This document shows positions 1 to 64,000 of a DNA stretch of 64,000 nucleotides, in pieces. The notes below the pieces were generated by a model. That model saw only the letters and a program-made list of their open reading frames with translations, ran no database searches and was not told where the DNA came from. Location of the stretch: NCBI GenBank assembly GCA_013822345.1, contig PNKH01000007.1, forward strand, positions 1-64,000, read 5' to 3'. The first letter of the stretch is position 1, and the number at the start of each line of letters is the position of its first letter. The position numbers and the translations under genes are program-made. The stretch comes from Isosphaera sp. (GTDB lineage: Bacteria; Planctomycetota; Planctomycetia; Gemmatales; Gemmataceae).

Positions 1-25
1 GCGCCGGCTTCGGCCCACCCTACCC

Positions 26-1999
26 TCACCGACTCAACTTGTCCCCGCCGGGCGGCGGCACCTGGCCGACGGTCGCCAGGGCCAGCCGGAGGAAGTCGGT
101 CGCCACCCTCTGCACCTGGGCGTCGACCGCGGCGCACCCGGCCTCCCACGCCGCGATCGGCGTCCCGGCCTTGTGCGGCTCCCCGGCCACCTCGATGTAC
201 GCCTTCGCCTTCGGCTCCGTCCCGCTCGGCCGCAGGCACACCTTCGCCGACACCCCCGACCCCGCCCCGAGCCGGAAGATCAGGAAGTTCCGGGCCGCCC
301 TGTCGGTGTCGCCCTTGAACGGCCCGAGCCGGCCGGCCTCGTCCCGCAGGTCCTCGAACGCCGCCACCGGCAGCCCGCCGATCTCCTTCGGCGGGTTCGT
401 CCGGAGGGCGTCGAGCATCCGGGTCATGTTCACCTTCCCCTCCAGCCCGGTCATGACGATGTTCAGCAGCTCGTTCCGGAAGTACCCGAACTGGCGGTTC
501 AGGTCGGCCAGGTAGTCGACCAGGGTGCGGCCCTGCCGCTTCTGGTCCAGCGCCGCCTCGGCCAGCATCAGCGCCGGGCACGCCGCGTCCTTGTCCCGCA
601 GCCCGGCCGTCGCCATCACCCCGTGACTCTCCTCGGTGGCGATGACGAAGTCGGCGAGGGTGGCCCGCACGTCCCCGTACTGCCCGGTCGCCTCCAGCTG
701 CGCGAGCACGTCGGCGTGGTACTTGAACCCGACCAGCAGGTCGGCGATGACCTGCGCCCCGAACTTCCGCCCGATCCGGGTGATCTGCCCGGTCGTCACC
801 TCGGTGGTGACGACCACCGGCGCCGCCGGCAGCGACCCGGCCCGGGCGAGCTGCGCCAGCTTGAAGTGCGTCAGCAGGGCGGCGATCTCGTTCCCGGTCA
901 TGAACCGGTAGTCGCCGGTCCCGTCCGGTTTCGTGCTCGCCAGCGCCCCGAGCCGGTCGGCGTCCGGGTCGGTGGCGATGACCAGGTCGGCGGAGTGCTC
1001 GCGGGCCACCCGCTCGGCCCGGTCCATGCACTCCGGCACCTCCGGGTTCGGCGTCTTCGTCACGTTCGGGAACTGGCCGTCCGGGGTCGCCTGCTCCGGG
1101 ACCGGGATCGGGCGGAAGCCCTGCAACTCGAGCAACTCGCCGGCGCAGAACCCGCCGCACCCGTGCAGCGGGGTGTACACCACCCGCACCTCGTCCTTCT
1201 TCGGGGCGGGGACCAGGCTCTCCTTCCGGCACAGGTCGAGGTACGCCCGGTGCGGGGCCTCGTCGAGGAACTTCACCTTACCGGCCCGGGCCGCGTCGGC
1301 GAACGGGACGTGCTTGATCGCGGTCACCCGGTCGACGAACTCGCTGATGAGCTGATCTTCCGGCGGGACCGGCTGGGCGCCGAGGTCGGTGTAGAACTTG
1401 CTGCCGTTGTCGTCCGGCGGGTTGTGGCTGGCGGTCATGTTCAGCCCGCCGTGCGCCCGCAGGAAGCGGATGGTGAACGACAGCTCCGGGGTCGGGACGT
1501 ACCGCTTGCTGTCCGGCGGGAGGATGTGGGCGGTCACCCCGTTGGCCGCGTAGACGCCGGCGGCGTGCTGGCAGAACTCGCGGCTCGTGAGGCCGAGGAC
1601 CGGGTTCGGGTAGTCGGGGCTGTACACCCCGCGGCGGTCGTTGAACTGTCGGACGTCGTAGGCGAGGACGACGTGGAGCGGGCTGACCCCGGGGAACCGC
1701 TGGCGGAGGTAGTCGCAGTGGCCCTGGACGCTGGCCCCGAGCGTCCACAGGTTCATCCGGTTCGGCCCGACCCCGACCGCCCCGCGGCGGCCGCCGGTGC
1801 CGAACGGCATGACCTGGTAGAACGAGTCGACGAGGACGGACCACTTCCGGGCGCGGACCAGCCACTCGAGCTGCGGGCGGTAGCCGAAGAAGTCCGGGTG
1901 GGTGAGCCAGGTGCGGAGGTTGGCGAGGGCGAGGTCCTTGAGGGCCGGGTCGGCGTCGATCCCGGCGAACCCGGCGCGGGTCTGGTCGAGCAGGTCCAT
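26..1999 (-). CDS. Phospho-sugar mutase (phosphoglucomutase/phosphomannomutase family)
   Basis: This 657-residue cytosolic enzyme would interconvert hexose 1- and 6-phosphates through a phosphoserine. The alpha-D-phosphohexomutase signatures are all visible: the catalytic loop TASHNPPDDNGSKFY with its serine near residue 191, the metal loop DPDADR near 344, the sugar-recognition EESHG near 456 and the phosphate-binding RPSGTEPKAKAY near 584. The length is somewhat above the roughly 580 residues of Bacillus-type phosphoglucomutase, so that subgroup is the likeliest match. The ATG at 1999 begins MDLLDQTRAG; the reading frame stays open far upstream only because of high GC. It is the last gene of the minus-strand kinase run, 71 nt after the preceding small protein. 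Substrate (glucose or mannose) cannot be decided from sequence alone. Confidence 0.9.
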   Translation of the reverse strand: MDLLDQTRAGFAGIDADPALKDLALANLRTWLTHPDFFGYRPQLEWLVRARKWSVLVDSFYQVMPFGTGGRRGAVGVGPNRMNLWTLGASVQGHCDYLRQRFPGVSPLHVVLAYDVRQFNDRRGVYSPDYPNPVLGLTSREFCQHAAGVYAANGVTAHILPPDSKRYVPTPELSFTIRFLRAHGGLNMTASHNPPDDNGSKFYTDLGAQPVPPEDQLISEFVDRVTAIKHVPFADAARAGKVKFLDEAPHRAYLDLCRKESLVPAPKKDEVRVVYTPLHGCGGFCAGELLELQGFRPIPVPEQATPDGQFPNVTKTPNPEVPECMDRAERVAREHSADLVIATDPDADRLGALASTKPDGTGDYRFMTGNEIAALLTHFKLAQLARAGSLPAAPVVVTTEVTTGQITRIGRKFGAQVIADLLVGFKYHADVLAQLEATGQYGDVRATLADFVIATEESHGVMATAGLRDKDAACPALMLAEAALDQKRQGRTLVDYLADLNRQFGYFRNELLNIVMTGLEGKVNMTRMLDALRTNPPKEIGGLPVAAFEDLRDEAGRLGPFKGDTDRAARNFLIFRLGAGSGVSAKVCLRPSGTEPKAKAYIEVAGEPHKAGTPIAAWEAGCAAVDAQVQRVATDFLRLALATVGQVPPPGGDKLSR

Positions 2000-2070
2000 G
2001 AGGCGGTCTCGCGGGGGCGCGGCGGTCGGGCCGGGTCCAGTGTATCGCCCCCCGCGGGGCCGGGCACGGC

Positions 2071-2622
2071 CTACCCCCCGGCAGGCTTCCTGGGCCGGGC
2101 CTTGCGGAACGGCCGGAGGATCAGCCGGAAGAAGACGGCGACCACGTTGAACACGGCGCGGAACGCCTTGGCGAGCGCCTCGAGGATCGACTCGGGGTGG
2201 GTGTTGAATTGGTACGCGATCTGGGTGAACCGGCCGCCGAAGGTGAACCGGACGACGTACACCAGGTCCGCTTGCGTCGGCGGGGCGGTGAACGTGCAGG
2301 TGCCGGTCGCTGGGTCGACGTCCAGCGGGCCGGTGACCTCCACCGCGGGGTCGTCGGTGGTGAGGATGTGGGCGACGTGCGGGAGGTCGGGGCGGTTGGT
2401 CTGGAAGGTGAAGCTGACATCGGCCCCGGCGTCGAACCGGCTCCCGGACGGGGGGTGGATGGCCAGGACGGACGGGTTCGGCCCCTTGATCAGTTCGACG
2501 GGGAAGTCGTCCTCGAACCACGGGCTGTCCTTGACGTCTTCGGCGAGTTGCTCCAGCTCGGCGTGGGTGGCGGGCTCGAACATCGTGTTCACGATCAGTT
2601 CGCGCAGCTCCTCGGGTGTCAT
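2071..2622 (-). CDS. Small Ig-like/beta-sandwich protein paired with kinase (hypothetical)
   Basis: A 183-residue protein of unknown function. An acidic helical N-terminus (MTPEELRELIV) is followed by a beta-rich section of about 110 residues beginning NPSVLAIHPPSGSRFDAGADV, then a C-terminal hydrophobic and basic segment (AVFFRLILRPFRKARPRKP) that could lie on or in the membrane. No secretion signal is evident. It resembles the product at 4516-4950: both have an N-P-[DS]-[IV] start to the beta region and a later strand-rich part. It lies 36 nt after the kinase gene 2659-4443 and is probably co-transcribed with it. The kinase/small-protein order occurs twice in succession here, which suggests that the small protein is a partner or substrate of the adjacent kinase. 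That link is inference. Confidence 0.7.
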   Translation of the reverse strand: MTPEELRELIVNTMFEPATHAELEQLAEDVKDSPWFEDDFPVELIKGPNPSVLAIHPPSGSRFDAGADVSFTFQTNRPDLPHVAHILTTDDPAVEVTGPLDVDPATGTCTFTAPPTQADLVYVVRFTFGGRFTQIAYQFNTHPESILEALAKAFRAVFNVVAVFFRLILRPFRKARPRKPAGG

Positions 2623-2658
2623 CGGTGGCAGCCTTTGGGCCAGGGGGTGGGGCGGGCT

Positions 2659-4443
2659 TCAGGCGGTCCCGGACGGGACCGCCCGGACGGTCGCGTTCCG
2701 GACGCGGACGGTGGCGTCGAAGGCCAGGATTCCGATCCCGGAGCCGAGTACGGGGGCGGTGAACGTCGGCCGTGGCGCCCAGCCCGCCGCGATGAGCCGG
2801 AAGTCCCGCGCGGCCGTGTCCTCGGTGACCACGCGGCGGAGGGGGCCGGAAACCCCTCGCACCGTCCCGGCGGACACCTCGAACTCCACCTTGTACCACG
2901 ACACCCGCTCGGCCACGACACTGTTCCCGGAGACGCCCCCCTGCGGGACCAGGCCCTGCTCCCCGGCCGCCCAGGCGGCCGGCCAGATCGTGTGCTTCGT
3001 CACCGCGTCCTTCGGCCGCCGCGGGCCAAGGCTGACCGTCGGGTCGTACACGGTCAAGGCGACGAGCGTATGAACCTCCCGCGGCTCGGCCGGCCAATCC
3101 CGGCGGGCGACGTAGATCCCGAACTGCCCGGTCACGCCCGCCCGGACCCCCCCGACCTCGGCCTCGAACACCCACCGCGGCGGGAAGGGCCCAGCGTACA
3201 ACTCCGCCACGGCGTGCCCGGCCGCGGCCACCTGCCAGAACCCGTCCTCGGCCACCCCCTCCTCCGCCTCCGACCCGGCGACCAGGTCGACCCGGGCCGG
3301 CGACCCGGTCGGCCCGACCAGGGTCACCGGCCGGGCCAACGGGCGGTATCGCCTCGCGATCCCGAACGCCACCCCGGCCGCCCCCAGCGCCAGCGCCCCG
3401 CCGCCGACCAGCACCCCGCGGCGGGTCCACCACGGCCCGGCCAGCCACCCGTCCAGTGCCTCGGCCACCGCCCGCGCCGACGGGTAGCGGTCCGCAGGCC
3501 GCTTTTCCAGGCACCGCCGGACGATCCGGGCGAGGCCCTCTGGCACCTCCCGCGGGAGCGGCGGCGGGTCGGCCGACAGGATCAGGTACATGGTGCGGGG
3601 CCGGTCGGCACCGGCGAACGGCCGCTCCCCGGTCAGCAGCTCGTACAGGGTGACCCCGAGGGCCCAGATGTCGCACCCCGGGCCGTTGGCGTCGTCCCGC
3701 CCCTCGACCTGCTCCGGGGCCATGTAGTACAGGGTGCCGACGGCGGCCCCGGTCGCGGTCCGGGGCGGCCGGCCGGCGTCCGGCCCGGGCGGGGGCCCGT
3801 CCGCGGCGTCCGGCCGCGCCGCCAGGTCGGCGAGCAGGCGGGCCAGCCCGGTGTCGGCGACCAGCGGCTCGTCCCCGTCCCCGAGCAGGAGGTTCTGCGG
3901 TTTCAGGTCCCGGTGGATCAGGTGGTGGTCGTGCAGCGCCTGGACGCCCGCGGCGGCCTTGGCGACCAGGGCGGCGCACGCCCGCGGCTTCCCCGTGAAC
4001 CGCGCGAGGTGGTCGGACACCGCCCCGGCGGGGACGTACGGCATGACGAAGTACAGGCGCCCGTTCGCCTCCCCGGCGTGGTAGATCCGGACCACGTTCG
4101 GGTGCTCGACCTCGGCCAGGGCCCGCACCTCCCGCTCGAACCGCAGCCGGACGGTGGTCGGGTCCCGGCCGTGCGCCGCGGCGACCTTCAGCGCCCGGTC
4201 CTGGTTCAGCGTCAGGTCCCGGACCAGGTACACGTCCCCCATCCCGCCGCGGCCGAGCCGGCGGATGAACCGGTACCCGGGGATGTCGGGCGCCTCGTCG
4301 CCCGGGGGGTCGGCGGCGCCCGCGGGGTCGGACGGGCGCGGGGTGGTCTGGGAGTGCCCGGTCGCGGCGTCCCACCCGGGCGCCCCCAGGTCGACGCGGT
4401 CGGGCGGCTCGGTCGGGCGCGGGGTGTCGTCGGTGTCGGGCAT
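2659..4443 (-). CDS. Membrane Ser/Thr protein kinase with C-terminal extracytoplasmic domain
   Basis: 594 residues in a receptor-kinase layout. The cytoplasmic N-terminal part (about 55-325) is a Hanks-type kinase with glycine loop GRGGMGDVY near 64, ALKV lysine, catalytic HRDLKPQNLL near 175 and activation-segment GTLYYMAPEQVEGR. The metal-binding DFG reads DTG, which keeps the Asp and Gly. A single membrane span (about 341-366, RRGVLVGGGALALGAAGVAF) is followed by about 230 residues that look like a concanavalin-type beta-sandwich; its last strand, IGILAFDATVRVRNATV, resembles that of the neighbouring kinase. The start MPDTDD at 4443 is preferred over the upstream in-frame ATG at 4503 because the extra residues are Arg/Pro-rich GC shadow. 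It lies 72 nt after 4516-4950 in the same run. Confidence 0.9.
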   Translation of the reverse strand: MPDTDDTPRPTEPPDRVDLGAPGWDAATGHSQTTPRPSDPAGAADPPGDEAPDIPGYRFIRRLGRGGMGDVYLVRDLTLNQDRALKVAAAHGRDPTTVRLRFEREVRALAEVEHPNVVRIYHAGEANGRLYFVMPYVPAGAVSDHLARFTGKPRACAALVAKAAAGVQALHDHHLIHRDLKPQNLLLGDGDEPLVADTGLARLLADLAARPDAADGPPPGPDAGRPPRTATGAAVGTLYYMAPEQVEGRDDANGPGCDIWALGVTLYELLTGERPFAGADRPRTMYLILSADPPPLPREVPEGLARIVRRCLEKRPADRYPSARAVAEALDGWLAGPWWTRRGVLVGGGALALGAAGVAFGIARRYRPLARPVTLVGPTGSPARVDLVAGSEAEEGVAEDGFWQVAAAGHAVAELYAGPFPPRWVFEAEVGGVRAGVTGQFGIYVARRDWPAEPREVHTLVALTVYDPTVSLGPRRPKDAVTKHTIWPAAWAAGEQGLVPQGGVSGNSVVAERVSWYKVEFEVSAGTVRGVSGPLRRVVTEDTAARDFRLIAAGWAPRPTFTAPVLGSGIGILAFDATVRVRNATVRAVPSGTA

Positions 4444-4515
4444 GGTGTCGCGGGCCTCGCGACCTGGGCGGTGGCGCCTCGGTGTGGGAGGGCGAGGCGC
4501 CACCCGGGCTCTGCC

Positions 4516-4950
4516 CTAGACGCAGTGGTAGGTGTGCGTGTCGGTGCCGTTCCCCGGCGGGTTCCCGGCGACCTGGACCTTCACCGCGTAGTCCTCGCCG
4601 GCGACGAACAGGTGCCCGGGGAAGGTGACTTCGAACCGCGGGGCGCCCTGCACGTCGGTGAACGAGTGGATCGGGTTGGTCATGTCCGGCAGCTGGAACA
4701 GCAGCACGTCGTACAGCAGGGTGATGTCGTCGGTCGTGCAGACGACCCGCAGGTCGGTCGCGGCGGCGATGTTGGCCCCGTCCCGCGGGGAGATGATGTC
4801 CGGGTTGGCCCCAAGCAGGGTGGCGCGCGGGGCGATCAGCCGCCGGAGCCGGGCGACCGCGCCCGGGCCGAACAGCTCGTCGAGCAGGGCCGCCAGCCTC
4901 TCGGCTTCCGGGCTCGGGGGCGCGGGGGTCGGGTCGGGTTGGTCGGCCAC
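4516..4950 (-). CDS. Small Ig-like/beta-sandwich protein paired with kinase (hypothetical)
   Basis: A 144-residue protein that I place on the GTG start at 4950 because GAGGAC lies at the right distance upstream; a start further upstream would only add shadow sequence. It has a helical N-terminus (EAERLAALLDELFGPGAVAR) followed by a beta-rich region starting NPDIISPRDGANIAAATDLR and ending THTYHCV. The beta region resembles that of 2071-2622 in its N-P-x-[IV] start and strand pattern, so the two may be distant paralogues. It lies 23 nt after the kinase gene 4974-6917, which strongly suggests co-translation. No secretion signal or membrane span is seen. Function unknown; a kinase partner or substrate is an inference from the duplicated gene order. 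Confidence 0.65.
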   Translation of the reverse strand: MADQPDPTPAPPSPEAERLAALLDELFGPGAVARLRRLIAPRATLLGANPDIISPRDGANIAAATDLRVVCTTDDITLLYDVLLFQLPDMTNPIHSFTDVQGAPRFEVTFPGHLFVAGEDYAVKVQVAGNPPGNGTDTHTYHCV

Positions 4951-4973
4951 GTCGGGTCCTCGGGACGGTGGGG

Positions 4974-6917
4974 TTACGGGGCGACGGCAGACACGGTCAG
5001 GTTCCGGAACACGGCCTGACCCGACCCGACCAGGACCCCGATGTCCGGGCCGATCGGGGCGGCGAAGTCGATCGCGCCGAACGCCGCCCGGTCGGGCCGG
5101 GCGGCCAGGTTCCGGGTGAGCAGGGTGGTCAGGCGGGCGTCGCGCGTGACCCGGAGCGGCTGGCCGGCGGCGGTCGGCACCACCCGGTCGGGGTACAGGT
5201 CGGCGGACACGGTCGTCCGCCACCACCGCCCGCCGCCGGGCGGGGCGGGGGCCTCGTCGCCGCCGAGGGACATCATGTCCCCGCTGGGGCTCCCGGCCGG
5301 CGTCCAGACCAGGTCGGCCTGTGTGTGAAGAACCGGGTTAGCGCCGACGGGGGGCAGGAGGTCCGGCCGCACCCCCACCTTGACGAACGAGTAGCTCCCC
5401 GCCCGCTCCCCGGCCCACGCCCGCCCGCCGACGACCAGGGCGACAACCGGGATGGCGTTCGGCGGGGCGTCGAACTCGATGTCGCACGCCACCCGGACGG
5501 GGAGCGGCAGATTCTCCCGGAGGAGGACGGCCACGCCCTGCCCGCGCGAGGCGAACACCCACCGCTTCTTAGCCGCTTCGTACTGCCCGTCCAGCTTCGC
5601 GTCGGTCGGGTGGGTGACGGGGAAAACGGGCGTGCCCTCCTTGTCGGTCACCCGGACCGCCTCCCCGGCCAGGATCCGTTCGGCGACCGACGGGGCGGCG
5701 GGCCTGGCCGGGGGCACCGGGTTCCCGCGGACGTGCGGCAGGACGGTCACCGCGCACACCGCGAGCACGGCCGCCGCGACCGCCGCACGGGTCAGCAGGC
5801 GCCGCCGCCGGTCCCGGGCCAGCCACCCCTCCAGGTCGGCGGCGAGGGCCGCGGCCGACGGGTACCGGTCCGCCGGCCGCTTCGCCAGGCACCGCCGCAC
5901 CACCCGGGCGAGGTCCGCCGGCACCCCGGCCGGGAGCGGCGGCGGGTCGGCCGCCAGGACGGCCGTCAGCACCCCGGCCACCACCTGCTCGTCCCGGTCG
6001 GTCGGGCCGGCCGGGGTGAACGGGCGGCGGCCGGCCAGCAGCTCGTACAGGGTCACCCCGATCGCCCAGATGTCGCACCCCGGGCCGTGCTCCGCGGCCC
6101 GCCCCTCGACCTGCTCCGGGGCCATGTAGTAGCACGTCCCGACCGCCGCCCCGCTCCCGGTGAACCGCGTCGCCCCGCCCCACGGGGCGTCGGACCCGCC
6201 GCCGCCCGCCGGCCCGTCCGGGTCGTCCAGGAGCCCGACCAGCCCGCAGTCGGCGACCATCGGCTCGCCGCGGTCCCCCAGCAGGATGTTGAGCGGCTTC
6301 AGGTCCCGGTGGACGCGGCCGCCGGCGTGCAGGGCCTCGACCCCGCGGGCCACCTTGGCGACCAGGGCGGCGCACGCCCGGGGGTTGCCGGTGTACTCGG
6401 CGAGGTGGTCGGCCAGCGACCCGCGGGGGGCCAGCCGCATGACGAAGTACAGGTGCCCGTTCGCCTCCCCGGCGTGGTAGATCGGGACCACGTTCGGGTG
6501 CTCGACCGCCGCCAGCGCCCGCACCTCCCGCTCGAACCGCAGCCGGACGGCCGCGAAGTCCCGCCCGCCGAGGGTGGCCACCTTCAGCGCCCGGTCGACG
6601 TTCTGCAGCACGTCCCGGACCTGGTACACCTCCCCCATCCCGCCGCGGCCGAGCCGGCGGTCGAACCGGAACCCCGGGATGTCGGGGGCGTCGGCCGGCG
6701 GGCCGGCCGGCGGGCGGCCCGGCCCGGGGACGGTGCGGCGGTCCGGGTCGGCCGGCCCCGGGGTCGACGGGTCCGGCTTGGTCCGGGTGAGCCGCTCGTC
6801 GCCCCCGGAGTGGGGCGGGGCGGCCGGTTCGGCGCCCGCCCCCCACCCGAGGTCCACGAGATCGGACGGGCGGTCGGGGCGGTCGGGGAGTGGGGTCGTA
6901 TCGTCCTTGGCGGACAT
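4974..6917 (-). CDS. Membrane Ser/Thr protein kinase with C-terminal extracytoplasmic domain
   Basis: 647 residues, with the same layout as the kinase at 2659-4443. The N-terminal 80 residues are Pro/Asp-rich linker. The kinase domain follows (about 80-355): GRGGMGEVYQV near 88, ALKV lysine, VHRDLKPLNILLGD near 203 and GTCYYMAPEQVEGR. DFG is replaced by DCG. A membrane span (about 372-395, LLTRAAVAAAVLAVCAVTV) leads to about 250 extracytoplasmic residues ending in the beta strand IGVLVGSGQAVFRNLTVSAV, a concanavalin-like pattern. The start MSAKDD at 6917 follows GGGAGACAGGTG; the longer frame from 6998 crosses the promoter assigned at 6945-6973. It is the first gene of the minus-strand run that continues to the phosphohexomutase. 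Confidence 0.9.
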   Translation of the reverse strand: MSAKDDTTPLPDRPDRPSDLVDLGWGAGAEPAAPPHSGGDERLTRTKPDPSTPGPADPDRRTVPGPGRPPAGPPADAPDIPGFRFDRRLGRGGMGEVYQVRDVLQNVDRALKVATLGGRDFAAVRLRFEREVRALAAVEHPNVVPIYHAGEANGHLYFVMRLAPRGSLADHLAEYTGNPRACAALVAKVARGVEALHAGGRVHRDLKPLNILLGDRGEPMVADCGLVGLLDDPDGPAGGGGSDAPWGGATRFTGSGAAVGTCYYMAPEQVEGRAAEHGPGCDIWAIGVTLYELLAGRRPFTPAGPTDRDEQVVAGVLTAVLAADPPPLPAGVPADLARVVRRCLAKRPADRYPSAAALAADLEGWLARDRRRRLLTRAAVAAAVLAVCAVTVLPHVRGNPVPPARPAAPSVAERILAGEAVRVTDKEGTPVFPVTHPTDAKLDGQYEAAKKRWVFASRGQGVAVLLRENLPLPVRVACDIEFDAPPNAIPVVALVVGGRAWAGERAGSYSFVKVGVRPDLLPPVGANPVLHTQADLVWTPAGSPSGDMMSLGGDEAPAPPGGGRWWRTTVSADLYPDRVVPTAAGQPLRVTRDARLTTLLTRNLAARPDRAAFGAIDFAAPIGPDIGVLVGSGQAVFRNLTVSAVAP

Positions 6918-6944
6918 GATGGCACCTGTCTCCCGAGTCACACG

Positions 6945-6973
6945 ATCATACCCGGGGGCGAACGGTCCGTCAC
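6945..6973 (-). promoter_or_regulatory. Sigma70-type promoter for the kinase run
   Basis: On the minus strand GTGACG is followed after 17 bases by TATGAT, giving a -35/-10 pair close to consensus. The predicted transcript would start near 6938, about 20 nt upstream of the ATG at 6917. It would serve the two kinases, their small partners and possibly the phosphohexomutase. Confidence 0.55.
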
Positions 6974-7105
6974 GACCGGCTCGAAAAAATAATCCCATCC
7001 CTGTCCCGTCCTCACGGTACGTAGCCCGGCCGTCCCCGGGAACCCCGGGGGCGGTTGCGGTATCCTTACCGGGAGGAACGCACCGCGGGCCGCCGGGAGG
7101 ACACC

Positions 7106-8950
7106 GTGAGCCGGCTGGAGTACGAGTTCGACGTGGTCGTGGTCGGGGCCGGGCACGCCGGGGTCGAGGCGGCGATGGCCGCCGCCCGCCTCGGGCTCCG
7201 CACCTGTCTGCTGACCATGAGCGCCGACGCGGTCGCCCAGATGAGCTGCAACCCGGCCATCGGCGGGGTGGCGAAGGGCCAGATCGTCCGCGAGATCGAC
7301 GCCCTCGGCGGGGTGGTGGGGAAGTGCACCGACGCCAGCGGCATCCAGTTCCGGATGCTGAACGCGTCGAAGGGGCCGGCGATGCACTCGCCCCGCGCCC
7401 AGTGCGACAAGAAGCTCTACCAGTTCACGATGAAGCGGTGGGTCGAGGAGCAGCCGAACCTGACCCTCCGCCAGGAGCTGGTCGAGGGACTCCTCGTCGA
7501 CGCCGCTGGCGGCGTTGCGCCCCGTCGCAACGCCGCCAGCGGCGTGGTGCGCGGGGTCGTCGCCCGCGGGGACACCGTCTACCGGGCCCCCGCCGTGGTG
7601 CTCACCACCGGGACGTTCCTCAAGGCGGTGATGCACACCGGCGAGGCGAAGACCGCCGGCGGCCGGGCCGGGGACGGCTCCGCCGAGGGGGTGAGCGACA
7701 GCCTCCGCGGCTGCGGGTTCGAGCTCGCCCGGTTCAAGACCGGCACCCCGTGCCGGCTCAACGGCCGGACCATCGACTTCTCGAAGTGCCAGGTCCAACC
7801 CGGCGACGACCCGCCGCGGCCGTTCAGCTTCTCGACCGACCGGGTCACCGTCCCGCAGGTCGTCTGCCACAGCACCGAGACGACGCCGGCGGTCCACGAC
7901 CTGATCCGGGCGAACCTCCACCGGGCGCCGATGTACACCGGCCAGATCCGGTGCGGCGGCCCGCGGTACTGCCCGTCGATCGAGGACAAGGTGGTGCGGT
8001 TTGCCGAGAAGGACTCGCACCTCATCTTCCTCGAACCGGAAGGGCTGAACACCCGGGAGTACTACTGCAACGGGATCAGCACCAGCCTGCCGAAGGACGT
8101 GCAGGCCGGGATGCTCAAGCTGATCCCCGGGCTAGAGAACGCGGAGGTGATGCGGTGGGGGTACGCGGTCGAGTACGACTACGCCCCGCCGACGCAGCTC
8201 CACCCGACGCTGGAGACGAAGCCGGTGGAGGGGCTGTACTTCGCCGGGCAGATCAACGGCACGACCGGGTACGAGGAGGCCGCCGCCCAGGGGCTGATGG
8301 CCGGGCTGAACGCGGCTCTGAAGCTCAAGGGCGAGCCGCCGCTCGTGCTCGACCGCAGCCAGGCGTACATCGGCGTCCTGCTCGACGACCTGGTGACGAA
8401 GGGCGTGGACGAGCCGTACCGGATGTTCACCTCGCGGGCCGAGTACCGGCTCCTGTTGCGGCACGACAACGCCGACCGCCGGCTCACCCCGATCGGCCGT
8501 CGGGTCGGGTCGGTGTCGGCCGCGGACTGGGACCGGTACGAGCGGAAGGAGCAGGGGATCGCGGATCTTCAGGCGTACCTGAGGGGCAAGCGGAGCGAGG
8601 GGGACACGCTCGACACGTGGCTCCGGCGGACCGGCGTGGAGTGGGCGGAGGTGTGCGGCCGCGACCCGGGGCTGCGGGCCTGGGACACCCGGCCGGAGGT
8701 GGTGGAGCAGGTGGTGGTGGAGGCGAAGTACAGCGGGTACGTCGGCCGGCAGGCGGCGGAGGTGGAGCGGTTCCGGCGGATGGAGGACCGCCGGATCCCG
8801 GCGGGGTTCGACTACGCGGCGGTGCCGCAGCTGCGCGCCGAGGCCCGGGAGAAGCTGGCCCGGGTCCGGCCTCTGAGCCTGGGCCAGGCGGGGCGGATCA
8901 GCGGGATCACCCCGGCGGACCTCGCAGTGCTGTTGTTTTATCTCGGGTGA
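7106..8950 (+). CDS. mnmG: tRNA uridine-5-carboxymethylaminomethyl modification enzyme MnmG (GidA)
   Basis: 614 residues. MnmG, with MnmE, installs the (carboxymethyl)aminomethyl group on U34 of tRNAs using FAD and methylene-tetrahydrofolate. The FAD-binding motif [19 protein letters not shown] stands at the N-terminus, and the family blocks [28 protein letters not shown] and [10 protein letters not shown] are all present. The GTG start at 7106 is chosen because GGGAGG lies five bases upstream. Residues about 132-146 ([11 protein letters not shown] region) are not in typical MnmG: they are encoded by a perfect 19-bp palindrome at 7501-7544 inserted in frame just before the strand leading to the TTGTFL block. 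The rest of the protein is intact, so the insertion seems tolerated. The partner mnmE is not in the window. Confidence 0.95.
7501..7544. repeat. Palindromic element, family C, in frame inside mnmG
   Basis: The arms 7501-7519 and 7526-7544 are perfect 19-bp inverted repeats around a 6-nt loop. The arm reads CGCCGCTGGCGGCGTTGCG, which differs at a single position from the family C arms at 58854 and 61891 (T instead of G at position 8). Both arms carry the change. It is translated as part of MnmG. Confidence 0.92.
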
Positions 8951-9340
8951 GCTGTTATGGGCCGACCCGCCCGCGGGGGAAAGCCGGGAGGCCGGAGCAA
9001 CCCCCGCCGGGGCCGCGGGCGGACGTGACTCGTCCGCGTGCGGCGGGCCGGCAAGCCCGGCAAGGGCTGCCGGTCGCGCCGCCGGCCGCGGGTCCGTAGC
9101 CGGGTCAACCCCGGCGGAATGGGTGTGGTGCGTTGATCGGCCACCCCGGCGGGTTATGATGGGTTGGGCGAACCACCCCTGACCGTTCCGCCCCCGCGGG
9201 CGGGACCACCCGGCACCCCCGGCCGCGGGCGGGCCGGGGCCGCGATTCACGGACGGGTTCCGGTCCCCGGCGGCTCGGTCGGACGGCCGCGCGCGGACCT
9301 TCCCCATGCCAGCCGGTCGAGCCGGCAAGGTGGCCAGGTT
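8951..9340. other. 390-nt intergenic stretch between mnmG and the response regulator gene
   Basis: I see no convincing gene here. The reading frame of the downstream gene stays open through it, but it translates to Pro/Gly/Arg-rich shadow without a ribosome-binding site. It holds the promoter at 9133-9160 and a roughly 180-nt leader in front of the ATG at 9341. Confidence 0.6.
9133..9160 (+). promoter_or_regulatory. Sigma70-type promoter for the response regulator gene
   Basis: TTGATC and TATGAT are separated by 16 bases. Transcription would start near 9167, leaving an unusually long leader of about 175 nt before the ATG at 9341, which may carry regulation. Confidence 0.5.
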
Positions 9341-9922
9341 ATGAAGACCGTGTTCACGACCGGCGAGGCCGCGAAGATCTGCAAGGTCTCGCAGCAGACC
9401 ATCATCCGCTGCTTCGACAGCGGGCAGCTCAAGGGGTTCCGGGTCCCCGGGTCGAAGTTCCGCCGGATCCCGCGGGAGCAGCTGTACAAGTTCATGAAGG
9501 ACAACAGCATCCCGACCGACGCCCTGGAGAGCGGGAAGCGGAAGGTGCTGCTCGTCGACGACGAGCCGGACCTGGTCGCCACCCTGAACGACGCCCTCCA
9601 GGCGGACGGGCGGTTCGAGGTGCGGATCGCGTCGAACGGGTTCGACGCCGGGATGATGGTCCGCGACTACCGCCCGGACCTGATCGTGCTGGACGTGATG
9701 CTGCCAGACATCAACGGCAAGGAGGTCTGCCACCGGGTGCGGGCCGACCCGACGATGGAGGACGTGCGGATCGTCTGCATCTCGGGGATGATCGAGGACG
9801 ACAAGGTCCAGGAGCTGAAGCTGGCCGGGGCCGACGACTTCCTCGCCAAGCCGTTCGACGTGGACGTGCTGATCGAGAAGATGTGCGCCCAGCTCGACAT
9901 CGAGACCGGGGTTTTGGCCTGA
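9341..9922 (+). CDS. Response regulator with N-terminal excisionase-type helix-turn-helix
   Basis: 193 residues. Residues 1-52 (MKTVFTTGEAAKICKVSQQT onward) form a MerR/excisionase-type DNA-binding helix-turn-helix with wing residues RRIPREQLYKF. Residues 67-190 are a receiver domain: acidic pocket Asp73/Asp74, phospho-acceptor Asp118 in LIVLDVMLPD and the conserved lysine at 170 in LAKPF. The DNA-binding domain is in front of the receiver, the reverse of the common OmpR/NarL order. The ATG at 9341 is preferred because the helix-turn-helix starts there. A histidine kinase gene follows at 10019 with a palindromic element between them, so the pair is a likely two-component system. The output genes are not evident. 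Confidence 0.88.
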   Translation: MKTVFTTGEAAKICKVSQQTIIRCFDSGQLKGFRVPGSKFRRIPREQLYKFMKDNSIPTDALESGKRKVLLVDDEPDLVATLNDALQADGRFEVRIASNGFDAGMMVRDYRPDLIVLDVMLPDINGKEVCHRVRADPTMEDVRIVCISGMIEDDKVQELKLAGADDFLAKPFDVDVLIEKMCAQLDIETGVLA

Positions 9923-9928
9923 GAGCCG

Positions 9929-10000
9929 GGGGTCGGGAGTCGGGAGTCAGGGGTCGGAAGCGTCCGTCGTACCGACCCCTGACTCCCGACTCCCGACCCC
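9929..10000. repeat. Palindromic element (unassigned family) after response regulator
   Basis: Perfect 29-bp arms, 9929-9957 and 9972-10000, flank a 14-nt loop. The arm is built from the short direct repeat TCGGGAG. It starts 7 nt after the response regulator stop codon and ends 4 nt before the AAGGAG ribosome-binding site of the kinase gene, so a stable hairpin would form in the joint transcript. Confidence 0.92.
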
Positions 10001-10018
10001 TCTTCAAGGAGACCTCCC

Positions 10019-11683
10019 GTGCCAGGGACGGCGGCCGGGCGGGCCGCGGCGGAGCTGCCGTGGCTGTGCCCCACGACCGACAGCCTGATCGCCCTCGCCG
10101 ACGCCCCGGCCGACCTGCCGGCGGCGGCCGCCGCCGACCCCGCCCTGGCCGCGTTCCTCCTCCGGTTCGCTCACCCGGCCGGGGAGACCGACCCGTTCGG
10201 GTTCGCCCCCGGGGCGCTCCACGCCGCCCACCTCCCGGACACCGCCGCCGCCCACCTCGCCGCGACCCGCGGCGGGGTCCTGCCGCACCAGTCGTTCGCC
10301 TTCTCCCAGGTGCGGGCGGTCGCCGACCGGGCCGCCGCCGTCGCCGCCCGCCTGGCCGACGCCGCCCGCCGGGTCCCGGCCCACGCCGCCGCGACCGCCG
10401 CCCGCCTCGCCCCGCTCGGGTGGTACGCGGTCGCCGCCGTCGACCCGTTCGCCGCCGCCGAGCCGACCGGCGACCCGGACTTCCCGTCCCGCCCGGCGGC
10501 GGTGCAGGCCGAGGTCTGGGGCCTCGACCACGCCGCCGTCACCCGCCGCCTCGCCGCCCGGTGGCGGCTCCCGGACTGGGTCGCCACCACCGTCGGCTGC
10601 CTGACCCTGCCGTTCCGCGTCGCCGGGCACCTCGTGTCGCACCCCGACCTGTTCGCCGTCGTGCAGTTGGCGGTGTCCGAGGTGGAACGGTCCGGCCCGA
10701 CGCTGGGCCTGGCCGGCGGGGCGGAGCGGGGGGCGCTGCTGGCCCACCTCCGGCTCGGGGACGAGGACGTGACAGAGGCGGTCCGCGCCACCCGCCCGGC
10801 GGCGCGGCCGGCGGGGTCCGGGTTGCCGCCCGACCCGCACCAGGTGCCGCTCGTGCGGACCCTGTTGAAGCTGGCGGGCGAGAGCCGGCGGCGGAACGGC
10901 CCGGGGCTGGTCGCCCGGCTGGAGGCCCGCGTCGACCGGCTGTACCGGGCGGTGACCGACCTCGGGGAGCAGACCGGGGGCGCCCGGGAGGCCCGGCTGG
11001 CGGGGCTGGCCGAGCTCGCCGCCGGGGCCGGGCACGAGATCAACAACCCGCTCGCGGTGATCTCGGCGAACGCCCAGCGGCTGCTCCGGACGGAGCCCGA
11101 CCCGGACCGCGGGGAGGCGCTCCGCGGGATCGTCCGCCAGACCGACCGGATTGCCGGGCTCCTGCGCGACCTGATGCACTTCGCCCGCCCGCCCCGGCCG
11201 GACGCCCGGCCGTTCCCGGCGGCCGACCTGGTCCGGGCGGCGTGGGACGAACTCGCCCCGCTGGCCGCCGACCGGCGGGTGCGGTTCGAGATCGGCGGGG
11301 CGCCGGCGGTGGCGGCGGTGTACGGCGACCCGCGGCAGCTGCGGCACGCCCTGGTGGCGGTGCTGCGGAACGCGGTCGAGGCGGCCGGCGAGGGCGGGTG
11401 GGTGCGGGTGACCGCGTCGGCCCCCGACGGCTCCGACCGGGTGGTGGTCGCGGTCGAGGACAGCGGCCCGGGGCTGCCGCCGGACGTGGCGGCGCACGCG
11501 TTCGACCCGTTCTACTCCGGGCGGTCGGCAGGCCGGGGCCGCGGGCTCGGATTGCCGACCGCGTGGCGGCTCGCCCGGCAGAACGGCGGCGACCTGCGGC
11601 ACGACCTGTCCGCGTCCGGCCCGACCCGGTTCGTGCTGACCGCCCCGCGCGCCCCCGAGGCGTCGGCCCGCCGGTCGGCGTAG
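10019..11683 (+). CDS. HDOD-domain sensor histidine kinase
   Basis: 554 residues. The N-terminal half is HDOD-like: LGWYAVAAVDPF and the characteristic EVWGLDHAAVTRRLAARWRLP. The C-terminal half is a histidine kinase: the dimerisation/phosphotransfer segment GHEINNPLAVISANAQRLL with the phosphorylated His near 339, then the ATPase lobe with N-box RNAVEAA, G1 box DSGPGLP and G2 box RGRGLGLPTAWRLA. No membrane span is seen, so it should be cytosolic. The GTG start at 10019 is supported by AAGGAG seven bases upstream. It lies directly behind the response regulator gene and is its probable partner. The signal sensed is unknown; HDOD domains are generally signalling adaptors without catalytic activity. 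Confidence 0.88.
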   Translation: MPGTAAGRAAAELPWLCPTTDSLIALADAPADLPAAAAADPALAAFLLRFAHPAGETDPFGFAPGALHAAHLPDTAAAHLAATRGGVLPHQSFAFSQVRAVADRAAAVAARLADAARRVPAHAAATAARLAPLGWYAVAAVDPFAAAEPTGDPDFPSRPAAVQAEVWGLDHAAVTRRLAARWRLPDWVATTVGCLTLPFRVAGHLVSHPDLFAVVQLAVSEVERSGPTLGLAGGAERGALLAHLRLGDEDVTEAVRATRPAARPAGSGLPPDPHQVPLVRTLLKLAGESRRRNGPGLVARLEARVDRLYRAVTDLGEQTGGAREARLAGLAELAAGAGHEINNPLAVISANAQRLLRTEPDPDRGEALRGIVRQTDRIAGLLRDLMHFARPPRPDARPFPAADLVRAAWDELAPLAADRRVRFEIGGAPAVAAVYGDPRQLRHALVAVLRNAVEAAGEGGWVRVTASAPDGSDRVVVAVEDSGPGLPPDVAAHAFDPFYSGRSAGRGRGLGLPTAWRLARQNGGDLRHDLSASGPTRFVLTAPRAPEASARRSA

Positions 11684-11695
11684 AGGCGGGTCCGG

Positions 11696-11751
11696 CAAGC
11701 CCGCAGCGCGAGCAAGGGCCGAGGCTGGCCCTTGCTCGCGCTGCGGGCTTG
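11696..11751. repeat. Palindromic element (unassigned family) after HDOD kinase
   Basis: Perfect 25-bp arms at 11696-11720 and 11727-11751 with a 6-nt loop GAGGCT. It starts 13 nt after the kinase stop codon and could act as its transcription end, although no T-run follows. Confidence 0.92.
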
Positions 11752-11784
11752 TGGCGCGCGTCGGGGAACCGCCGCCAACGTTCT

Positions 11785-11877
11785 GGTAGTATCTCAGTTT
11801 GGTGGGGCAGGCATTCCTGCCTGCCAGGGCTCGGCAGGCAGGAATGCCTGCCCCACCCACCACACCGAGATACTACC
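11785..11877. mobile_element. MITE-like palindromic element, family A, with target-site-like duplication
   Basis: A 93-bp insertion bounded by perfect 11-bp terminal inverted repeats GGTAGTATCTC (11785-11795) and GAGATACTACC (11867-11877). It is flanked by the 8-bp direct repeat AACGTTCT at 11777-11784 and 11878-11885. Inside lies a perfect 25-bp palindrome (11801-11825 and 11833-11857) identical to the one at 19362-19419. It carries no coding sequence, so it would need a transposase in trans. AACGTT is itself palindromic, which makes part of the duplication ambiguous. Confidence 0.75.
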
Positions 11878-11953
11878 AACGTTCTTGCACCCACGTCCGC
11901 CGCCGGTTACCCTCAGTAGCACACGTCTCCCGTTCGCCGCCCCCGGTGCCGTC

Positions 11954-12694
11954 ATGTGGGCCCGCGGCCTGGCCGACTTCCTGTCCGGCGTGACGCGCCT
12001 GCTGGTGCCGAACGCCTGCCTCGTCTGCGACGGGCCGGAGGGCGACCGGCCCGACTTCCGGCACGGCCTGTGCATCGACTGTCACCAGGCTGTCACAGCC
12101 GACCCGTACCCGGCCTGCCCGCGGTGCGCGGCGACGGTCGGGCCGCACGCCGACGCCGCCGACGGGTGCCCGGCGTGCCGCGACCGCGGGTTCGCGTTCG
12201 CGGCGGCGGTCCGCCTCGGGCCGTATGACGGTAAGCTGCGGGACGCCGTCCTGCGGACGAAGGCGGCGGCCGGCGAGGGCCTCGCCGAGATGCTCGGGCG
12301 GGTGCTGGCCGACGCGGCCGGGGACCGGCTTCGGGCCGAGGCGCCCGGGTTGGTGGTGCCGGTCCCGCTACACTGGCGCCGGCGGTGGGCGCGGGGGTAC
12401 AACCAGGCCGCCGCGGTGGCCCGGGAGTTGGCGGCCGGCCTCGGGGTGCCGTTCGCGCCAGGCGCGATCCGCCGGGTCCGGTCCTCCCCCCAACACGGAC
12501 AACCGTCGGCGGCGGCCCGGCGGGAGAACGTGAAGGGGGCGTTCGCCGCGAACCCGCGGGCAAGTCTGGCCGGGCGGACGATTCTGGTGGTCGACGACGT
12601 GATGACGACCGGGGCCACGGCGGCCGAGGCGGCCCGGGTGCTCCGGGCGGCCGGGGCCGGGCGGGTGGTGGTGGCGGTCCTGGCCCGGCGGTGA
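11954..12694 (+). CDS. comF: ComF family phosphoribosyltransferase-like protein
   Basis: 246 residues. ComF proteins are needed for DNA uptake during competence in several bacteria and resemble amidophosphoribosyltransferases. The N-terminus has zinc-binding cysteine pairs (CLVCDG, CIDCHQ, CPRCA, CPACRD). The C-terminal half is a type I phosphoribosyltransferase fold with the PRPP-binding motif ILVVDDVMTTGAT near residues 209-221 and the ComF block RRWARGYNQAAAVARELA. The ATG at 11954 (MWARGLADFLSG) matches the usual family start; the frame upstream crosses the MITE-like element. No strong ribosome-binding site is visible. No other competence gene adjoins it, but pilT, another motility/uptake gene, is at 43439. 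Confidence 0.9.
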   Translation: MWARGLADFLSGVTRLLVPNACLVCDGPEGDRPDFRHGLCIDCHQAVTADPYPACPRCAATVGPHADAADGCPACRDRGFAFAAAVRLGPYDGKLRDAVLRTKAAAGEGLAEMLGRVLADAAGDRLRAEAPGLVVPVPLHWRRRWARGYNQAAAVARELAAGLGVPFAPGAIRRVRSSPQHGQPSAAARRENVKGAFAANPRASLAGRTILVVDDVMTTGATAAEAARVLRAAGAGRVVVAVLARR

Positions 12695-12868
12695 CGGCTG
12701 CGGGGGGCCGGGCGGTTCTGCCGGCCGGGCCGGCCGGGAACAGGGTGGAAGCGGCCGGGCCGGTTCGAATTCCTGATGTCCGGGCGGGCGGTGTGTTACC
12801 TATTCGGTGGGGCGCCGCGGGTCCTGGGGGGAACTGCGGCGGCTCGTCATCTTCTGGGGGATGTGGCG

Positions 12869-13600
12869 ATGAGGCGGTTGATGCTGGCGGCCGTGGGGCT
12901 CCTCGGGGGGGCGGTGCCCGCGTGGGCCGGGCCGAACGACCTGTTCGCGGAGAAGGCGGTGGACTTCGGCACGACCCCGAAGGGGACCGTCCTGGTCCAC
13001 TACTTCCGGTTCACCAACACGACCAACCAGCCGGTGACGGTGGGGGCCCCGCGGGTGTCGTGCGGGTGCGTGTCCGCGACCGTGAGCAAGAACCAACTCG
13101 CCCCCGGCGAGTCGGCGGCGGTGACCGCGTACATGGACACCCGCCGCATCCCGAACGTGAACGTGACCAAGACGGTGCTGGTGTACGTCCCGTTCCTGTC
13201 GCCGTCTCCGGAGGAGGTGACGCTGAAGGTGCAGACCGTCACCCGGGACGACCTGTTGATGTCCCCGGACGTGCTGGCGTTCGGGTCGGTCAAGGCCGGG
13301 GCCGGCGGGACCGCGGCGGTGAAGGTGACGTTCCTGGGCGACCCGAACTGGAAGGTGACCGAGGCGAAGAGCACGGGCGGTTACGTGTCGGCGGCGGTGA
13401 AGGAGGACGCCCGGGGGAGCGGGCTGGTGACCTACGAGGTGACCGCGACGCTGGACAAGGCGTGCCCCGCCGGGGTGTGGGTGGCGGACGTGTTCCTGAC
13501 CACGTCGAACCCGGCGGTGGCGAAGCTGCGGGTGCCGGTGACCGTGACGGTGACGCCGGACACCGTCGTCCCGGCCGCGGCCAAGGACGGCGGGAAGTGA
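12869..13600 (+). CDS. DUF1573 domain-containing secreted protein
   Basis: 243 residues. An N-terminal signal peptide (MRRLMLAAVGLLGGAVPAWA) is followed by a DUF1573 beta-sandwich, VDFGTTPKGTVLVHYFRFTN through SCGCVSATVSKNQLAPGES. This family carries a conserved Cys-Gly-Cys and is common in planctomycetes and Bacteroidetes. A second, similar repeat follows (LAFGSVKAGAGGTAAVKVTF). The protein is predicted to be periplasmic or surface-exposed; the molecular role of DUF1573 is not established. The start at 12869 gives a clean signal peptide. It stands alone, 174 nt after comF, with no obvious operon partner. Confidence 0.82.
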   Translation: MRRLMLAAVGLLGGAVPAWAGPNDLFAEKAVDFGTTPKGTVLVHYFRFTNTTNQPVTVGAPRVSCGCVSATVSKNQLAPGESAAVTAYMDTRRIPNVNVTKTVLVYVPFLSPSPEEVTLKVQTVTRDDLLMSPDVLAFGSVKAGAGGTAAVKVTFLGDPNWKVTEAKSTGGYVSAAVKEDARGSGLVTYEVTATLDKACPAGVWVADVFLTTSNPAVAKLRVPVTVTVTPDTVVPAAAKDGGK

Positions 13601-13717
13601 CATCCGGCCGGGTTCGCGGGGCGGGCGCGGGGGTTGTCCCGCGCCCGCCCGCGGCTATTCCGAGACAGTGACGTGCGGGACGCGGCGTGTCGAAACCCGT
13701 TACGGCCGGAGGACGGT

Positions 13718-14602
13718 ATGCCGAGGTTGTTGGTGCTGGCGTCGGTCGCGTGCTTCAACCTGCCGGGGCAGGCCGGCGACGCCAAGGACGAGACCGTCGC
13801 GTTCGTGGAAAAGCTGGGCGGCACCGTCGAGCGCGACCCGAAACTCGCCGGCAACCCCGTCACCGTGATCGACCTCGCCTCGAAGAAGGTTGCGGACGCG
13901 GACCTGAAGCGACTCGCCCCGCTCACCGACCTCACGACGCTCTACCTGTTCGACACCCGGGTCACGGACGCCGGCCTGAAGGAACTCGCCCCGCTCACGA
14001 ACCTCCGCCGGCTCTGGCTCGACCGCACCCCCGTGACGGACGCCGGGCTCGAGCACCTTGCCGCGCTGAAGGGGCTCACCGAACTCCACCTGACCGGTAC
14101 CAAGGTGACGGACGCCGGGCTGAAGTCCGTCGGCGAGATGCGCGGCCTGACGGCCCTCAGCCTCATGGGGACCGAGGTGGCCGGCCCGGGGCTGAAGGAC
14201 CTCGCCGGCCTGGACAAACTCGCCACTCTGTACCTGGCCGGCAGCAAGGTGACGGACGCGTCGCTGAAGGATCTCGCCGCACGCGGCGAAACCCTGACCG
14301 CCCTCCACCTGGCCGACACCAGGGTGACGGACGCCGGGCTGAAGCACCTGGCCTCTCTGAACGGGCTGACCGAACTCGACCTGCGGGGCACCGGGGTCAC
14401 GGACGCCGGGCTCAAGCAACTCGCCGGGCTCAAGAACCTGTCCAAGCTCGACCTGTTCGGCACGCGGGTCACCGACGACGGGCTGGGTGAGCTCGCCCGG
14501 TTGGACAAGCTGACCGCCCTCGACTTGACCCAGACAGGGGTGACGGACGCGGGGGTCAAGGGCCTCCGGAAGTCGCTCCCGAAGTGCCTCGTCTTCAAGT
14601 AG
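13718..14602 (+). CDS. Secreted leucine-rich-repeat protein
   Basis: 294 residues: a short signal-like N-terminus (MPRLLVLASVACFNLPG), the block DETVAFVEKLGGTVERDP, then about nine leucine-rich repeats of 24 residues with consensus LKxLAxLxxLTxLxLxxTxVTDAG. The start at 13718 follows GGAGGACGGT. It is a paralogue of the LRR protein at 52651-53832, which has the same head block (AEDKAVAFVEKLGGSV) and the same repeat. LRR arrays form protein-binding solenoids; the ligand is unknown. High repeat identity at DNA level makes the gene prone to repeat-number change. Confidence 0.88.
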   Translation: MPRLLVLASVACFNLPGQAGDAKDETVAFVEKLGGTVERDPKLAGNPVTVIDLASKKVADADLKRLAPLTDLTTLYLFDTRVTDAGLKELAPLTNLRRLWLDRTPVTDAGLEHLAALKGLTELHLTGTKVTDAGLKSVGEMRGLTALSLMGTEVAGPGLKDLAGLDKLATLYLAGSKVTDASLKDLAARGETLTALHLADTRVTDAGLKHLASLNGLTELDLRGTGVTDAGLKQLAGLKNLSKLDLFGTRVTDDGLGELARLDKLTALDLTQTGVTDAGVKGLRKSLPKCLVFK

Positions 14603-14692
14603 ACCCCGGGTCCGGCGGGCGGCCCCGGGGTGCGCCGCGCCCCGGCCGAATCCGTATCACACCGGCAGGCCCGCCCCCGAGGTTCCGCAGGC

Positions 14693-17600
14693 ATGCCGGA
14701 CGACCGCCGCCCGTTCCAGAAGCTCCTCGTCGCCAACCGCAGCGAGATCGCCATCCGGGTGTTCCGGTCGGCCCACGAACTCGGCATCCGCACCGTCGCC
14801 GTCTACTCCCACGAGGACCGGTTCGCCCTCCACCGGTTCAAGGCCGACGAGGCGTACCGCGTCGGCAACCCGGGCGAGCCGATCCGCGCCTACCTCGACA
14901 TCCCCGGCATCGTCCGCCTGGCGAAGGACATCGGCGTCGACGCCGTCCACCCCGGGTACGGCTTCCTGTCCGAGAACGCCGGGTTCGCGCGGGCGTGTGC
15001 CGAGGCCGGCATCACCTTCGTCGGCCCGCGGCCGGAGGTGCTCGACCAACTCGGGGACAAGGTCGCGGCGCGGGCGGTGGCGAAGGCCGCCGGGGTGCCG
15101 GTCCTGTCCGGCGGTGACAAGCCGGTGGCGTCGGCGGACGAGGCGAAGGCCCTGGCCGACTCGCTCGGGTATCCGGTGATCGTGAAGGCGTCGATGGGCG
15201 GCGGCGGCCGCGGGATGCGGGTCGTCCGCGACCCCGCCAAGCTGGCCGAGGCGGTCGAGTCGGCCGGGCGGGAGGCCGGGGCCGCGTTCGGCGTCCCGGA
15301 CGTGTTCCTGGAGAAGTTCGTCGAGTCGGCGAAGCACATCGAGGTGCAGCTGATCGGCGACCGGCACGGCGGCCTGGTCCACCTGTACGAGCGCGACTGT
15401 TCCGTGCAGCGGCGGCACCAGAAGGTGGTCGAGCTCGCCCCCGCCCCGAACCTCCCACCGGACATCCGCCAAGCGATCCTCGACGCCGCCGTCGCCGTCG
15501 GGAAGGCGTGCGGGATCGACAACGCCAGCACCGTCGAGTTCCTGTACGACACCGCCGCCGGCCGGTTCTACTTCATCGAGGTGAACCCGCGCATCCAGGT
15601 CGAGCACACGGTCACCGAGCAGGTCACCGGGTTCGACCTGGTCCGGTCGCAGGTCCTCGTCGCCGCCGGCCACCGCCTCGACTCCGACGCGGTCGGCCTG
15701 CGGCAGCCGGACATCACCACCCGCGGGTACGCGATCCAGTGCCGGGTGACGACCGAGGACCCGGCGAACGGGTTCGTGCCGGACTACGGCCGGCTCTCCG
15801 CGTACCGGTCGAGCGGCGGCCCGGGCATCCGACTCGACGCCGGGACCGCCAACCCCGGGGCGGTCATCACCCCGTTCTACGACTCGATGCTGGTGAAGGT
15901 GACCGCGACCGGCCGGCGGTTCGAGGACGCGGCGACCCGGATGGAGCGGTGCCTGCAGGAGTTCCGCATCCGCGGGGTGAAGACGAACATCCCGTTCCTG
16001 CTGAACCTGATCGAGCACCCGCGGTTCCTCGCCGGGGACGTGACGACGCGGTTCCTCGACGAGACGCCGGAGCTGTTCAAGTTCCCGACCCGCCGCGACC
16101 GCGCGTCGAAGCTGCTCGCGTACATCGCCGAGGTGATCGTCAACGGGCACCCGGACGTTCGGGGAGAAGGGGTGAAAGGGGGTGGGGGTGAAGGGGTGAC
16201 CCCGGCCGTCGTCACCCCTTCACCCCTTCACCCCTTCACCCCTTCACGGGAGATCCCCAAAGGCACCCGTGACACCCTGAAGCAACTCGGCCCGACCCGG
16301 TTCGCCGCCTGGACCCGCGAGCAGAAGCGGCTGCTCGTCACCGACACGACGATGCGGGACGCGCACCAGTCGCTGCTCGCGACCCGGATGCGGACGTTCG
16401 ACATGCTCGCCGTCGCCGACCGGTACGCGGCCGAGCACGCCGGGCTGTTCTCGCTCGAGATGTGGGGCGGGGCGACGTTCGACACCGCCATGCGGTTCCT
16501 GAAGGAATCGCCGTGGGACCGGCTCGCCAAGCTCCGCGAGCGGATCCCGAACATCCTGTTCCAGATGCTCGTCCGGGCGGCCAGCGCCGTCGGGTACACG
16601 AACTACCCGGACAACGTCGTCCACGAGTTCGTCCGCCTGTCGGCCGACGCCGGGATGGACGTGTTCCGCATCTTCGACGCGAACAACTGGCTGCCGAACA
16701 TCCGCGTGGGAATCGACGCCGTCCTGAAGACGAACGCGGTCTGCGAGGCGGCGGTGTGCTACACCGGCGACATCCTCGATCCGAGGCGCGACAAGTTCAC
16801 GTTGTCGTACTTCGTGGACCTGGCGAAGGAGTTGGAGAAGGCCGGGACGCACGTCCTCGCCATCAAGGACATGGCCGGGCTGCTGAAGCCGCTCGCCGCG
16901 AAGAAGTTGGTGAAGGCGCTACGCGAGGCGGTCGGGGTGCCGATCCACTTCCACACCCACGACTCGGCCGGCGGCCAGCTCGCGTCGTACATGATGGCGG
17001 CGGAGGAGGGGGTGGACGTGGTCGACTGCGCGTTCGCCCCGCTGTCCGGGGTGACCGCCCAGCCGAGCCTGAACGCGCTGGCCGAGGCGATGCGGTTCGG
17101 CGAGCGCGACACCGGGCTGTCGTTCGACGCCCTGCAGGAGACGGCGAACTACTGGGACGGGGTCCGCCGGCAGTACGCCGCGTTCGAGACCGGGCAACTC
17201 GCCGCGTCGGCGGAGGTGTACCTGCACGAGATGCCCGGCGGGCAGTACGCGAACCTGTTCCAGCAGGCCCGGTCGCTCGGGGTCGGCGACCGCTGGCCGG
17301 AGGTCGGCCGCCTGTACGCCCGGGTCAACCGGTTGTTCGGCGACATCGTCAAGGTCACCCCGACCTCGAAGGTGGTCGGCGACATGACGCTGTTCATGCT
17401 CGCCAACAACCTGACCCCGGAGATGGTGCTCGACCCGAAGCGGGAGGTGGCGTTCCCGGAGTCGGTGGTCGAGTTCTTCGAGGGGAAACTCGGCCAGCCG
17501 CCGGGCGGGTTCCCGAAGGAACTCCAGGCCCGCGTCCTCCGCGGCCGGAAGCCGCTCACCGACCGGCCCGGGGCGACCCTGCCGCCGGCCGACCTGGCGA

Positions 17601-18175
17601 AGGCCCGGGCCGACCTCGAAGGGAAGCTGAAGCGGAAGCCCTCCGACCAGGACGTGATCTCGTACCTCCTCTACCCGAAGGTGTTCGCCGAGTTCGCCGA
17701 GTCCCAGGCGAGGTACTCGGACCTGAGCGTGCTGCCGACCCCGCTGTTCTTCCACGGGATGGAGGCCGGGGAGGAGGTGGGCGTCGACATCGAGCCGGGG
17801 AAGACGCTGGTGCTGAAGTTCCTGACCGTCGGCGAGGCCCAACCGGACGGCCGGCGGGTGGTGTACTTCGAGCTGAACGGCCAGCCGCGGGAGGTGGTGG
17901 TCACCGACAAGGCGCTCGGCGGCGGGACCGCGAAGGCCAGGCCGAAGGCCGAGGCCGGGAACGCGAAGCACGTGGCGGCGCCGATGCCGGGGGCGGTGGT
18001 CGGGGTGGCGGTGGCGGCCGGCGAGGAGGTGGCCGCCGGGGCGAAGCTGCTCACCCTGGAAGCGATGAAGATGGAGACGACGCTGTACGCGGAGCGGCCC
18101 GGGAAGGTGGCCGAGGTGCTGGTCCGCCCCGGGGCGCAGGTCGAGGGCGGGGACCTCGTCGTACGGTTCGAGTAG
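14693..18175 (+). CDS. pyc: Pyruvate carboxylase (single-chain)
   Basis: 1160 residues. The enzyme carboxylates pyruvate to oxaloacetate using ATP, bicarbonate and biotin, replenishing the TCA cycle. Domain order: biotin carboxylase (about 1-455) with ATP-grasp glycine loop KASMGGGGRGMRVV and EVNPRIQVEHTVTE; carboxyltransferase (about 530-820) starting LLVTDTTMRDAHQSLLATRM, with HFHTHDSAGGQ; the conserved PYC domain; and a C-terminal biotin carrier with EAMKMET, biotinylated Lys near 1125. An in-frame palindromic element encodes Gly/Val/Pro-rich residues about 491-518, exactly between the biotin carboxylase and carboxyltransferase domains. The start at 14693 (MPDDRRPFQKLLVANRSEIA) matches the family. 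Confidence 0.95.
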   Translation: MPDDRRPFQKLLVANRSEIAIRVFRSAHELGIRTVAVYSHEDRFALHRFKADEAYRVGNPGEPIRAYLDIPGIVRLAKDIGVDAVHPGYGFLSENAGFARACAEAGITFVGPRPEVLDQLGDKVAARAVAKAAGVPVLSGGDKPVASADEAKALADSLGYPVIVKASMGGGGRGMRVVRDPAKLAEAVESAGREAGAAFGVPDVFLEKFVESAKHIEVQLIGDRHGGLVHLYERDCSVQRRHQKVVELAPAPNLPPDIRQAILDAAVAVGKACGIDNASTVEFLYDTAAGRFYFIEVNPRIQVEHTVTEQVTGFDLVRSQVLVAAGHRLDSDAVGLRQPDITTRGYAIQCRVTTEDPANGFVPDYGRLSAYRSSGGPGIRLDAGTANPGAVITPFYDSMLVKVTATGRRFEDAATRMERCLQEFRIRGVKTNIPFLLNLIEHPRFLAGDVTTRFLDETPELFKFPTRRDRASKLLAYIAEVIVNGHPDVRGEGVKGGGGEGVTPAVVTPSPLHPFTPSREIPKGTRDTLKQLGPTRFAAWTREQKRLLVTDTTMRDAHQSLLATRMRTFDMLAVADRYAAEHAGLFSLEMWGGATFDTAMRFLKESPWDRLAKLRERIPNILFQMLVRAASAVGYTNYPDNVVHEFVRLSADAGMDVFRIFDANNWLPNIRVGIDAVLKTNAVCEAAVCYTGDILDPRRDKFTLSYFVDLAKELEKAGTHVLAIKDMAGLLKPLAAKKLVKALREAVGVPIHFHTHDSAGGQLASYMMAAEEGVDVVDCAFAPLSGVTAQPSLNALAEAMRFGERDTGLSFDALQETANYWDGVRRQYAAFETGQLAASAEVYLHEMPGGQYANLFQQARSLGVGDRWPEVGRLYARVNRLFGDIVKVTPTSKVVGDMTLFMLANNLTPEMVLDPKREVAFPESVVEFFEGKLGQPPGGFPKELQARVLRGRKPLTDRPGATLPPADLAKARADLEGKLKRKPSDQDVISYLLYPKVFAEFAESQARYSDLSVLPTPLFFHGMEAGEEVGVDIEPGKTLVLKFLTVGEAQPDGRRVVYFELNGQPREVVVTDKALGGGTAKARPKAEAGNAKHVAAPMPGAVVGVAVAAGEEVAAGAKLLTLEAMKMETTLYAERPGKVAEVLVRPGAQVEGGDLVVRFE
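16166..16245. repeat. Palindromic element, family G, in frame inside pyc
   Basis: 35-bp arms (16166-16200 and 16211-16245) around a 10-nt loop. The right arm is four near-copies of an 8-9-nt unit based on CACCCCTT; the left arm is its imperfect complement. The same unit builds the element at 54854-54956. It encodes a low-complexity linker between two pyruvate carboxylase domains. Confidence 0.88.
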
Positions 18176-18184
18176 CCCCCACAC

Positions 18185-18264
18185 GTTTAGCCGCGACGCG
18201 GAGTCCTCGGAGCGGAGCGCGAGCTACCCATCCGCGCTCCGAGGACTCCGCGTCGCGGCTAAAC
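18185..18264. repeat. Palindromic element, family B, between pyc and NHL gene
   Basis: Perfect 30-bp arms at 18185-18214 and 18235-18264 with a 20-nt loop. The arm (TTAGCCGCGACGCGGAGTCC and on) is shared with the element at 56174-56252. It starts 10 nt after the pyc stop codon and ends immediately before the GGGAGG ribosome-binding site of the next gene. Confidence 0.92.
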
Positions 18265-18273
18265 GGGAGGTTG

Positions 18274-19353
18274 ATGATGACCGCGTTCGTGCTCGTCGCG
18301 TGTGTCGTGTCCGCCGAGCCGGCCCCGACCATTACCTCACCGGTGGGGACCGGCGAGAAGGGGTTCGCCGGCGACGGCGGCCCGGCCGCCAAGGCCCAGC
18401 TCGACCAGCCGTTCGATGTCGCCTTCGACCGGGCCGGCAACCTGTACGTCTCGGACACGTTCAACCACCGCGTCCGGAAGGTCGACGCCAACACCGGCGT
18501 CATCATCACCGTCGCCGGGAACGGGAAGAAGGGGTTCGGCGGCGACGGCGGCAAGGCCACCGACGCCAGCCTGAACGAGCCCTACGGCATCGAACTCGAC
18601 GCCGACGGCCACCTCTACATCGTCGACCGGCTGAACTACTGCGTCCGCCGCGTCGACGCCAAGACCGGCAACATCGAGACGGTCGCGGGGACCGGCGGGA
18701 AGTCCGGGTTCGGCGGCGACGGCGGGAAGGCGTCGGCGGCGCAGTTGGTCGAGCCGAACGGCATCTGCCTCGACGGCAAGGGGAAGATGTACGTCGCCGA
18801 CGTGGCCGGGCACCGCGTCCGGGTGGTCGACCTGAAGGCCGGCACCATCGACACCCTGCTCGGCAACGGCAAGGGCGCCACCGCCGGCGACGGCGGGCCG
18901 CTGAAGGCGGCGACCACGTTCGGCCCGCGGGCGGTCGCGATGCACCCGGACGGGTCCGTCATCCTGGTCGAGCGGAATGGCCACTGCCTCCGCCGGATCG
19001 ACGTGGCCAAGGGGACCGTCGACCGGTTCGCCGGGACCGGCAAGAAGGGGTACACCGGCGACGGCGGCCCGGCCAAGGACGCCGCCTTCGACGGCCCGAA
19101 GGAGATCGACATCGACAAGGACGGCAACGTGTACGTCGTCGACACCGAGAACGAGGCGATCCGCCGCATCGACGCCAAGACCGGCGTCGTCACGACCGTC
19201 GCCGGGAAGGGGCGGACGAAGACGCCCGGCCTCGGGGACGGCGGCCCGGCGACCGCGGCGACGCTCGGCCGGCCGCACGGGTGCGCGGTCGGCCCGGGCG
19301 GGGCGCTGTACATCGGGGACACTAACAGCCACCGGGTCCGCAAGGTAAAGTGA
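18274..19353 (+). CDS. Secreted NHL-repeat beta-propeller protein
   Basis: 359 residues with a signal peptide (MMTAFVLVACVVSAEP) and about six NHL-type repeats. These carry the signature blocks GNLYVSDTFNHRVRKVD, GHLYIVDRLNYCVRRVD and GALYIGDTNSHRVRKVK and the alternating glycine-rich motif GDGGPAxxAxLxxPxG. Such propellers bind proteins or sugars and are abundant in planctomycetes. Two ATG codons stand side by side (18274 and 18277) behind GGGAGG; either is possible and both give the signal peptide. The frame remains open upstream through pyc, but that part is an out-of-frame shadow. Function unknown. Confidence 0.85.
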   Translation: MMTAFVLVACVVSAEPAPTITSPVGTGEKGFAGDGGPAAKAQLDQPFDVAFDRAGNLYVSDTFNHRVRKVDANTGVIITVAGNGKKGFGGDGGKATDASLNEPYGIELDADGHLYIVDRLNYCVRRVDAKTGNIETVAGTGGKSGFGGDGGKASAAQLVEPNGICLDGKGKMYVADVAGHRVRVVDLKAGTIDTLLGNGKGATAGDGGPLKAATTFGPRAVAMHPDGSVILVERNGHCLRRIDVAKGTVDRFAGTGKKGYTGDGGPAKDAAFDGPKEIDIDKDGNVYVVDTENEAIRRIDAKTGVVTTVAGKGRTKTPGLGDGGPATAATLGRPHGCAVGPGGALYIGDTNSHRVRKVK

Positions 19354-19361
19354 TTGTTGCC

Positions 19362-19419
19362 GGTGGGGCAGGCATTCCTGCCTGCCAGCCACCCGGCAGG
19401 CAGGAATGCCTGCCCCACC
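19362..19419. repeat. Palindromic element, family A, after NHL gene
   Basis: Perfect 25-bp arms at 19362-19386 and 19395-19419 with an 8-nt loop. The arm is identical base for base to the inner arm of the MITE-like element at 11785-11877, but here neither the terminal repeats nor a flanking duplication is present. It begins 9 nt after the NHL stop codon. Confidence 0.92.
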
Positions 19420-19545
19420 CTCACCGGGCCAACGCCGCCGCCGGGCCGCCCGTTATGGGGTCACGCCCCCGAGCGCCCGCGCTTGATCCCCCGCCCGCCC
19501 GGGGGAACAATGGAGGGGCACGCCCGCCACCCCGCCGAGGCCCCC

Positions 19546-22095
19546 ATGACCCCGCCCCGCCTCCCGACCGCGCGGGCCGCCGCCGTCGCCGGCCTCCTCA
19601 CCGGCCTCGGCCTGGCGACCGCCCCCGCCGCCGACACCGTCATCCTGAAGGACGGGTTCGTCATCCAGGGGACGGTCCGGAAGGAGCTCACCTCGGTCAA
19701 CGACCCGGCCACCGGCAAGTCCTTCCCGGTCGTCAAGGACACCGGGCTGGACATGATCGACGAGGGGCCGAAGCTGGTCGTCTTCAGCACCCACGCGAAG
19801 CAGCTCGGGGAGATCGGCAAGGACGTCGCCCTGCGGCCCGAGTACCGGGCGTTCAAGATGCCGTTCGCCGGGCACAAGCGGAACGACCCGCTCCCGGCCG
19901 GGGCCGTCCTCGACCCGGCCAAGTCGACCGACTTCGACGCCCGCTGGCTCCGCACCCTCCACGTCAACCTGCCGGGGGCGTTCGACAAGCTCGAGCAGCA
20001 GATCACCTACCTCGACCCGTACACCTGCTTCATGGCCTCCCCGACCCACTCCTGGCGGATCGGGTACCGGACCAACGAGATGGACCCGGCCAAGGTCCGC
20101 AAGCTCCTGTCCACCCACCCGGACCTGGTCGAGGCCGACGGGAAGCCGGACGCGGCCAAGCGGGTCGCGGTCGCCCGGTTCATGCTCGACGCCGGGTGGG
20201 TCGCGGTCGCCCGGGACGACGTGGCGGCCATCCGCAAGGCGTTCCCGGACGGGGCCATGCCGGCCGCCGCCCGGGAGGCCCTCGACAAGCTCGCCCGGGA
20301 GGTCGAGGCGGCCGTCGCCGGGGCCGTCGTGAAGGAGGCCGAGGCCGCCATGGGCGCCGGCCGGTACCGACACGCGGCCGACGTCCTGGCCATCTTCCCG
20401 CGGGAGACGGCCGACGCCAGGCAGACCGACGAGGCGACCCGGCTGACCGCCCGGCTGAACGCCACCCGGGAGCAGTACGCCGCCGGCCGGCGGCTCCTCC
20501 GGGCGGTGCTGGACGACGTGACCGGGCTCGGCAAGGCGAACCCGCTGGTCGCCGCGGCCGGCGGGCCGGGGGTTGCGGCGTTCGCCCCGAAGGCCCTCGC
20601 CGGCCCGCTCGCCACCCTCGTCCCGGCCGCCGAGCACGTGTACGCCGAGCTGCACCCGGACTCGGCCCACCGGGTCGACTTCTTCGTCACCCTGGCCGCG
20701 CAGGCGGAGCGGGAGGCGCGGCAGGGCCGGGACCCGAGCAAGACGCCGGCCGAGCTGCTCGCGACCGCGGTCAGCGGGTGGGTGAAGGGGAAGACCGGGG
20801 CGACCCCGGACCCGGAGCTGGCCCTCGGGCTGTGGGCGGCCCGGGAGTTCGTCCTCCGGTACCAGCGGGCGGACGACCCGAACGTCCGCAACGACCTGCT
20901 GGCGAAGTACCGGAAGGGGAAGCCGCTGCCGATCGACGAGCTGGCCCAGGTCATCTCGCTGCTGCCGCCGGCCGAGCCGGAGAACCTGGCCGCCCGGTCC
21001 GGCACCGCGGTGACCGGGAAGGGGGTGCCGGCCGGGGTGTACCGGCGGAAGTCGGCCCCGTGCTCGCTGGAGCTGGGCGGGGTCGAGTACCTGGTCCGGC
21101 TCCCGCCCGAGTACCACCACGGGCGGGCGTACCCGGTGGTGGTGGCGCTGACCCAGGTCGGGGCGGAGCCGGAGGTGATGCTCGGGTCGCTGGCGGCCGA
21201 GGCGGACAAGGGCGGGTACATCCTGGTGGCCCCGAACTGGGCCGGCGGGCCGTTCGGCAAGGAGAAGGGGTGGGACTGGAAGGGGGAGAAGCACGAGTAC
21301 GTGACGGCGGTGCTGCGGGACGCGGTCCGGCACTTCTGCGTGGACAACGAGCGGGTGTTCCTGTTCGGGGCCGGGGACGGGGCGGGGATGGCGATGGACA
21401 TCGGGGCGAGCCACCCGGACCTGTTCGCCGGGGTGGCGGCGATGGGGCCGGTCCCGAAGTGGGTGAACATGTTCGACTGGTACTGGAAGAACGCCCAGAA
21501 GCTGCCGGTCTACGTCTGCGTCGGGGAGCACTCCGGCGGGCTGGCCCTGCTCAACCTGGTGTACCAGAAGTGGACCCGGTACGGGTTCCCGGCGGTGATG
21601 ACGATCTACAAGGGCCGCGGCCCGGAGTGGTACGCGGCCGAGGTCCCGGTGATGTTCGAGTGGATGGCCCGGAAGAAGCGGGTGCCGGGGACGGCGGTGC
21701 TCCAGCTCGACACCGCGAACCGGTTCCGGTGGACGACGTTCCGGGCGACCGACAACCGGTTCTACTGGCTCGGGGTGGACGAGGTCGCCCCGCGGCACCT
21801 GATCGAGAACCTGAAGGGGGCGCAGGCGATCCCGGCCGAGCTGCAGGGCGACATCCCGCTGGGCAACGACATCCGGGTCAGCAGCCGCGGAGTGACGAAG
21901 CTGTCGGTGTGGCTCTCGCAGGAGATGATCGACTGGACCAAGCCGGTGAAGGTGAAGGTGAACGGGTCGGACGCCCCGGGGTGGAAGCCGAAGGTGCTGG
22001 AGCCGGACCTGGGGGTGCTGCTGGAGGACTACCGGCTCCGCGGCGACCGCCGGATGCTGTTCCTCCAGAAGCTGGAGTTCAAGGCCATTCCTTGA
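19546..22095 (+). CDS. Large secreted protein with alpha/beta-hydrolase-like C-terminal region (catalytic Ser apparently lost)
   Basis: 849 residues with a signal peptide (MTPPRLPTARAAAVAGLLTG). The first 450 residues are not recognised. From about residue 515 the sequence resembles a PHB-depolymerase/S9-type alpha/beta hydrolase: EYLVRLPPEYHHGRAYPVVVAL, VAPNWAGGPFG, then RVFLFGAGDGAGMAMDIGAS at the nucleophile elbow and LPVYVCVGEHSGG near the acid strand. The usual GxSxG elbow reads GAGDG, so no serine nucleophile is visible and the protein may be a non-enzymatic or altered homologue. The start at 19546 gives the signal peptide; the longer frame crosses a palindromic element. It converges on uvrA. 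Confidence 0.75.
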   Translation: MTPPRLPTARAAAVAGLLTGLGLATAPAADTVILKDGFVIQGTVRKELTSVNDPATGKSFPVVKDTGLDMIDEGPKLVVFSTHAKQLGEIGKDVALRPEYRAFKMPFAGHKRNDPLPAGAVLDPAKSTDFDARWLRTLHVNLPGAFDKLEQQITYLDPYTCFMASPTHSWRIGYRTNEMDPAKVRKLLSTHPDLVEADGKPDAAKRVAVARFMLDAGWVAVARDDVAAIRKAFPDGAMPAAAREALDKLAREVEAAVAGAVVKEAEAAMGAGRYRHAADVLAIFPRETADARQTDEATRLTARLNATREQYAAGRRLLRAVLDDVTGLGKANPLVAAAGGPGVAAFAPKALAGPLATLVPAAEHVYAELHPDSAHRVDFFVTLAAQAEREARQGRDPSKTPAELLATAVSGWVKGKTGATPDPELALGLWAAREFVLRYQRADDPNVRNDLLAKYRKGKPLPIDELAQVISLLPPAEPENLAARSGTAVTGKGVPAGVYRRKSAPCSLELGGVEYLVRLPPEYHHGRAYPVVVALTQVGAEPEVMLGSLAAEADKGGYILVAPNWAGGPFGKEKGWDWKGEKHEYVTAVLRDAVRHFCVDNERVFLFGAGDGAGMAMDIGASHPDLFAGVAAMGPVPKWVNMFDWYWKNAQKLPVYVCVGEHSGGLALLNLVYQKWTRYGFPAVMTIYKGRGPEWYAAEVPVMFEWMARKKRVPGTAVLQLDTANRFRWTTFRATDNRFYWLGVDEVAPRHLIENLKGAQAIPAELQGDIPLGNDIRVSSRGVTKLSVWLSQEMIDWTKPVKVKVNGSDAPGWKPKVLEPDLGVLLEDYRLRGDRRMLFLQKLEFKAIP

Positions 22096-22187
22096 TTTCA
22101 GATTTCAGATTTGTGATTGACGATTTCATAACACGCGTTCGGTGCGGTGTTTTTGAAATCGTCAATCACAAATCTGAAATCTGAAAT
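22095..22187. repeat. AT-rich palindromic element between convergent genes
   Basis: Perfect 34-bp arms at 22095-22128 and 22154-22187 with a 25-nt loop. It fills the whole gap, from the last base of the upstream stop codon to the base before the uvrA stop. The arm is about one-third GC with the tandem unit ATTTCAG, in sharp contrast to the GC-rich surroundings. A bidirectional terminator is a plausible role. Confidence 0.92.
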
Positions 22188-29201
<7,014 letters not shown>

Positions 29202-29261
29202 GACCCGCGAGACTCCTCCTGAGTGCGGCGGGGCGGCCGGCGCGGAAGGGAACAGATGATT

Positions 29262-29291
29262 AGTATATACGGGAGTACGGAATCGGGTGAA
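29262..29291 (-). promoter_or_regulatory. Candidate promoter for uvrA
   Basis: On the minus strand TTCACC is followed after 18 bases by TATACT. The transcript would start near 29255, about 54 nt before the uvrA ATG. No SOS-type box was recognised. The region is shared with the divergent GntR gene. Confidence 0.4.
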
Positions 29292-29325
29292 GGCGGGAAG
29301 ACGGGTTGCCACCGGGACGAAGGTC

Positions 29326-29347
29326 GGTATATCGTATTCGGTATACC
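29326..29347. promoter_or_regulatory. Imperfect palindrome, candidate GntR operator
   Basis: The 22-nt stretch from GGTATA (29326) to TATACC (29347) matches its own reverse complement at 18 of 22 positions. It lies 17 nt before the GntR ATG in an AT-richer patch. Autoregulators of this family usually bind such sites, so self-control is likely but unproven. Confidence 0.45.
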
Positions 29348-29363
29348 AAGAGGCGCCCACGCG

Positions 29364-30044
29364 ATGTCCACCCCCGTCACCTTCTCCACCGCCACCCTCG
29401 CCGCGCAGGTGTACGAGCACCTCCTGCGGCAGGTCTCGACCGGCGCGTACCGCCCCGGCCACCCGCTCCGGGAGCGCGACCTGGTGGCCGAACTCGGGGT
29501 CAGCCGGACCCCGATCCGGGAGGCCCTCCTCCGGCTCACCGAGTACGGGCTGGTCGAAGGGGAAGGGCGGTCGGCCCGGGTCCGACAACTCACCGTCCCC
29601 GAGGTCGTCGACCTGTACCGGGTGCGGCGGTCGCTGGAGTCGGAGGCGGTCCGCCAGGCGTGCGGCGGGCTGACCGCCGAGGACTTCGCCCGGCTGGCCG
29701 CCGCCGAGCCGGCCGAGGTGGCCGACTCGGACGAGTTCGAGGCCGCCTGCTACCGGTTCGACATGGAACTCCACCGGACCGTCGCCGAGCGGTCCGGGAA
29801 CCCGCTCCTGGCCCGGATGCTCCGACAACTTCACGACTGCGTGCAGCTCGTCCACAAGCCGGTCGCGGACCGCCGCGGCCGGCTCGCCCGGGAGCTGGAG
29901 CAGCACCGGGCGATCGTCGCCGCCCTGCGGGCGGAAGACGCTACCGCCGCCCGGCGGGCGATGCTCGCCCACCTCCACTCGTCGTGCCAGACCCAGGTCC
30001 GCTGTCTGTCCGCCGCGGCCCGCGAGGTCGCGACGGCTTCATAA
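29364..30044 (+). CDS. GntR/FadR-type transcriptional regulator
   Basis: 226 residues. An N-terminal winged helix ([41 protein letters not shown]) is followed by an all-helical FCD effector-binding domain with [20 protein letters not shown]-like [14 protein letters not shown] and [13 protein letters not shown]. This combination defines the FadR subfamily, which responds to small carboxylic acids or sugars acids. The start MSTPVTFS at 29364 is chosen because the winged helix begins shortly after; the longer frame from 29223 is implausible leader. It is divergent from uvrA and followed after 19 nt by a DUF1559 gene. Its target and ligand are not indicated. Confidence 0.88.
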
Positions 30045-30063
30045 CCCTCTCCCGAGGTGCCCG

Positions 30064-31107
30064 ATGTCTCCCCCCGTCCGGCGCGGCGGCTTCACGCTGA
30101 TCGAACTCCTCGTCGTGGTCGCGATCATCGCGGTCCTGGTCGGGCTGCTGCTCCCGGCCGTGCAGAAGGTGCGCGGGGCGGCCGCCCGGACCAAGTGCCT
30201 GAACAACCTGAAGCAGCTCGGGGTCGCCCTTCACAACTACCACGACGCGAACGGCAAGCTCCCGTCGGCCCGGGACGCGCAGCGGATCAGTGCGCTCGTC
30301 CCGCTCAGCCCGTACTTCGAGCACGAGAACGTCCGGACCCTGATGTACACCTTCCCGGCCACCTATTCCGGGGTGACGTACACCGCCCTCCCGGTGCCGT
30401 GGGACGGGCTGTACGAGCCGTACCTGATCCGGTACCAGGCGAAGCTGTTGGTGTGCCCGGCCGGCCCGATCCGGGGGTCGGACCGGTCGACCCCGGCCGG
30501 GGTCGCCTTCATCGCCCCGACCAGCTACCTGGTGAGCTGGGGCGACGCGATCACCGGGACCGGGCAGACCGGTGGGAACCGGAACCGCGGGCTGTTCCAG
30601 AACACCCCGGTCTCGTTCCGGGACGTGGCCGACGGGACGAGCACCACCATCGCCATGTCCGAGACCGCATTCCGGCCCGGCCCCGTCGACGGGACGGTCC
30701 TCGGGAACGCCGCCCAGAACGTCACCACCCTGAAGGCGAACCCGTCCGACTGCCTGCTCCAGGCCGACGGGATGTTCTACAAGCCGACCGCGTCGCTCAA
30801 CACGTACGGGTCCGGCACCCGGTGGACCGACGGGTCCCCGGAGTTCACCGGGTTCAACACGGTCCTCCCGCCGAACCGCCCGCGGTGCTACACCGGGGGG
30901 AGCAACTCGGACCTGGTGTTCACCGCCCAGAGCCGCCACACCGGCGGGGTGAACGTCCTGTTCGCCGACGGCCACGTCGCGTTCGTCGAGGACCGGATCG
31001 ACGCCGGCAACCAGGCGGCCCCGGAGCCGACCACCGGCCCGAGCCCGTACGGGGTGTGGGGCGGCCTCGGCACCCGCAGCGGCGGCGAGGTCGTCCCGGC
31101 GTTCTGA
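30064..31107 (+). CDS. DUF1559 protein with prepilin-type N-terminus
   Basis: 347 residues. It begins with a type IV prepilin-like leader: [20 protein letters not shown], cleaved after Gly and methylated on Phe in the wider family. The conserved [20 protein letters not shown] and [11 protein letters not shown] follow, and the C-terminus carries the [14 protein letters not shown] block. These pseudopilin-like proteins are expanded to dozens of copies in planctomycetes and are thought to be surface or secretion-apparatus components; precise roles are unknown. It heads a cluster that continues with a lipoprotein, a second DUF1559 gene and two tiny membrane proteins. PilT at 43439 is the only pilus motor gene in the window. 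Confidence 0.9.
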
Positions 31108-31138
31108 CCGTCCGCACCCGGGTTCACACCCGGCGCCC

Positions 31139-31243
31139 GGGGTTGGCACCCCGGGCTACTGGCTGCCCACCCCTTCGGGGTTCAAGACAACCAGCCCGCA
31201 GCCCCGAAGGGGCGGCGAGGGAATAGACCGGGGTGTCAACCCC
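31139..31243. repeat. Palindromic element, family F, after DUF1559 gene
   Basis: Imperfect 42-bp arms, 31139-31180 and 31202-31243, with a 21-nt loop. The left arm carries GGCTGCCCACCCCTTCGGGG and the right arm the complement of CCTCGCCGCCCCTTCGGGG. This same asymmetry recurs at 37981 and 40237. Confidence 0.88.
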
Positions 31244-31266
31244 GAACGGCCCGACCCGGAGGTCCC

Positions 31267-31707
31267 GTGCCCCGCGCCGCACTGATGCTGGCCGCCCTGA
31301 CCGCCGGGTGCTCGTCCGCACCCGGCGACCGGCCGAAGACCGTCCCGGTCCGCGGGCTGGTGACGTACAAGGGCGAGCCGCTGGCCGGCGCCCGGGTGAA
31401 CTTCTTCAACCCGGCGGCGAACCGGTCGGCGATCGGTGAGACCGGGCCGGACGGGCGGTTCACCCTGACCACGTTCGAGAAGGGGGACGGGGCGGTCCCC
31501 GGCCCGCAGCAGGTGACGGTCCGCAAGATCGAGGTGATCGACCGGTCGAAGCCGGGGTACGACTACGTCGAGAAGGGGGAGACCGCCCCGCCCCCGGAGG
31601 AGAAGTGGCACACCCCGAAGCGGTACGGGTCGGCCGCCGAGTCGGGGCTGTCGGCGGTGGTGACGGAGGCCGGCCCGAACGACTTCACCTTCGACCTGAA
31701 GGAGTGA
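31267..31707 (+). CDS. Lipoprotein with carboxypeptidase regulatory-like fold
   Basis: 146 residues. The N-terminus MPRAALMLAALTAGCSS is a lipoprotein signal, with the lipobox ending at Cys15. The rest is one beta-sandwich domain with PVRGLVTYKGEPLAGARVNF and GETGPDGRFTLTTF, the pattern of carboxypeptidase-regulatory-like domains. In planctomycetes these small lipoproteins regularly accompany DUF1559 genes, as here on both sides. The GTG start at 31267 sits behind GGAGGT. Predicted location is the membrane surface; a structural or adaptor role to the DUF1559 proteins is an inference from this recurrent pairing. Confidence 0.85.
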   Translation: MPRAALMLAALTAGCSSAPGDRPKTVPVRGLVTYKGEPLAGARVNFFNPAANRSAIGETGPDGRFTLTTFEKGDGAVPGPQQVTVRKIEVIDRSKPGYDYVEKGETAPPPEEKWHTPKRYGSAAESGLSAVVTEAGPNDFTFDLKE

Positions 31708-31759
31708 CGAGTCGCCGACGGTTCCTTTCCCATTTCCATCCTGTCCCGGAGGTCGTGCC

Positions 31760-32842
31760 GTGTCTCTCCCGTCCGACGCCCGGCCGCCGCGCCGCGGGTT
31801 CACGCTGATCGAGCTGTTGGTCGTCGTCGCCATCATCGCCGTCCTGGTCGGGCTGCTGCTGCCGGCCGTCCAGAAGGTGCGGTCCGCGGCCGCCCGGACC
31901 ACCTGCCAGAACAACCTGAAGCAGCTCGGGATCGCCTGCCACAACTACGAGTCGTCGCTCGGCCGGCTGCCGCCGGGGGTGCTGGCGGCGTTCCCCGGGC
32001 CGCTCTGCCCGGCCGGGAACTCGAACTGGAACTGCGACGGGGCGGCCGGGGCCGCCGGGCAGTACAGCGGGGTGCTCCCGATCATCCTGCCGTACATCGA
32101 GGGGGACAACATCTTCCGCCAGTTCCTGACCCCGCACGACCCGACCTCGCCGGGGAACGGGACGACCCAGGGCCAGCGGTGGTGGATCAACAGCGCCCCG
32201 GACTTCCAGGCCAGCCAGTTCCGGGTGAAGGTGCTGGAGTGCCCGTCCGACCCGGGCGTCGGGACCCAACCGACCCGGGTGGTGGCGGCGCTGTGGTCGA
32301 ACACCGGCGGCGGCACCACCCAGTCCCGGCTGGGCGGCGGGAACAACGTCCTGGCGTCCACCAACTACGTCCCGGTGAGCGGGCTGAACGGGGACGACCC
32401 GACCACCCGCAACTACGGCCCGCTGACCGGGGTGGTCCACGCCACGTACAAGGGGGTCATGACCAACCGGGCCCGGGTCCGGTTCCCCGACATCAAGGAC
32501 GGGGCGAGCAACACCCTGCTCCTCGGGGAGGGGCTCGGAGGGCACCCGCGGGGAACCGGGAACGGCCAGTTCCGGTGGAGCTGGTACGGGGTGGGGCACG
32601 TCGGCACGGCGTTCGGCCTGGCCGACCCCGGGGTGGAGCAGCCGACGACCGACGGGAGCGACAACTTCTGGCGGCGGTTCAGCAGCATGCACTCCGGGGG
32701 GGTGCACTTCTGCAACGCCGACGGGTCGGTCCGGTTCGTCCGGTTCGGCACCACCGCCACCGTCGGGTCGGCCGACTGGCTGACCCTCGCCCGGATGGCC
32801 GGGATGGCCGACGGGGAGAACTTCGACCCCGGTTCCCTCTAA
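31760..32842 (+). CDS. DUF1559 protein with prepilin-type N-terminus
   Basis: 360 residues with the same architecture as 30064-31107: prepilin-like leader [20 protein letters not shown], then AVQKVRSAAARTTCQNNLKQ, a divergent middle, and the C-terminal block MHSGGVHFCNADGSVRFV. The GTG start at 31760 is supported by GGAGGT eight bases upstream. It follows the lipoprotein gene by 52 nt. The middle sections of the two DUF1559 proteins differ strongly, so they are old paralogues and not a recent duplication. Confidence 0.9.
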   Translation: MSLPSDARPPRRGFTLIELLVVVAIIAVLVGLLLPAVQKVRSAAARTTCQNNLKQLGIACHNYESSLGRLPPGVLAAFPGPLCPAGNSNWNCDGAAGAAGQYSGVLPIILPYIEGDNIFRQFLTPHDPTSPGNGTTQGQRWWINSAPDFQASQFRVKVLECPSDPGVGTQPTRVVAALWSNTGGGTTQSRLGGGNNVLASTNYVPVSGLNGDDPTTRNYGPLTGVVHATYKGVMTNRARVRFPDIKDGASNTLLLGEGLGGHPRGTGNGQFRWSWYGVGHVGTAFGLADPGVEQPTTDGSDNFWRRFSSMHSGGVHFCNADGSVRFVRFGTTATVGSADWLTLARMAGMADGENFDPGSL

Positions 32843-32856
32843 CCCCCCGGTGACCC

Positions 32857-33009
32857 GTGCGACGCCTTCTTCCCGTCCTGCTGCTGGCCGTGTTCGCGGC
32901 CGGGTGTGGCCGCTCGAACAGCGGGGTCGCCCCGCCGGCCGAGGTTCGCCCGGCCCCGGACAAGACCGACCCGGGGCTGAAGGGTGACTCCCTGCCCGGC
33001 CCCCCGTGA
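32857..33009 (+). CDS. Tiny lipoprotein (50 aa)
   Basis: A 50-residue protein from a GTG at 32857: MRRLLPVLLLAVFAAGCGRS, then a Pro-rich tail ending GDSLPGPP. The signal peptide and lipobox FAAGC (Cys17) are clear, leaving only 34 mature residues. It begins 14 nt after the DUF1559 stop codon and overlaps by a few bases the longest frame of the next gene, so it is translated as part of the cluster. Tiny lipoproteins of this kind commonly trail DUF1559 genes in planctomycetes. Function unknown. Confidence 0.7.
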   Translation: MRRLLPVLLLAVFAAGCGRSNSGVAPPAEVRPAPDKTDPGLKGDSLPGPP

Positions 33010-33023
33010 CCCGGAGACCGCAC

Positions 33024-33227
33024 GTGACCGCGTCCTCCAAGCGCCTCCTCGCCGCCGGCGTCGGACTCGCCGTCCTGATCGCCGGCGGCCTGGTCGGGTT
33101 CTACTACTGGCAGGTGGGCCGACACCAGAGCGGCCCGCGGACGACCGCCCCTGCCGTGCTGGTACCCGAGTACACCGGCCCCGGCAGCCTGAAGAAGCCC
33201 GCGGACACCCCGCCGGGCGAGAAGTAG
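33024..33227 (+). CDS. Small membrane-anchored protein (67 aa)
   Basis: A 67-residue protein: a basic start (MTASSKR), one membrane span LLAAGVGLAVLIAGGLVGFY and a short hydrophilic tail ending PADTPPGEK. The GTG at 33024 is chosen because CCGGAG lies upstream at normal distance; a GTG at 33006 in the same frame would overlap the preceding lipoprotein gene. Last gene of the DUF1559 cluster; the palindromic element at 33248 follows 20 nt after its stop. Function unknown. Confidence 0.65.
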   Translation: MTASSKRLLAAGVGLAVLIAGGLVGFYYWQVGRHQSGPRTTAPAVLVPEYTGPGSLKKPADTPPGEK

Positions 33228-33247
33228 ATGTGATTCCGGGAGCGGTG

Positions 33248-33297
33248 TCGGGTCCGCCGCTTGCGGCGTAGCGCCACGCCGCAAGCGGCGGACCCGA
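33248..33297. repeat. Palindromic element, family C, after DUF1559 cluster
   Basis: Perfect 22-bp arms at 33248-33269 and 33276-33297 with a 6-nt loop. The core CCGCCGCTTGCGGCGT is shared with elements at 58854 and 61891 and, with one co-varied base, inside mnmG. Confidence 0.92.
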
Positions 33298-33429
33298 ACC
33301 CGGCTCGCCGCTGTCCACCCCTTCCCGACGCGCCGGTCGTGCTATAACTTCCGACACACCCCTCGGCCGGCCTCCGGCCCGTTCCGGGAACTCCGTCCAC
33401 ACCCGCCACGTCGAACCCGGTAGACAGTC

Positions 33430-33987
33430 GTGAACGACGACGACCGCCGGATCATCGCGGAGTGCTTGAACGGACGGCGTGAGGCGTTCGGGGAACTGGT
33501 AACCCGTTACCAAGCCCGGCTTTACAACGCCGCGATCCGCCTGGTCGACGGCCCCGAGGACGCCGCCGACGTGGTCCAGGACGCGTTCCTGAGCGCGTTC
33601 CAGTCACTCCACTCGTTCAAGGGCGACGCCGAGTTCTTCACCTGGCTGTACCGGATCGCCTTTAACACGGCGATCAGCCTGAAGCGGAAGAAGCGGGCCG
33701 CGGTCAGCCTTGACGCCGGGCGGGCGGACGGAAGAATCGACCCGGACGACCCGTCGGAGTACGTCAAGCCCGGGGCCGGGCTGGAGCGGACCGAGGACGA
33801 GCGGCGGCTGCACGAGGCGATCGCCCGGCTGTCCCACGAGCACCGCGAGGTGCTGGTCCTGAAGGACCTGGACGGGCTGAAGTACGAGGACATCGCGGAG
33901 GTGCTCGGGGTGCCGATCGGGACGATCCGAAGCCGGCTCCACCGCGCCCGACTCGAACTCCGCGAGCTGCTCGGGCCCGCCGACTGA
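33430..33987 (+). CDS. ECF-type RNA polymerase sigma factor
   Basis: 185 residues. Sigma region 2 is visible as REAFGELVTRYQARLYNAAI and DAADVVQDAFLSAFQSL with the -10-binding TWLYRIAFNTAIS; region 4 as LSHEHREVLVLKDLDGLKYE with the helix-turn-helix VPIGTIRSRLHRARLELREL. The linker between them is typical in size. It is read from a GTG at 33430. The gene directly downstream (34042) encodes a membrane protein with an anti-sigma-like N-terminus, the standard arrangement for an extracytoplasmic stress or surface response. The recognised promoter is unknown; TATAAC at 33343 might be the -10 of its own promoter but no matching -35 is clear. Confidence 0.92.
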   Translation: MNDDDRRIIAECLNGRREAFGELVTRYQARLYNAAIRLVDGPEDAADVVQDAFLSAFQSLHSFKGDAEFFTWLYRIAFNTAISLKRKKRAAVSLDAGRADGRIDPDDPSEYVKPGAGLERTEDERRLHEAIARLSHEHREVLVLKDLDGLKYEDIAEVLGVPIGTIRSRLHRARLELRELLGPAD

Positions 33988-34041
33988 CCCCGAGTCGGGC
34001 CACCCCCGAACCCCCCGCCCGACCCGCGGCGGGGAACGCCC

Positions 34042-35316
34042 ATGTTGACCGACGACCAACTCCGCCTGATCACCGCCGCCGTCGACGGGGAGCTCGCCCC
34101 GGCCGACCGGGAGGCGTTCCGCGCCCTGCTCGCCGCGTCGCACCAGGCCCGCGAACTCCACGCCCGCCTCGCCGACGACAGCCGGCGGCTACGGGCGCTG
34201 CCGGTCGTCCCGCCGCCGGCGGACCTGAAGGCCCGGGTCATGGCCCGGGTGGCGGCCGTCCCGGTCGTGCGCCGCCCGCTCACCCGGCCGGCGGCCCCGG
34301 CCCGCCGCCCGGAGCGGCGGTCGTGGGCGCCGGCCGCGGTCGCCGCCAGCCTGCTGTTCGCGGCCGGGGCCGGGTCGTTCCTGTTCTTCCGCCTCCAAGA
34401 CGGCGGGAAGGAGTCGGCGGGGCGGTCCCCGAACCGCGACCTGCCGACCACCGGCCCGTGGGAGCGGATCCCGCCCGACCCGCCCCGGCCGGCCCCCCGG
34501 GCCGTGGCGGCCGACCCGCGGACCCCGCGCGACCCGGGCGAGGTCGCCCCGCCGGTCCGCCCCGACCCGCCGGCCGTCGCCGTCGCCCCCGACCCCCGGC
34601 CGGTCCGGCCCGACATCCTGACCGCCCCGCCGCTCCCGCCGGTCCGGTTCGACCTCGCCGATGTCCGGGTGCCGTTCCTCCGCCTGCTCGGCGACTTCAC
34701 CGCCGAGGAGGCCCGCCAGCAGTTCGCCGAGGAACTCGGGCGGGACCCGGCGGTCCGGGTCGACCTGTTCACCCGCGACCCGTCCCGGGCCGTCGGGGTA
34801 GTCCGGGACGCGGCCAAGTCCGCCGGGGTGGCCCTGTACGTCGACGCCACCAGCCGGGACCGGCTGGCCAAGGGCCAGGCGAACGCCGTGGTCGTGTACA
34901 CCGACTCGCTCACCCCGGCGGAGGCGGCGGCGCTGTTCGGGCGGCTGGCGGCGGAGGACGCGAAGATCTCGCCGCGCGTGTTCGGGGCGGCCCACGCCAC
35001 CCCGGTGACCGCGGCCGAGAACGGGGCGATGAAGGACCTCCTCGGGTACGACCCCGGGCTGCTGAAGCGGCCGGCGGGCGGGGAGCGCGGGGAGAAGCCG
35101 AACGACCCGACGAGGCCGCTCGCCGCCGGCACCGTCGACCAGGTGGTGAAGGCGGTGAACAAGGGGGAGAAGGCGGCGGTCGTCTTGACCTGGACCCCGA
35201 CCACCGCCCGCACCGCCCCCGCCGCCTCAGCCGAGCTGAAGCAGTTCCTCGCCAGGCGCGGCGAACGGAAGCCGGCCGCCGTCCCCCTCCTGATCGTGAT
35301 CCGGCCGTCGAATTGA
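34042..35316 (+). CDS. Putative transmembrane anti-sigma factor
   Basis: 424 residues. The N-terminal 60 residues (MLTDDQLRLITAAVDGELAP onward) resemble the cytoplasmic anti-sigma fold that grips ECF sigma factors, though the zinc-binding HxxxCxxC is absent. One membrane span (about 96-115, WAPAAVAASLLFAAGAGSFL) leads to a long Pro-rich stretch and a folded C-terminal part with LGDFTAEEARQQFAEELGRD. Start ATG at 34042, 54 nt after the sigma gene, consistent with an operon. The extracytoplasmic part would receive the signal; by analogy its proteolysis would release the sigma factor. That mechanism is inferred. Confidence 0.75.
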   Translation: MLTDDQLRLITAAVDGELAPADREAFRALLAASHQARELHARLADDSRRLRALPVVPPPADLKARVMARVAAVPVVRRPLTRPAAPARRPERRSWAPAAVAASLLFAAGAGSFLFFRLQDGGKESAGRSPNRDLPTTGPWERIPPDPPRPAPRAVAADPRTPRDPGEVAPPVRPDPPAVAVAPDPRPVRPDILTAPPLPPVRFDLADVRVPFLRLLGDFTAEEARQQFAEELGRDPAVRVDLFTRDPSRAVGVVRDAAKSAGVALYVDATSRDRLAKGQANAVVVYTDSLTPAEAAALFGRLAAEDAKISPRVFGAAHATPVTAAENGAMKDLLGYDPGLLKRPAGGERGEKPNDPTRPLAAGTVDQVVKAVNKGEKAAVVLTWTPTTARTAPAASAELKQFLARRGERKPAAVPLLIVIRPSN

Positions 35317-35319
35317 TCC

Positions 35320-35376
35320 GTCCGAGCCGGAACGCCGGCGACGGGGCACGTCCGTCGCCGGCGCTCCGGCTCCGAC
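35320..35376. repeat. Palindromic element, family D (divergent), after anti-sigma gene
   Basis: 25-bp arms at 35320-35344 and 35352-35376 with two mismatches and a 7-nt loop. The arm begins with GAGCCGG like other family D copies but then diverges to CGCCGGCGACGG. It starts 4 nt after the stop codon. Confidence 0.82.
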
Positions 35377-35493
35377 CCGTTCCGGTAACCCCTTCGTAAC
35401 AGCCGCCCGGCAGTCCCATCGCGTCCGGGCGAGCCCCCGTCTTATAATCGTGGCGGACTTCGCCAGAGTCGGACCGTCCTCCGGAGGTGGATC

Positions 35494-37971
35494 ATGCGGT
35501 TCCTGCGCCTCGCTCTCCCGGCCGTCGCCGCCGTGCTCGCCGCGGGCGCCCCGGCCCGCGCCGCCGGCCTGCTCATCCCCGACGACCAGAAGCTGCCGCC
35601 GCTGGCGATGGTCAACCACAAGGTCACCGCCGCGATCGACGAGCAGGTGGCGGTCACCACCGTCGAGCAGACGTTCCGCAACCACACCGACCGGAACCTG
35701 GAAGCCACCTACCTGTTCCCGATCCCGAAGGGGGCGAGCGTCGACAAGTTCACCATGTGGGTGGACGGGAAGGAGCAGGGCGGGGAGCTCCTCCCGGCGA
35801 AGGAGGCCCACAAGATCTACACCGACATCGTCCGCCGGACGCAGGACCCCGGGCTGCTCGAGTACCTCGGGAACAGCATGATGCGGCTGCGGGTGTTCCC
35901 GATCCTGGCGAAGAGCGACCAGAAGGTGAAGATCTCCTTCAAGTCGGTCGCCCAGAAGGAGGGCGGGCTGGTCGAGTACATCTACCCGATGAAGACCGAC
36001 GGGAAGAGCACCCGCACCCTGGAGGAGTTCTCGGTCAAGCTGACGCTCAAGTCGCAGCACCCGATCCACAACATCTACAGCCCGACCCACGGGGTCACGA
36101 TCACCCGCAAGGGCGACAAGGAGGCGGCGGTCGAGTTCCAGAAGGACCAGGCGGTCCTCGACAAGGACTTCCAGCTCTTCTACGGGTTCGGCGAGAAGGA
36201 CGTGGGGCTCACCCCGCTGCTGTTCAAGCCGATCGGGGCCGAGGACGGGTACTTCATGTTCCTCGTCTCCCCGCAGGTCGAGGCCCCGATGAAGCGGGTG
36301 CCGCGCGACCTCGTGCTCGTCCTCGACGTGTCGAGCAGCATGTCCGACCTGAAGATGGCCCAGGCGAAGAAGGCCCTGCGGTACTGCCTCGGCCAGCTCC
36401 AGGAGGGCGACCGGTTCAACGTCATCAAGTTCTCGACCGGGGTGACCCCGTTCCGGGACAAGCTGGTGCCGGCGGACAAGGACTACCTGGACGCCGCGGT
36501 CAAGTGGGTCGACGGGCTGAAGCAGCAGGGGGGGACCGCCATCCTGCCGGCCCTCGACGAGGCCCTGAGCATGCGGACCGCGGACGACGCCCGGCCGTTC
36601 AACGTCGTGTTCTTCACCGACGGGCTGCCGACGGTGGACGAGACCGACACCGACAAGATCGTGAAGAAGACGGTCGGCAAGAACAGCGCGAACACCCGCA
36701 TCTTCACCTTCGGCGTCGGCGACGACGTGAACGCCGCCATGCTCGACCAGCTGGCCGACGCGACCCGGGCGGTGAGCACCTACGTCCGCCCGGCCGAGGA
36801 CATCGAGACGAAGGTGGCGAGCCTGTACGGGAAGATCTCGAACCCGGTCCTGACGGACGTCCGGCTGTCGGTCGGGGAGGCGGTTCGGCTGCACGAGATC
36901 TACCCGCCGAAGCTCCCGGACCTGTTCCACGGGACGCAGCTGGTGGTGATCGGCCGGTACACCGGGAGCGGGCACGTGGCGGTCAAGCTGACCGGGATGG
37001 TCGGGGCGGAGAAGAAGGAGTTCGTGTACGAGATGACGTTCCCGGAGAAGACCGCGGCGGAGGCGAGCAAGGACTTCGTCGAGCCGCTGTGGGCCCGGCG
37101 GAAGGTCGGGTTCCTGCTCGACCAGATCCGGGCGAACGGGGAGAAGAAGGAGTTGGTCGACGAGGTGGTGCTGCTGGCCAAAAAGTACGGGATCGCGACG
37201 CCGTACACCAGCCACCTGGTGGTGCCCGACTCGGTGCTGCCGGTGGTCCCGACCACCCGCCCGCCGGTCGGCCCGGGCGGGCCGCGGGCGGACGCCGCCC
37301 CGCTCCCGCTGTCGGCCCCGGTGGCCGGCGGGTTCGGCCCGGCCCCGGGAGTCGCCGCCCAGGCCCCGGGTGACAAGCCGATGCGGGTCGAGGACTTCGC
37401 CAAGAAGCAGGCGGAGGGGGACAAGGGCGACGGGAAGGCGATCGCGTCCAACCGCGGCGGGAACCTCGACCGGGACGCGGAGAAGGCGGTCCGGGAACTG
37501 AAGGACGAGAAGGACCCGGTCGTCCGCGCCAAGCTGATGGAGGAGGTGCGGCGGTTCGCCGAGCAGAAGGCGACGTGGGACCAGTCGAACGAGGCCCTGA
37601 AGGGGCGGAAGGACGGGTACCAGGTCGGGAAGCTCGGGGTGGACCTGGCGTGCGCGTCGAACAACCTGCGGAACCAGGACCGGGTGAGCCTGACCGCGAA
37701 CCGGATGGTCCAGGGGCGGAACTGCCTGGAGGTCGCCGGGGTGTGGATCGACGACGCGTACAAGGCCGACACCAAGGCGGTGAACGTGAAGGCCCAGAGC
37801 GACGCGTACTTCCGCATCCTGGAGCTGCGGCCGGAGATGAAGGACGTGTTCCGGCTCGGGAACTCGGTGGTGTGGATCAGCCCGAGCGGGACGGCCCTGG
37901 TGGTCGACGCGAACGACGGCAAGGAGAAGCTCGACGACGCCGAGATCGCCGCCCTGTTCGCCAAGAAGTGA
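35494..37971 (+). CDS. Secreted VIT and von Willebrand factor A domain protein
   Basis: 825 residues. A signal peptide (MRFLRLALPAVAAVLAAGAP) is followed by a VIT (vault/inter-alpha-trypsin) domain, about 30-160, with VAVTTVEQTFRNHTDRNLEA and YLFPIPKGASVDKF. A VWA domain (about 270-450) has an intact metal-binding MIDAS motif, DVSSSMS near 279, plus ATYLP-like GGTAILPALDEAL and FFTDGLPTVDE. The C-terminal 250 residues are charged and of unknown fold. Such proteins are surface-located metal-dependent adhesion or scaffold proteins, frequent in planctomycetes. TATAAT at 35443 may be its -10 element but the -35 is poor. It stands alone between two palindromic elements. Confidence 0.88.
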   Translation: MRFLRLALPAVAAVLAAGAPARAAGLLIPDDQKLPPLAMVNHKVTAAIDEQVAVTTVEQTFRNHTDRNLEATYLFPIPKGASVDKFTMWVDGKEQGGELLPAKEAHKIYTDIVRRTQDPGLLEYLGNSMMRLRVFPILAKSDQKVKISFKSVAQKEGGLVEYIYPMKTDGKSTRTLEEFSVKLTLKSQHPIHNIYSPTHGVTITRKGDKEAAVEFQKDQAVLDKDFQLFYGFGEKDVGLTPLLFKPIGAEDGYFMFLVSPQVEAPMKRVPRDLVLVLDVSSSMSDLKMAQAKKALRYCLGQLQEGDRFNVIKFSTGVTPFRDKLVPADKDYLDAAVKWVDGLKQQGGTAILPALDEALSMRTADDARPFNVVFFTDGLPTVDETDTDKIVKKTVGKNSANTRIFTFGVGDDVNAAMLDQLADATRAVSTYVRPAEDIETKVASLYGKISNPVLTDVRLSVGEAVRLHEIYPPKLPDLFHGTQLVVIGRYTGSGHVAVKLTGMVGAEKKEFVYEMTFPEKTAAEASKDFVEPLWARRKVGFLLDQIRANGEKKELVDEVVLLAKKYGIATPYTSHLVVPDSVLPVVPTTRPPVGPGGPRADAAPLPLSAPVAGGFGPAPGVAAQAPGDKPMRVEDFAKKQAEGDKGDGKAIASNRGGNLDRDAEKAVRELKDEKDPVVRAKLMEEVRRFAEQKATWDQSNEALKGRKDGYQVGKLGVDLACASNNLRNQDRVSLTANRMVQGRNCLEVAGVWIDDAYKADTKAVNVKAQSDAYFRILELRPEMKDVFRLGNSVVWISPSGTALVVDANDGKEKLDDAEIAALFAKK

Positions 37972-37980
37972 TTGCCGGCC

Positions 37981-38122
37981 CGTCCGGGGCGGCCCGCCCG
38001 GGGTTCACACCCCGGGCTATTACCTCGCCGCCCCTTCGGGGCTACCGGCCCCGACTTTGAACCCCGAAGGGGTGGGCAGCCAATAGCCCGGGGTGTGAAC
38101 CCCGGGCGGGCCGCCCCGGACG
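37981..38122. repeat. Palindromic element, family F, longest arms in the window
   Basis: 61-bp arms at 37981-38041 and 38062-38122 with a 20-nt loop; the outer 41 bp of each arm pair perfectly. Relative to the copies at 31139 and 40237 it is inverted: here the arm with GGCTGCCCACCCC is on the right. It starts 10 nt after the VWA-protein stop codon. Confidence 0.93.
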
Positions 38123-38217
38123 GCACGACCCGGCCCGCGCGGCTCGCCCGCGCGGGCCGGTTTCGTTATACCTCCACCGGACCGCTCTCCCCGGCGCCCC
38201 CTCCACCGGAGCCTCCC

Positions 38218-39057
38218 ATGAGCCCCCTCGACCGCCGCTCGTTCCTCGCCGCGTCCGCCACCGGCCTCCTCGCCGCCCGCCCCGCCGCGGCCGCCGACGC
38301 CGGCATCGTCGTCGGCGTCCAGAGCTACACGTTCCGCAACTTCGACCTGGAGCCGGCCCTCAAGCGGATGAAGGACCTCGGGGTGACGCACGCCGAGTTC
38401 TACTCGAAGCACGTCCCGACGAACTCGGCCGGGGAGAAGATGAAGGGGATCCTGGCGCTGTGCAAGGAGTACGGGGTGACCCCGGCCGGGTTCGGGGTGT
38501 CGCGGTTCACCAAGGACCACGACGAGAACAAGAAGCTGTTCGACTTCGGCAAGGCCCTCGGGGTGAAGTACCTGAGCGCCGACCCGACCCCGGACGCGTT
38601 CGACAGCCTGGACAAGCTGTGCGAGGAGTACAAGATCGCGATCGCCATCCACCCGCACGGCCCGTCCGGGAAGGGCCGGCACGCGTGGTGGTCGGCGGAG
38701 GTGATCCTGAAGGCGGTGAAGGACCGCCACAAGCTGATCGGGTCGTGCCTGGACACCGGCCACCTGATCCGGATGGCCCAGCTCGGGGAGGCGCTCGACC
38801 CGGCCCAGCAGGTGCGGGTGATGGGCGACCGGAACTTCGGGATGCACCTGAAGGACCACGACAACAAGCGGAAGACGGACGTGGTGTTCGGCGACCCGAC
38901 CGGGGTGCTGGACGTGGCGGCGGTGCTGAAGGCGCTGAAGGAGGTGAAGTTCGCCGGGGCGGTGAGCATCGAGTACGAGGCGAACCCGGCGGAGCCGACG
39001 GCGGACGTGAGGAAGTGCGTCGAGCACACCCGCGAGGCGCTGAAGAAGGTGGGCTGA
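38218..39057 (+). CDS. Tat-exported sugar phosphate isomerase/epimerase-like TIM-barrel protein
   Basis: 279 residues. The twin-arginine signal MSPLDRRSFLAASATGLLAA precedes a xylose-isomerase-like TIM barrel. Barrel strands are recognisable in VGVQSYTFRNFDLEPALKRM, VTHAEFYSKHVP, IAIAIHPHGP, LIGSCLDTGHLIRM, FGMHLKDHDN and GAVSIEYEAN. The metal-ligand positions (E, D, H, E types) are largely kept. Planctomycetes have many secreted members of this family, linked to carbohydrate degradation; the substrate cannot be told. The start at 38218 is fixed by the Tat signal; the longer frame runs through the palindromic element and is rejected. Confidence 0.85.
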   Translation: MSPLDRRSFLAASATGLLAARPAAAADAGIVVGVQSYTFRNFDLEPALKRMKDLGVTHAEFYSKHVPTNSAGEKMKGILALCKEYGVTPAGFGVSRFTKDHDENKKLFDFGKALGVKYLSADPTPDAFDSLDKLCEEYKIAIAIHPHGPSGKGRHAWWSAEVILKAVKDRHKLIGSCLDTGHLIRMAQLGEALDPAQQVRVMGDRNFGMHLKDHDNKRKTDVVFGDPTGVLDVAAVLKALKEVKFAGAVSIEYEANPAEPTADVRKCVEHTREALKKVG

Positions 39058-39068
39058 CCGCCCAGGTC

Positions 39069-39157
39069 GTAGGGTGCGTCGAGCGAGTCTTCGAGCGACG
39101 ACGCACCGGCGGCGCGTGGTGCGTCGTCGGCCCGAAGCGGTCCTCGACGCACCCTAC
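39069..39157. repeat. Palindromic element (unassigned family) after isomerase-like gene
   Basis: Outer 15-bp arms (GTAGGGTGCGTCGAG at 39069-39083; complement at 39143-39157) and inner 12-bp arms (39096-39107 and 39118-39129) pair perfectly, separated by mismatched internal loops. It starts 12 nt after the stop codon. Confidence 0.85.
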
Positions 39158-39276
39158 AAGGCCCCGGCCGCGTTCTATAATCCCATCTCCGGGTCGCCGC
39201 ACCCCCGCCGGGCCGCCCCGCGGGGGTGTTCGCGTACCCCGGCCCCCGGACCCTCCCGCCGAGGCCGCGCCCGCCC

Positions 39277-40206
39277 ATGTCCCCCGAGGAAGTCCAGGAA
39301 CTCCGGGCCCGGCGGTACAACGCCACGGTCGTGTACCTGAAGAAGGTGCACTCCGACCTGATGGTCGTCCGCGTCCGCCCGGACTTCCCCCGCCCGGCCC
39401 ACCACCCGGGCCAGTACTGCACCCTCGGCCTCGGGTACTGGGAGCCGCGGGCGGAGGGCTGCCAGGCGGAGGTGCTGACCCCCGACGACCGGGCGAAGGT
39501 CGTCCGCCGGGCGTACTCCATCTCCTGCCCGATGGAGGGCGACGACGGCAACCTGTACGACCCGGCCGGGACCGACTGGCTGGAGTTCTACATCGTCCTG
39601 GTCCGGGAGAACGCGGACGGCCGGGTCCCGGCCCTGACCCCCCGGCTGTTCGCCCTGAAGGAGGGCGACCGGGTCCAGCTCGGGGAGAAGATCGCCGGGC
39701 ACTACACCCTGGACCCGGTCCGGCCGGGGGACGCGGTGGTGTTCCTCGGGACCGGGACCGGGGAGGCGCCGCACAACTACATGGCGTGGGAGCTACTCCG
39801 GCGGGGGCACGCCGGGCCGGTCCTGAACGCGTGTTGCGTCCGGTACGCCCGGGACCTGGGGTATCTGGAGACGCACCGCCGGCTGGCGGGCCGGTACCCG
39901 GGGTACAAGTACCTGCCGCTGACCACCCGGGAGGCGGCGGTCACCCGGAAGGTGTACATCCAGGACGTGATCACCGGCGGGGAGCTGGAGGAGCACCTCG
40001 GGGCGAAGCTCGACCCGGACCGGACGCACGTGTTCCTGTGCGGGAACCCGAAGATGATCGGGGTGCCGGTGCGGGACAAGGCGACCGGGGCGGTGACGTA
40101 CCCGCACCCGCAGGGGGTGATCGAGATCCTGGAGGCCCGCGGGTTCCGGGCGGACGTGTCGGCGACCAAGTTCAAGGGGAACGTCCATTTCGAAGAGTAC
40201 TGGTGA
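39277..40206 (+). CDS. Ferredoxin-NADP(+) reductase
   Basis: 309 residues, cytosolic. The FAD site motif RAYSISCPM and the NADP-binding GTGTGEAPHNYM and CGNPKMIG are in the order of the bacterial (Fpr-like) ferredoxin-NADP reductase family. The enzyme moves electrons between NADPH and ferredoxin or flavodoxin. The C-terminal end NVHFEEYW, with an aromatic last residue, is also typical. An insert after the first FAD strand (EPRAEGCQAEVLTPDDRAKV) lengthens it against the roughly 250-residue enterobacterial enzyme. The start MSPEEVQELR at 39277 is preferred; TATAAT at 39176 could be a -10 element. It is separated from its neighbours by palindromic elements and probably transcribed alone. Confidence 0.88.
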   Translation: MSPEEVQELRARRYNATVVYLKKVHSDLMVVRVRPDFPRPAHHPGQYCTLGLGYWEPRAEGCQAEVLTPDDRAKVVRRAYSISCPMEGDDGNLYDPAGTDWLEFYIVLVRENADGRVPALTPRLFALKEGDRVQLGEKIAGHYTLDPVRPGDAVVFLGTGTGEAPHNYMAWELLRRGHAGPVLNACCVRYARDLGYLETHRRLAGRYPGYKYLPLTTREAAVTRKVYIQDVITGGELEEHLGAKLDPDRTHVFLCGNPKMIGVPVRDKATGAVTYPHPQGVIEILEARGFRADVSATKFKGNVHFEEYW

Positions 40207-40236
40207 GAGGGCGGGATGTCGGCCGGCCGGGTCGGC

Positions 40237-40347
40237 CGCCCGGGGCTCACACCCCGGTCTATTGGCTGCCCACCCCTTCGGGGTTCAGAACGGCCTGTAG
40301 CCCCGAAGGGGCGGCCAGGTAATAGCCCGGGGTGTGAACCCCGGGCG
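40237..40347. repeat. Palindromic element, family F, before soluble kinase gene
   Basis: Imperfect 47-bp arms at 40237-40283 and 40301-40347 with a 17-nt loop. It shares more than 35 aligned bases with the copies at 31139 and 37981 and has the same orientation as the one at 31139. It ends only 13 nt before the kinase ATG, so the hairpin could hide the ribosome-binding region. Confidence 0.9.
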
Positions 40348-40359
40348 CGAGGGGCCCAG

Positions 40360-41229
40360 ATGGCGGACATCAACGAGACGATCGGCGGGTACCGGCTCCG
40401 GAGCCTGCTCCAGACCGGGCAGATCTCCCAGGTGTTCGAGGTGGTGGAGCCGCACAGCCACCGCCACTTCGCGATGAAGGTGCTCCTCCCGGAGCACGCC
40501 AAGGACCCGGCCAAGCGGGCCGAGCTGTTCAACGACGCCGAGGTGGGGATCAAGATGACCCACCCGAACGTGATCCACATCCACAAGGTGGTCCGGAGCC
40601 AGTCCGAGCCGCACTTCATCATGGACTTCTTCCCGTCCGGCAGCCTCCGGCTGCGGCTCCAGGCGAAGGAGAACGCGTTCATCCGGGAGCACGCCCGGCG
40701 GATCTTCAAGGAGACGGCGACCGGGCTGGCGTACATGAACGCGAACGGGTACGTCCACCGCGACATCAAGCCGGACAACATCCTGTGCAACCCGCTCGGG
40801 GAGACCAAGGTCATCGACTTCGCCATCAGCCGGAAGATCCCGATCGGGTTCGCCCGCTGGTTCTACCGCAAGGGGAAGCCGTCCGGCACCCCGAGCTACA
40901 TGAGCCCGGAGCAGATCCGGGACGAGATCCCGGACCGCCGGCAGGACGTGTACAGCTACGGCTGCACCCTGTACGAGCTGGCCACCGGCCGCCCGCCGTT
41001 CCGCGGGACCAGCACCAGCGACCTCCTGTCCCGGCACATCAAGGAGAAGCCGGCCCCGCTCACCGCGTACCACCCGGACGTGACCGAGGAGTTCTCCAAC
41101 TTCGTCCTGCGGCTGCTGGCGAAGAAGCCGGGCGACCGCCCGGGGAACTTCCACGAGGTGATGATGGAGCTGCGGAAGGTCCGGCAGATCTTCAAGTCGG
41201 TGGTGGAGAAGAAGAACGAGGAGGAGTGA
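40360..41229 (+). CDS. Soluble Ser/Thr protein kinase-like protein with degenerate ATP loop
   Basis: 289 residues containing just a kinase domain and no membrane span. Catalytic loop VHRDIKPDNIL near residue 132, GTPSYMSPEQ and the lysine in FAMKVLLPE are intact. Two positions are unusual: the glycine loop reads LLQTGQISQVFEV in place of GxGxxG, and DFG reads DFA. It may be a weak kinase or a pseudokinase-like regulator. The start MADINETIGG at 40360 is fixed because the upstream frame is the palindromic element. The gene is followed 96 nt later by accA, with a family D element between them. Its partners are unknown. Confidence 0.85.
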   Translation: MADINETIGGYRLRSLLQTGQISQVFEVVEPHSHRHFAMKVLLPEHAKDPAKRAELFNDAEVGIKMTHPNVIHIHKVVRSQSEPHFIMDFFPSGSLRLRLQAKENAFIREHARRIFKETATGLAYMNANGYVHRDIKPDNILCNPLGETKVIDFAISRKIPIGFARWFYRKGKPSGTPSYMSPEQIRDEIPDRRQDVYSYGCTLYELATGRPPFRGTSTSDLLSRHIKEKPAPLTAYHPDVTEEFSNFVLRLLAKKPGDRPGNFHEVMMELRKVRQIFKSVVEKKNEEE

Positions 41230-41235
41230 CTCCGA

Positions 41236-41304
41236 TCCGTCCGAGCCGGAAGCGTGACCGACGGCCGCGTCGGCGCCGTCGCTCACGCTTCCGGCTCGGA
41301 CGGA
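41236..41304. repeat. Palindromic element, family D, between kinase and accA
   Basis: 29-bp arms with one mismatch at 41236-41264 and 41276-41304 and an 11-nt loop. The arm contains GAGCCGGAAGCGTGA, the family D core seen at 48218 and 55601 and as a solo arm at 59246. It starts 7 nt after the kinase stop codon. Confidence 0.9.
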
Positions 41305-41324
41305 CGGCGCAACGGAGGCGAGTG

Positions 41325-42281
41325 ATGACGATCCCGGCCCCACTCCCGTTCGAGCACGGCATCCACGAGCTGGAGGAGCTGTTGGCCCGGCTGGAGGCCG
41401 CCCCGGACGCCCCCGGGGCGGCGGCCGACCTCCGCCGGGTCCGCAAGGAGCTCGTCGCCCGGAAGCGGGAGGTGTACGCCAACCTCACCGCGTGGGAGAA
41501 GGTGCTGGTCGCCCGCCACCAGGACCGGCCGCAGACCCTCGACTACGTCGACATGATCTTCGACGAGTTCGTCGAGCTGCACGGGGACCGGGCGATCGGC
41601 GACGACCGGGCGGTCCGGACCGGGTTCGCCCGGCTCGACGGCCGGAAGGTGCTCCTGGTCGGGCACCAGAAGGGGAAGTCGTTCGCCGAGCGGACGCAGT
41701 GCAACTACGGGTGCGCCCACCCGGAGGGGTACCGGAAGGCGCTCGGGAAGATGCGGCTGGCGGCGAAGTACCGGCTGCCGGTGGTCTGCCTGATCGACAC
41801 CCCGGGGGCGTACCCCGGGGTCGGGGCGGAGGAGCGCGGCCAGGCCCAACTGATCGCGACGAGCATCCTGGAGATGACCCGGCTGCCGACGCCGGTGGTG
41901 TGCGTGGTGATCGGGGAGGGCGGGAGCGGCGGGGCGCTGGGGATCGGCGTCGGGGACCGGGTCGGGATGCTCCAGCACGCGTACTACTCGGTCATCAGCC
42001 CGGAGGGGTGCGCCGGCATCCTGTGGCGGGCGGCGACCGACGAGACGAAGCCGCGGGCCGCCGACGCGCTGCGGATGACGGCCGACGACCTGTTGGGGTT
42101 CGGGGTGATCGACGGGGTCGTGCCGGAGCCGCTCGGCGGGGCGCACCGGGCGCCGCGGGAGATGGGGAACGCGGTGAAGGCGTTCCTCACCCACCACCTC
42201 CACGAACTCGGGCAGTTGCCGATCCCGGAGTTGCTCGACCGCCGCTACCAGCGGTACCGGAAGTTGGGGGTGTTGGGGTGA
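41325..42281 (+). CDS. accA: Acetyl-CoA carboxylase carboxyltransferase subunit alpha
   Basis: 318 residues. Together with AccD this subunit transfers the carboxyl group from biotin to acetyl-CoA, giving malonyl-CoA for fatty-acid synthesis. The crotonase-type core is visible: RPQTLDYVDMIFDEFVELHG, DRAIGDDRAVRTGFARLDG, IDTPGAYPGVGAEERGQAQ, VIGEGGSGGALGIGVGD and YYSVISPEGCAGILW. Length and order match AccA. The ATG at 41325 follows GGAGGCGAG. AccD is not nearby, as is usual when acc genes are dispersed. The gene ends 10 nt before a palindrome it shares, tail to tail, with tRNA-Glu. Confidence 0.95.
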   Translation: MTIPAPLPFEHGIHELEELLARLEAAPDAPGAAADLRRVRKELVARKREVYANLTAWEKVLVARHQDRPQTLDYVDMIFDEFVELHGDRAIGDDRAVRTGFARLDGRKVLLVGHQKGKSFAERTQCNYGCAHPEGYRKALGKMRLAAKYRLPVVCLIDTPGAYPGVGAEERGQAQLIATSILEMTRLPTPVVCVVIGEGGSGGALGIGVGDRVGMLQHAYYSVISPEGCAGILWRAATDETKPRAADALRMTADDLLGFGVIDGVVPEPLGGAHRAPREMGNAVKAFLTHHLHELGQLPIPELLDRRYQRYRKLGVLG

Positions 42282-42290
42282 GGTGCTTTG

Positions 42291-42332
42291 GTTAGTGACG
42301 CGTCGAAGACGCGTCTTCGACGCGTCGCTAAC
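42291..42332. repeat. Palindromic element between accA and tRNA-Glu 3' ends
   Basis: A 42-nt stretch that is one continuous palindrome: 21-bp arms 42291-42311 and 42312-42332 with a single mismatch and no spacer. It lies 10 nt after the accA stop and 14 nt beyond the tRNA 3' end on the other strand, well placed as a bidirectional terminator. Confidence 0.9.
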
Positions 42333-42346
42333 CGGACCTGGCTGGA

Positions 42347-42418
42347 TGACCCTACGGGGACTCGAACCCCGGTTTTGGCCTTGAGAGGGCCACGTCCTAA
42401 CCGCTAGACGATAGGGCC
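42347..42418 (-). tRNA. tRNA-Glu (anticodon CTC)
   Basis: On the minus strand the sequence folds as a 72-nt cloverleaf. The acceptor stem GGCCCTA pairs with TAGGGTC (one G-U). The anticodon stem TGGCC/GGCCA closes a 7-nt loop CTCTCAA with anticodon CTC. The T arm CGGGG-TTCGAGT-CCCCG is canonical. The D arm GTCTAGCGGTTAGGAC matches bacterial glutamate tRNAs. CCA is not encoded directly after the discriminator A. Confidence 0.96.
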
Positions 42419-42430
42419 GCGGACGTGTGT

Positions 42431-42459
42431 TTTTTAGGCGGCCGCGGGGCGGATGTCAA
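42431..42459 (-). promoter_or_regulatory. Promoter of tRNA-Glu
   Basis: On the minus strand a consensus -35 box TTGACA is followed after 17 bases by TAAAAA. Transcription would start near 42424, about six bases before the mature tRNA. It is back to back with the hisF promoter; the two -35 boxes are 11 bp apart. Confidence 0.75.
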
Positions 42460-42470
42460 GAGTCCGCCGG

Positions 42471-42499
42471 TTGACCCGCCCCCCGCCCGCCGGTACGAT
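42471..42499 (+). promoter_or_regulatory. Promoter of hisF
   Basis: TTGACC and TACGAT are separated by the ideal 17 bases. The transcript would begin near 42506, about 32 nt before the hisF ATG at 42538. Confidence 0.7.
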
Positions 42500-42537
42500 C
42501 AACTCTCGCACCACCCTTCGCCCCGACGACTCGCCCG

Positions 42538-43407
42538 ATGCTCACCCGGCGGATCATCCCGTGCCTCGACGTGGACCGCGGCCGCGTCGTCAAGGGGACC
42601 AACTTCGTCGGCCTGCGCGACGCCGGGGACCCGGTCGAGGTGGCCCGCCGGTACGACGAGCAGGGGGCCGACGAGCTCGTCTTCCTCGACATCTCGGCCA
42701 GCCACGAGGGCCGGGCGATCACGCTGGAGATGGTCCGGAAGGTGGCCGACACGATCTTCATGCCGTTCACCGTCGGCGGCGGCATCCGCACCCTCGACGA
42801 CGCCACCCGGCTGATCCAGGCCGGGGCCGAGAAGGTCAGCCTGAACTCGGCCGCGGTCAAGACCCCCGACCTGATCGCGGCGGTGTCCCGCCGGTTCGGC
42901 ACCTGCGCCACGGTGGTGAACATCGACCCGAAGCGGGTGCGGACGGCCCCGGCGAACCGCGACCGTGAGGGAGCGGGTGTCAGCCCCACCCGCTCCCTCA
43001 CGGTCGCGGTTCGCCCGGAGGCCGACACTCCCTCCCTGACGGTCGCGGTTCGCCCGGACGAGTGGTTCGAGGTTCACGTCAACGGCGGGCGGGTGCCGAC
43101 GGGCCTCGAAGCGGTCGCCTGGGCGAAGCAAGTCGTGGAATTGGGGGCCGGGGAAATCGTCCTGACCTCGATGGACGCCGACGGCACCAAGAACGGGTAC
43201 GACCTGCCGATGCTCGGGGCGGTGGCCCGGGCGGTGACCGTCCCGGTGGTCGCCAGCGGCGGGGCCGGGCACCCGCAGCACCTGGCCGACGCGTTCGCCG
43301 CCGGGGCCGACGCCGCCCTGGCCGCGAGCATCTTCCACTACAACGAGTTCTCGATCCCGGACACCAAGGCGTACCTCGCCGCCCGCGGCGTCCCGGTCCG
43401 CCGGTAA
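42538..43407 (+). CDS. hisF: Imidazole glycerol phosphate synthase subunit HisF
   Basis: 289 residues, compared with about 255 in most species. HisF, with the glutaminase HisH, forms imidazole glycerol phosphate and AICAR in histidine synthesis. The catalytic aspartates are present: Asp11 in [17 protein letters not shown] and Asp near 130 in VVNIDPKRV. The phosphate-binding blocks [15 protein letters not shown] and [17 protein letters not shown] are intact. The extra length is residues about 138-173, encoded by a palindromic element with a duplicated third arm ([20 protein letters not shown], then SLTVAVRP again). It sits in the loop after the second catalytic Asp, just before [17 protein letters not shown]. 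No other his gene is adjacent. Confidence 0.95.
42951..43057. repeat. Palindromic element with a third arm, in frame inside hisF
   Basis: Perfect 29-bp arms at 42951-42979 and 42987-43015 with a 7-nt loop. A further copy of the right arm, 26 nt with one change, lies in direct orientation at 43032-43057. Together they add about 35 codons to hisF without a stop or frameshift. Confidence 0.93.
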
Positions 43408-43438
43408 CCACCCGTCACCACCACCGGAGCGCACCCGC

Positions 43439-44599
43439 ATGGCCGCCAGCCCGAACGCCCTGAACTCGACCGACCCCGGGCTGAAGGTGGCCGCCGCCGT
43501 CCCGGGCGAGCCGCAGATCAACCAGCTGTTCCGCACCGTCATGGCCCACAAGGGGTCGGACCTGCACCTGAAGGCCGGCCTCCCGGGGATGATGCGGCTC
43601 CGCGGCGTCATCCAGAAGATGAACACCCCGCCGCTCACCCAGGAGACGCTCGAGAAGCTGATCTTCCCGATCCTGAAGGACAAGGACAAGAAGGTGCTGG
43701 AGGACACCGGCGGGGCGGACTTCGCCCACGTCATCGGGAACGACGAGGCCCGGTACCGGGTCAACCTGCTGAAGCAGCGCGGGAAGTTCGCGCTGGTCGC
43801 CCGGCTGGTGAACAACACCATCCCGACGTTCGAGAAGCTCGGGCTGCCGGCGACGATCGAGAAGCTGTGCCACTACGAGCAGGGGATGGTGCTGCTGGCC
43901 GGGGTGACCGGGTCGGGAAAGAGCACCACCATCGCGTCGATGCTCGACTACATGAACATGAACGAGGCGCTGCACATCCTGACCATCGAGGACCCGATCG
44001 AGTTCGTGTTCACCGACAAGATGAGCGTGGTGAACCAGCGGGAGGTGTACCTGGACGTGTGCGACTGGCACACCGCACTGAAGCACGCGGTCCGGGAGGA
44101 CCCGGACGTGATCCTGGTCGGCGAGATGCGGGACTCGGAGACGTTCGAGTCGGCGGTCCACGCGGCCGAGACCGGGCACGTGGTGTTCGGGACGATCCAC
44201 GCGTCGAACGCGTACAGCACGATCGACCGCATCCTCGGGCTGTTCCCGCCGAGCCAGCACGGGGCGGTGCGGCAGAGCATGGTGTTCAACCTCCGGGCGG
44301 TGGTCGCCCAGAAGCTGGTGCCGAGCATCAAGCCGGGCGTCCAGCGGGTGCCGACGAACGAGATCATGATCGTCAACCCGACGATCCGGGACCTCATCCT
44401 CAAGGGCCAGGACGCGAAGCTGCTGGACGCGATCCGGGCGTTCTACAACGAGGGGATGATGGACTTCAACAAGAACCTCGAGGACCTGGTCAACAACGGG
44501 TCGATCGACCGGGCCACGGCGCTGGAGTTCTCGCCCAACCCGGAGCAGCTGAAGATGGCCCTGAAGGGGATCAAGGTGGCGGCGTCCGGGCTGGTGTAA
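43439..44599 (+). CDS. pilT: Type IV pilus retraction ATPase PilT
   Basis: 386 residues. PilT is the cytoplasmic hexameric motor that depolymerises type IV pili, powering twitching motility and DNA uptake. The family blocks are present: NQLFRTVMAHKGSDLHLKAG, Walker A GVTGSGKSTTIASMLDYMN near 155, the Asp box ILTIEDPIEFVFTDKMSVV, Walker B-region DVILVGEMRDSETFESAVHA and HVVFGTIHASNAYSTIDRIL. The C-terminus ends with the usual helical segment. The start at 43439 is an ATG with GGAGCG upstream, 31 nt after hisF. The rest of the pilus machinery is not in the window, though the DUF1559 proteins carry prepilin-like leaders. Confidence 0.93.
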   Translation: MAASPNALNSTDPGLKVAAAVPGEPQINQLFRTVMAHKGSDLHLKAGLPGMMRLRGVIQKMNTPPLTQETLEKLIFPILKDKDKKVLEDTGGADFAHVIGNDEARYRVNLLKQRGKFALVARLVNNTIPTFEKLGLPATIEKLCHYEQGMVLLAGVTGSGKSTTIASMLDYMNMNEALHILTIEDPIEFVFTDKMSVVNQREVYLDVCDWHTALKHAVREDPDVILVGEMRDSETFESAVHAAETGHVVFGTIHASNAYSTIDRILGLFPPSQHGAVRQSMVFNLRAVVAQKLVPSIKPGVQRVPTNEIMIVNPTIRDLILKGQDAKLLDAIRAFYNEGMMDFNKNLEDLVNNGSIDRATALEFSPNPEQLKMALKGIKVAASGLV

Positions 44600-44604
44600 C
44601 AGCC

Positions 44605-44695
44605 AGCCACGGATGAACACGGATGAAACACGGATCAGACGGAAAGAATCATGCGTTCTGTCTGATCCGTGTTTCATCCGTGTTCATCCGTGGCT
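44605..44695. repeat. Palindromic element, family E, between convergent pilT and PQQ propeller genes
   Basis: Perfect 36-bp arms at 44605-44640 and 44660-44695 with a 19-nt loop. The arm contains tandem 10-12-nt units around ACGGATGAA and is AT-richer than the surroundings. It fills the gap between two stop codons and shares its outer arm with the element at 49726. Confidence 0.93.
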
Positions 44696-46071
44696 CACTT
44701 CGCCAGCGAGTAGCACACCAGTTCTTTGTCGTTCCGGGCGAACACGCACCTGTCCGCGAACGCCGGGTGCGTCCACACCACCAGCCGGCCGCGGGCGTCC
44801 CTGTTCGTCGGGTCCAGCAGGTGCGCCCGGCCCACCTCCTCGTACCCCTTCGGCGACAGCCTCGCGATGATCAGGTCGCCCTGCTCGTTGAACAGGAAGT
44901 ACCGGCCGGCGTTCCGGACGAGGAACGCGTTGCTCCACCGCTCGGTGTCCGCCGGCTGGGGACTGTCGGCCACCTTCTTCGGGGTCAGGGCCCCGCGGGT
45001 CGCCGCCATCGTCTCCCACACCCGCTTCCCGGTCCCCACCTCCAGGCACCGCAGCTCCCCGTAGCTGCACACCCCGTAGACGTGCTCCCCGTCCACCACC
45101 GGGGTGGCCATGATCGAGTTGAGGTCGGTCGTCCCGCCCGGCTTCTCGCCCCGGGTCTTGCTCTTCCACACCACCTCCGCCTTGTCCGCCCCAACCTTCA
45201 GCAGGAGCGACCCGTTGTAGAACGAGGTGACGAACAGCCGGTCGGCGCCGACCGGCCGGGGGGTCGGGGCGGTCAGGGCGGACTGCACCGGGAAGTCGAC
45301 CCGCCACAGCCGCTTCCCGCTCGCCGGGTCCAGCCCGAGCACCGCCTTCGAGTGCCAGACGATCAGCTGGCGCCTCCCGCCGAACTCGTAGACCATCGGC
45401 GGGCAGTACCCGAAGTCCCCGCCGCAGCTCTCCGCCGCCCAAAGCTCCTTCCCGGTCTTCTTGTCGAACGCCACCACCAGCCGGTCCTTCGACCCGCCGG
45501 CCAGGCAGATCAGCCGGTCGCCGTCGAGGAGCGGGTGGGCGGCGAACCCCCACTGCGGCAGGGCCGACTCGTACTCCTTGATGAAGTCCTTCGACCAGAC
45601 CGGCTTGCCGGTGGCCGCGTCCAGGCAGAACAGGTGGCCCATCGCCCCGAGGGCGTAGACGCGGTCGCCCTCGACCACCGGGGTGCACCGCGGCCCGCCG
45701 GCGTAGGCGATCGCGTACTCGACCGGGTACTCGTGCTCCCACACCTGCCGCCCGGACTTCGCGTCCAGGCACAGGACCCGCTCGTTCCCCTTCACCCGCG
45801 CCCGGCCGAACGGGTTGTCCGGGTTCTTCGCGTCCGGGTCGAGCCGCCGGTCCGGGACGTACACCTTCCCGCCGGCGACCGCCGGCCCGGCGTACCCCAT
45901 CCCGACCGGCACCGACCACAACTTCTTCGGCCCCCCCTCGGGGAACTTCTCGACGATCCCGGTCTCGCGCCACTCCCCGTCGCGCTTCGGCCCGAGCCAC
46001 TGCGGCCAGTCGTCGGCCCGGGCGGCGGTCGCCGCGACGGCCAGGCTGAGGATCCCGAACGCGGTGCGCAT
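44695..46071 (-). CDS. Secreted PQQ-type beta-propeller protein
   Basis: 458 residues with a signal peptide (MRTAFGILSLAVAATAARAD) and the planctomycete hallmark start DWPQWLGPKRDGEWRETGIV. A quinoprotein-like eight-bladed propeller follows, with repeated blocks such as GRQVWEHEYPVEYA, GKPVWSKDFIKEYE, GKELWAAESCGG and GKRVWETMAATRG. Each blade carries the AxxGxxxW docking pattern. Cofactor-binding residues of true PQQ dehydrogenases are not evident, so a structural or binding role at the cell surface is likelier. ATG at 46071, with AGGAGC upstream. A shorter paralogue lies at 51277-52518. Confidence 0.88.
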   Translation of the reverse strand: MRTAFGILSLAVAATAARADDWPQWLGPKRDGEWRETGIVEKFPEGGPKKLWSVPVGMGYAGPAVAGGKVYVPDRRLDPDAKNPDNPFGRARVKGNERVLCLDAKSGRQVWEHEYPVEYAIAYAGGPRCTPVVEGDRVYALGAMGHLFCLDAATGKPVWSKDFIKEYESALPQWGFAAHPLLDGDRLICLAGGSKDRLVVAFDKKTGKELWAAESCGGDFGYCPPMVYEFGGRRQLIVWHSKAVLGLDPASGKRLWRVDFPVQSALTAPTPRPVGADRLFVTSFYNGSLLLKVGADKAEVVWKSKTRGEKPGGTTDLNSIMATPVVDGEHVYGVCSYGELRCLEVGTGKRVWETMAATRGALTPKKVADSPQPADTERWSNAFLVRNAGRYFLFNEQGDLIIARLSPKGYEEVGRAHLLDPTNRDARGRLVVWTHPAFADRCVFARNDKELVCYSLAK

Positions 46072-46203
46072 GTCTGCTCCTGGGGGCGGGTGGGGTGGGA
46101 TACCGGCGAGACGGCGGGGGCTTTCGGTCCGGTTGTAACGCGGTCCGGGTTGTCTTAGAGTAACCGGACGGCCCCGTCCGCACCGGCCCACGAGACGCGA
46201 CCC

Positions 46204-47652
46204 ATGTTCGAAGGGATCACCCGCGGCCTGAGCGACGCGTTCAAGAAGCTCCGCGGCCGCGGGCGGCTGACCGCCGAGAACGTCAAGGACGGCCTCCGCG
46301 AGGTCCGCCGGGCGTTCCTCGAGGCCGACGTCAACTTCAACGTCCTGACCGACTTCATCGCCCGGGTCGAGGCCAAGTCGCTCGGCCAGGACGTGCTCGC
46401 CCGCGTCGACCCGTCCGAGCAGATCGTCCAGATCGTCTACCAGGAACTCGTCGCCCTGATGGGACCCGTCGACCCGCGGATCCCGCAGCGGGCGGACCGG
46501 CCGGCGGTCCTCATGCTCTGCGGGTTGCAGGGGTCCGGTAAGACGACCACCGCGGCGAAGCTGGCGCTGACGCTGAAGGGCCGCGGCCGCAAGCCGCTGC
46601 TGGCCGCCGCCGACCTCCAGCGGCCCGGGGCGGTCGAGCAGCTGCAGACGCTCGGCACCCAGATCGGCGTCCCGGTCTACAGCGAGAAGTCGACTCCGGT
46701 CGACGTGTGCCGGAACGCCGTCGCCGAGGCGAAGCGGACCCTGTGCGACAGCGTGATCCTCGACACCGCCGGCCGGCTCCAGATCGACGCCGAACTGATG
46801 GACGAGCTGAAGCGGATCGACAAGCTGGTGAAGCCGGACGAGTGCTACCTGGTCGTCGACGCGATGATCGGGCAGGAGGCGGCGAACGTCGCCAAGGCGT
46901 TCAACGACGCCCTGGAGCTGAACGCCTGCATCCTGACGAAGCTGGACGGCGACGCCCGCGGCGGGGCGGCGCTGTCGATCAAGGGCGTGACCGGGGTGCC
47001 GATCAAGTTCGTCGGCGTGGGCGAGAAGGTCGACAAGCTGGAGGACTTCGTCCCGGAGCGGATGGCCGGGCGGATCCTCGGCCAGGGCGACCTGATGGGG
47101 GTGGTCGAGAAGATCCAGAGCATCCAGCAGGACATCTCGAAGGAGGAGATGGAGAAGCAGCAGGCGGCCCTGGCCAAGGGCGCCTACACCATCGAGATGT
47201 TCCGCCAGCAGTTCTCGATGATCGCGAAGATGGGGATGAAGGACATGATGTCCCGGATGCCCGGGATGAGCGAGATGATCCCGGAGGGCGAGGACCCGGA
47301 AGAGGCGCTGAAGCGGGTCCAAGGCATGATCGACTCGATGACCAAGAAGGAGAAGGCCGACCCGGACTCGATCGACACCCCGCGGCGGCGGCGGATCGCG
47401 AAGGGGGCCGGGGTCGAGCCGCACGAGGTGAACCAGTTCCTCAAGCAGTTCGACCAGGTCCGCGGGCTGATGAAGCAGATGGCGTCGATGTCGATGTGGC
47501 AGCGGCTGAAGATGGTGACCGGGCTGGGGAAGGCCGGGGCGTTCATGCCGGGGGGCATGGACAACATGAAGCTGAAGGGGAACACCGGGCACCGGAAGAG
47601 CGCGAAGGAGCGGGCCGAGGAGCGGAAGAAGAACAAGAAGAAGCGGCGGTAG
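46204..47652 (+). CDS. ffh: Signal recognition particle protein Ffh (SRP54)
   Basis: 482 residues. Ffh binds SRP RNA and signal sequences of nascent proteins and targets them to the membrane via FtsY. N-domain (MFEGITRGLSDAFKKLRGRG), GTPase G-domain with G1 GLQGSGKTTTAAKLALTLKG near 107, DTAGRLQIDAELMDEL, and TKLDGDARGGAALSI, then the methionine-rich M-domain (MIAKMGMKDMMSRMPGMSEM) with the RNA-binding RRRRIAKGAGV-type segment. The C-terminal tail is strongly basic (AEERKKNKKKRR). It is divergent from the PQQ propeller gene; TTGTAA(46133)-N16-TTAGAG may be its promoter but is weak. The SRP RNA gene was not found in the window. Confidence 0.95.
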   Translation: MFEGITRGLSDAFKKLRGRGRLTAENVKDGLREVRRAFLEADVNFNVLTDFIARVEAKSLGQDVLARVDPSEQIVQIVYQELVALMGPVDPRIPQRADRPAVLMLCGLQGSGKTTTAAKLALTLKGRGRKPLLAAADLQRPGAVEQLQTLGTQIGVPVYSEKSTPVDVCRNAVAEAKRTLCDSVILDTAGRLQIDAELMDELKRIDKLVKPDECYLVVDAMIGQEAANVAKAFNDALELNACILTKLDGDARGGAALSIKGVTGVPIKFVGVGEKVDKLEDFVPERMAGRILGQGDLMGVVEKIQSIQQDISKEEMEKQQAALAKGAYTIEMFRQQFSMIAKMGMKDMMSRMPGMSEMIPEGEDPEEALKRVQGMIDSMTKKEKADPDSIDTPRRRRIAKGAGVEPHEVNQFLKQFDQVRGLMKQMASMSMWQRLKMVTGLGKAGAFMPGGMDNMKLKGNTGHRKSAKERAEERKKNKKKRR

Positions 47653-47719
47653 TCCGGCACGATCTTTTCAGGTAACACCCGGCGGCAGGCCGCCAGCCCT
47701 GCCCCACCGGAGGACCGCC

Positions 47720-48214
47720 ATGTCGCGCCGCTTGTTCTGCCTCGCCCTGGGCCTCGCCTCGGCCGCCGCCGTGATTTCCGCCGACCCCCGGCCGGCCGCC
47801 GGCCAGGTGAAGTTCGACCCGAACAAGGTCGACAACCCGCGGCTCCGGGCCGCCCTGCACGAGTTGCGGGAGGCCCGGGGCTGGATCCAGGAGTCGAGGG
47901 TGAACTACCCGCCCGGCGTGAAGGAGCAGGCCGTGGCCCACATCCAGGCGACGATCGACGGCCTGAGGGATGTCCTGGCGATCCGGGACGTGAACAGCTT
48001 CGTCGGGTACGACCGGAACAAGGACTACTACACCCGGTTCGCGGACAACCCGGAGCTGCGGTCCGCCCTGCAGGACGTCCGGGACGCCCGGGACGAGCTG
48101 CGGGCGTCGAAGGGCGACCTCCGTGGGCAGAAGGACGCCCTCCTCGACAACCTGGACATCGCCGCCGGGGACCTCGTCGTCCTGATCCGCCACAACCTGC
48201 CGAAGAAGAAGTGA
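47720..48214 (+). CDS. Small secreted helical protein (hypothetical)
   Basis: 164 residues. A signal peptide (MSRRLFCLALGLASAAAVIS) precedes a mainly helical, charged domain with two related halves: VDNPRLRAALHELREARGWI and ADNPELRSALQDVRDARDEL. Each half therefore repeats the pattern DNPxLRxALxxxRxAR. It is predicted to be periplasmic. The start at 47720 is preceded by GGAGG-like GGAGGACC. I do not recognise the family. It lies 67 nt after ffh in the same direction and converges with the DUF1501 gene across a family D palindrome. Confidence 0.75.
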   Translation: MSRRLFCLALGLASAAAVISADPRPAAGQVKFDPNKVDNPRLRAALHELREARGWIQESRVNYPPGVKEQAVAHIQATIDGLRDVLAIRDVNSFVGYDRNKDYYTRFADNPELRSALQDVRDARDELRASKGDLRGQKDALLDNLDIAAGDLVVLIRHNLPKKK

Positions 48215-48217
48215 CAC

Positions 48218-48280
48218 GGCGAGCCGGGAGCGTGCGCGACGGGAGGAACCTGCTCCGGTCGCGCACGCTCCCGGCTCGCC
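48218..48280. repeat. Palindromic element, family D, between convergent genes
   Basis: Perfect 23-bp arms at 48218-48240 and 48258-48280 with a 17-nt loop. The arm is GGCGAGCCGGGAGCGTGCGC plus three bases; the copy at 55601 has A for C at one position, again on both arms. It lies 3 nt after one stop codon and 8 nt before the other. Confidence 0.93.
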
Positions 48281-48288
48281 CGCCCCGT

Positions 48289-49638
48289 TCAGTCCCCGGA
48301 CCCGTCGAACAGCGGGGCGATGACCCGCCCGCGGTTCAGCTGCACCGGCCGGCCGAGCCGGTCCCGCACCTCGGCGTGCGGGTCGACGCCCAGCACCGTG
48401 TACACCGTCGCCCCGAGGTCGTCCGGCGAGTACGGGGTGGTGGACGGGTACGCGGCGTTCTTGTCGCTCCGGCCGATCACCTGGCCCGGCCGCACCCCCG
48501 CCCCGGCGAACAGCCCGCAGAAGCACGGCGCCCAGTGCTCCCGCCCGGCGTTCTTGTTCACCTTCGGCTCCCGCCCGAACTCGCCGACCATCACCACCAG
48601 CGTGTCGTCCAGCATCCCGCGGTCGCCCAGGTCGTCGAGCAGGGCCGACACCCCCGCGTCGACTGGCGGCAGGAGCTCGTTCTTCATCCGCTTGAAGTTG
48701 TTCCCGTGGGTGTCCCAGTTCTGCACCCGCCCCATGTTCGCCTGCACCACCGGCACCCCGGCCTCGACCAGCCGGCGGGCGAGCAGGATCGACTGCCCGA
48801 ACGCGTGCCGGCCGTACCGGTCGCGGACCGCCGCCGGCTCCCGGTCGAGGTCGAACGCGCGGGCCACCTTCCCGCTGGTCAGCACCGCCACCGCCTCCCG
48901 CTGCTGGTCCGACAGCTTCCGCGTCTCCGCCGACTCGGCCAGCCACCGCTGTTGCGCGTTCACCGCCCCGAGCAGCGACATCCGGTCGCGCAACTGGTCG
49001 ACGTCCATCCCGTCGGCCGGGCGGAGGTTGTCGACCCGGAAGTCGGGCCGGTTCGGGTCCTGGGTCACCTGCATGACATCGTACTTCGGCCCGAGGAACC
49101 CGGCGTGCTGGCCGGGCCACAGGAGCGGGCCTTCCATCAGGTACGTCGGCAGGTTGACCCCGACCGGGGTGCCGTCCGGCGGGCGGCGGAAGAACCCGGT
49201 CCCGGCGGCGTAGTTCGGGAAGTCGTCGCGGCTGGCGATCTTGTCGAAGAACGCCCCGGGTTGCTGGTGCCCGGTGAGGACGTGGTGGGTGGCGACGAGG
49301 TGGTTATTGTCGCGGTGGGACAGCGACCGGACGACGGCGAACCGGTCGGACCGGGCGGCCAGTTTCGGCAGCGCCTCGCACGCCAGGAGGCCAGGCGTCC
49401 GGGTCGCGATCGACCCGAGTTCGCCGCGGATCTCCGGCGGGGCGTCCGGCTTCGGGTCGAACAGTTCGAGTTGGCTGGCGGCCCCGGTCAGGAAGACGAT
49501 GATGACGGACTTCGGGGCCTTCGCGACCGCCGGCCCGCCGCGGGCGGCCGACGCCAGCCCGACGCCGAGGAGGCCGGAGTAGCCGACCTGGAGCAACTCC
49601 CGGCGGGTGACGCCGATCGGGTGGCGGGGGGCGATCAT
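48289..49638 (-). CDS. DUF1501 protein (Tat-exported, sulfatase-like fold)
   Basis: 449 residues. DUF1501 proteins are planctomycete-expanded, Tat-exported relatives of the alkaline phosphatase/sulfatase superfamily; activity is not established. The N-terminus has a twin-arginine signal (VTRRELLQVGYSGLLGVGLA), then KSVIIVFLTGAASQLELFDPKPDAP, SLSHRDNNHLVATHHVLTGH, VQNWDTHGNNFKRMKNELLP and VVMVGEFGREPKVNKNAGREHW, matching the family's metal-site regions. The start at 49638 follows GAGGAC. In most planctomycetes this gene is paired with a DUF1549/DUF1553 gene; here the only such gene is about 7 kb away at 56267. Confidence 0.9.
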   Translation of the reverse strand: MIAPRHPIGVTRRELLQVGYSGLLGVGLASAARGGPAVAKAPKSVIIVFLTGAASQLELFDPKPDAPPEIRGELGSIATRTPGLLACEALPKLAARSDRFAVVRSLSHRDNNHLVATHHVLTGHQQPGAFFDKIASRDDFPNYAAGTGFFRRPPDGTPVGVNLPTYLMEGPLLWPGQHAGFLGPKYDVMQVTQDPNRPDFRVDNLRPADGMDVDQLRDRMSLLGAVNAQQRWLAESAETRKLSDQQREAVAVLTSGKVARAFDLDREPAAVRDRYGRHAFGQSILLARRLVEAGVPVVQANMGRVQNWDTHGNNFKRMKNELLPPVDAGVSALLDDLGDRGMLDDTLVVMVGEFGREPKVNKNAGREHWAPCFCGLFAGAGVRPGQVIGRSDKNAAYPSTTPYSPDDLGATVYTVLGVDPHAEVRDRLGRPVQLNRGRVIAPLFDGSGD

Positions 49639-49725
49639 GACCAGGTCCTCGGAATGAGGCGTGGCGGGAGGGCGGCCGGCAGGAACACAATTAGAACACG
49701 CCCGCCGCGGGAAGGAAAGAAAAGA

Positions 49726-49798
49726 GCGGCCACGGATGAACACGGATGAAACACGGATCAGATCAGAACAATCTTCATCCGTGTTCATCCGTGGCCGC
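49726..49798. repeat. Palindromic element, family E (right arm shortened)
   Basis: Perfect 25-bp arms at 49726-49750 and 49774-49798 with a 23-nt loop. The left arm continues into the loop as ACACGGATCAG, exactly as in the longer copy at 44605, while the matching right-arm part is missing. It therefore looks like a derivative of the 44605 form that lost part of one arm. Confidence 0.92.
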
Positions 49799-49807
49799 AC
49801 TCCGCCT

Positions 49808-51145
49808 TCACTTGACCGGGTTGGCGTAGTCGCCGCGCCGGAACCCGCTGTCGGATGGCGGGTCGTACCGGATGTCGAGGTCCGGCGCCTCCAGCCGCTT
49901 CGACCCCTTCACCCGCGACTCCAACGCGTAGTCGAGGACGCCGCCGGTCAGCTGCGTCCGCTCGACCGGGTACGGCGGCTTGCCGGTCGTCAGGAACGTC
50001 TCGACGTGCGACGCCAGCGCCTCCAGGAACGCCGCCCCGGGCGGCGGCGGCAGCCAGAACAGGCACGACTCCGGCTTCGCCTTCCCGTCCACCCGGGCGG
50101 CGAACGTGTCGTCGGCGACGTGCCCGTCGAGCTGTAGGACCGTCGCCTTCAGCCCGTCCGCGTACTCGACCAGGAACGCGATCGGCCCCTTCACAAAGTT
50201 CCCCCAGTTCGCCGGCCGGGGGAACCGCCGGCAGTTCGCCCGGACGTCGCCGGCGTTCCGCGACGCGCTCCGGCCGAGGGCGTGTTCGAGCAGCTCCCAC
50301 GACCACGCCCCGTCGTCGCCGGCCTTCCAGACGGCGTCGCCCTGGAGGCAGGTGACCGCCTTCACCGCCTGGTTCGCCGGCTTCGGGTCGGCGCCGGGGA
50401 ACCGCCGCTCGACCATGCACTGCAACGCTTCGAGGGCGTGGATGCCGTAGACCTCCAACTCGCCGCGCGACGCGACCAGGGCTTCGGTCACCTTCGTCCC
50501 GAGTGGGAACTCGAGTTCCGGCCGCCGCCACGTCACCGGCAGGCTCGACCCGGCCATCAGCGGGAACCGGAGCTTCCGGGCCGTCGCCACCATGTCGGCG
50601 GCCCTGGTGCGGTCGTAGCTCAGGTGCTTGTCGCAGAACACCGGGACCGACTTGCCGGCCGCCTCGAAGACGGCGGCGATCTTCTTGAAGTACTCGTGCC
50701 GCGGGTACAGCTTCTGGCCGCGGTCGTTGTACGGGTAGTCGCCGTGCTCCCCGATCAGCAGGACGCCGTCGACCGCCAGCTTGCCGGTGCCGAGGGTCAG
50801 GGCGTCCTCGATCGTGTCGGAGACGCGGAACCCGTGCTCCTTCGCCAGGTCGCGGCTCAGGTCGGTCGCCCTCACCTGCTCGACGTAGGCGGACGCGACG
50901 CCGAACTCCGGGAAGTGGTGCCCGTCGCCCTTGAGGTAACCGTCGAGGAACCGGCCGGCGATGTGGTAGGCGTGCGACAGATAGTGGTACGTCGTGGTCA
51001 CGACGGCGACGCGCTTGTCGGCCGGCTTCAGACGCTTCGGCGGGCGGCTGCGGGGGGTGTCGGCGGCCGCGGCGGGCGGGGGGCGAAGGCCCCCAGATCC
51101 GGCGAGCGCGGCGGACGCCAGGAAGGCGCGGCGGGTGACGGGCAT
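49808..51145 (-). CDS. Tat-exported Gfo/Idh/MocA-like protein
   Basis: 445 residues. A twin-arginine signal (MPVTRRAFLASAALAGSGGL) is followed by a Rossmann-type region that resembles glucose-fructose oxidoreductase/inositol dehydrogenase relatives: DLSRDLAKEHGFRVSDTIED, then VPVFCDKHLSYDRTRAADMV and RFPLMAGSSLPVTWRRPELE. The first dinucleotide-binding glycines are poorly kept (VAVVTTTYHYLSHAY), and the usual EKP motif reads DKH, so cofactor binding and activity are uncertain. The ATG at 51145 is fixed by the Tat signal. It is divergent from the PQQ propeller at 51277. A role in processing sugars outside the cytoplasm is possible but inferred. Confidence 0.7.
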   Translation of the reverse strand: MPVTRRAFLASAALAGSGGLRPPPAAAADTPRSRPPKRLKPADKRVAVVTTTYHYLSHAYHIAGRFLDGYLKGDGHHFPEFGVASAYVEQVRATDLSRDLAKEHGFRVSDTIEDALTLGTGKLAVDGVLLIGEHGDYPYNDRGQKLYPRHEYFKKIAAVFEAAGKSVPVFCDKHLSYDRTRAADMVATARKLRFPLMAGSSLPVTWRRPELEFPLGTKVTEALVASRGELEVYGIHALEALQCMVERRFPGADPKPANQAVKAVTCLQGDAVWKAGDDGAWSWELLEHALGRSASRNAGDVRANCRRFPRPANWGNFVKGPIAFLVEYADGLKATVLQLDGHVADDTFAARVDGKAKPESCLFWLPPPPGAAFLEALASHVETFLTTGKPPYPVERTQLTGGVLDYALESRVKGSKRLEAPDLDIRYDPPSDSGFRRGDYANPVK

Positions 51146-51276
51146 GGCGGAACCTCGGGGGCTGTTGCGGGTTGTTGTAGTATCCCGCCCCGCAGGCTTT
51201 TCCCGATTCCCCGCCCGCCCGCCGTGTGGTGTAATCGAAGTCCCGCCGACGCGCCCACCCACCCGAGAACACGCCG

Positions 51277-52518
51277 ATGCACCCCCGCGTCCTCTCGTCC
51301 CTCGCCCTCACACTCGCACTCGCACTCCCCCTGGCCGCCGAGGACTGGCCGGTGTGGCGCGGCCCCCGGTCCGACGGCACCGTCTCCGGCACCGGGTTCC
51401 CGCTCACCTGGTCGGCGACCGAGAACGTGAGGTGGAAGACGGAGCTGCCCGGGACCGGGCACTCGTCCCCGGTCGTCAGCAAGGGGAAGGTGTTCGTCAC
51501 CGGGTGCGTGGAGGCGGAGAAGAAGCGCGTCCTGTACTGCGTCGACCGGGCCACCGGCAAGATCGCGTGGGAGAAGGTGGCGGTGGTGTCCGACCTGGAG
51601 AAGAAGCACAACGAGAACAGTTGGGCCAGCTCGACCCCGGCGGCCGACGGGGAGCGGGTGTACGTCACGTTCTGGGACAAGCCGCACCTCCGGGTGTACT
51701 GCTACGACTACGCCGGGAACCTCGTGTGGGAGAAGACGCCGGGCGAGTTCCACTCGGTCCACGGGTTCGGATGCGCGGTGACGCTGTACAAGGACCTGGT
51801 GATCGTGAACGCCGACCAGGACGCCCCGAAGGGGCTGTCGGCGTACCTCGTTGCGCTGGACCGGAAGACCGGGGAGGAGCGGTGGCGGGCGGACCGGCCG
51901 AACAGGCTGCGGTCGTACTGCCCGGGGGTGGTGGTGGAGGCGGCGGGGAAGAAGCAGCTGGTGCTGACCGGGAGCAAGTGCGTTGCCAGCTACGACCCGG
52001 ACACCGGGAAGCAGCTGTGGCTGGTGAACGGGCCGACGGAGCAGTTCGTGTCGAGCGTGGTGCTGCACGACGGGGTGCTGCTGCTGACGGCCGGGTTCCC
52101 GCAGCACTGGGTGATGGCGATCGACCCGTCGGGGAGCGGGAACGTGACGAAGTCGCACGTCCTGTGGTCGAAGCAGGGGGAGGGCGGGTACGTGCCGTCG
52201 CCGGTGGCCCACGGGGGGATGCTGTTCCTGGTGGACGACAAGGGGGTGGCGAGCTGCTGGGACGTGAAGACGGGGAAGCAGCACTGGAAGGAGCGGCTCG
52301 GGGGGAAGGGTCACCACGCGTCGGCGGTGGCGGCGGACGGGCGGGTGTACTTCGTGTCGGACGACGGGATCACGTTCGTGGTGAAGGCGTCGGCGGAGTA
52401 CGAGGTGGTGGCGAGGAACGTGTTGGGGGAGCGGGTGTTCGCGTCCCCGGCGTTCTCGGACGGGGAGGTGTTCGTCCGCGGGGCGAAGCACCTGTGGTGC
52501 CTGGCCGAGAAGAAGTGA
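51277..52518 (+). CDS. Secreted PQQ-type beta-propeller protein
   Basis: 413 residues. Signal peptide MHPRVLSSLALTLALALPLA, then the typical EDWPVWRGPRSDGTVSGTGF head and a propeller with blades marked by GKIAWEKVAVVSD, GNLVWEKTPGEFH, GEERWRADRPNRL, GKQLWLVNGPTE and GKQHWKERLGGKG. It is a paralogue of 44695-46071 but shares only the fold-level repeats. Predicted to be periplasmic or surface-exposed. No PQQ-coordinating residues are evident. The spacing to the divergent 49808-51145 gene is 131 nt, enough for two promoters. Confidence 0.88.
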   Translation: MHPRVLSSLALTLALALPLAAEDWPVWRGPRSDGTVSGTGFPLTWSATENVRWKTELPGTGHSSPVVSKGKVFVTGCVEAEKKRVLYCVDRATGKIAWEKVAVVSDLEKKHNENSWASSTPAADGERVYVTFWDKPHLRVYCYDYAGNLVWEKTPGEFHSVHGFGCAVTLYKDLVIVNADQDAPKGLSAYLVALDRKTGEERWRADRPNRLRSYCPGVVVEAAGKKQLVLTGSKCVASYDPDTGKQLWLVNGPTEQFVSSVVLHDGVLLLTAGFPQHWVMAIDPSGSGNVTKSHVLWSKQGEGGYVPSPVAHGGMLFLVDDKGVASCWDVKTGKQHWKERLGGKGHHASAVAADGRVYFVSDDGITFVVKASAEYEVVARNVLGERVFASPAFSDGEVFVRGAKHLWCLAEKK

Positions 52519-52650
52519 CCGGCCGGGTCGGGGGGTGGCCGCTCCCGGGCGGTCGCGGCTCGCCCCAGTCACCCGAAGCGCCGTCTCGCGCGGTTCGGCG
52601 GGGGCCGTTACCCTCCCGTACACGGCCCGCCCCCGCCGGCTCGCCCGCGG

Positions 52651-53832
52651 TCACTTCCCGATGTATGCCCGCGGCAAAGCCTGTTTGAGCTCCTTGATCC
52701 CCGCGTCCGACACCTTGGTGCTGGACAGGTAGAGCCACGTCAGGCTCTTGACGGCGGCCAACTCCTTCAGCCCGGCGTCCGTCACGTCCGTGCCCGACAG
52801 GCTCAGCTCGCTGAGGCTCTTGAGTGCGGACAGGCCCTTGAGACCCGCGTCCGTGACCGGCGTGAACGACAGCCTCAATTTGGTGAGGCTCGGGAGCGCG
52901 GCCAAGTCCTTCAACCCCGCCCCCTTCACCGCCGACTGGGACAGGTCGAGTTCGGTGAGCTTGGCGAGCGGGGCCAAGTCCTTCAGCCCGGCGTCCGTCA
53001 CCTTGGTGTCGAACAGGTTGAGGGTGGTGAGGTTCTTGAGGGCGGCCAGCTCTTTCAGCCCCGCGTCCGTCACCCCCGTCTCGCGCAGCTCGAGTGAGGC
53101 AAGGTTCTTGAGGGGTGCCAACTCCTTCAGGTCCGCGTCCGTGAGCTTCACCTCGGTCAGGACGAGTTTCGTCAGGCCACCGAGGGTGGCGAGCTCCTTC
53201 CACCCGGCGGGCGTCAACGGGGCCCGAGTCAGGTGGAGTTCGGTGAGCTTGGGGAGCAGGGCCAGCTCCTTCAGCCCCTCCCCGGTCACCGGCGTATCGG
53301 ACAGGCTGAGCGTGGCGAGGTTCTTGAGGGCGGCCAACTCCTTCAGCCCCTTGCCGGTCACCTTGTTGTCGGAGAGGTAGAGCGTGGCAAGGCCCTTGAG
53401 CGCCGCCACCTCCTTCAGCCCCTCGTCCGTCAGTTTGGTGTCCCAGACGCGCAGGGCGGTGAGGTTCTTGAGGGCGGCCAGCTCTTTGAGCCCGTTCGCC
53501 GTGACGGGCGTGCTCCCCAGGTTGAGGTCGGTAAGGGCTTCGAAGGCGAGCAGCTCTTTCAGACCCGCGTCCGACACCTGGGTGCGGGATAGGTCGAGGG
53601 TGGTGAGCTTCTTGAGTGGTGCCAACTCCTTCAGCCCGGCGTCCGTCACCTGCTTGTCGCCGAGGAACACCGTGACGACGGGCTTTCCCGGTAACGAGTT
53701 GTTGCGGAGCACGCTCCCGCCGAGTTTTTCCACGAACGCCACGGCCTTGTCTTCGGCGTCGTCGGCGCGGACGGCCGTGCCCGGGCCGAGAACGCAGCCG
53801 ACCAGCAGGAACCGCGCCATCAGGCGGCACAT
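52651..53832 (-). CDS. Secreted leucine-rich-repeat protein
   Basis: 393 residues. Signal peptide MCRLMARFLLVGCVLGPGTA, the block AEDKAVAFVEKLGGSVLRNN, then about thirteen 24-residue leucine-rich repeats of the form LKELAxLKxLTxLxLxxTxVTDAG. It is a paralogue of 13718-14602 with about four more repeats. The start at 53832 follows GGAGGC. It has one of the best promoters in the window (53942-53970), so it may be well expressed. Ligand unknown. Confidence 0.88.
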   Translation of the reverse strand: MCRLMARFLLVGCVLGPGTAVRADDAEDKAVAFVEKLGGSVLRNNSLPGKPVVTVFLGDKQVTDAGLKELAPLKKLTTLDLSRTQVSDAGLKELLAFEALTDLNLGSTPVTANGLKELAALKNLTALRVWDTKLTDEGLKEVAALKGLATLYLSDNKVTGKGLKELAALKNLATLSLSDTPVTGEGLKELALLPKLTELHLTRAPLTPAGWKELATLGGLTKLVLTEVKLTDADLKELAPLKNLASLELRETGVTDAGLKELAALKNLTTLNLFDTKVTDAGLKDLAPLAKLTELDLSQSAVKGAGLKDLAALPSLTKLRLSFTPVTDAGLKGLSALKSLSELSLSGTDVTDAGLKELAAVKSLTWLYLSSTKVSDAGIKELKQALPRAYIGK

Positions 53833-54145
53833 GGTCGAGCCTCCGAGAGGACAGGAAACCAACGGCGCGTCCCCAGAGACCGAGGGGAACCAACCGTCAG
53901 AGGTGGGAGCGGGGTTTCTGTGGTTAACCTGACGCGTCGTCAGACTAAACAACCGACCCCGCGGTGTCAAACGTTGACCGGCGAAGACCACATCAGGACC
54001 GGGTGCGGCGGGGCGCGACCGGCCCCGACCGCCCACGTTCCCCGATTGCAACCGCCGGCGAGCGCGGCGCGGTCTCCTGCTCCACACCCCAGTCGGGCGA
54101 CGACCCCGGCCCCACGGTCGGACGCAAGTACCCCGGCCCGAATCG
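53833..54145. other. 313-nt intergenic stretch between LRR gene and deoC
   Basis: No gene is seen. The left part holds the LRR promoter and leader. At 53929-53943 a short inverted repeat CTGACG-CGT-CGTCAG overlaps the expected transcription start and could be an operator. The right part next to the deoC stop shows nothing recognisable. Confidence 0.55.
53942..53970 (-). promoter_or_regulatory. Promoter of the LRR gene 52651-53832
   Basis: On the minus strand TTGACA is followed after 17 bases by TAGTCT. Transcription would start near 53935, about 100 nt before the ATG and inside the inverted repeat at 53929-53943. Confidence 0.65.
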
Positions 54146-54832
54146 TCACCCGCCGAGCTTCGCCTTCGCCTCGTCCAGGATCGCCTTGGTCGCGGTCGCC
54201 CCGACCCGGGTGACCCCGATCGCCCGCACCTCCAGCAGCTTCTCGTACGTCCGCACCCCGCCGGCCGCCTTCACCTGCACCCACGCCGGGCTGTGCTCCC
54301 GCATCAGCCGCAGGTCCTCGACCGTCGCCCCGGTCTCCGCGTACCCGGTGCTCGTCTTCACCCAGTCCGCCCGCACCTCCCCGCAGATCGCGCACAGCGC
54401 CTTCTTGTGCTCGTCCTTCAGGTACGCGTTCTCGAAGATCACCTTCACCTTCGCCCCGGCCCGGTGCGCCACCTCGACCACCGCCCGCACGTCGTCGGCG
54501 ACGTAGTTCCACTCCCCGGACAGCACCTTCCCGACGTTTACGACCATGTCGAGCTCGGTCGCCCCGTCGGCCAGGGCCAGCTCGCTCTCGAACACCTTGA
54601 CCGCGGTCCGGTGCCCGCCGTGCGGGAACCCGATCGTCGTGCTCGCCGCGACGGTGGTGCCGGCGAGGAGCTTGGCCGCCCGGCGGACGGCGTACGGCTT
54701 GATGCACACCGACGCCACGTCGTACTCGGCGGCGACGGCCAGCCCGCGGTCGAGCTCGGCGTCGGTCAGGACCGGCTGGAGCAGGGAGTGGTCGAACATC
54801 TTGGCCAGGTCGGCGAGGGTCGGGGCGGGCAT
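54146..54832 (-). CDS. deoC: Deoxyribose-phosphate aldolase
   Basis: 228 residues, cytosolic. The enzyme cleaves 2-deoxyribose 5-phosphate to glyceraldehyde 3-phosphate and acetaldehyde in deoxynucleoside breakdown. The Schiff-base lysine is Lys159 in DWVKTSTGYAETGAT; supporting Lys188 (VQVKAAGGVRTYEKLL) and Asp95 (ATELDMVVNVGKVLSG) are present. Length matches the short (about 220-residue) class I bacterial group. The ATG at 54832 starts MPAPTLADLAKMFDHSLLQP. A family G palindromic element stands 22 nt upstream of the start, so its transcription would run through that hairpin if the promoter lies beyond it. Confidence 0.95.
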   Translation of the reverse strand: MPAPTLADLAKMFDHSLLQPVLTDAELDRGLAVAAEYDVASVCIKPYAVRRAAKLLAGTTVAASTTIGFPHGGHRTAVKVFESELALADGATELDMVVNVGKVLSGEWNYVADDVRAVVEVAHRAGAKVKVIFENAYLKDEHKKALCAICGEVRADWVKTSTGYAETGATVEDLRLMREHSPAWVQVKAAGGVRTYEKLLEVRAIGVTRVGATATKAILDEAKAKLGG

Positions 54833-54853
54833 GGCGGGCCTCCGGGGTGGTGG

Positions 54854-54956
54854 GGCTTTGCAAGAGAAGGGGTGAGGGGGTGAGGGGGTGAAGGGGTGAC
54901 CAGACCGGGCCGGTTCTGTCACCCCTTCACCCCCTCACCCCTTCTCTTGCAAAGCC
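54854..54956. repeat. Palindromic element, family G, flanked by direct repeats
   Basis: 27-bp outer arms (GGCTTTGCAAGAGAAGGGGT onward from 54854; complement up to 54956) continue inward with GAAGGGGTGAC/GTCACCCCTTC; the left arm carries one extra 8-nt unit. The core from CTTTGCAAGAG to CTCTTGCAAAG (54856-54954) is bracketed by near-identical 13-14-nt direct repeats CCGGGGTGGTGGGG (54842-54855) and CCGGGTGGTGGGG (54955-54967). This is the only intergenic copy placed upstream of two genes. Confidence 0.85.
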
Positions 54957-55002
54957 GGGTGGTGGGGTGGTTATAGCGGCCGCCGTCCGCGCCGGACCGG
55001 CC

Positions 55003-55030
55003 TTGACCCCGCCGGCGCACGGGGTATCGA
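55003..55030 (+). promoter_or_regulatory. Candidate promoter for the SH3-like gene
   Basis: TTGACC and TATCGA are separated by 16 bases. The transcript would start near 55037, about 39 nt before the ATG at 55076. Confidence 0.4.
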
Positions 55031-55075
55031 CGCGGCCACCGTGGACGGACCGCGCCCGCACACCCGGAGCTCCCG

Positions 55076-56160
55076 ATGCGCCTCGCCGTCGCCGCCGGGC
55101 TGGCCCTGGCCGCCCCGCCCGCCGCGTTCGCCCAGACCGCCCCGTACACCGCCGTCGTGTCGGACGCGGAGGTGCGGCTGCGGGCCGGGCCGAGCAACGA
55201 CTTCCCGGAGACCGGCACCCTGCCGCGCGGGGCGGCGGTGGTGGTCGACCACGAGAAGCCGAACGGGTGGCTCGCGGTCCAGGACCCGCCCGGCCGGCTG
55301 TCGGCGGTGAGCTGGGTGCAGATGCAGTTCGTGAACTTCGACACCACCCGGCCGACCCCGCAGAACGTGGTGGTGGACGAGGACACCACCCTGGCCGCCG
55401 GGCGAAGGTGCCGGCCGGGACCATTCTGACCGTCATAGGCCCGAAGGTGACGGTCGACGGGAAGTCGTGGTATCCGGTCGTCCCGCCGGCCGGGGACGTC
55501 CGGTACGTCCCGAAGGCGGCGGTCACGGCCGACAAGGCGGTGAACACGTCGGTCACCGTCCGCGACACCGTTCCGGCCGTGGCCGCCGAGTTCCGGCCCC
55601 CGGCGAGCCGGGAGCGTGAGCGACCGGAGGAACGCGCTCCGGTCGCTCACGCTCCCGGCTCGCCGGTCCGCACCGCCCCGGCCGTCGACCACCCGCTGTG
55701 GGCCCAGGCGGAGGCGGCGGAGAAGGACGGCCGGCTCGACGACGCGGAGAAGCTCCTCTTCCAGTTGGCCAAGGAGATGAACGCCCCGGGCGGGGACCAC
55801 GACGTGGCGAACCGGTGCTACACCCGCATCCACACCCTGCGGGAGAAGAAGCGCGGCCCGGCGGCCCCGCCGCCGGACCGACCGCTCCCGCGGCCGGAGC
55901 AGCGCGGCACCCCGGTCGCCGACCGGTCCGGGTGGAACGGGCCCGGCCGCCTGGTGCGGTCGGCCCTGGCGATCGACGGCCGGAAGACCTACGCCCTGGA
56001 GCCGAACCCCGGCGTCCCGGTGGTGTACGTCGTGGCCGGCCCGGGGGTCGACCTGGAGCGGTTCGTGAACCGGCGGGTGACGGTGCAGGGGGCGAGCCAG
56101 TCGCACCGGGACGTGTCGCGGCCGTACGTCGTGGCGACCGGGGTCGAGCCGGCGCCGTAG
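55076..56160 (+). pseudogene. Secreted SH3-like domain protein, frameshifted
   Basis: A gene for about 361 residues broken by one missing G. From ATG 55076 a signal peptide (MRLAVAAGLALAAPPAAFAQ) leads into an SH3-like domain (VSDAEVRLRAGPSNDFPETG, VVVDHEKPNGWLAVQ). The frame then stops at 55429. Adding one G to the run at 55400-55402 restores AGAKVPAGTILTVIGPKVTV and the frame continues to 56160 through a second SH3-like unit, a linker, WAQAEAAEKDGRLDDAEKLL and a C-terminal beta region. The continuation is well conserved in style, so a recent mutation, an assembly error or, less likely, frameshifting are all possible. The linker contains an in-frame family D palindrome. Confidence 0.75.
55601..55665. 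repeat. Palindromic element, family D, inside the SH3-like gene
   Basis: Perfect 29-bp arms at 55601-55629 and 55637-55665 with a 7-nt loop. The arm CGGCGAGCCGGGAGCGTGAG plus nine bases matches the copy at 48218 except for co-varied positions. It encodes a Pro/Arg/Glu-rich linker (PPASRERERPEERAPVAHAP). Confidence 0.93.
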
Positions 56161-56173
56161 TTGACCCAAAAGC

Positions 56174-56252
56174 TTAGCCGCGACGCGGAGTCCTCGGAGC
56201 GGAGCGCGGCAGGCGCCCGCGCTCCGCTCCGAGGACTCCGCGTCGCGGCTAA
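56174..56252. repeat. Palindromic element, family B, between convergent genes
   Basis: Perfect 36-bp arms at 56174-56209 and 56217-56252 with a 7-nt loop. About 28 bp of the arm equal the family B arm at 18185; the inner eight bases are specific to this copy and are paired on both sides. It lies 14 nt after one stop codon and 14 nt before the other. Confidence 0.93.
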
Positions 56253-56266
56253 ACGTCACGCGCGGG

Positions 56267-58324
56267 TCAGTGGTTGAGCATGAACTCGCTGCTGTTGAGC
56301 AGGGCCCAGAACACGTCCTGGTAGAAGGTCACGTCGTCCGGGCTGCTGGCCCCGGGGACCGGCACCAGGCCGGACGGCCCCTTCGGCGGGTTCGCGTCCT
56401 TCTTCGGCGGCGGGTTCGCCCCCTTCTTCGGCGGCTGGGTGCCGCCGCCCGGGGAAGAAGTCGACGCCGGCGGGGCGCCGAGGTTGATCCACGCCTTCCC
56501 GGCCCGCACCTCCTCCAGTCGGGCCAGCTCCTCCTTCGTCGGGTGCCGGCTGACGGTCATCAGGAACAGCTGGTCGTAGATGGCCAGGGCGTTCCCCCGG
56601 TTGTCCTTGACCACCGCCTCGACCACCCCGCCGCCCTTCCGCGACCCGACCTCCCCGTTGATCTCCCGCCCGTTCATCATCAGCAGGGCCTGGACCACCG
56701 TCCCGTTGAACGTCACCTCGTTCCCCTCGTCGTCCCCGAAGTTCTGGGTCAGCTTCGCCGTCCAGTCGTTCTTCAGCCGGGCGTACGCGTCCTTGTCCCG
56801 CCGGGTCTCGGCCCGGGTGGCGACCGCCAGGGAGTCGAACATCACCTCCGGGGACAGCGCCTTGAGCGGCATCCGGGCGAAGAACGGGTCGTACTTCGGC
56901 CCGGCGTAGGCCTTGTTGGCGACGTGGCTGAGCTGGTACGCGTCGCTGGTGCAGATCCACTCCAGGAGCTTCTTCTGGTCGTACCCGTAGGTCTTGAACT
57001 GCCCGGCCAGGTAGTCGAGCAGCTCCGGGTGGACGACCTCGTTGTTGCTGCTGAAGTCGTCGACCGTCGGCTCCTTGTTCAGCCCGCGGCCGAACAGGTG
57101 GCCCCACATCCGGTTCACGAACGCCCTGCCGAAGTTGTCGTGCTCGGTCACCCACTGGGCCAGGACCTGGCGGCGGGACTGCCCCTTCATCGTCGACGGG
57201 ACCTCCCCGGCCGGCAGGTTCTTCCCGCTGGTCCGGTCGCCGTTGGCGAACTGGGCGATGTCCCGGATCATGGTCGGGACGGTCGCCCCCTTCTGCCCGT
57301 CCCGCCGCTCGTACCGCACCATCCCCCGGCCGAGGTCGGTGCCGTTGAGCCCGGCGGTGTTCCAGGTCGGCCGCTCGGCGATCTCCAGGGTGTCCGGGCC
57401 GGTCGCGTCCTTCTTCTTCCGGGCGGTGTTCACCAGCCCGACCCGGTCGGTCTGGCGGAAGAACCCGTTCACCCCCCAGAAGTCGGACTGGACGTACTCC
57501 TTGTTGAACGGGTGGTTGTGGCACTGGACGCAGTGCGACTGGATCCCGAGGAACAGCTTGGTCACCCGGGAGGTGATCGGGACCCCGTCGTACTTGCCGT
57601 CGTGCGGCAGGTCCTCCCGCTCGCCCTTCTTCTTCGCCTCGGCGTCGATCAGCGGGTCCCCGAGGTGGCGGGCGACGAACACGATCCCGGCCCCGGACCC
57701 TTCGACATCCACGTCGTCCGTCATCTTCGTCGGGTTCAGCTTGATGCTGATCTTCCCGGTCGCCCCGACCAGGTCCCGGACGACCGCGTCCCACGGCGCG
57801 TCATTCGCGAACTTGTTGGTCAGCCAGTCCCGGAACAGCTCCCGGTACTTCGGGTTGACGTTGCTCCGGGTGAGCATCCAGGTGGTCCACAGGTCGGCGA
57901 AGTTCTCGGCCGACGCGTCCTTGTAGTCCAGCCCGTTCTTCATCTTCAGACCGGCGATCGCGGCCAGCGGCTTGCCGAACCGGTCCTTCGGGACGTACTT
58001 CTTGTCGTTCAGCAGCCGGTGGACCAGCCGGGCCCGCTTGTTCGGGGTCTTGTCGGCCTCGAAGTCGATCACCTCCTCGGGCGTCGGGATGCGGCCGATC
58101 AGGTCGATGAACGCCCGCCGCATGAACTCCAGGTCGGTGGCCTTGGCGGTCGGCCCGGCCTGCCCGGCCGGGACGGTGATCCCGGCCTTCTCCCACCCCT
58201 TGGCGATCAGCTCGTTGATCTTCTTCGTCTGTTCGGAGACGGGGGCGGCCGGCTGGGCGGCGGCCGGGCCGGCGGCACAGAACAGGAGACCGCCGGCGAG
58301 GGCGGCGGCGGGGAGGCGGGTCAT
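56267..58324 (-). CDS. DUF1549/DUF1553 secreted protein with CxxCH motif
   Basis: 685 residues. A signal peptide (MTRLPAAALAGGLLFCAAGP) is followed by DUF1549 (about 40-260), with FMRRAFIDLIGRIPTPEEVI and the haem-type CxxCH motif in GIQSHCVQCHNHPFNKEY, then DUF1553 (about 330-590), with RRQVLAQWVTEHDNFGRAFV, NRMWGHLFGRGLNKEPTVDD and LLEWICTSDAYQLSHVANKA. A Pro/Lys-rich low-complexity stretch (PPKKGANPPPKKDANPPKG) precedes the C-terminus, which is unusual. The family is a planctomycete hallmark of unknown function, normally encoded next to DUF1501. The start at 58324 follows GGAGAA. Confidence 0.9.
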   Translation of the reverse strand: MTRLPAAALAGGLLFCAAGPAAAQPAAPVSEQTKKINELIAKGWEKAGITVPAGQAGPTAKATDLEFMRRAFIDLIGRIPTPEEVIDFEADKTPNKRARLVHRLLNDKKYVPKDRFGKPLAAIAGLKMKNGLDYKDASAENFADLWTTWMLTRSNVNPKYRELFRDWLTNKFANDAPWDAVVRDLVGATGKISIKLNPTKMTDDVDVEGSGAGIVFVARHLGDPLIDAEAKKKGEREDLPHDGKYDGVPITSRVTKLFLGIQSHCVQCHNHPFNKEYVQSDFWGVNGFFRQTDRVGLVNTARKKKDATGPDTLEIAERPTWNTAGLNGTDLGRGMVRYERRDGQKGATVPTMIRDIAQFANGDRTSGKNLPAGEVPSTMKGQSRRQVLAQWVTEHDNFGRAFVNRMWGHLFGRGLNKEPTVDDFSSNNEVVHPELLDYLAGQFKTYGYDQKKLLEWICTSDAYQLSHVANKAYAGPKYDPFFARMPLKALSPEVMFDSLAVATRAETRRDKDAYARLKNDWTAKLTQNFGDDEGNEVTFNGTVVQALLMMNGREINGEVGSRKGGGVVEAVVKDNRGNALAIYDQLFLMTVSRHPTKEELARLEEVRAGKAWINLGAPPASTSSPGGGTQPPKKGANPPPKKDANPPKGPSGLVPVPGASSPDDVTFYQDVFWALLNSSEFMLNH

Positions 58325-58512
58325 CCGGTGTTCTCCGGTGCGTGGGCGCGGGAACGGCGCGGGTGTCGGGGCACTGGCGTCCCCGTAGTCTAGACCACCG
58401 CCGGCCGGGGGGGCCACCGTTTTCCGGGGCGGGCGAGGTGACGGCCGGGTGTCCAACCTGTGTGACGGTCCGACCGCCGCCGGAGTTCCCGAACCCGTTC
58501 CCGGGGGGCCGG

Positions 58513-58854
58513 ATGCTGAGGCTCGACCTGCGGAAGGTGGCCGAGTTCGTCCGCCGGGCGGACACCGAGGAGTTGCTCGACCGGGTGACCGTGTACCGGG
58601 CCGGGATGGAGCCGGTCGCCCTCGACCTGATGGAGGGGGAGCTGGACCGCCGGGGCGTGACCCGGGAGGAGATCGCCGCGTGGGCGGCGGTCCGGTGGGA
58701 GAACGCGATCCGGCTGGCCGACGGGACGGCCCTGCGGTGCGGGTTCTGCGACCGCCCGGCGGTCGCCCGGGTGCGGCGGTGGCACCGGGTGTTCGGCCTC
58801 GTCCCGGTGTTCCCCCGGTCCGTCGCGTGCTGCGCGACACATCTCGACGGTTAG
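58513..58854 (+). CDS. Small protein with zinc-ribbon-like C-terminus (hypothetical)
   Basis: 113 residues from ATG 58513 (MLRLDLRKVAEFVRRADTEE). The N-terminal 80 residues are helical (LDLMEGELDRRGVTREEIAA); the C-terminal part holds CGFCDRPAVARVRRWHRVFG and CCATHLDG, so two cysteine pairs could bind zinc. No signal peptide or membrane span is apparent. It is divergent from the DUF1549 gene and not co-directional with the gene behind it. The family is not recognised. GGGGGGCCGG upstream could serve as a ribosome-binding site. Confidence 0.65.
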   Translation: MLRLDLRKVAEFVRRADTEELLDRVTVYRAGMEPVALDLMEGELDRRGVTREEIAAWAAVRWENAIRLADGTALRCGFCDRPAVARVRRWHRVFGLVPVFPRSVACCATHLDG

Positions 58855-58910
58855 CGCCGCCGCTTGCGGCGTTGCGGGAGGGGCGCCTGCAACGCCGCAA
58901 GCGGCGGCGC
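58854..58910. repeat. Palindromic element, family C, between convergent genes
   Basis: Perfect 22-bp arms at 58854-58875 and 58889-58910 with a 13-nt loop. The core CGCCGCTTGCGGCGTTGC is nearly the same as at 61891 and 33248. It begins on the last base of one stop codon and ends 7 nt before the other. Confidence 0.93.
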
Positions 58911-58917
58911 GTCGTGG

Positions 58918-59160
58918 TCACTTCGCCAGGGCCTTCGCCTGGTCCTCGGTCACCTGCGTGAACGGGACGCCGAGCTGGGTGCTGATCCAGCTCTGGATCG
59001 CCGGGGTGTACGGGAACTGGCCGGCCCTGATGAGGCCGGCCATCCGGGCGTCGCGGCTGGCCCGTTCCTTGCGCTTCAGGTGGCCGTTCTTCGTGCGGGA
59101 GATCGCGCCGTTGTCCCGGATCCGGTCGTACCGGACGCGGGTGGACATGCGGTCGGCCAT
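58918..59160 (-). CDS. Small basic protein (hypothetical, 80 aa)
   Basis: 80 residues from ATG 59160 (MADRMSTRVRYDRIRDNGAI). Strongly basic in the middle (SRTKNGHLKRKERASRDARM), then FPYTPAIQSWISTQLGVPFT and an Ala-rich end. No signal peptide. The composition suggests nucleic-acid or ribosome association, but the family is not recognised and this is only a guess. Codon use is slightly less GC-rich at third positions than in the neighbours. Confidence 0.6.
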   Translation of the reverse strand: MADRMSTRVRYDRIRDNGAISRTKNGHLKRKERASRDARMAGLIRAGQFPYTPAIQSWISTQLGVPFTQVTEDQAKALAK

Positions 59161-59245
59161 CGTCGGGACTCCGTGCTCGCCGGGGGCGGGTGTTTCAAGA
59201 CCTATCAGGATACGCGGCCGCACGGCGAACGGGAAGGGTGCTCGG

Positions 59246-59270
59246 TCCGAGCCGGACGCGTGAGCGACGG
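59246..59270. repeat. Solo arm of a family D palindromic element
   Basis: The 25-nt stretch starting TCCGAGCCGGACGCGTGAGC matches the arm of the element at 41236-41304 with one change, but no complementary arm follows within the next 100 nt. It looks like a remnant that lost one arm, or a half-element. Confidence 0.7.
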
Positions 59271-59292
59271 CCCCCTCTCGGGGCGGGTGAGG

Positions 59293-59436
59293 TCACGCCG
59301 GGCAACAAAGCCACACCGGGTGCGACCCGACGACATCGCCGATCGACTCGTCCGACGGGGAGGCGATCACCCCGTACTCCGCACCGGGCGTCCGCCCGGC
59401 TAGGAGGGTGAAGTAGCGCTCGAACAACGGACCCAT
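59293..59436 (-). CDS. Possible small protein (47 aa)
   Basis: A 47-codon frame from ATG 59436: MGPLFERYFTLLAGRTPGAE, then YGVIASPSDESIGDVVGSHP and VWLCCPA. GAGGTCTCTC stands directly in front, a fair ribosome-binding site. The peptide is balanced in composition, unlike the Arg/Pro-rich shadow frames, which argues for a real or formerly real gene. It could be a fragment of a longer gene. Unrecognised. Confidence 0.35.
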   Translation of the reverse strand: MGPLFERYFTLLAGRTPGAEYGVIASPSDESIGDVVGSHPVWLCCPA

Positions 59437-59578
59437 GAGAGACCTCGGGACAGAACACGGCGACATCGCGCCGACGACGAGAACTCTATCCGGTGATTCA
59501 TGACAAGACAAGTGGGAAAAGTAATGATTGACTCCGTTTCTCGTAACTGACTACGAAGTGTGCCTTTGCGGAAGGGAA

Positions 59579-60643
59579 TCAGATGGTGTAGTCGGGTTCG
59601 AAGACCTTGGCGGCCTTCGGGGTGACGTGGACGAGGTCGTTCGGGCGGAGGGCCAGGTTCCGATACCGTTCGGGAGTCACGTCGACGGTGATCATCAGCC
59701 CGAAGTCCTCGGCCATAAGCCGGACCTTGACCACCGACCCGGCCGGGTTGACGTGCAGCACCTTGGCCAGGATGCAGTTGCTCCCGGCGGTGCGGGAGAT
59801 GTCCAGCTCGTGCGGGCGGACGTAGGCGTCGGCCCGGCCGTTCCCGTTCGCGGCCACGATCTTCGCCGGCACCTCGACCGTCCCGGTCTCGCCGAGCAGT
59901 GCCCGCCCGTTCTCGACCCGCACCGGCAGCTTGTTCACGTTCCCGAGGAAGTCCATCACGAACGCCGTCGCCGGGTGCTCGAACACCTGGATCGGGGTGC
60001 CGGCCTGCTCCACCCGCCCCTGGTTCATCACCACCACCCGGTCGGCCACCTCGAACGCCTCCTCCTGGTCGTGGGTGACGAAGATGGTGGTGACGTGGTA
60101 CTCGTCGTGGAACCGGCGGAGCCACGCCCGCAGCTCGCCCCGGACCTTCGCGTCCAGCGCCCCGAACGGCTCGTCCAGCAGCAGCACCTTCGGGTCCGGG
60201 GCCAGCGCACGGGCGAGCGCGATCCGCTGCCGCTGCCCGCCGGACAACTCCGCCGGGTAGTGGTCGGCCTTCTCCTCCAGCCGGACCAGGCGGAGCAACT
60301 CGGTCACCCGGGACCGGACCTTCGCCTCCGGGGCCTTCCGCACCCGCAGCCCGAACGCCACGTTCTCGAACACCGTCATGTGGCGGAACAGGGCGTAGTG
60401 CTGGAACACGAACCCGACGTTCCGGTCCCGGGCCGAGTGCCGGGTGATGTCGTCGTCCCGGAAGTGGACGGTGCCGGCGTCGGCGGTCTCCAGGCCGGCG
60501 ATGACGCGGAGCAGGGTGGTCTTCCCCGACCCGGACGGGCCGAGCAGGGCGACCAGTTCGCCGGCCGGGCACTCGACCGACACCCGGTCGAGGGCGACGA
60601 ACTCGCCGAACCGTTTCGACACGTTGCTGGCGGTGATGGACAT
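59579..60643 (-). CDS. cysA: Sulfate/thiosulfate-type ABC transporter ATP-binding protein
   Basis: 354 residues. The ATPase domain has Walker [10 protein letters not shown] at 35-43, Q-loop [20 protein letters not shown], signature [15 protein letters not shown] at 133 and Walker [17 protein letters not shown]. The C-terminal about 110 residues are a TOBE-type regulatory domain ([14 protein letters not shown] onward). Sequence is of the CysA subgroup ([20 protein letters not shown]), which energises sulfate or thiosulfate import. No permease or binding protein gene is nearby on either side, so it may serve a transporter encoded elsewhere. ATG at 60643, divergent from the formylglycine-generating enzyme gene. 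Confidence 0.88.
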
Positions 60644-60688
60644 GGGGACGGGTATATCGGGTGTCGGGGGCGTCGGGTACCGGGGCGG

Positions 60689-60718
60689 TTGTCCTCCGCC
60701 GGGGGCACCGTTTATCAT
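60689..60718 (+). promoter_or_regulatory. Candidate promoter for the FGE gene
   Basis: TTGTCC and TATCAT are separated by 18 bases. The transcript would start near 60725, about 31 nt before the ATG at 60756. Confidence 0.45.
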
Positions 60719-60755
60719 GACTGGACTTCCCTCTGCAAACCCACCGGGCCGTCCG

Positions 60756-61886
60756 ATGTCGAAGAAGGTCGCGAAGCGGAACCTGGCCGTCCGTCCCGCC
60801 CCCGCCCCGGCACCGGTCCCCGCGCCGGCGGCCGGGGCGCGGCGGTTCCCGTGGAAGTGGCTCGTGTTGCTGCTCGTCGGGGTGGGGCTGGGGGCCGGGG
60901 TGGCGCTCCTGGTCCGCGGCGACAAGCCGCTCGGCCGGGCGCCGGACGGGATGGTGTGGATCCCGGGCGGCAAGTTCACGATGGGGACGACCGACCCGAA
61001 CCCGCGGTTCTACGACGCCCGGCTGGAGCACGAGGTGGAGGTCGCCGGGTTCTGGATGGACGAGACGGAGGTGACGAACGAGCAGTTCAAGCGGTTCGTG
61101 GACGCGACCGGGTACGTGACCGTGGCCGAGCAGGCGCCGACGCTGGAGCAGATCATGCCGAACCTCCGGCCGGGGGTGCCGCCGCCGGACCCGGACAAGC
61201 TGGTCCCCGGGTCGCTGGTCTTCACCCCGCCGGACGGGCCCGCCCCGTGGAACATGGAGGAGTACTGGTGGGAGTGGAAGCCGGGGGCGTGCTGGAAGCA
61301 CCCGGAGGGCCCGGGGAGCGACATCGCCGACCGGATGGACCACCCGGTCGTCCACGTCTGCTGGAAGGACGCGGACGCCTACTGCAAGTGGGCGGGGAAG
61401 CGGCTGCCGACCGAGGCGGAGTGGGAGCGGGCGGCGCGCGGCGGGCTGGCCGGGAAGGTGTACGCCTGGGGGGACGAGGCGCCGGACGCCGGCGGGACGT
61501 GGCGGTGCAACATCTGGCAGGGGGAGTTCCCGCACCGGAACAGCCTGGCCGACGGGTTCGTCCGGACCGCCCCGGTGAAGACCTACCCGCCGAACCCGTA
61601 CGGGCTGTACGAGGTGGCCGGGAACGTGTGGGAGTGGTGCGCCGACTGGTACCGGTCCGACTACTACGAGCGGAGCCCGACCCGGTCCCCGCCCGGCCCG
61701 GAGCAGAGCCACGACCGGGCCGCCCGGCCGCACGAGGACCCGTACGCCCCGAAGCGGGTGATGCGGGGCGGGTCGTTCCTGTGTAGTGACGGGTTCTGCG
61801 CCCGGTACAAGCCGTACGGCCGGGGCCGGGGCGACGTCGACACCGGCCAGTCACACGTCGGGTTCCGCTGTGCGAAGGACCGGTGA
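60756..61886 (+). CDS. Formylglycine-generating enzyme (sulfatase-modifying factor)
   Basis: 376 residues. A Pro-rich cytoplasmic tail and one membrane span (about 32-51, [19 protein letters not shown]) anchor an FGE domain outside. The domain shows [79 protein letters not shown] and GFRCAKDR. Both copper-binding catalytic cysteines of true FGEs are present as Cys343 and Cys348 in [15 protein letters not shown], five residues apart as in the human enzyme. It can therefore be expected to convert the active-site cysteine of sulfatases to formylglycine. No sulfatase gene lies in the window. Start ATG 60756 (MSKKVAKRN). Confidence 0.9.
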
Positions 61887-61890
61887 GGGT

Positions 61891-61938
61891 CGCCGCTTGC
61901 GGCGTTGCGCTCGGGGTGGCGCTACGCCGCAAGCGGCG
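61891..61938. repeat. Palindromic element, family C, between FGE gene and ribH
   Basis: 19-bp arms with one mismatch at 61891-61909 and 61920-61938 and a 10-nt loop. The left arm CGCCGCTTGCGGCGTTGCG differs by one base from the mnmG arm. It lies 4 nt after one stop codon and 6 nt before the other. Confidence 0.9.
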
Positions 61939-61944
61939 GACGCC

Positions 61945-62415
61945 CTAACCGGCGCCCGGCAGCTTCGCCAGCAGGTTCACCATCTCGACCGCCGTCACCG
62001 CCGCCTCCGCGCCCTTGTTCCCCGCCTTCCCCCCGGCCCGGTGGACCGCCTGCTCCAGCGTGTCGCACGTCAGCACCCCGAAGACGACCGGGACGCCCGC
62101 GTCCAGCCCGGCGGCGGCGATCCCGCTCGCGGCCGCCCCGGCCACGTGGTCGTAGTGGTCGGTGTCCCCGCGGATCACGCACCCCAGGCAGATCACCGCC
62201 GCGTACTTCCCGGACCGCCCGAGCCGGCGAGCGACCAGGGGGATCTCGTAAGACCCCGGGACGCGGACCAGGTCGACCCGGTCGTCCGCCACCCCGTGCC
62301 GGCGGAGGGCGTCGGCCGCCCCGGCGACGAGCTGGTCGACCACCACCCCGTTGAACCGGGCCGCGACCAGGACGAACCGGCCGGGCGGGGGGGAGAAGTC
62401 GCCTTCGTAGAGCAT
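61945..62415 (-). CDS. ribH: 6,7-dimethyl-8-ribityllumazine synthase
   Basis: 156 residues, cytosolic. The enzyme makes the riboflavin precursor lumazine from a ribityl-pyrimidine and a butanone phosphate and forms icosahedral or pentameric shells. Family blocks: [54 protein letters not shown] (catalytic His near 88) and [20 protein letters not shown] with NKGAEAA. The ATG at 62415 has GGAGGTGGCG directly upstream. It is divergent from marR. Other rib genes are not in the window. Confidence 0.95.
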
Positions 62416-62470
62416 CGCCACCTCCGGGTGAACAGGTCCCCTCGTTCTAGGTCCCGCCGACGCCGGCGGC

Positions 62471-62500
62471 TTGACCCGGGCCGGTAGTTGCACCTACAAT
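62471..62500 (+). promoter_or_regulatory. Promoter of marR
   Basis: TTGACC and TACAAT are separated by 18 bases, a strong sigma70-type pair. The transcript would start near 62507, about 11 nt before the ATG. The -10 box is inside the proposed MarR operator. Confidence 0.7.
62487..62500. promoter_or_regulatory. Proposed MarR operator 1, over the marR -10 box
   Basis: GTTGCACCTACAAT fits the inverted pattern GTTG[CT]A-N2-TACAA found again upstream of the next gene. Its position over the -10 box predicts autorepression. Confidence 0.55.
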
Positions 62501-62517
62501 CAGCGGCGGGGTGACCG

Positions 62518-62952
62518 ATGCCGCGCGACCCGGTCCGCGAGATCGCCGAGGGGTGCGTCGCCGTCCGCATCCGGCTGCTGGCCCGGCTCGTCACGGCGCG
62601 GTGCGACGCCGGGCTGCGCGGGCACGGGGTCCGCGTCGCCCAGGTGAACATCCTCGTCGCCGCCGGCGCGATGGGGCCGGTCACCCCGACCGACCTGGCC
62701 GCCCGGCTGGTGATGGACAAGTCCACCCTGAGCCGGGACGTGGCGGCGCTGCTCCGCAAGGGGTGGCTGAAGAAGGTCGGCACCGACGACCAGCGGAGCC
62801 ACACGCTCGAACTGACGCCGGCGGGGCGCGGGAAGTTGGCGTCGCTGCTGCCGGTGTGGCGGAAGGCGCAGGCCGAGCTGCGCGAGGAGTTGGGCGGCGA
62901 GCACCTGGCGGGCGTGTTCGGGGCGGTGGACCGGGTCTGGGCGGGGGCGTGA
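62518..62952 (+). CDS. MarR-family transcriptional regulator
   Basis: 144 residues. A winged helix-turn-helix of the MarR type: VNILVAAGAMGPVTPTDLAA, RLVMDKSTLSRDVAALLRKG for the recognition helix, and the wing KKVGTDDQRSHTLELTPAGR. Flanking helices for dimerisation are present. MarR proteins usually repress neighbouring genes and are released by phenolics, oxidants or metals. Here two matching inverted repeats, over its own -10 box and before the adjacent gene for an Fe-S protein, strongly suggest both are targets. ATG at 62518; a GC-rich hairpin ends the gene. Confidence 0.9.
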   Translation: MPRDPVREIAEGCVAVRIRLLARLVTARCDAGLRGHGVRVAQVNILVAAGAMGPVTPTDLAARLVMDKSTLSRDVAALLRKGWLKKVGTDDQRSHTLELTPAGRGKLASLLPVWRKAQAELREELGGEHLAGVFGAVDRVWAGA

Positions 62953-62957
62953 CAGCC

Positions 62958-62981
62958 GACGGCGGCCCGCGGGCCGCCGTC
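62958..62981 (+). terminator. GC hairpin after marR
   Basis: GACGGCGGCCCG is followed at once by its complement CGGGCCGCCGTC, then TTCG. The palindrome begins 5 nt after the marR stop. The T-run is minimal, so termination may be partial and allow read-through into the Fe-S gene. It is shorter than and unrelated to the long palindromic families. Confidence 0.5.
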
Positions 62982-62995
62982 TTCGCGGCGCATTC

Positions 62996-63009
62996 GTTGT
63001 ATTTACAAC
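62996..63009. promoter_or_regulatory. Proposed MarR operator 2, before the Fe-S protein gene
   Basis: GTTGTATTTACAAC is an inverted repeat with 6-bp arms around two bases. It shares GTTG[CT]A-N2-TACAA with the site over the marR promoter and lies 17 nt before the ATG at 63027. Confidence 0.55.
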
Positions 63010-63026
63010 CACTCACGGGGCCGGAC

Positions 63027-64000
63027 ATGGCCGAGCTCGACGACCACCCCACGGTCCGCGCCGTCCGCTCGCGGTTCCCGCTGCCCGCCGCCGACGCGCC
63101 GGCCGCGCTCGACCCCGCGTGGCTGCGGCGACTCGCCCTCGACGCCGGGGCCGACGACGCGGGCGTGGTCTCGGTCGACCGCCCCGAACTCGCCGACCAG
63201 CGGGCCGACGTCCTCGCTGCCTTTCCGCACACCCGCTCGCTCCTCGCCTTCGTCGTCCGCATGAACCGCGACTCGGTCCGCAGCGTCGCCCGGTCCGTCT
63301 CGAACCTCGAGTTCCACGAGACCACCGACCACGCCAACGAGGTGGCCCGCGCGATCGTCCGCCGGCTCGGCGACGCGGGTGTTCCGGCGATGAACCCGCC
63401 GAGCGGGTTCCCGATGGAGATGCAGAACTTCCCCGGCAGGGTCTGGGTCGTGTCGCACAAGCCGGTCGCCGTCGCCGCGGGGCTCGGCCAGATGGGGATC
63501 CACCGGAACGTGATCCACCCGCGGTTCGGCAACTTCGTCATCCTCGGCACCGTCCTCGTCGGGGCGGACGTGGCCGCCGAGGGCCGGCCGATCGACTACA
63601 ACCCGTGCCTGTCGTGCAAGCTGTGCGTGGCCGCGTGCCCGGTCGGGGCGATCTCGACGGACGGCCACTTCGACCCGGCCGCGTGCCTGACCCATAACTA
63701 CCGCGAGTTCATGAGCGGGTTCACCGACTGGGTGGAGACGGTGGCCGAGAGTGGCACCGCGAAGGCGTACCGGCGAAAGGTGACGGACCCCGAGACCGCG
63801 TCGATGTGGCAGAGCCTGGCGTTCGGGCCGAATTACAAGGCGGCGTACTGCCTGGCGGTGTGCCCGGCCGGCGAGGAGGTGATCCCGCCGTTCCTCGGCG
63901 ACCGGGCCGGGTTCGTGACCGAGGTGGTGAGGCCGCTGCAGCAGAAGGCGGAGCCGGTGTACGTGGTGCCGGGCTCGGACGCCGAGGAGTACGCCGCGCG
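63027..64000 (+). CDS. 4Fe-4S protein related to epoxyqueuosine reductase (partial, runs off window)
   Basis: At least 324 residues, with no stop before the window edge. From ATG 63027 (MAELDDHPTVRAVRSRFPLP) the middle part has VWVVSHKPVAVAAGLGQMGI, then NVIHPRFGNFVILGTVLVGA, which is the cobalamin-binding-type layout shared by QueG and reductive dehalogenase relatives. Two iron-sulfur motifs follow: CLSCKLCVAACPVGAIS near 194 and YCLAVCPAGEEVIPP near 275. The QueG-specific recognition blocks are not clearly seen, so the substrate is uncertain. It is co-directional with marR and preceded by a candidate MarR site, so it is probably an inducible redox enzyme. Confidence 0.75.
   Translation, partial: MAELDDHPTVRAVRSRFPLPAADAPAALDPAWLRRLALDAGADDAGVVSVDRPELADQRADVLAAFPHTRSLLAFVVRMNRDSVRSVARSVSNLEFHETTDHANEVARAIVRRLGDAGVPAMNPPSGFPMEMQNFPGRVWVVSHKPVAVAAGLGQMGIHRNVIHPRFGNFVILGTVLVGADVAAEGRPIDYNPCLSCKLCVAACPVGAISTDGHFDPAACLTHNYREFMSGFTDWVETVAESGTAKAYRRKVTDPETASMWQSLAFGPNYKAAYCLAVCPAGEEVIPPFLGDRAGFVTEVVRPLQQKAEPVYVVPGSDAEEYAA

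Follow-up and report, generated by a model that had tools for sequence, protein, structure and literature searches.

The window analysed here, a stretch of 64,000 nucleotides from contig PNKH01000007.1 of Isosphaera sp., contains at 11785-11877 a 93-bp unit that is very probably a non-autonomous MITE with IS1-like Gemmataceae ends (11-16 bp), its centre being a REPIN of a separate RAYT system. Signals of two unrelated transposases are carried by this one element, and we infer the actions of the enzymes from its anatomy and from published enzymes. Both layers are of known kinds; what is new is the recurrent nesting of a REPIN in a MITE.

Anatomy and setting of the 93-bp unit

The unit is non-coding and is bounded by perfect 11-bp terminal inverted repeats, GGTAGTATCTC (11785-11795, + strand) and GAGATACTACC (11867-11877, − strand), identified by inverted-repeat comparison and by the paired-end pattern described below. 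An 8-bp duplication, AACGTTCT, read directly from the window, flanks it on both sides (left copy 11777-11784, right copy 11878-11885). The left repeat is a MITE end with the family consensus GGTAGTGTCTC[A/G]GTTT, and its inner part, AGTTT (11796-11800, + strand), completes the 16-mer GGTAGTRTCTCRGTTT at 11785-11800. The inner part of the right end, CACCACACC (11858-11866), has an extra GTGG-like repeat that is also present in the copies on contigs C119, C27 and C48. Inward of the 11-bp ends, imperfect matching continues (AGTTTGGTGG versus GGTGTGGTGG). The inner palindrome (11801-11857) has 25-nt arms, 100% complementary, each consisting of GTGG followed by a small hairpin, GGCAGGCA-TTCC-TGCCTGCC. 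The left REP, GGTGGGGCAGGCATTCCTGCCTGCC (11801-11825, + strand), was delimited from the palindrome and its copies in the genome, and the inverted right REP (11833-11857, − strand) is the other palindrome arm; the 7-nt loop between them, AGGGCTC (11826-11832), is the REPIN spacer. As single-stranded DNA the 93-mer has a folding energy of -43.7 kcal/mol, versus a mean of -15 for shuffled sequences (z -13). Of the 104 pairs of inverted 11-mers spaced 50-90 nt in the window, only those bounding this unit have matching 8-bp flanks. The coordinates of the unit, its ends, the direct repeats and the inner palindrome as originally predicted all proved exact.

The unit has no transposase gene of its own and is crossed only by neighbours' or mechanical reading frames. 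It sits in a 270-bp gap (11684-11953) between two + strand genes, a histidine-kinase-like gene (10019-11683; named from reading its translation) and a comF-like phosphoribosyltransferase gene (from 11954; named from its translation, start codon by reading). The second family A REPIN of the window (19362-19419) is a free form: as the original prediction had it, MITE ends are lacking (flank scores 4 and 5, where 8 is the cut-off), as is an adjacent target duplication.

Another dispersed palindrome (formed by CCCGCAGCGCGAGCAAGGGCC and its complement around a 6-nt loop) adjoins the 93-bp unit at 11700-11747, with 43 sites in the host genome at ≤1 mismatch, mostly CCCGCGGCGCGAGCAAGGG; G013, G015, G024 and G025 have similar copies. 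Elsewhere in the host (L274; C35:22800-27000) a RAYT-like gene lies between two palindromes, GGTCGGAGCCCGAGCGCGAGCGAGGG, at 1805-1866 and 2400-2460 of that locus, which resemble the 11700-11747 palindrome; the latter may be a REPIN of the C35 RAYT.

Relatives of the genus have only about 65-75% identity at the flanking genes, and an exact empty site was not found among them, the joined flanks failing to align convincingly between the genes. The closest relative judged from ComF is the Gemmataceae MAG L352 (GTDB r220; ComF 68% identical), in which a short spacer contains neither palindrome; this is compatible with insertion yet is not an exact empty site.

Family A palindromes with and without MITE ends

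The host genome (G000; a draft assembly of 7,468,024 bases, 7.47 Mb, in 226 contigs) contains 163 sites matching the 16-base arm core at ≤1 mismatch, about two per palindrome (two sites for the reversed control), and about 80 family A palindromes, most of those sampled being without MITE ends. The sample comprised 56 palindromes with full readable flanks, contigs beyond C66 being partly covered; copies were picked by the core, so that core conservation in the sample is partly a product of their selection. Flanks were scored against the family consensus of the MITE end, copies with at least one flank reaching the cut-off of 8 being classed as end-bearing, and permuted flanks and a reversed-pattern control served as null models. 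Ends, intact or decayed, were present in 17 of the 56 copies (~30%) and absent from 39. The GTGG head is found at the REP in most sampled copies, and the terminal inverted repeats extend to ~16 bp in the best ones. Just 0-9 bp separate the REPIN from the 16-bp ends in the host genome, with no further MITE sequence left.

Direct repeats of at least 8 bp across the flanks were found in 8 of the 17 end-bearing copies, versus 6% in permuted flanks; for copies without ends (2 of 39, versus 6% permuted) there was no clear excess. With the test restricted by offset, duplications were detected in 12/17 end-bearing copies versus 14% expected, and in 6/39 of the others versus 10%, degraded duplications being weakly over-represented there (p 0.027). 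On visual inspection, duplications of 8 bp abut the ends of the copy in the window (AACGTTCT) and of those on C119 (CTCGGCCG), C162 (GGGGTGGG), C6 (CACCTTCC), C27 (GACGCGGG), C34 (CGGTCACG), C43 (ACGGGCGA; right end shortened) and C109 (CGCCCGTA). Further copies of the ends, for which a search had been proposed, are present in the host genome with different 8-bp duplications. The copy on C41 has perfect ends and no duplication, and in several others the ends have decayed to varying degrees beside a duplication that can still be read; given the many decayed ends, the MITE family may be old and immobile.

Loops of end-bearing copies, which that of the window copy resembles, are more alike than those of random subsets (permutation p 0.004), as amplification of a single REPIN-bearing ancestor would produce, and loops of copies without ends are diverse. 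In 29 of these 39 copies the arms are unmutated, with flanks near random apart from a weak excess of end-likeness (24% with a score of at least 6, versus 12% of shuffled flanks), and a few of them may be decayed MITEs.

Two sequence variants of family A were also seen. In a subfamily represented at L034, L060 (8499), L129, L204 and L207, one arm is altered at three sites (GGCAGACATTCTTGTCTGCC) and the loop is 1-2 nt. In G022, most of 18 copies have matching changes in their two arms (GGCAGGCATTCTTGCC... and ...GGCAAGAATGCCTGCC) that keep complementarity, and flanks are T-rich beside the tag.

MITE ends and IS1-like elements in the Gemmataceae

The paired-end pattern (ends 48-78 nt apart) matched three sites in the host genome and, among 397 genomes of the class, was found in 6, every one within the host's family, and the reversed-pattern control matched in 0/397. 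The 16-mer GGTAGTRTCTCRGTTT occurs in 18 of the 95 genomes of the family (the host and 17 others; none for the control pattern). In three relatives, GGTAGTGTCTCAGTTT ends bound elements of 3-7 kb with perfect 8-bp duplications: 3.0 kb in G044 (TCAATTCG), 5.5 kb in G009 (GACTTTTT) and 7.3 kb in G010 (AAGAGAGC). Their transposase matches the IS1 model NF033558 with an E value of 7e-14 at 52 bits, below the NCBI curated cut-off of 100, and PF03400 at 22.1 bits against a cut-off of 24.1; on the strength of these profile matches it is called IS1-like here. The transposases of G010 and G009 have 68-71% identity to that of G044, which lies at L097:1064-2137 on the minus strand. Target duplications of the IS1 family are 8-9 bp long, a size range into which those in G044, G009 and G010 (8 bp) fall. 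Also in G009 (L098, 3381-5309), a 642-aa frame fuses the start of an IS1-like transposase to an IS701-type DDE domain, a case of one transposon inserted in another.

Elements in which these ends and 8-bp duplications accompany an IS1-like transposase, the kind of IS that the original prediction had proposed to look for, are present in relatives; in the host, no such transposase was found in the draft assembly searched, and the helper is either missing from the host genome or in unassembled DNA. Elements of 70 bp bearing these MITE ends but no REPIN, with an interior of 38 bp, are present in G075 and G091. With its inverted repeats, 8-bp duplication, dispersed copies, lack of a transposase and end-sharing transposase-bearing elements in relatives, the outer layer is a MITE. 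The earlier suggestions of an outer MITE and of a palindrome carried by a transposase-dependent element are supported by these copies and by the end-sharing IS1-like elements.

The REPIN and its RAYT

The inner palindrome is a REPIN, consisting of two inverted GTGG-tagged REPs with a spacer and able to form a hairpin. Published descriptions, as excerpted from PMC3116915 and PMC2817692, characterise REPIN-RAYT systems by paired REPs headed GT(A/G)G and by a RAYT that lies between REPs, and RAYT-associated REPs with GTGG heads are among those listed in the excerpted text of the latter. Of five host genes with Y1_Tnp matches, only C14:8324-8791 is surrounded by family A REPs, nine within about 800 bp (six upstream and three downstream); none was found near the other four. 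Its 156-aa product matches NF047646 (REP-associated tyrosine transposase; 87.9 bits, cut-off 80) and PF01797, and its best solved relative is TnpAREP (PDB 4er8, E 1e-5). From its sequence and position, C14:8324-8791 is the probable sole cognate RAYT encoded by the host for family A REPs. Relatives of this RAYT elsewhere (~50% identity) are mostly flanked by different repeats of their own, several of them GTGG-headed. As it also exists alone and has its own RAYT, the palindrome is a separate entity from the MITE that encloses it here.

A RAYT flanked by the G022 variant of family A was expected in that genome, but none of four Y1_Tnp loci read there showed this arrangement. The idea that free REPINs insert into palindromes already present was rejected, complementarity of the flanks of copies without ends being 4.46, versus 4.24 in permuted flanks (of 12). 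The dinucleotide CC stands beside the GTGG head in 35% of copies without ends versus 10% in the background, an enrichment that the guide-sequence model predicts in the excerpted text of PMC8266576; it was set aside as evidence because G022 has TTTG there instead.

Nesting of other REP pairs

In relatives, these MITE ends enclose REP pairs of other types: GTAGACCTCACGCTCCGCGTGAGG pairs in G060 and G063 of genus g28, pairs of GTAGCCGGCCTC... and of GTAGCCGGGGTC... in G019, GTAGGTCAGGCTTTC... pairs in G066, and GTCGCCTTTCGC... pairs in G064 and G041. Perfect 8-bp duplications are common here (GAGCCATT and GGAATTCT in G060; GTTGTTTC and GACGGTCA in G063; GGATCGTG and TCGTGAAA in G019; CAGACTTT in G064). 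Matches with ≤3 mismatches were found around RAYT-like genes for the GTAGACCTCACGCTCCGCGTGAGG type (G033, G064 and G075), the GTAGCCGGCCTC type (G008, G016 and G075) and the GTAGGTCAGG type (G029, G063, G064 and G065), while the REP type of G064 and G041 was not found at any RAYT; including family A, four RAYT-linked REP types lie inside MITE ends. REP sites exceed MITEs in number (44 sites in G060, 66 in G063 and 60 in G019), and REPs of the GTAGCCGGCCTC type occupy 124 sites in G016, where MITE ends were not found. By our reading of these sequences, the REPIN-in-MITE arrangement appears to have arisen repeatedly, in different genera, at least four times, the independence of the nesting events being judged from unrelated REP sequences within shared ends, not from a tree.

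MITE ends in G075 (L110, L111 and L330) enclose a palindrome without a GT(A/G)G head (CCCCATAAGTCCCATAGG...), with doubled ends in one copy.

Origin of the nested element and alternative explanations

To judge by the outer ends and the duplication, one enzyme involved is a DDE transposase working in trans; the inner part suggests an HUH enzyme that acts on single strands. Provided in trans, an IS1-like transposase would make its cuts at the outer ends, and the 8-bp duplication would result from its insertion of all 93 bp. The C14 RAYT (HUH) would, by analogy with E. coli TnpAREP, act on the REPs as single-stranded DNA without target duplication. Within the MITE the REPIN would travel as a passenger, with independent exit or copying out of the REPIN also possible in principle.

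As to the order of events, the REPIN would have entered a pre-existing small MITE, which is judged about twice as probable as the ends having formed around it because MITEs lacking a REPIN exist. The reverse order, in which IS1-like ends came to flank a pre-existing REPIN by aberrant transposition or end capture and so made a new MITE, differs in nothing else and is rather unlikely: it needs two events where insertion of a REPIN into a 38-bp interior needs one, for which the 70-bp elements of G075 and G091 are a plausible acceptor, and what speaks for it is that the REPIN nearly fills the element in the host, with no MITE sequence other than the ends. Chance, or a structural extension of the palindrome, e.g. 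by compensatory evolution of a long terminator-like hairpin, is refuted as the source of ends and duplication and deserves next to no credence, because the ends recur with independent 8-bp duplications in the host and in other genomes and control patterns gave zero; the whole unit does fold as one hairpin between two same-strand genes, but direct repeats outside it are not predicted by hairpin formation.

A further reading is that all family A palindromes form one MITE family, copies without ends being old insertions in which selection or gene conversion has kept the hairpin, with no separate mobility of the REPIN. The graded decay of ends beside duplications that are still readable in several copies, the slightly end-like flanks and weak excess of degraded duplications among copies without ends, and the T-rich flanks by the tag in G022, resembling an inner MITE end, are all in keeping with it. 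We nevertheless regard it as quite improbable, since copies without ends combine perfect arms with near-random flanks (in part an effect of core-based choice), since loops are diverse in these copies and more alike in end-bearing ones, since a cognate RAYT surrounded by REPs exists, and since REPs of the GTAGCCGGCCTC type are abundant in a genome where the ends were not found.

Relation to known elements and implications

Bacterial MITEs of DDE insertion sequences (e.g. Correia, RUP, NEMIS and MITEAba12) are likewise short, non-coding and dispersed, with inverted repeats, a duplication of fixed length and ends in common with transposase-bearing elements; by description, not by sequence, the unit is set apart from them by its interior, an unrelated RAYT-type REPIN instead of an IS remnant. 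With the REPINs and RAYTs of Bertels and Rainey (2011; PMC3116915) and Nunvar et al. (2010; PMC2817692), as outlined in excerpts of those papers, it shares the inverted REP pair, variable spacer, GT(A/G)G head, dispersal and a RAYT flanked by REPs. Published REPINs are described in those excerpts as moving without a carrier, whereas ~30% of the copies sampled here lie within a DDE-type MITE, many with 8-bp duplications. ISPpu9 of Pseudomonas putida is also a DNA element positionally associated with REPs, but according to the excerpted text of PMC8450116 it is an IS inserted into a REP, and here the REP pair lies inside transposon ends and travels along. Compound inverted repeats of P. putida and P. 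fluorescens (Di Nocera et al. 2013; PMC3733652), present in hundreds of copies, similarly join REP-type repeats to other inverted repeats; in the excerpted text they consist of degenerate REPs of the GTAG kind next to stem-loops unrelated to them and are reported from the surroundings of tyrosine transposase genes, and DDE-type ends and 8-bp duplications, present here, go unmentioned there, a comparison by description only. In the open-access literature searched (titles, starts of abstracts and passages), no report of REPINs inside MITEs was found, and among open-access papers on Gemmata and RAYT none was concerned with RAYTs by title or abstract.

For annotation, the nested structure accounts for the occurrence of one palindrome both with and without transposon ends in the host genome. 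Little is understood so far of the way in which REPINs spread, and since they leave no duplication their sites of insertion are difficult to delimit. In MITE-enclosed copies the boundary is defined and the insertion has left a scar, which makes them usable as tagged insertions for following REPIN turnover. That nesting recurs with REPs of several types suggests a possible preference of RAYTs for hairpin or palindromic target DNA. We tentatively raise the possibility, doubtful as it still is, of a recurrent alliance between RAYT-type REPINs and IS1-like MITEs in the Gemmataceae, in which REPINs of different types (four supported, perhaps six) would repeatedly colonise the MITE centre as the extruded MITE hairpin offers a single-stranded target, yielding a segment movable by two unrelated transposases, one of which would leave 8-bp duplications and the other none.
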